Shown here: positions 1 to 8,926 of the stretch, piece by piece
How positions within the stretch are numbered: position 1 is the first letter of the stretch
How the letters are laid out: each line of letters starts with the position of its first letter
Source: an archaeon
GTDB taxonomy: Archaea > Hydrothermarchaeota > Hydrothermarchaeia > JALTZZ01 > JALUTC01
Reading direction: 5' to 3'
Length of the DNA: 8,926 nt
Assembly (NCBI GenBank): GCA_027051265.1
Contig: JALTZH010000224.1
Span: 1 to 8,926, forward strand
Position numbers and translations under genes: made by a program
Notes under the pieces: model-generated
Databases searched by the model: none
Told to the model about the DNA's origin: nothing
Seen by the model: the letters and a program-made list of their open reading frames with translations, nothing else

Positions 1-39
1 ATATTATGTAGTACTAATTAAAATAAAAATCTGAATCTC

Positions 40-48
40 ATTTAAATA
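40..48. promoter_or_regulatory. Possible TATA box of undetermined direction near the left edge
   Basis: The near-palindromic element at 40-48 (ATTTAAATA) resembles an archaeal TATA box and can be read on either strand. Read on the minus strand, it would start transcription at about 15-20 and drive a divergent gene beyond the left edge. Read on the plus strand, it would start at about 70 and give a long leader or small RNA before aIF5A. No ORF at the left edge decides between these. In such AT-rich DNA a chance match is quite possible. Confidence 0.25.
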
Positions 49-99
49 CTTTTCTTTTGTTAATTATTATTATTAAATAGATAAAAAACATCTCACACC

Positions 100-116
100 T
101 ATCCAGCATGTGGATA
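100..116. repeat. Short perfect inverted repeat in the aIF5A upstream region
   Basis: TATCCA at 100-105 and TGGATA at 111-116 form a perfect 6-bp inverted repeat with a 5-nt GCATG loop. It lies about 60 nt upstream of the proposed aIF5A TATA box. It could be a regulator site or a hairpin in a longer transcript, but it is short enough to occur by chance. No T-run follows it, so a terminator is unlikely. Confidence 0.3.
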
Positions 117-174
117 TATATTAAATTATGAGTGAAATAAAGAACGAAGTTATAATCTTCCAAAACACTGAATG

Positions 175-184
175 TATATAAAAA
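175..184 (+). promoter_or_regulatory. Probable promoter (TATA box) of the aIF5A operon
   Basis: TATATAAAAA at 175-184 fits an archaeal TATA box. The usual spacing of about 25 nt to the start site puts transcription start near 202-208. That leaves a leader of roughly 16-22 nt, enough to contain the strong Shine-Dalgarno at 213-219. No other element near the gene is placed as well. The transcription start is inferred. Confidence 0.5.
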
Positions 185-212
185 ATCTTATCCTTTAAGA
201 TTAATGTTTCAT

Positions 213-219
213 AGGTGAT
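213..219 (+). promoter_or_regulatory. Strong Shine-Dalgarno that decides the aIF5A start
   Basis: AGGTGAT at 213-219 is a perfect match to the anti-Shine-Dalgarno at the 3' end of archaeal 16S rRNA. It ends 4 nt before the ATG at 224. The GTG at 215, an alternative in-frame start, lies inside this element and is therefore very unlikely to be the initiation codon. No other gene start in the window has a comparable site. Confidence 0.75.
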
Positions 220-223
220 TAAG

Positions 224-625
224 ATGACAACAAGAACCGTAACTGTTAATCAATTGAGAGAAGGTGGATTAGTTGTAATTGATGGAGAACCCTGTAAGAT
301 AATTAGTATTTCAATATCGAAGACAGGTAAGCATGGCGCTGCTAAAGCTAGAATAGAAGGTATAGGCTTATTGGATGGTAGAAGACATAGCTTAATAGCT
401 TCAACCGATGATAAAGTTGAGGTGCCAGTTATAGAAAGAAGACAAGCACAAGTTATAGCAGTTCTCAAAGATACTATACAACTAATGGATCCGCAAACAT
501 ATGAGGTTTATGAAGTTCAAAAACCATCACCAGATGAATTGGGAGGTAAAGAACTTCAACCAGGTATGCAGGTAATGGTAATGCAGATAATGAACGTTAA
601 GAAAATTGAAAAGATTTTGGAATGA
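224..625 (+). CDS. eif5A: Translation factor aIF5A (hypusine-containing, elongation/termination factor)
   Basis: Archaeal homologue of eIF5A and bacterial EF-P. It binds the ribosome near the E site and relieves stalling at difficult sequences such as polyproline. The 133-residue protein has the usual two-domain length: an N-terminal SH3-like barrel (about 1-70) with the hypusine loop, then an OB-fold (about 71-133). The diagnostic loop SKTGKHG is intact, and K36 in TGKHG is the lysine that deoxyhypusine synthase would modify; that enzyme is not in this window. The motif VVIDGEPCKI upstream of the loop is also typical. The ATG at 224 is preferred over the in-frame GTG at 215, which lies within the Shine-Dalgarno; an in-frame TAG at 212-214 closes the frame upstream. 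First gene of a four-gene operon; its stop overlaps the next start in an ATGA. Identification is secure. Confidence 0.97.
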   Translation: MTTRTVTVNQLREGGLVVIDGEPCKIISISISKTGKHGAAKARIEGIGLLDGRRHSLIASTDDKVEVPVIERRQAQVIAVLKDTIQLMDPQTYEVYEVQKPSPDELGGKELQPGMQVMVMQIMNVKKIEKILE

Positions 626-1143
626 AAATTTTAATAACCGGCCCTCCAGCTGTTGGAAAAACAACGTTATGCTTAAAGTTGTATAGGAAGCTTGTGGAAA
701 AATATAAAGTTGGAGGAGTTGTATCGTTAGAGATTAGGAAAGGGTTTAGAAGAGAAGGTTTTAAATTTTTAAACCTTAAAACTAATGAAGAGATACCTCT
801 TGCCAGTAAACATTACAGAAGTAGATATAAAATAGGTAGATATGGAGTATACGTTGAAAACGTTGATAAGGTTGCGAATGTTATAGAATCTTCGATCAAA
901 GAAAACGATATAACAATAATAGATGAAATAGGACCTATGGAATTATTGAGTGAAAAATTTTCAAAAACAGTTATAAAAGTTTTTTCTACTGATTGTAATA
1001 TAATTGCAACAATACATTATAGATCGAATCATCCAACCATCAGAAGAATAAAATCGAGAAAGGATGTATCTTTATATGTACTTAATAAAGATAATAGAGA
1101 CCAAATATATTTTAAAATATTAGAAAAATTTGGATTAGTTTAG
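622..1143 (+). CDS. THEP1-family nucleoside-triphosphatase (NTPase_1, COG1618)
   Basis: Small P-loop NTPase of the THEP1/NTPCR family, whose members hydrolyse ATP, GTP and other NTPs slowly in vitro; their physiological role is not settled. The 173-residue length is normal for the family. The Walker A motif GPPAVGKTT is at residues 7-15. The family segment GGVVSLEIRKGFRREGFK follows at about 31-48, resembling the beta-hairpin region of THEP1. Walker B with the family signature is IIDEIGPMEL at 99-108, with D101 and E102 as likely Mg-binding and catalytic residues. The start overlaps the aIF5A stop by 4 nt, and the next gene follows with no gap, so translation is probably coupled. No separate Shine-Dalgarno is visible. 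The family is clear; the substrate and the link to its translation-related neighbours are not known. Confidence 0.9.
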   Translation: MKILITGPPAVGKTTLCLKLYRKLVEKYKVGGVVSLEIRKGFRREGFKFLNLKTNEEIPLASKHYRSRYKIGRYGVYVENVDKVANVIESSIKENDITIIDEIGPMELLSEKFSKTVIKVFSTDCNIIATIHYRSNHPTIRRIKSRKDVSLYVLNKDNRDQIYFKILEKFGLV

Positions 1144-1491
1144 ATGAAGCAAGTTATAATTGTTAGAACGGATATAAAGATGGGTAAAGGTAAGATTTGT
1201 AGTCAGGTTGCACATGCATCTCTTGGAGCAGCGGAGATTGCGAGAGAAAGATTTAAAGAATATTATGATGAGTGGAAAAAAACCGGACAAAAGAAAGTCG
1301 TACTTAAAGTTAATAATGAGGAAGAACTCTTAAAGATATATGAAAAAGCTTTAGAGGAAAATCTTCCATGCTTTTTGGTAATAGATGCCGGGCTAACGCA
1401 ACTAAAACCAGGAACGAAAACATGCGTAGCAATTGGTCCAGCACCAGATAATGATGTGGATAAGATAACAGGACATCTAAAATTACTCTAA
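1144..1491 (+). CDS. pth2: Peptidyl-tRNA hydrolase, archaeal/eukaryotic Pth2 type
   Basis: Pth2 cleaves the ester bond of peptidyl-tRNAs released from stalled ribosomes, recycling tRNA in the cytoplasm. The 115 residues match a single Pth2 domain without the N-terminal membrane anchor of the eukaryotic forms. Family motifs are present in order: KMGKGKICSQVAHAS at 12-26, with K14, K16, Q21 and H24, and DAGLTQLKPGTKTCVAIGPAP at 81-101, with D81 and T85. The closing motif DKITGHLKLL at 106-115 ends at the usual C terminus. The ATG immediately follows the stop of the NTPase gene, and the stop overlaps the next start by one base (TAATG), so the gene sits tightly inside the operon. No Shine-Dalgarno is seen and translation probably depends on coupling. 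Confidence 0.95.
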   Translation: MKQVIIVRTDIKMGKGKICSQVAHASLGAAEIARERFKEYYDEWKKTGQKKVVLKVNNEEELLKIYEKALEENLPCFLVIDAGLTQLKPGTKTCVAIGPAPDNDVDKITGHLKLL

Positions 1492-1904
1492 TGACGTTAA
1501 TACTAAAAAGAGAAATCTACAACGAGATTGTAGAACATGTTAAACAAGAGGAACCATATGAAGCTTGTGGAATACTGGTTGGAAAAATTCATAACGATAA
1601 GAGAATTGTATTAAAAATATATAAATCTAAAAATATAAGTAAAAATCCATTATCATCTTATATAATAGATTTTGATACTTTAAGAAAAGCAATAGTTGAA
1701 GCTGATAAAAAAAGGTGGGAAATTATTGGTTTTTATCATTCACATCCACCAAAATTATTAAGACCATCATTAATAGATATAAGCAAAGCTAATTGGCATA
1801 ATGCTTCTTATGTTATAGTAACTATGTATGAATATGAAATCTCCTCATGGGTTTGGAATGATGATGAAAAGAAATTTTACAGAGAAGATGTAATCATACT
1901 TTAA
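1491..1904 (+). CDS. JAMM/MPN+ domain metalloprotease (JAB family, possible SAMP/ubiquitin-like isopeptidase)
   Basis: Stand-alone JAB/MPN domain of 137 residues. Archaeal members such as Haloferax JAMM1 remove ubiquitin-like SAMP modifiers from proteins; others process sulfur-carrier proteins. The full JAMM zinc motif is present: E24 in YEACGILVG, H83 and H85 in the HSHP segment, S93, and D96. The spacing H-S-H-x7-S-x2-D agrees exactly with catalytic MPN+ proteins, so activity is expected. There is no signal peptide, membrane segment or extra domain. It is the last gene of the aIF5A operon, sharing one base with the pth2 stop. A 78-nt gap with a new promoter follows. No ubiquitin-like protein or E1 is in the window, so the substrate cannot be named. 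The family is firm; desampylase function is inferred. Confidence 0.9.
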   Translation: MTLILKREIYNEIVEHVKQEEPYEACGILVGKIHNDKRIVLKIYKSKNISKNPLSSYIIDFDTLRKAIVEADKKRWEIIGFYHSHPPKLLRPSLIDISKANWHNASYVIVTMYEYEISSWVWNDDEKKFYREDVIIL

Positions 1905-1951
1905 CACCACTTATCATACTTAAGTGCAAAAATGATTGTAATAGAGAATCA

Positions 1952-1961
1952 ATATTTAAAC
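1952..1961 (+). promoter_or_regulatory. Probable TATA box for leaderless transcription of the DHH-thrS operon
   Basis: The ATATTTAAAC element at 1952-1961 is centred about 26 nt upstream of the ATG at 1983. That is the standard distance from TATA box to transcription start in archaea, so the mRNA probably begins at or within a base or two of the start codon. No Shine-Dalgarno precedes this ATG, which fits a leaderless message. Confidence 0.5.
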
Positions 1962-1982
1962 AAAATTTAGTACTTAAATATT

Positions 1983-2897
1983 ATGATTATCTGTCTAGCT
2001 CATAAGAGAGATTTAGATGGTATAGGATGTCATGCAATACTTAAGAGGCATGCAATGAAGAACGATATCGAAATAGAAAATATATACGTTGATTACAACG
2101 ATCTTATAACAAAGCTAAGATTTAAGAAGCATTTAAAAGATAAGATATTTATCATCGCAGACCTAGGATTTACGAAAGAGTTTTTAAACAATATTGAAAC
2201 GTTGAAAAAGATTTCAAAGAAAAATTTAGTTTACTGGATAGATCATCATGATTGGAGTTCTTTTATAAAACATTTGGAGAATATCGATATTAAACTAGTA
2301 ATAGATAAAAATTACTGTGCATCAGAATTAACTTGGTTGGAATTTGAGAAAAACGATGAGATATGTAAAAGAATAGCATATTATGCAAGATTGCATGATT
2401 TTATGGTAACGAATAGTAGAGATTTTGAACACTCTATGAAGTTATACGAAGTAATCGCCTCACGTTATTTGGATTACGACTATATAGCGGAAGAATTAGC
2501 TATGGGAAATTTCTGGAATAATAAGTTTGAGGAAGCATATGAATATTACTATACCAAAAAAAATAATGTTATAAAATACTCGTTAAAAACTTTCAAAGTG
2601 TATGATATTAAAGATATAAAATTTGGTATTGTTTTGTACAAAGACATTTCAGCAACATCTGTTTCGTTACATTTTCTGAACAATTACGATATAGATTTTA
2701 TAATATGTTGCACAACACGAGGAAGAATAAGTTTCAGAAGAAAAACTAAGAAGGTAAATATGGTAGAGTTGGCTAAACTTTTCAATGGTGGTGGGAGAGA
2801 AGATGCTGCTAGTGCAAATTTGGAAAAAAGAATAACGACTGAAGACTTTGATCGTATTGCAAACGTTGTTATGCGTTTCATATCTGGATTTGATTAA
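1983..2897 (+). CDS. DHH-superfamily phosphoesterase (DHH plus DHHA1-like domains)
   Basis: Predicted cytoplasmic Mn-dependent phosphohydrolase of the archaeal DHH family (COG2404-like), related to nanoRNases, RecJ and pAp phosphatases. The substrate is probably a short oligonucleotide or nucleotide, but this is not proven for the group. In 304 residues the metal motifs appear in order: HKRDLDG at 7-13 (H7, D10, D12), ADLGF at 59-63 (D60), the signature DHHD at 87-90, and a conserved acidic/His region near ARLHD at 135-139. The C-terminal DHHA1-type substrate loop is GGGRED at 269-274. All expected metal ligands are intact. An in-frame TAG at 1968-1970 fixes the start at 1983. thrS follows after 9 nt without a new promoter, so the two are probably co-transcribed. 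Family assignment is solid; the exact role is open. Confidence 0.88.
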   Translation: MIICLAHKRDLDGIGCHAILKRHAMKNDIEIENIYVDYNDLITKLRFKKHLKDKIFIIADLGFTKEFLNNIETLKKISKKNLVYWIDHHDWSSFIKHLENIDIKLVIDKNYCASELTWLEFEKNDEICKRIAYYARLHDFMVTNSRDFEHSMKLYEVIASRYLDYDYIAEELAMGNFWNNKFEEAYEYYYTKKNNVIKYSLKTFKVYDIKDIKFGIVLYKDISATSVSLHFLNNYDIDFIICCTTRGRISFRRKTKKVNMVELAKLFNGGGREDAASANLEKRITTEDFDRIANVVMRFISGFD

Positions 2898-2906
2898 ATT
2901 ATATTT

Positions 2907-4736
2907 ATGAAATTGCTTTTAATTCATGCGGAATATTTTAGGTATAAAGTTAAAGAAAGGACAAAAATTTCAGAAAAAATTCCTGAAGAAAAAAAAGAAA
3001 ATTCTTTTAAAAACGTTCTCGTTACATTTGTTGCTGTGGAAAGAGGTGATGAGCGAAATATAGATAAGATAACCGAAGTAGCGAAGGATAATATACTGGA
3101 AGTGTATAATAAAGTAAAAGCTTCAAACATCGTTCTTTATCCATATGCTCATCTATCTTCAAATCTAGCTACTCCTAGTGATGCATTAGCTGTCTTAAAA
3201 AAATTGGAAGAAAAGCTTAAATGTTTCAGAGCCCCCTTTGGTTGGTATAAAGAATTTGAAATAAAATGTTATGGTCATCCGTTATCAGAACTTTCAAGAG
3301 AGATTAAACTTGACGAAGAAACTCCAGTAGCTTTAAAGCAAGAGGAAAAAGTTAAATCGTATTGGTATATATTACAAGATGGAAATTTAATAAATCCAAA
3401 TGATTTCAATTTTGAGCAATATCCGGATTTAAAAATAATGTATGAATATGAAAGGAAAAAGATGAGAAAGGTTACTAAAGAACCTATACATGTAAAATTG
3501 ATGAGACAACTCGAGCTCGTTGATTACGAACCAAGTTCAGATCCAGGAAATTTGAGGTGGTATCCCAAAGGAGTTATCATAAAAAAATTGCTTGAAGAAC
3601 ATGTTACCAATATTGTAACGAGATATGGTGCAATGATCGTTGAAACCCCTATAATGTATAGTTTTGAAGATGAGAGACTAAAAAGCTATTTCAATAGATT
3701 TCCAGCAAGACAATATATATTAAAATCTGGAAAAAAAGAATACTTTTTAAGGTTTGCAGCATGTTTTGGACAATATCTTATTGCAAGCGATATGACAATA
3801 TCTTACAAAAATTTACCACTCAAAATCTATGAGTTAACACATTATTCTTTCAGAAGAGAACAACGAGGAGAAATTGTCGGATTGAAAAGGTTGAGAAGTT
3901 TTACAATGCCTGATATGCATACGTTTTGTAAAGATATGGAAGAAGCCAAAAGAGAATTCTTTGAACAATGTAAGCTTGCAATGAAATGGTTAGATGATGT
4001 GGAGTTAAGTTATGGAGTTATTTTAAGAGTTGTTAAAGATTTCTACTATGAGAATGAAGATTTCTTTAAAAAACTTTCCATGTTGATAAACAAACCAATC
4101 CTTGTTGAAATGTGGGACGAAAGATTTTTCTATTTTGTCACGAAAATAGAGTTTGCAATCGTTGATTCTCTACATAAATCTGCAACACTTTCAACGGTTC
4201 AAATAGATGTTGAAAACGCAAAACGTTTCAATATCCAGTACGTCAAAAAAGATGGTCAAAAAGATTATCCAATAATTCTTCACGCAAGCATATCAGGTGG
4301 TATTGATAGAAACCTCTATGCTCTACTAGAACAAGCATGGATGAGAAAGGATAAGAGAAAACCTATGCTACCAATATGGCTTTCACCAATACAGGTTAGA
4401 ATAATACCTATATCCAAGGAGGTTGAAGATTATTCTCGAAAGATTCTCGAAATCTTGGATAAAAATAACATAAGAGTTGATATAGATGATGAAGAAGGAA
4501 CACTCGAGAAAAAGATATTAAAGGCTGAGAGGGAATGGATTCCTTATATAATTGTCATAGGGAAAAAAGAGAAGACATCCAATAAAATAACTGTTAGAAT
4601 TAGAGAAACCGATGAAATAAAGGAAACGACAGTTGACGAATTGATTCATGAAATTAAAGAAAAATGTAAAGGAAAACCTTTCGTACCATTAAACTTACCA
4701 AAGGAATTATCGAAGAGACCAAAGTTTGTTGGATGA
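2907..4736 (+). CDS. thrS: Threonyl-tRNA synthetase, archaeal type with N-terminal editing domain
   Basis: Class II synthetase that charges tRNA-Thr and clears mischarged Ser-tRNA-Thr. Its 609 residues make it full length. The N-terminal domain (about 1-140) is the archaeal DTD-like editing domain: it begins MKLLLIHAEYF and contains YPYAHLSS at 78-85 and a GHPLSELSR segment at 123-131. The catalytic core (about 200-485) shows motif 2 around SFRREQRGE with R316, and motif 3 GGIDRNLYALLE with R468. The zinc ligands typical of ThrRS are in place: C286, H338 and H459. The anticodon-binding domain covers about 487-600. The start is fixed by the preceding in-frame stop of the DHH gene, 9 nt upstream. 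The stop overlaps the next ORF in an ATGA. A fused editing domain differs from the split ThrRS-1/ThrRS-2 arrangement of many Crenarchaeota. Confidence 0.97.
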   Translation: MKLLLIHAEYFRYKVKERTKISEKIPEEKKENSFKNVLVTFVAVERGDERNIDKITEVAKDNILEVYNKVKASNIVLYPYAHLSSNLATPSDALAVLKKLEEKLKCFRAPFGWYKEFEIKCYGHPLSELSREIKLDEETPVALKQEEKVKSYWYILQDGNLINPNDFNFEQYPDLKIMYEYERKKMRKVTKEPIHVKLMRQLELVDYEPSSDPGNLRWYPKGVIIKKLLEEHVTNIVTRYGAMIVETPIMYSFEDERLKSYFNRFPARQYILKSGKKEYFLRFAACFGQYLIASDMTISYKNLPLKIYELTHYSFRREQRGEIVGLKRLRSFTMPDMHTFCKDMEEAKREFFEQCKLAMKWLDDVELSYGVILRVVKDFYYENEDFFKKLSMLINKPILVEMWDERFFYFVTKIEFAIVDSLHKSATLSTVQIDVENAKRFNIQYVKKDGQKDYPIILHASISGGIDRNLYALLEQAWMRKDKRKPMLPIWLSPIQVRIIPISKEVEDYSRKILEILDKNNIRVDIDDEEGTLEKKILKAEREWIPYIIVIGKKEKTSNKITVRIRETDEIKETTVDELIHEIKEKCKGKPFVPLNLPKELSKRPKFVG

Positions 4737-5497
4737 AAATAAACATAAAGGGTCTCAGTATAATAATTTCAGTAATTTTGTTAATTTCTTTAGCCGTTAT
4801 TTTAATATTAATCACTCATATCTCATATAAATCTTTTATTAAAGAGGAAAAATCTCATCTTAAAACTCTTTATACAAAAGAAGTATATGAACAATACGCT
4901 TCGTTAACTATATTGAAAGCTGATCAGTTTGGGTTTAAAATTAAAAACGATGGTTATATATCACTAGTTGACTTAAAAGTATACGAAGATGGTAAAAGGT
5001 TGTTCTTAAATAAAACTGCTTGCAGAAAAATATGTACAAATTGTTCTGAGGATTTAACCGTATTAGAAGTTAATGCTACCGTAATATGTAATGTAAACCT
5101 AACTCCTGGAAATTTACTGGTTGCTATTGCAAGATATGCGGTTGATAAACGTAAGATTATCGGTATAATTGTTAGAATTAACCTTACGATTATACTAATT
5201 AACGTAACGTTAACAAAACCTGAAGAACCAATTATAATATATCTGACAGGATTTTCAATTGATACGAATAAACCAATCATAAATCTCATTTCTATCGAAA
5301 ACGTTTCGTTTTTGATATATAATCCTCTGTTAGAAAATTTATCCGAAATTAATATTTCACTTAAAGAAACGGTACCGTTATTTATATCGAACATTACATC
5401 TTTAAATGTTTCTACAAGATTACCTATAATCCTCTACCTTGAAGTGTTTAATGAAACTGTTTTTATTGACCTCAATGCAACCATTGAGTTTGAATAG
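4733..5497 (+). CDS. Unrecognised membrane-anchored surface protein, pilin-like N terminus, sequon-rich
   Basis: I do not recognise a family. The 254-residue product starts with a short basic stretch, MKINIKG, then one hydrophobic helix (about 8-28); the remainder has no second clear membrane segment. K6-G7-L8-S9 before the helix fits the class III signal pattern cut by archaeal prepilin peptidases, so it may be pilin/archaellin-like; a plain N-terminal anchor is the alternative. The outer part is rich in alternating hydrophobic residues, suggesting beta structure. It holds 13 N-x-S/T sequons: N93, N103, N114, N122, N150, N157, N190, N202, N207, N220, N225, N240 and N248, none with proline in the middle. 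Four cysteines (C97, C101, C104, C119) cluster in one loop. The ATG overlaps the thrS stop by 4 nt, so it is translationally coupled to a cytoplasmic synthetase, which is odd. It has no Shine-Dalgarno of its own. Confidence 0.75.
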   Translation: MKINIKGLSIIISVILLISLAVILILITHISYKSFIKEEKSHLKTLYTKEVYEQYASLTILKADQFGFKIKNDGYISLVDLKVYEDGKRLFLNKTACRKICTNCSEDLTVLEVNATVICNVNLTPGNLLVAIARYAVDKRKIIGIIVRINLTIILINVTLTKPEEPIIIYLTGFSIDTNKPIINLISIENVSFLIYNPLLENLSEINISLKETVPLFISNITSLNVSTRLPIILYLEVFNETVFIDLNATIEFE

Positions 5498-5631
5498 TAT
5501 ATAATGAGTTAAATATTACTATTTTCTTACTGTAAAAAATATTTTACTTGAAGAAATTATCTCAATTGGGTTATTCCTTCTTGTGATTCGTTGTGCTAAT
5601 TTCCATGCATTATTATTGTTAAAATTGATAT
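5498..5631. other. Intergenic spacer with weak terminator and promoter candidates
   Basis: This is the largest internal gap in the window. A TTAAATATT element at 5509-5517 could be a TATA box for the IPP isomerase gene with a leader near 90 nt. A T-rich tract just after it (5518-5528) could serve factor-independent archaeal termination of the thrS operon. GTAAAA at 5532-5537 and TTTTAC at 5542-5547 form a 6-bp inverted repeat with a 4-nt loop. None of these is strong in such AT-rich DNA, and no RNA gene was seen. Confidence 0.3.
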
Positions 5632-6708
5632 ATGGAAGACTTAAGTTTGAGAAAACTTGAACATATAAAGATATGTCTTGAAAAAAATGTTGAATCCGAA
5701 ATTTCAAACGGTTTCGATGATATAATATTAATTCATAGAGTTCCAAATATTGATTTTGAAGAAATAGATACAAGTATAGATTTCTTTGGAAAAAAGATTT
5801 CTGCACCTATAATAATATCACCCATAACTGGTGGTCATAAGTTTAGTGAGAAGATAAATAAAAACCTTGCACTTGCTGCAAAAGAATTAAACATACCAAT
5901 TGCTGTAGGTAGTCAAAGAATAGCACTCATAAATAAAGAATCCAGAAAAAGTTTTAAAATTATAAGAGAAGTATCTGAAAATCTATTTGTTATTGCAAAT
6001 ATTGGTATAGCACAACTCAAAGAGTATTCGATGGATCAAATTCAGGAGTTAATAGACATGATTGATGCCAATGCTTTATACATTCATGTTAATCCACTTC
6101 AAGAAGTTTTACAAAAAGAAGGTAATAAAAACTTTCAGGATTGTTTAGAAAAACTGGATGATATAAGGAAGTTGAACATACCAATAATAGTAAAAGAAGT
6201 GGGAACAGGATTTTGCAGAGAAGATGCAATGATATTTGAGAAAAAAAAGATAGATGCAATAGACGTTGCTGGTCTTGGTGGTACAAACTTTGCTATCGTT
6301 GAATATTATAGAAATAAGAAAGAAATATTCAGAGATTTTTTCAACTGGGGTATTAAAACAGCAATTTCTCTCATAGAATGTTTGGAATTTACGAATTTAA
6401 AAGTTATTGCAAGTGGTGGGATAAGAAATGGTGTAGAAGTTGCGAAGGCAATGGCGTTAGGCGCATATGCTACAGGTGTTGCATTACCTCTACTCAAACT
6501 TGCTATTCATAATCATATGGACGTGGTAAAGTATATAAATGGTATGATCGAACAGTTAAAGATAGCAATGTTTCTCACAAATTCTAAAAGAATTGATGAT
6601 CTTAAAAAAGTTGATGTTATCATAAAAGGTTTCGTTAAAGATTGGCTCGAACAGAGAAATATTGATATAAAAAAATATTCAAACAGAAGATTGAAGAGAA
6701 GTACTTAA
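5632..6708 (+). CDS. fni: Isopentenyl-diphosphate delta-isomerase, type 2 (FMN-dependent)
   Basis: Interconverts isopentenyl and dimethylallyl diphosphate for isoprenoid and archaeal membrane-lipid synthesis, using reduced FMN and Mg. The 358 residues form one TIM barrel of normal family length. Motifs in order: RKLEHI at 7-12 (substrate diphosphate binding), the ITGGHK region at 65-70 for FMN, VGSQR at 92-96, HVNPLQE at 152-158 with the active-site Q157 and metal-binding E158, KEVGTG at 188-193, GLGGTNF at 214-220, and the FMN phosphate loop SGGIRNG at 261-267. Overall it reads much like the Sulfolobus enzyme. An in-frame TGA at 5626-5628 fixes the start. No mevalonate-pathway gene is adjacent. 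Its stop overlaps that of the convergent minus-strand gene by 4 nt. Confidence 0.97.
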   Translation: MEDLSLRKLEHIKICLEKNVESEISNGFDDIILIHRVPNIDFEEIDTSIDFFGKKISAPIIISPITGGHKFSEKINKNLALAAKELNIPIAVGSQRIALINKESRKSFKIIREVSENLFVIANIGIAQLKEYSMDQIQELIDMIDANALYIHVNPLQEVLQKEGNKNFQDCLEKLDDIRKLNIPIIVKEVGTGFCREDAMIFEKKKIDAIDVAGLGGTNFAIVEYYRNKKEIFRDFFNWGIKTAISLIECLEFTNLKVIASGGIRNGVEVAKAMALGAYATGVALPLLKLAIHNHMDVVKYINGMIEQLKIAMFLTNSKRIDDLKKVDVIIKGFVKDWLEQRNIDIKKYSNRRLKRST

Positions 6709-7481
6709 AAATAACCCAATCTTCTTAGTCTCTCCATAATCTCTTCTTTTTCCTTAGCTCTACCTTCACGTTCTCTTCCCTTATTTTGACACCATGCTGG
6801 TTTATTACTAACAGGTTTTGTTGCAGATTTTGTTCCTAAACTTCTATATCCTTTTTCGTATAATTTACAGTATGGAATATTATATTTCAATATAACATCC
6901 CACACATCACGTTCCGTAAAGTGTAATATTGGATGAATTCTATAATGTGGAGGATCCTCCCTATATGATATAAATCTTTCATGCTTTCTTGCTTCATGCT
7001 CGTCCCACCTTATGCCAACGAATATAGCTTCAACTTTATTTTGTTCTATAAATTTTTTCAAAGGATATGTTTTCATCAAATGACTACCTATTGGTGAATC
7101 GGGATCGAAAATTATATAATCCTTATCATATCCAAAAGAGGCGATTTCTCTCTGTAACTCTTCAGATAACGACTTTACATCTATTCTATCACCAACTTTA
7201 TTTACTCTGGATAATATTTCCTCGTTTTTAATTTCTATAAGTTTAAGATTCCATCTAATTTTTAATTCGTTGATAAATTCCAATATCTCATCAAAGACAT
7301 CTCCTTCGTTTATGAAAACAACTTTTGGAAGATCCTTATGATGTTTAAGACAATACTCACGAACAAGCCATAAGGTTAGTGTTGAATCTTTTCCACCAGT
7401 CCATAATATTGCCATGTTTTTAAATCTATTAAACGCTTCGTTGATTATTTCAAAGGATTTTTCTATTTTATTTTCTAACAT
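6705..7481 (-). CDS. PP-loop ATPase of the PAPS reductase/CysD family (CysD-like)
   Basis: Adenylating enzyme of the COG0175 superfamily, 258 residues. The PP-loop is WTGGKDST at 27-34, with threonine where many relatives have serine (SGGKDS). Further features are GIRWDEHEARKHERF at 156-170, like the DEEKARAKER region of CysD; HFTERDVWDVI at 187-197, like its TELDIW motif; and GYRSLGTKSATKPVS at 211-225, followed by a GREREGRAKEKEEIMERL tail that ends in GYF exactly as CysD does. CysD makes adenylylsulfate together with the GTPase CysN; no CysN is visible here, and archaeal CysD-like proteins often lack it. The real substrate could be sulfate, PAPS or a tRNA/thiolation target. It lies 8 nt downstream of the Lhr gene on the same strand, so the two are probably co-transcribed. 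No Shine-Dalgarno is seen. The family is firm; the activity is uncertain. Confidence 0.82.
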   Translation of the reverse strand: MLENKIEKSFEIINEAFNRFKNMAILWTGGKDSTLTLWLVREYCLKHHKDLPKVVFINEGDVFDEILEFINELKIRWNLKLIEIKNEEILSRVNKVGDRIDVKSLSEELQREIASFGYDKDYIIFDPDSPIGSHLMKTYPLKKFIEQNKVEAIFVGIRWDEHEARKHERFISYREDPPHYRIHPILHFTERDVWDVILKYNIPYCKLYEKGYRSLGTKSATKPVSNKPAWCQNKGREREGRAKEKEEIMERLRRLGYF

Positions 7482-7489
7482 AATATTTT

Positions 7490-8926
7490 TTAAGCATGTA
7501 TCTCAACCTTAAATTTCTCCATCAACTTTTTATGTAGTTCAATTAATCTCTTTCTTCTATCCTGCATGAATATAACGTCAACATCTCCAAGTAATATTAG
7601 GTTATAAGAAAATGGACTAGGTATATCTGTTTCTATTACTTTAATTTTAATTTCGTTATTCTTTATCCATTCCAAAACGGTTTTTGCTGCATCTATGTCA
7701 AAGACATCTTCCAAAATTTCTCTGTACGTTTCTTTTATTGCTGGAAAGTTTTCATATTCTTCTAATATTTTTATAAGATTTTCAGCGTTTATTTGTTGTC
7801 GTTCAACACTTATTTTATGCCCTTTGTAATTTTTAAGTATGAGAAAACATCTCGATGCAACATGTCTAAATCTTCTTCTGAATAATTCCGTTCTTCTTAT
7901 TACTTCTTTCAGTTCTTTATCCATGTCTCTTTTCATTGCTTCGTTAAGAATTTCATCAACGTTAATTTTTTTAGGAAGTATAAATCCAAATCCATTATCG
8001 TTAAGAACGATTGCAACGTTTTTTTGAATCTTTTCTGAGATTATTTTACCGAAGAATCTCGATAACGCTTCATTACATCTTCTACCGAATAAACAATGAA
8101 AGATCAAAAAGTTTCTACCGTTTAAATCTTTCGTATATTCAATAAGAATTTCTTTATAACCAGGTATGTAGCTATGCTTTAATTGTTCCTCAAAATATCT
8201 ATATATGTTTAGTGAAGAATTTTCATCTATTGGAAAATTTTCGAGTAACCATTTGATCACATCTTTTTTGGACTCGTTTTTTAACTTCTCTCTCATAATT
8301 TCTCTAAACATTTGAATTTCAAGAGCCAAATCAAAACTCAATGGTAACAGTTCAGAAAACCATACTGGAATATTAGGTATAACATTTTCAGGTACTTTCT
8401 CAACATAACAGTTCATCTTCGATGCATATTTAAATCTATAATATCTACCACCTAGTTGAAAAATATCTCCAGGAGATAATCTTTCAAGAAACTCTTCTTC
8501 TATATTTCCAATATATCTTCTACTTGGTAGTTCATAAACATCAACTTTAACTTCATCAGGTATTGCGCCTATGTTTAAATAATAAATAACTCTTGAACCT
8601 TTTTTTCTTCCAATTTTGTTCTCATTCTCATCGTACCATATTTTTGCATATACTCTCTGATATTCTAAATCTACATATTTCCCAGCAAGATATTTTATAA
8701 CGCTTACAAAATCTTCATAACTCAAATCCTTATAGCAATAACTTCTTCTTATTATTTTATACATTTCGTTTAAATCCCATTTCTTTTCCAATGCCATTCC
8801 TAGAATATGTTGAGACAATATATCGAGACAATTCTTTGGAATCTTAACTCTATCAAGTTTTCGTTGAAGTGCAGCTCTTGCCATTACCGAAACTTCTACC
8901 AAATCATCTCTATCCAATGCAATTAT
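7490..8926 (-). CDS. lhr: Lhr-family superfamily 2 helicase (aLhr2-like), C-terminal part, truncated by the window edge
   Basis: Only the last 478 codons are visible; the frame stays open to base 8926, so the true start and the RecA-like helicase motifs lie outside. The TTG at 8915-8917 is an internal leucine codon, not a start. The visible part is the Lhr core typical of archaeal aLhr2. Counting from that TTG codon as residue 1, a DRDDLVE segment near the end of the helicase module is followed by a winged helix (about 20-90). The domain with IGAIPDE at 116-122 and QLGGRYYRF at 154-162 comes next, then the C-terminal domain with FHCLFGRRCNEALS, NGFGFILP, FRRRFRHVASRCFLILKNY and SPFSYNLI. Such proteins move 3' to 5' on DNA or DNA-RNA hybrids and are thought to act in repair or RNA metabolism. 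The ORF is intact, with no frameshift, and ends 8 nt before the CysD-like gene. Confidence 0.9.
   Translation of the reverse strand: MIALDRDDLVEVSVMARAALQRKLDRVKIPKNCLDILSQHILGMALEKKWDLNEMYKIIRRSYCYKDLSYEDFVSVIKYLAGKYVDLEYQRVYAKIWYDENENKIGRKKGSRVIYYLNIGAIPDEVKVDVYELPSRRYIGNIEEEFLERLSPGDIFQLGGRYYRFKYASKMNCYVEKVPENVIPNIPVWFSELLPLSFDLALEIQMFREIMREKLKNESKKDVIKWLLENFPIDENSSLNIYRYFEEQLKHSYIPGYKEILIEYTKDLNGRNFLIFHCLFGRRCNEALSRFFGKIISEKIQKNVAIVLNDNGFGFILPKKINVDEILNEAMKRDMDKELKEVIRRTELFRRRFRHVASRCFLILKNYKGHKISVERQQINAENLIKILEEYENFPAIKETYREILEDVFDIDAAKTVLEWIKNNEIKIKVIETDIPSPFSYNLILLGDVDVIFMQDRRKRLIELHKKLMEKFKVEIHA

Follow-up and report, generated by a model that had tools for sequence, protein, structure and literature searches.

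A sequon-dense type IV pilin-like protein encoded directly behind thrS in a little-sampled archaeal phylum

Archaeal type IV pilins, such as UpsA/UpsB and AapA/AapB of the Sulfolobales, PilA1-6 of Haloferax and Epd of Methanococcus, have in common a prepilin cut site, an N-terminal hydrophobic helix and a beta-rich outer domain with N-x-S/T sites, and pilin genes in archaea commonly lie away from the pilus assembly genes, as do H. volcanii pilA1-6 (PMC4371748). The class III signal peptide of such proteins has a charged residue followed by Gly or Ala, with the cut site ahead of the hydrophobic domain (PMC4371748); UpsB, for example, has K-G-I-S at its prepilin site, and characterised pilins carry 0–7 sequons (Table 1, PMC4371748). 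Glycans have been resolved at the sequons of archaeal filaments, three on AapB (PMC11178815) and five per subunit in the threads of Sulfolobus acidocaldarius (Saci_0406; PMC9715654), and have been proposed to increase filament stability and to mediate contacts (PMC9715654, PMC11178815).

We analysed a stretch of 8,926 nucleotides (the window) from a 1.46 Mb draft genome in 257 contigs that is 95% complete. An ORF check and homologues supported a prepilin-like glycoprotein gene at 4733..5497 on the plus strand, exactly where the original prediction had placed it, encoding 254 amino acids. A motif scan identified its first seven residues as a class III (prepilin) leader (4733..4753, plus strand), with the predicted cut after Gly7 (MKINIKG|LSIIISVILLISLAVILILITH). 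The K6-G7|L8-S9 site and the long uncharged stretch that follows fit the class III motif, a combination seen in few other ORFs of the contigs sampled, in a layout comparable to that of UpsB. In a single-sequence AlphaFold2 model a helix spans residues 5–46, with pLDDT of 76–93 to residue 30 and about 47 thereafter, and we assign the hydrophobic helix of the mature protein to about residues 8–46 (4754..4870, plus strand). Beyond the helix pLDDT is under 50; the single-sequence models are too weak, and searching the PDB for similar folds returned meaningless matches. The next region, at about residues 47–142 (4871..5158, plus strand), is a putative pilin-like beta domain with the motif F-x-I-K-N-x-G-x-x-x-L-x-x-x-x-V-Y, four cysteines shared with a paralogue and 4 sequons; it is followed by a C-terminal extension of about residues 143–254 (5159..5494, plus strand), which holds 9 of the 13 sequons and is beta-rich by low-confidence prediction. 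The protein resembles the characterised pilins in cut-site layout, helix, a putatively beta-rich outer domain, N-x-S/T sites and gene position, and differs in its 13 sequons, its extra C-terminal region of around 110 residues and a diverged N-terminus in which the S-P-V-I consensus is absent after the predicted cut site. It resembles the Saci_0406 threads as a probable, heavily N-glycosylated component of a surface filament, but the threads depend on signal peptidase I and donor-strand assembly and have no class III signal peptide.

The original prediction recognised no family, and this held for scans of the single sequence: Pfam, NCBIfam and PHROGs gave nothing credible, and the protein falls below the TIGR02537 and Pilin_N (PF07790) models, a match to which is diagnostic if present but not strictly defining; evident pilins encoded by these genomes also score under the PF07790 cut-off. 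It did not hold for homology searches in related genomes, which place the protein in the archaeal type IV pilin superfamily, so that the 'minor pilin' offered originally as an alternative names the right family. A paralogue of 144 amino acids in the same genome (L009:125-559, minus strand, on contig C11) is 38% identical (E 1e-25) and ends where the extension starts. It shares four aligned cysteines and has 4 sequons, two of them (N94 and N123) aligned with N93 and N122; at its predicted cut site it reads R-A-I-N, a poorer fit to the class III motif. Another relative from this genome, on contig C125, is truncated at the contig end; it starts MKKGLSPVIATVLLLVIAVS and scores above the cut-off of the archaellin/pilin N-terminal model.

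Among the 23 genomes that make up our sample of the phylum, all from one class, two further homologues tie the protein to canonical pilins. Searching with the single sequence (P0001) found one in genome G003 with E 1.6e-9, aligned over residues 6–142 and bearing the canonical N-terminus KGISPVIATLLLVVIAIS; a whole-genome search found the other in G005 with E 1e-7. Both pass TIGR02537, the archaellin/pilin N-terminal domain, with 29.1 and 28.1 bits against a cut-off of 20, and both belong to runs of four to five successive pilin-like genes adjoining an A24 prepilin peptidase. They align with 32% identity through the helix and beta domain, including the VYEDG and YA-D motifs, but are 169 amino acids long, have 1–2 sequons each and lack the cysteine cluster and the extension. 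The alignment of the four homologues has 20 invariant columns, K-N-x-G and V-Y-x-D among them, and a profile built from it gave pilin-like hits in 41 out of the 208 archaeal genera searched, a reach that stems in part from its two canonical members; the matches are short exported proteins with [KR][GA][IVL][ST]P starts. The best PDB match of the profile was the filament subunit 8fk7 (E 4e-5), which was also first for P0001 alone, there not significantly (E 0.22). Viral contigs held no relative. By these sequence relationships the protein is a striking, unusually sequon-dense case within a protein type already known, and not a new kind of system. The rows on G003:C120 and G005:C102, each a pilus locus of a little-sampled phylum, were noted in their own right, the former contig also carrying a T2SSE ATPase match. 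Separately, a canonical pilin (KGLSPVIAIVLLIVIVIGAVALFYSWY) is encoded in both same-genus genomes (L035:1492-1956 on contig C47 in the window's own genome, L032:1258-1722 on contig C91 in G001), with 2 and 4 sequons and differing gene surroundings, and is possibly the major pilin.

We next turn to the sequons, defined as N-x-S/T with x not Pro. The protein has 20 Asn, 36 Ser plus Thr and 13 sequons, all after residue 90 (93, 103, 114, 122, 150, 157, 190, 202, 207, 220, 225, 240 and 248), which confirms the counts first made by hand. Chance had been put at about three sequons, and same-composition shuffles of the whole protein agreed, with 2.7 ± 1.5 (2.5 ± 1.4 when only residues 90–254 were shuffled); 13 or more were reached in 0 of 20,000. 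Ser or Thr follows Asn at a spacing of +2 in 13 cases, compared to 0–3 at +1 and at +3 to +8 and 1–4 at each mirrored Ser/Thr–Asn spacing. Because only the +2 spacing is enriched, the signal is one of sequons and not of an Asn/Ser/Thr-rich patch.

A similar excess extends across exported proteins of the genome. In 67 contigs with 373 ORFs of at least 100 amino acids, split into exported and cytosolic by a simple hydropathy rule, exported proteins other than the 254-residue protein contained 117 sequons compared to 60.8 ± 6.6 after shuffling and 59 reversed S/T-x-N motifs, whereas ORFs without membrane segments showed no excess (326 sequons, 330 expected). This indicates that N-x-S/T selection characterises the exported proteome, which agrees with the presence of an STT3/AglB oligosaccharyltransferase homologue on contig C116 whose reading frame exits the contig end. 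The sequon excess beyond composition and the presence of this enzyme gene together fit an AglB pathway, and support the original view of an outward-facing, N-terminally anchored protein under real selection for N-x-S/T. At 5.1 per 100 amino acids the 254-residue protein has the highest sequon density of the 373 ORFs; next comes an exported protein of 1302 residues whose 54 sequons account by themselves for much of the exported excess. That protein (L099:15088-18996, minus strand, on contig C34; 27 sequons expected) resembles PQQ-like beta-propeller repeats by eye at its N-terminus and is a candidate major surface glycoprotein. On L096 (contig C31), exported proteins clustered at 58-648, 2091-2777 and 4815-6044 carry C-x-x-C-H type motifs, look by eye like multihaem cytochromes and are also sequon-rich. 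The 1–2 sequons of the class homologues imply that the heavy load is lineage-specific and not a conserved family trait. Orthologues lacking the sequons or the anchor had been named originally as evidence against a surface glycoprotein; these homologues lack the load but keep the anchor.

Genes for assembling and processing type IV pili are present in the same genome, with an A24 prepilin peptidase on contig C256 and T2SSE assembly ATPases and T2SSF platform proteins on C96, C113, C117 and C196; none adjoins the gene studied here. We consider it about 75% probable that this is an archaeal type IV pilin-like protein that is processed, glycosylated at many sequons and used as a minor or adhesive surface pilin. 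In the working that we propose, Sec/SRP would insert the protein in the membrane and the A24 peptidase would cleave after Gly7, leaving the exposed hydrophobic helix as a membrane anchor or packed in the core of a pilus that the PilB-type ATPase and the PilC/TadC-type platform assemble. STT3/AglB would N-glycosylate the outer beta domain and extension at many of the 13 sequons. The product would likely be a glycan-coated minor or adhesive pilin at the cell surface with a lineage-specific extension; we infer its filament assembly and glycosylation, and by analogy its glycans may serve the stability and contacts proposed for other filaments. The protein is a clear candidate surface glycoprotein for a little-sampled archaeal phylum, shows that a draft genome is enough to reveal the sequon excess of its exported proteins, and carries almost double the sequon number of the most heavily loaded characterised pilin tabulated in PMC4371748.

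A membrane-anchored glycoprotein that is never cut or assembled, such as a sugar-coated adhesin or an envelope spacer using the pilin-derived helix only as an anchor, would look no different. We judge this improbable while giving it real weight: the canonical pilin N-terminus is matched weakly, the gene is away from the pilus loci and the extension makes the protein almost twice as large as the paralogue, but the K-G|L-S motif and its uncharged stretch are intact, homology to canonical pilins spans both helix and beta domain, and a position off the assembly loci is normal for pilins, as H. volcanii pilA1-6 illustrate (PMC4371748). It is very improbable that AT-rich codon bias or chance produced the sequons and that they are unglycosylated. 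AT-rich sequence does favour Asn, Ile, Lys and Thr, and the class homologues have few sequons; against this stand the composition-preserving shuffles, the enrichment at +2 only, an excess confined to exported proteins with none for the reversed motif, and the STT3 homologue.

The gene's position prompts another reading, in which co-translation with ThrRS would tie supply of the surface protein to threonyl-tRNA. As originally claimed, the ATG at 4733 overlaps the TGA (4734-4736) of thrS (2907..4736, plus strand), which encodes an archaeal ThrRS with the archaeal editing domain, by 4 bases (ATGA); the thrS end is real, because its C-terminus SKRPKF matches that of an order-level relative (G002). 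Thr also ends many of the sequons. Yet 43 of 195 same-strand neighbour pairs in the sampled contigs of this genome have exactly the same overlap, as do the IF5A and NTPase genes in the window, and the paralogue gene overlaps one for a cytosolic GNAT protein instead. The survey of relatives suggested originally found no gene with the anchor and sequons behind thrS, within the flank covered, in any of the 17 further members of the class that gave a thrS match; the genes there, annotated by eye, were dCTP-deaminase-like, sensor-kinase-like, aminoacyl-tRNA-synthetase-like, MoaC-like and others. The same-genus draft G001 has no thrS. With such overlaps common and gene order not conserved among these class members, we rejected a functional coupling to ThrRS, which is scarcely credible, and a meaning for the translational coupling noted originally is unsupported. 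Elsewhere in the window, IF5A, THEP1-like NTPase, Pth2 and JAB-domain genes are tightly packed at 215-1904, overlapping or abutting.

A variant of the pilin reading makes the extension, with 9 sequons in about 110 residues, a dedicated glycan-carrying module that defines a pilin subclass. This is a doubtful proposal; if true, a subunit at the tip or shaft of the pilus would be a sugar brush deciding what the cell sticks to. Residues 143–254 had no homologue in the same genome or the relatives searched. We do not claim an origin by internal duplication of the beta domain, for which local segment alignments compared with shuffles gave p of only about 0.01–0.1, uncorrected for the pairs tried, and took a Pfam match to DHU1_N at residues 180–234 (E 0.007–0.026), a eukaryotic family, as chance since it lies below cut-off. 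A LEA_2-like domain, suggested by an N-P motif seen by eye, was likewise rejected because Pfam gave no match. A LEA_2 domain was recognised (E 3e-15) in another exported protein of the genome, encoded at L072:1-825 on the minus strand of contig C10.
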